This document shows positions 1 through 6,765 of a stretch of DNA of 6,765 bases, in pieces. Position numbers and translations under genes: made by a program. The notes beneath the pieces are model-generated. The model ran no database searches. It had not been told where the DNA came from and saw nothing but the letters and a program-made list of their open reading frames with translations. Origin of the DNA: Caldisericota bacterium (lineage in GTDB: Bacteria > Caldisericota > JANLFM01); NCBI GenBank assembly GCA_024655865.1, contig JANLFM010000048.1:1-6765 (forward strand). The letters are read 5' to 3'. Within the stretch, counting starts at the first letter, position 1, and every line of letters starts with the position of its first letter.

Positions 1-55
1 GCCGGCGTAGCTCAGCGGTAGAGCTGCTGAATCGTAATCAGCGGGTCGGGGGTTC
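1..55 (+). tRNA. Truncated tRNA-Thr (anticodon CGT), 5' part only
   Basis: The first 55 bases fold as a tRNA: acceptor 5' strand GCCGGCG (1-7), TA, D-stem GCTC/GAGC (10-13/21-24) around AGCGGTA, anticodon stem GCTGA/TCAGC (26-30/38-42) with loop ATCGTAA and anticodon CGT at 33-35, which reads Thr codon ACG. The variable loop GGGTC and T-stem GGGGG run into TTC, after which the tRNA pattern stops. No T-stem 3' strand and no acceptor partner CGCCGGC follow, so the gene is cut in the T-loop. The integrase ribosome binding site begins only five bases later, consistent with an attachment-site junction. It is probably nonfunctional unless the 3' half lies at the other end of the element. Confidence 0.8.
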
Positions 56-73
56 CCCTGGAGGTTAGATTTG

Positions 74-709
74 ATGCGGGCTACAGGCTCAAAAAATTTT
101 AGTGTTTTTCAAACGTCAGCAGGACAGTTAGTTTCCCTTTTTTTGCGCTTCTCAGAACTCAAAGGTCTCTCTCCCCGGACCATCTTCTACTATCAGGACA
201 AGTTGGGGCGCTTCCTCGAGCATCAGGGAGGAAGGTCTCCCATTGAAAAGCAGGACATCCTTTCCTTCATTCAGGCCCTGAAGGAAAGGGGCAACTCCCC
301 GGAGAGCGTGAATTGCTATCTCAGGGCGCTTAGGGTTTTCTTCCGCTGGGCGCACTCTCAGGAGCTCATCTCCTCAAACCCCATGCGGGGGATCCCCATG
401 CAGAAGACGCCGCATCTGCTCGTGGACATCCTCACCCCTTCCGACCTGCAGAAGGTCTTGGAGGCTATCAGGCGCACCGAAAGGAACAACCTGAGAAACC
501 AGGCCATCTTTTTCCTCCTTCTGGATACCGGGATACGCCCGGGTGAGCTTTGCAGCCTCACCTTAGAGGACCTAAATTTGAACGAGAACCTGGTCCGGGT
601 TTGCGGAAAGACGGGGGAGCGCCTCCTTCCCATCTCCCAGAAGACCCGGAGGGCCATTCTCTCCTATTTGCGCGTGCGCAAGGCTCCACTCTACTCTTCT
701 CCTACCTGA
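74..709 (+). pseudogene. Tyrosine recombinase/phage-type integrase, C-terminally truncated
   Basis: Site-specific tyrosine recombinase of the XerC/XerD/phage integrase family, which would cut and rejoin DNA at attachment sites. Residues about 15-106 form the SAM-like core-binding domain (motifs GLSPRTIFYY and LRALRVFFRWA). The catalytic domain starts near residue 118 and shows the first catalytic Arg (R155 in DTGIRPGE) and the beta-hairpin Lys (K179 in CGKTGERLLP). The frame stops at 211 aa, about 80-100 residues short of the family. The HxxR box, second His/Trp and the nucleophilic Tyr are missing, and I could not find them in the other frames of 700-880. ATG 74 is preferred over TTG 71, with GGAGG at 60-64 spaced nine bases. 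As drawn it should be inactive. It sits against the cut tRNA, the usual position of an element's integrase. Confidence 0.85.
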
Positions 710-1008
710 ACTTCTACGGATCCAATGTCGTACCAAACCTGGCGGGTGATCCTCAGAATTTCTTTCTGAAACGCTTCCATCAGATAGCCCTTGATGGTTC
801 TTCCCGTCTGGCTTTCCGCGCGAAATTCAACGGGTCAGTAGGGGAGCCTCAGGTTTGTTTGAGACCCTTTCCTGGCTGACAAATACAAAGGCCCCGCCAG
901 AATAGGGAAACGATAAAGAAAAACCAAAAGAATTGAAGAAAAAAGGGAAAACGAGTGATATCATGGGTAAGCAAACCCTCAAAGCATTTTAATAGGAGGC
1001 TTCAGGGA
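710..1008. other. Gap with no supported gene; integrase remnant and A-rich leader
   Basis: This 299-bp stretch contains no convincing gene. Up to about 880 it may hold debris: a plus frame continuing from the integrase after a one-base shift encodes STLLFSYLNFYGS, faintly like the next integrase strand, but no catalytic box follows. From 880 to 955 the plus strand becomes purine- and A-rich. I see no good sigma-A promoter: CTGACA at 876-881 lacks a matching -10 element. AGGAGG at 994-999 is the ribosome binding site of the next gene. Confidence 0.5.
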
Positions 1009-1917
1009 ATGTCGCTCATAATTGACCCAGAACGAGGGAAAAGGGTAGCGGACCGCCTTTATTCCGCTTTCTCCTCCATTGGAATTCACGGGAGAAAGGA
1101 TATGCCCGAGGATTTAAGGCCGGAGGGTGTTGTTCAGGGCTCCCTGGAACATCTGCTCTTCATCACTCTCACCGTTTCCATCGACTACCAGCGCGATGCC
1201 ATTTCCTTGTGGGGGAATTCAAGAAAAACCTATGAAGACCCTGAGACGAGGTATCTCTTTTCTCCCAAGCGACTCTACGAAGTACCATTAGACAAAATAA
1301 TTAAGGACATGCAGAAACATGGGTTATCTAAAAAGAAAGAAAAAGATGCTTTAATTTGGCGGAGTGTGGGGATTTCTTTTTTTGAAAAATGGGAGGGTGA
1401 CCCTCGAAATTTCCTTTAAGACTGCAATTGGGATGCAATACAGATCTTGAAACGGTTGAAAGGCGATTCCCACGAATCTGGGGGAAAGGCCGAGTGGGAT
1501 TATCCCTACCTTCGGGGAGACAAGATCGGCCCCTTGTGGCTGAGGATGCTTAGGGACAACCTTGGTATATCCCAGCTGAGAAATTTGGATAAGGTTCCTA
1601 TTCCCGTAGATATACATGTGGCCAGAGCGACATTAACCACTGGAGTAGTGAGAGGGCGGTTCAGAGGAAGGTTAGAAGAATTATTCGAGGATATTCGAAA
1701 GGCTTGGTTGGAGAGCGTTAAAGGGCTGAAGATTAAAGACAGGGAGATGATAGCTTTAGACCTGGATGAACCTCTTTGGCATCTCTCTAAGTACGGTTGC
1801 CAGTCCCGAGAAAAAACCACTAATAATTGCTCCCAATTCCCAGACTGTGTTGCAAGGGAGTTTTGCTTAAAAGGGCAGATCAAAATAGCTAAAAATATGG
1901 TTGAGTTGAGCACGTGA
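1009..1917 (+). pseudogene. HhH-GPD [4Fe-4S] base-excision DNA glycosylase-like, internal TAA
   Basis: DNA glycosylase of the HhH-GPD superfamily (EndoIII/MutY/AGOG type), expected to flip out and remove a damaged or modified base. One frame runs 1009-1917 (about 302 codons) broken by TAA at 1417-1419; both halves are in the same frame and read smoothly across it (GDPRNFL, stop, DCNWDAIQIL). The N-terminal half has a helical segment (SLEHLLFITLTVSIDYQRDA). After the stop come the hairpin-like stretch LRGDKIGPLWLRML (candidate Lys172) and PIPVDIHVARATL with the catalytic Asp201. Four cysteines (264, 274, 280, 286; C-x9-C-x5-C-x5-C) should bind an iron-sulfur cluster. ATG 1009 is chosen over GTG 955 because AGGAGG lies nine bases upstream. 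Its 3' end overlaps the next gene by GTGA. Substrate unknown. The stop is a nonsense mutation, sequence error or, less likely, recoded. Confidence 0.75.
1417..1419 (+). other. In-frame TAA interrupting the glycosylase gene
   Basis: TAA lies between CTT (Leu136) and GAC (Asp138) of the glycosylase frame. The next TTG or ATG candidates downstream do not have a clear Shine-Dalgarno sequence: the TTG at 1447 is preceded by CAGATC. Efficient reinitiation therefore seems unlikely. A single base change would restore a sense codon. Confidence 0.85.
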
Positions 1918-2366
1918 AAACCTTGTGCATTGTCCCTTGTGGGAAGAAAAAGATATGGGATAAAGACCCAAAAGCGGGGCCCACCCAAGCCAGGAATGTG
2001 TATATCGGACCCTTTTCCCAAAAGTGTAGAGAATATGCCGAAAAATTTTACCCCTTCTCTTGGTGCATTCTTTCCGCAAAATATGGATTTCTGTTTCCAG
2101 AAGAAATAGTTAAGGGTCCTTACGATGTAAGTTTTAACGACAAAAGAACAAACCCCATCTCTCAAAAGGAGCTTTCCAATCAAGTCCAAGAAAAGGGCCT
2201 TGCATCTTTTGATAGGATCGTGATTTTGGGTGGGAAGAATTATGTCCGCATCATTGAGGATTTATTCCCTCAAAAGGAAGTTTATTCTCCCTTAAATGGT
2301 TGTCCCGGTCTCGGATTCATGATTAAAAAACTTAACGACTCGCTAAAAAGAGGAGTACCTCTTTGA
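1914..2366 (+). CDS. DUF6884-like protein (PCGKKK motif)
   Basis: A 150-residue soluble protein that I place in the DUF6884 family from its pattern: VPCGKKKIW (residues 7-15), YIGPFSQKCREYAEKF (30-45), WCILSAKYGFL (50-60), PYDVSF (69-74), RIVILGGKNY (101-110) and PLNGCPGLGFMIKKL (126-140). The PC-G/S-x-K opening resembles the lysine-containing motif of ArcS-type archaeosine synthases and YaaA/DUF328 proteins. A link to deazaguanine or DNA-base chemistry is therefore plausible but is inference. Start is GTG 1914, overlapping the glycosylase stop by four bases with no strong ribosome binding site, so translation is probably coupled to the upstream gene. The internal stop upstream could reduce its expression. 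No signal peptide or membrane segment. Length is normal for single-domain members. Confidence 0.7.
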   Translation: MKTLCIVPCGKKKIWDKDPKAGPTQARNVYIGPFSQKCREYAEKFYPFSWCILSAKYGFLFPEEIVKGPYDVSFNDKRTNPISQKELSNQVQEKGLASFDRIVILGGKNYVRIIEDLFPQKEVYSPLNGCPGLGFMIKKLNDSLKRGVPL

Positions 2367-2499
2367 TTCTCTCCAGAGGCCTGGTTTGTAATGCTTTCGG
2401 TTTTCAATTACTCGGACTTTCGGGTTTTCTTGAAATCCCAATTTTGGAACCCAAAGAGAAGTTATTCAAATTTAAGGGGAAATATCTCAAGGAGAGAAT
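2367..2499 (+). promoter_or_regulatory. Leader of the GIY-YIG gene with AAGGAG ribosome binding site
   Basis: A 133-bp gap separates the DUF6884-like gene from the nuclease gene. It carries an imperfect direct repeat, TTTCGGTTTTC near 2396 and TTTCGGGTTTTC near 2427. AAGGAG at 2489-2494 is five bases before the ATG at 2500. I see no clear -35/-10 pair, so the nuclease gene may be read through from the upstream pair or have a weak promoter of its own. Confidence 0.45.
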
Positions 2500-3072
2500 A
2501 TGGGCACTATAGAACTTCATTTCCGTGGGCCATTTAGTTTTTTGAATAAATCCAACTCCCTTTTTGAATGTGAATATGCCCGATCAAAGGGAATTTATCT
2601 CTGGACGATCAAATCCAATTTCGGTTATTTAATTCACTATATCGGGGAGACCGGCAATTTTGCCAAGCGGCACAGAGAGCACCTCATTAACCTTTTGGGG
2701 CTGAATTACGGGATTTTCGACGTTCCTCAGGCAAGAGAAGGGAGACAGGTTGTAATCTGGAGGGGGCTCTGGCGATTAAAATCCTCATTCCCCATTGAAG
2801 ACCTTTTAAGGGTATATCAGGAAAAAGCTTCCCAAGTAATTGAATATATTAATTCCCTGGATGTATTCTTTGCTGAACTTAATGTTGATTTAAATATCCG
2901 CAGGCATATCGAGGGTTCTATAGGCTGGAACCTGAGGAATAACTATCCGGATTTCAAAGTCCTCTATCCAGATGACAATCATATTGGAGCAAAGCCCGGA
3001 AAAATGAAGAAGAAATTAGTGATTACCTCCCATGAGAAAATTCTGGGCTTGGATCCAGAAATTGAACTATGA
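2500..3072 (+). CDS. GIY-YIG nuclease-like protein
   Basis: A 190-residue protein with the hallmarks of a GIY-YIG endonuclease, a fold that makes metal-dependent DNA breaks in restriction, repair and homing enzymes. GIY is at residues 31-33 (KGIYLWTI) and YIG at 47-49 (HYIGETGNF). The catalytic-type basic residues are in AKRHREHL (55-62), with Arg57 or Arg59 the likely key Arg. The probable metal-binding Glu is E138 in RRHIEGSIGWNLR, followed by N144. The roughly 80 residues between YIG and the Glu are longer than in the minimal UvrC-type domain and resemble restriction-type members such as Eco29kI. The C-terminus is Lys-rich (KMKKK, 168-172), possibly DNA-binding. It has a good ribosome binding site and lies in line with the glycosylase and DUF6884-like genes. 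Its target is unknown; restriction of foreign or modified DNA is inference. Confidence 0.8.
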   Translation: MGTIELHFRGPFSFLNKSNSLFECEYARSKGIYLWTIKSNFGYLIHYIGETGNFAKRHREHLINLLGLNYGIFDVPQAREGRQVVIWRGLWRLKSSFPIEDLLRVYQEKASQVIEYINSLDVFFAELNVDLNIRRHIEGSIGWNLRNNYPDFKVLYPDDNHIGAKPGKMKKKLVITSHEKILGLDPEIEL

Positions 3073-3272
3073 GTATTTTTCGAATTTTCTCCCCCAGGTT
3101 TTTTTAATGGTTCTTCAATATTCCTCTTTTTTCACAGAGAAATCGCCAACTGAAAAATTTAGAAATTTTGGTTGGCCTCATGGTTTCTCTTCAGTTGAGG
3201 GGATTCTGGAATAGGCACGGAGGTTTTTGTCAGCTTTTGTCGAAAGGGTTTGCTGGCCCTCTTTCGTCATTA
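3073..3272. other. Convergent intergenic region with two hairpins
   Basis: No gene is seen between the plus-strand cassette and the minus-strand amidase. Hairpin 1 is at 3145-3176: GCCAAC/GTTGGC outside and AAAATT/AATTTT inside. Hairpin 2 is at 3241-3266: CGAAAGGG against CCCTCTTTCG with one bulged T, just past the amidase stop. Neither has a U-tract immediately 3' on either strand, so they are only weak terminator candidates. Base composition shifts here from AT-rich (left) to GC-rich (right). Confidence 0.5.
3145..3176 (+). terminator. Possible bidirectional hairpin terminator, no U-tract
   Basis: Stem GCCAAC (3145-3150) pairs with GTTGGC (3171-3176), and AAAATT (3154-3159) pairs with AATTTT (3164-3169) around a four-base loop. 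It lies 73 bases after the nuclease gene stop. The A/T-rich inner stem is unlike a classic intrinsic terminator, and the downstream bases are mixed. CAACTGAA (3147-3154) can pair alternatively with TTCAGTTG (3190-3197). Confidence 0.3.
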
Positions 3273-4288
3273 CTAAAGGGTAGGGAGTTTACCCAGATAA
3301 ACCAAAGCCTGATAAATTATGCTTGCCGCTTCCATCCTGGTAATAGGTTGCTCCGGCCTGAAGGTCCCGTCCTCGTAGCCCGTGACGATTCCCAGATCGT
3401 GAAGAACCAGCAACATCTTCCGCGCCTTGCCGTCCCAGAGAGTAGGGGAGAGGTCGGGAAAGGGCTCCGGGGCAGGTGACCCATTCCCGCACGGAGGGGA
3501 TTCCCAAAAACCCGAACTCCCTGAACCCGAGGATCCACTGCACAATCCCTCCCCAGGAGAAGGACTCCCGGAACCCCCGGGGCCGGAGCCTTGCCCCTCG
3601 CCTTGAGCAGGACTCCCCGAACCCGAAGCAGAGCTCCCCGCACCCGCAGAGCCTAGGGACCCCTCGCTCCCCTTCAGGCAGTCCCCTTGAGCGCTCCCGC
3701 TCCTTGAATCCCCACTCCCTCTCTTCCAGGAACTGATGAAGTCCTTGACCCCCAGGGCGATGGCGTAGGCGCACCTCTTGAGGAACTCGGATGAGCGCAG
3801 GAGCTTCTCCTCCTCGGGGTTGGAGATGAACATGACCTCCAGAAGTACCCCCGGCCCCCTGAAGTTCCTCAGGACCCCCATCCCTTCCGTCCAGGTGGGG
3901 TCACTCGCCGGGTGCCAGTCCGCATCGTCCTTGATCCCCCGGGAGACCGCCTTCGTCTCCGAGAGCAGAACTTTTAGGACCGCGCTCGCCAGCCTCTTTC
4001 CCTCTTCGTTCCCGTGGGCGAACCAGGCCTCAATCCCTCTGGCCTGGGGGCTTCCCGAGTTGGAATGCAGGGAGATCAGGATATCGCAGCCCTCCCTGGA
4101 AGCCTGGGCACCCCTCTCCGAGGAATACAGGCCCCGGTCGCAGATCAGGGCCTCATCCCCCAGGGCAGGAGGAAGTTCCCCAGGTGAACCGCCAAAGCCA
4201 GGGTGACGTCAGCCTCCTTCAACCCCGATGGGCCTATGGCCCCGGGGTCCCCATCCTTCCCGTGTCCGGGATCAATCCCGATCTTCAT
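3273..4288 (-). pseudogene. N-acetylmuramoyl-L-alanine amidase (Amidase_3)-SLH fusion, frameshifted
   Basis: Zinc amidase that would cleave the bond between MurNAc and the stem peptide of peptidoglycan. Restoring one base near 4166 gives about 338 aa. The Amidase_3 domain (1-188) has Zn ligands H9 (DPGHG), E25 and H75 (ISLHSN), and the catalytic Glu about E151 in LLEVMFISNPEE. A Gly/Ser/Pro linker (about 190-279) follows, then an SLH domain (about 281-333; LGIVTGYEDGTFRP and ITRMEAA) that normally anchors proteins to cell-wall polysaccharide. ATG 4288 has AAAGGAGGG upstream. The first frame stops after 47 codons (TGA 4147-4145), and the other frame is open from before there to 3273. No signal peptide is visible, so release through the holin-like neighbour is plausible. 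The shift is mutation, sequence error or -1 frameshifting. Confidence 0.85.
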
Positions 4289-4486
4289 TGAAACCCTCCT
4301 TTCCAGGCTTTAAAGGAGAAAACCCTTTTCCCTCGGTGGCCTCCCATTCCCCATCCCCAGGGAAAAGGGCCTTCACCGCGGAGCCTCTCCCAACCTTCCC
4401 CCCTGAGCCTCCCAAGACTTCCTCCACCGAGGCTCTCCCCGTCCCCAGGGAAAACCTCTCCCCGGCCTTCCACCTTTTCCCTGTCC
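4289..4486 (-). other. Holin-amidase intergenic, purine-rich on minus
   Basis: About 198 bp with no supported gene. The minus strand is very G/A-rich and repeats CCCTGGGGA near 4357-4363 and 4443-4449. GAGCCTC (4381) and GAGGCTC (4429) form a distant inverted pair. The amidase ribosome binding site lies at the 4300 end. Confidence 0.4.
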
Positions 4487-4750
4487 TCACTTTCCCGCAA
4501 GAGTGTCCTGGCCCGTCGAGGAAAACGCACCGGGACCGTTCCCTCCGGGGACATCTCCCCTGATCCCCTGGGAGCCCTTGCTGGAGATCGCCGAGATTAC
4601 CCCGTGGGCGTTCCCGAAGACGTAGCCCAAGGAAGCGGAAAGCAGAGCCACCACCGCCTGGGAATCCAGCTTCCCCGCATATCCCAGGATGATCGCCGCA
4701 GTGCAGACGATCACCACCACGGCCAGCTTCGTCCAACTGGAAATCTCCAT
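4487..4750 (-). CDS. Small two-helix membrane protein, holin-like
   Basis: An 87-residue protein with two predicted transmembrane helices, about residues 8-24 (LAVVVIVCTAAIILGYA) and 33-48 (VVALLSASLGYVFGNA), separated by a short turn with K27, D29 and Q31, and a polar Gly/Ser-rich tail from 57 to 87. Size, topology and position directly before a cell-wall amidase fit a phage holin or a holin-like small membrane protein, which would let the signal-less amidase reach the wall. I do not recognise a named holin family. The frame is open upstream to 5119, but ATG 4750 is chosen because AAGGAGGTG lies just upstream and the upstream extension is repeat-derived, non-protein-like sequence. It starts 28 bases below a perfect 13-bp hairpin. 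Confidence 0.65.
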   Translation of the reverse strand: MEISSWTKLAVVVIVCTAAIILGYAGKLDSQAVVALLSASLGYVFGNAHGVISAISSKGSQGIRGDVPGGNGPGAFSSTGQDTLAGK

Positions 4751-4769
4751 TTCTTCACCTCCTTTATGC

Positions 4770-4798
4770 CCCAGGGGAAGGTGAAACCTTCCCCTGGG
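4770..4798 (-). promoter_or_regulatory. Perfect 13-bp hairpin just before holin-like ribosome binding site
   Basis: CCCAGGGGAAGGT (4770-4782) pairs perfectly with ACCTTCCCCTGGG (4786-4798) around a three-base loop. On the minus strand it ends about ten bases before the AAGGAGGTG of the holin-like gene. There is no U-tract, so a role in mRNA stability or translation control is as likely as termination. Confidence 0.6.
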
Positions 4799-4846
4799 AA
4801 CCCCTTTAATTACCCCGATTTTTGCTCGAGAAAATTCCCCTTTCTT

Positions 4847-4938
4847 CCTGGGGGCCCCTTTTTCCGGGACCGGTTCATGCTCCAGGGAAATATTCCATTT
4901 TCCCTGGGAGCCCCCTTTTTCCGGGACCCCATTCATGC
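4847..4938 (-). repeat. Two direct repeat copies, about 35 bp each
   Basis: Copy 1 (4847-4880) and copy 2 (4903-4938) share CCTGGG[G/A]GCCCC followed by TTTTTCCGGGACC and TTCATGC, with small differences. The 56-bp spacing leaves room for the hairpin at 4879-4911 between them. A third partial CCCTGGG follows at 4958. Confidence 0.7.
4879..4911 (-). repeat. Hairpin, 12-bp stem with one bulge
   Basis: GCTCCAGGGAAA (4879-4890) pairs with TTTCCCTGGGAGC (4899-4911) with one extra G and an eight-base loop. It shares the CCAGGGAA core with the hairpin at 4770-4798. Confidence 0.55.
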
Positions 4939-5022
4939 CCCGAAAAACTGGCGCATTTCCCTGGGTAACTGCCGGTATTTCCCCGGTTACTTTATAGAAC
5001 CTCCGGAAGCGGGCCTTCCCCC

Positions 5023-5041
5023 GAGGCTCCCCCGGAGCCTC
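5023..5041 (-). repeat. Perfect 8-bp hairpin
   Basis: GAGGCTCC (5023-5030) and GGAGCCTC (5034-5041) are perfect inverted repeats around CCC. No U-tract on either strand. Confidence 0.5.
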
Positions 5042-5162
5042 AATCAAGGGGCGGGCAGGCCTTTCCCGGAAAAGAGCCCAGGGCCCTCTACGGGGGCCTA
5101 ATCCGCCCCTCTCCCCCACGCGCCGGAATTGAACCCCGGCTTCACTTTCTACCGCTTTCCTC

Positions 5163-5180
5163 GGGGATCCCCAGATCCCC
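5163..5180 (-). terminator. Possible terminator hairpin after DUF2922 gene
   Basis: GGGGATC (5163-5169) pairs with GATCCCC (5174-5180) around CCCA, 26 bases past the DUF2922 stop. The palindrome GCCTTAAGGC (5203-5212) spans the stop codon itself. Neither is followed by T residues on the minus strand, so termination is uncertain. Confidence 0.35.
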
Positions 5181-5205
5181 TCAGCCTGTCTTTCTCAAGC
5201 CAGCC

Positions 5206-5430
5206 TTAAGGCAGAAGGGGGGTGACGGTGGTCCCTGAGATGTAGGCCTCCTTGACCCCCGTCAGCTCCCCGGTGGTCGCCAGGATCACGTTTTTGCTGA
5301 CGATGTCCTGCATCACCTGGGCCACCTCAGCGCTCGTCAGGTTGTTCCTGGGGTCGCGGAGGGAGATGGTGTGCGTCCCACCCCCTTCAGTGTTGAAGAC
5401 CAGCTTGAGGTAAGTCCTGGTCTCAGCCAT
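5206..5430 (-). CDS. DUF2922 family protein
   Basis: A 74-residue protein matching the DUF2922 pattern: an N-terminal beta strand (TYLKLVFNTEGG), THTISLRDPRNNLTSAEV, the helix AQVMQDIVSKNVI, a TTGELTGVKEAYI strand and a final TTVTPLLP. Length is normal for the family. Function is unknown. In Bacillota, DUF2922 genes commonly sit with DUF1659 genes, as here, in small operons that may be phage-derived or chromosomal. No membrane segment or signal. ATG 5430 has AAAGGAGAAGG four bases upstream. It is 67 bp downstream of the 113-aa gene and probably cotranscribed with it. Confidence 0.85.
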   Translation of the reverse strand: MAETRTYLKLVFNTEGGGTHTISLRDPRNNLTSAEVAQVMQDIVSKNVILATTGELTGVKEAYISGTTVTPLLP

Positions 5431-5497
5431 TTCCTTCTCCTTTCTTTCCTTTGTCCCTCAGTCCGGATACCCGGGAACCTTCAGGTCCGACCCCCGA

Positions 5498-5839
5498 CTA
5501 CGGGGTGGAGGTCGGCAGGAACGGGCTGGGTGGGTTGGTGCTGTTCTCCTTCACCCAGGAGACGAACCTTCCCACGTACAGGTTGAAGGCGCTCATGGGC
5601 TTCCCTGAAGCCAGAGCCGCGGCTTCCCAGGCGGATCTCGTGGTCTGATCCTCCAGGTGCCACTGGCTCACCGCCGCGCTGAAGGCGTTCCTGATCACCA
5701 TCTGTTCCGCGGTCCTCGGGTTCATGGGGATCACGTGGTTTCTTACGTACCTGATCCCCTTCCACTTGGCGTAGACGAGCTGGTTGGCGTAGGTCCCCGA
5801 AGCATCGATGGACATGAGCGGTGCGTATACCTTGGCCAT
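5498..5839 (-). CDS. Hypothetical phage-structural-like protein, 113 aa
   Basis: Unnamed 113-residue protein. It has an N-terminal beta-like segment (VYAPLMSIDASGTYANQLVYAKWKGIRYVR, residues 4-33 in part), the stretch HVIPMNPRTAEQMVIRNAFSAAVSQW (34-59), helices around TTRSAWEAAALASG and MSAFNLYVGRFVSW, and a Pro/Ser/Thr tail. The order G-x-Y-x-N-Q-L-V-Y-x-x-W-K-G, then N-P-x-T-x-E-Q and W-x-x-x-A resembles small repeat proteins annotated as phage or structural proteins, where this unit recurs. I recall the pattern but cannot name the family with confidence. A strong AAGGAGGTG at 5845-5853 precedes ATG 5839. It lies between DUF1659 and DUF2922. Confidence 0.7.
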   Translation of the reverse strand: MAKVYAPLMSIDASGTYANQLVYAKWKGIRYVRNHVIPMNPRTAEQMVIRNAFSAAVSQWHLEDQTTRSAWEAAALASGKPMSAFNLYVGRFVSWVKENSTNPPSPFLPTSTP

Positions 5840-6037
5840 CTTTCCACCTCCTTTCCAAAACCGGAAGATCCCCCATGCGGTCCCCCGGCCTGTGCCTCAA
5901 CTGCCCTCCCCTTGGGGAATCCCTCCGGCCCTGTCTCCTCAGGCTGAATCCCCGGGGGAATCTCCCCTTGTCCTTCAGCCCCCTTCAAGGCCAGCTCCGT
6001 TCCTCCCCCAGGAAGGGCCGCTTTTTAAACCTGCTCC
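5840..6037 (-). other. Intergenic spacer, no gene seen
   Basis: 198 bp between the DUF1659 and 113-aa genes. Apart from the downstream ribosome binding site, nothing protein-like is visible. A minus frame from 5988 is low-complexity and runs over the 113-aa gene in another frame. A short inverted pair GCTCC/GGAGC surrounds the DUF1659 stop region (6035-6055). Confidence 0.4.
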
Positions 6038-6262
6038 TTAAATGCTCAGGAGCTCCACCGTGTCCACCACCTGAACTGTGTACAGGGGGTACTGCAGCAG
6101 CCCCGCCAGTTCCTCCGCCATCTGGTAGAGGTCCTCGGCCAGGGCCTCGGTCTTGATCCTGGAGACGGAGAGGGATCCCACGATCACCTTCCCGCTCTCC
6201 GGATCGGTCCCCTTGTTCAGCTTCAGGGTGAGCCTCTTGCTGATGGGATTCTCGTTCACCAT
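6038..6262 (-). CDS. DUF1659 family protein
   Basis: A 74-residue protein with the DUF1659 layout: a basic N-terminus (NENPISKRLTLKLNKG), a turn with the strand GKVIVGSLSVSRIK, a helical DLYQMAEELAGLLQYPL and the closing strands YTVQVVDTVELLSI. The motif TDPESGKVI after LNKG and A-x-x-L-x-x-L are typical. Function is unknown. The family is restricted mainly to Bacillota and is often paired with DUF2922, the partner found 600 bp downstream. ATG 6262 has AAAGGAGG at 6271-6278. It is the first clear gene of the minus-strand set, 315 bp downstream of the LexA-box promoter. No signal peptide or membrane helix. Confidence 0.85.
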   Translation of the reverse strand: MVNENPISKRLTLKLNKGTDPESGKVIVGSLSVSRIKTEALAEDLYQMAEELAGLLQYPLYTVQVVDTVELLSI

Positions 6263-6401
6263 TTCCCAATCCTCCTTTCCATTTCCCCCGAAAAACCCCA
6301 GGCATTTTTCAGGGGAACCTTTTCCTCGTCCCTGGGTCCATCCCGCGCCCCTTTAAGGGGCAGAACACCGAGCCCGTTCCGGGGTACCCCTTCCGGGCCC
6401 T

Positions 6402-6434
6402 AAATGCAAACAGGGCCGACTTCCGCCGACCCTG
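6402..6434 (-). terminator. Intrinsic terminator candidate with GGAA tetraloop
   Basis: On the minus strand a 10-bp stem (6434-6425 with 6420-6411; two G-U pairs as RNA) closes a GGAA loop and is followed by TTTGCATTT (6410-6402). This is a moderate intrinsic terminator or attenuator between the LexA-box promoter and the DUF1659 gene. Confidence 0.5.
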
Positions 6435-6441
6435 CAATTAC

Positions 6442-6471
6442 CCCCGGAAAACGCTTCCCGTTTTTCCGGGG
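6442..6471 (-). promoter_or_regulatory. Very strong hairpin, 12-bp stem with one bulge
   Basis: CCCCGGAAAACG (6442-6453) pairs with CGTTTTTCCGGGG (6459-6471) with one bulged T and a five-base loop. It stands seven bases from the terminator candidate at 6411-6434. No U-tract follows it on the minus strand. Confidence 0.5.
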
Positions 6472-6576
6472 ACCCCACGAAAACACCCTGTGCTTTCATG
6501 GTGGGAATCTGGGCCCTCGTTGCCTCAGCTCAAAGGGCCCCAACAGCCTTGGGAGAGGCCCTGCTTCCTGCCCCTT

Positions 6577-6606
6577 ACTTTAAACTATCGAACAAATGTT
6601 TGTCAA
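6577..6606 (-). promoter_or_regulatory. Minus-strand promoter with LexA (SOS) box
   Basis: On the minus strand TTGACA (6606-6601) is a consensus -35 element. A 16-base spacer leads to TTTAAA (6584-6579), or an 18-base spacer to TAAAGT, as the -10. The spacer contains the operator listed next, so a bound repressor would block RNA polymerase. It points at the DUF1659 gene set. Confidence 0.6.
6589..6602. promoter_or_regulatory. LexA/DinR box CGAACAAATGTTTG
   Basis: The sequence matches the Gram-positive SOS box CGAAC-RNRY-GTTYG at every defined position. It lies exactly between the -35 and -10 elements of the minus-strand promoter. LexA repression, and induction on DNA damage, is inferred. Confidence 0.6.
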
Positions 6607-6621
6607 GAGGAAGATTCAAAA

Positions 6622-6717
6622 TTAAATTTTACCGGTGAAAACTTTATTCTCTTCAATATTCCATGTCCTTGACGAGGGCCAAGATTTTAGGAATTCTGCC
6701 TTGTTGATTTCACCCAT
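6622..6717 (-). CDS. Short hypothetical ORF, possibly the end of a larger gene
   Basis: A 31-residue minus frame (MGEINKAEFLKSW, then SSRTWNIEENKVFTGKI) ends 16 bases upstream of the LexA-box promoter. The frame is open 12 codons further (to 6753), ending upstream in TAA, and includes FEQTEYLIRNL. No ribosome binding site stands before ATG 6717. Amino-acid composition looks protein-like and the DNA is AT-rich, unlike the hairpin region. It may be a small gene or the broken 3' end of one lying beyond the window. Function not recognised. Confidence 0.25.
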   Translation of the reverse strand: MGEINKAEFLKSWPSSRTWNIEENKVFTGKI

Positions 6718-6765
6718 AAGATTACGGATAAGGTATTCAGTTTGCTCAAAAATTTAATCCCTACC

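Follow-up and report, generated by a model that had tools for sequence, protein, structure and literature searches.

The stretch of DNA considered here (the window, 6,765 nucleotides) comes from a Caldisericota assembly of 1.8 Mb and high completeness, and it opens with a tRNA-Thr(CGU)-like 5' fragment (positions 1-54, plus strand) that was read from the sequence, is cut in the T arm and is a possible attachment-site remnant; ARAGORN reported no whole tRNA in the window. Directly behind the fragment is a truncated tyrosine integrase gene (71-709, plus strand), retaining the SAM-like N-terminal domain and the start of the catalytic domain (PF00589, E=3.8e-12). A preliminary description of this DNA had placed an integrase and a cut tRNA beside the genes of interest, as is indeed the case, and the two together resemble what is left of an element that had integrated at a tRNA gene. 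Three genes follow on the plus strand: that of an AGOG/Qng1-like HhH-GPD glycosylase (1009-1917, with an ATG at 1009 and AGGAGG just 5' of it), broken by one in-frame TAA; an intact DUF6884 (YaaA-like) gene with a GTG start (1914-2366); and an ORF for a GIY-YIG domain (2500-3072). The GC content of the glycosylase/DUF6884 pair is 44%, versus 60% for the contig's right half, and the minus strand from 3273 to 6262 holds GC-rich genes that contrast with the AT-rich left of the contig, ORFs that were named by eye as an SLH-domain protein, a small membrane protein, and DUF2922-like and DUF1659-like proteins.

The assignment of the first of these genes to the HhH-GPD glycosylases, made in the preliminary description, holds on the grounds of fold, profile and literature, but the gene is not a single ORF, as an in-frame TAA at 1417-1419 (codon 137) divides it into two frames, 1009-1419 and 1420-1917. 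Both predicted active-site residues (Lys and Asp) and all four cysteines are encoded 3' of this stop, so the window's copy is probably either non-functional or mis-sequenced. In intact relatives the codon is CAA, AAA, GAA/GAG or GCC. The window and an archaeal copy (L022) diverge mostly at third codon positions on both sides of the stop; since this bias continues past it, the second half was under selection until recently, and the TAA is therefore a nonsense mutation of very recent date or else an error of the assembly. The match of the window's frame to the AGOG profile (PF09171) is weak and below cut-off (E=0.0019, 18 bits vs 26.1, over positions 167-238 of 248 only), yet the frame is real, given that intact relatives are 54-71% identical. 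Broken copies are common, i.e., those of the window, L020, L017 (in its DUF6884), L027, L028, G090, G129 and G1394. In three lineages the breaks in the glycosylase cluster (the TAA at codon 137 in the window, a TAA at codon 139 in L020, 8415-8417, and a frameshift near codon 150 in L037), a closeness that is possibly due to chance. Programmed recoding of the TAA, an idea raised by the second TAA in L020, was dropped, as several other copies are frameshifted or mere remnants and the codons replaced differ.

The DUF6884 gene overlaps the upstream frame by GTGA (1914-1917), exactly as had been described, and its product exceeds the Pfam cut-off (PF21818, E=5.5e-16, 59.4 bits vs 30), so that the family assignment, in which the literature concurs, stands. 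It has the motifs CGKKK (CxxxK) and LSAKYG (LSAxxG), and it also matches the PADLOC candidate model PDC-M57A (8.6e-17); a literature search on PDC-M57 found no papers. For this widespread family the Pfam curators have gone no further than to suggest a part in DNA repair, drawing on a model and a lesion-interaction screen. One member, YfjM, was found among the interactors of abasic and RNA-base lesions, and YaaA is active in oxidative stress (PMC11701544). DpdC, which hydrolyses a 7-deazaguanine base in DNA, is annotated with DUF6884 in one paper (PMC11888242), while a second assigns it the related DUF328 (PMC12839542). The family has another partner in a Listeria record (L007, 4977-5462), where a DUF6884 gene overlaps a co-directional gene for a GNAT acetyltransferase.

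The glycosylase and DUF6884 genes form a real unit that recurs across distant bacteria and archaea. Among 29 genomes, picked for having the glycosylase and not for DUF6884, 16 of the 18 DUF6884 genes over cut-off touch the glycosylase gene, where about 0.03 would be expected. Close relatives repeat the window's arrangement, the DUF6884 gene following at once and overlapping by the same 4 bases (L014, L015, L016, L022, L023, L026 and others); L018 encodes the two as one in-frame fusion (452 aa), as does L045 from a distant lineage, and a member of the Chloroflexota (L048) has them fused in the reverse order. Convergent pairs are found on a haloarchaeal plasmid (L004), in a Halobacteriota genome (L040) and in L024. 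At least three label changes fall on supported branches of the DUF6884 tree, so the glycosylase was joined by DUF6884 genes of different lineages on no fewer than three occasions. Some 50% of the glycosylase loci have no adjacent DUF6884. In the Chloroflexota genome G875 the glycosylase occurs twice, at a distance of about 36 kb (L048/L061 and L051/L062), once in the reversed fusion and once alone. No glycosylase was found within about 4 kb of DUF6884 on some 70 viral contigs, so the link between the families is one-sided. Our search found no named system with this pair, and none of the PADLOC models matches the glycosylase.

The distribution of the glycosylase is rare and patchy. A scan of about 85,000 genomes produced 17 loci, most of them 54-71% identical, with hosts in WOR-3, TA06, Nitrospirota, Omnitrophota, Diapherotrites, Argoarchaeum, Methanoliparum, Methanosarcinales and others, and searches within phyla, which count the genomes already known, found it in 10 of 294, 3 of 245, 2 of 147, 3 of 301, 1 of 237 and 2 of 395 genomes (0.4-3.4% per phylum searched). 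In the window's own phylum it is present in the window's genome only. Archaea and bacteria are interleaved in the glycosylase tree, whose supported branches require four or more changes between the two, and the module has crossed phyla recently and has also crossed the border between the two domains: the glycosylase DNA of L014 and L015, from the different candidate phyla WOR-3 and TA06, is 96% identical (dS 0.07), and the archaeal L022 and a Nitrospirota copy (G575) are separated by a dS of 0.29. The phage and viral collections contained no close glycosylase relatives, only divergent haloviral ones. Distant relatives with no DUF6884 are present in Halovirus HGTV-1, where the protein is annotated as endonuclease III, and on another viral contig (L005, 4986-5708; L011, 2264-3019).

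By structural modelling the glycosylase has the HhH-GPD fold, closest to Qng1/DUF2419 and then to EndoIII and MutY. The model was that of the L018 fusion, with a pLDDT of about 90 in the glycosylase half and low confidence in the DUF6884 half, and its best structural match was Qng1/DUF2419 (7u07 and related; Z 17.4, 252 residues, rmsd 4.6), followed at Z 12-14 by EndoIII (Z 13.6 over 209 residues), MutY (Z ~13) and NTHL1, with the thermostable thymine-DNA glycosylase 1kea also among the matches (Z 12.8). The predicted catalytic residues K172 and D201 are invariant, and D201 aligns with D172 of the AGOG structure 1xqo, a catalytic residue of that enzyme. By sequence AGOG is the nearest family, matched by all 13 members (best E=4.9e-9), albeit mostly below cut-off, a threshold that just one copy in the 29 genomes exceeds (L025, genome G073). 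The Q_salvage profile (PF10343) gave a trace match in one of the 13 members (E=0.15, not over cut-off).

The preliminary description had called for a search for enrichment near known defence genes, and such enrichment was found: a type I specificity subunit (HsdS) lies within 8 kb of the glycosylase in 5 of 29 loci versus 0.32 expected (P ~1e-5, from a manual count of genes that makes no correction for mobile islands). Type I genes were identified individually near L013, L015, L020, L028 and L057, a BsaWI-type II system near L014, an EcoP15I-like type III system with DUF262 near L058, GmrSD near L053 and a REase-like protein near L023; in L014 and L015 an N4/N6 methyltransferase is directly downstream. 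The pooled PADLOC matches of the neighbourhoods include HmaB, PglZ, BrxA and AbiEi. Placement in defence islands is thus supported by the HsdS enrichment and by the variety of defence genes nearby. Several copies sit among housekeeping or metabolic genes, e.g., cobalamin synthesis genes (L017) and a histone-deacetylase-like gene (L016).

A module that jumps between bacteria and archaea, is occasionally fused and often has restriction genes as neighbours is probably a unit of DNA defence or DNA repair. We consider that the copy in the window is a decaying one, of a mobile module of two proteins, glycosylase and DUF6884, that act in base excision, in defence against modified or damaged DNA rather than in housekeeping repair, and put the probability of this joint reading at roughly 0.45. 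The two proteins plausibly both handle a flipped base in DNA: the glycosylase, as an HhH-GPD N-glycosidase, would flip out and remove a particular modified or damaged base, and DUF6884 would bind the same site, whether as the base in its flipped state or as the abasic site left by its removal, either recognising it for the glycosylase or processing it. The bases removed would be those of foreign DNA whose modification evades the neighbouring restriction system, and the abasic sites left behind would block its replication. Defence is preferred over repair on account of the mobility, the frequent breakage or loss and the restriction-modification neighbours of the module. Counted against it are the missing PADLOC model, the housekeeping neighbours, the loci that have no DUF6884 (about half), the low confidence of the DUF6884 half of the model, and the tendency of restriction genes to gather on mobile islands for reasons besides common function. 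A bolder version of the defence reading would be a new class of mobile immune module common to bacteria and archaea: a glycosidase of the HhH-GPD fold, akin to Qng1, would act together with a DpdC/YaaA-like partner to recognise a hypermodified base, perhaps a 7-deazaguanine, and cut it out of restriction-resistant viral DNA; this we regard as unlikely.

Repair is a close rival to defence, if a less probable one. It would have the pair as horizontally spread base-excision repair of ordinary damage, with an AGOG-like enzyme removing an oxidised or deaminated base, DUF6884 handling the abasic site, and no part in defence. It draws support from the nearest sequence family being an 8-oxoguanine glycosylase, from the lesion and oxidative-stress associations of YfjM and YaaA, from the copies amid housekeeping genes and from a separate canonical AGOG gene being found in none of the 29 genomes, and it is opposed by the patchy spread, the very recent transfer between phyla, the frequent decay, the enrichment near restriction genes, and hosts that are, judged by name, apparently anaerobes for the most part. 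Improbable, in our estimation, is a more particular repair role, in which the pair would mend damage caused by neighbouring methyltransferases, e.g., deaminated methylcytosine, as restriction-linked thermophilic mismatch glycosylases do. The methyltransferases directly downstream in L014 and L015 and the fold match to 1kea would fit such a role, but the restriction neighbours are mostly type I systems of adenine methylation, which yield no deaminated cytosine, and many copies have no methyltransferase nearby. Less probable still is that the pair makes or salvages 7-deazaguanine, whether in nucleotide salvage as Qng1 does or as a step of DNA hypermodification as with DpdC. The top fold match, to Qng1 with queuosine, and the DUF6884 annotation of DpdC speak for it, but the lone Q_salvage trace does not, and the scanned neighbours, for which the pooled output gives the top families only, showed no recognisable gene for tgt or for preQ0 synthesis. 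In the Dpd system the DUF6884 protein has DpdA (a TGT) and DpdB beside it, and no TGT was seen among those same neighbours.

The preliminary description had gone further and proposed that all three genes, GIY-YIG included, formed one cassette of defence or base targeting. The third ORF does have readable GIY, YIG and RxxxH motifs and so the character that had been claimed for it, but against Pfam it falls short of the curated threshold (PF01541, E=0.0021, 18.7 bits vs 22.6), and its single-sequence fold (mean pLDDT 37) was unusable. None of the 16 other glycosylase-carrying genomes searched has this GIY-YIG gene, nor was it present in the phage, plasmid and viral collections searched, so at this sampling the trio is refuted by the test of recurrent neighbourhood that the description itself had set; GIY-YIG is a chance neighbour in the window, outside the conserved module, and a three-gene cassette, for which there speak the common direction of the genes and their lying within about 2 kb, is scarcely credible. 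The part of the proposal that survives is the pair, which, being recurrent, fused, mobile and enriched near restriction genes, fits a role of that kind.

For DUF6884, the recurrent fusion and operon with a base-excision enzyme provides a first concrete biochemical partner, making its function testable. Most members of the YaaA/DUF6884 family (YfjM and DpdC among its proteins), including the roughly 70 from viral contigs, are encoded away from any such glycosylase, but the window's protein has in common with them CxxxK, LSAxxG and a PF21818 match over cut-off. On the glycosylase side, the AGOG 8-oxoguanine DNA glycosylases have the PIPVD segment with the catalytic Asp in common with the family described here, but the match is mainly to the C-terminal third, and our family adds a Cys4 tail and the DUF6884 partner. 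The queuosine 5'-monophosphate glycosidase Qng1/DUF2419, the best structural match over residues 1-296, likewise has an N-terminal extension on an HhH-GPD core, but there is no significant sequence match, it acts on a nucleotide and not on DNA, and the literature found describes no DUF6884 partner for it. EndoIII and MutY have the same fold, and the C-terminal Cys4 of our glycosylase is placed like their iron-sulphur site, but the spacing is C-x9-C-x5-C-x5-C, as against C-x6-C-x2-C-x5-C in EndoIII and MutY. Anti-phage glycosylases do exist (PMC11078745), and should the module prove defensive, the few that are known would gain an HhH-GPD pair and an extension to archaea. Closest in concept is Brig1, a defence-island DNA glycosylase that removes a modified base to leave abasic sites behind, although in structure it best matches uracil DNA glycosylases rather than enzymes of the HhH-GPD type, and the descriptions have it acting alone.
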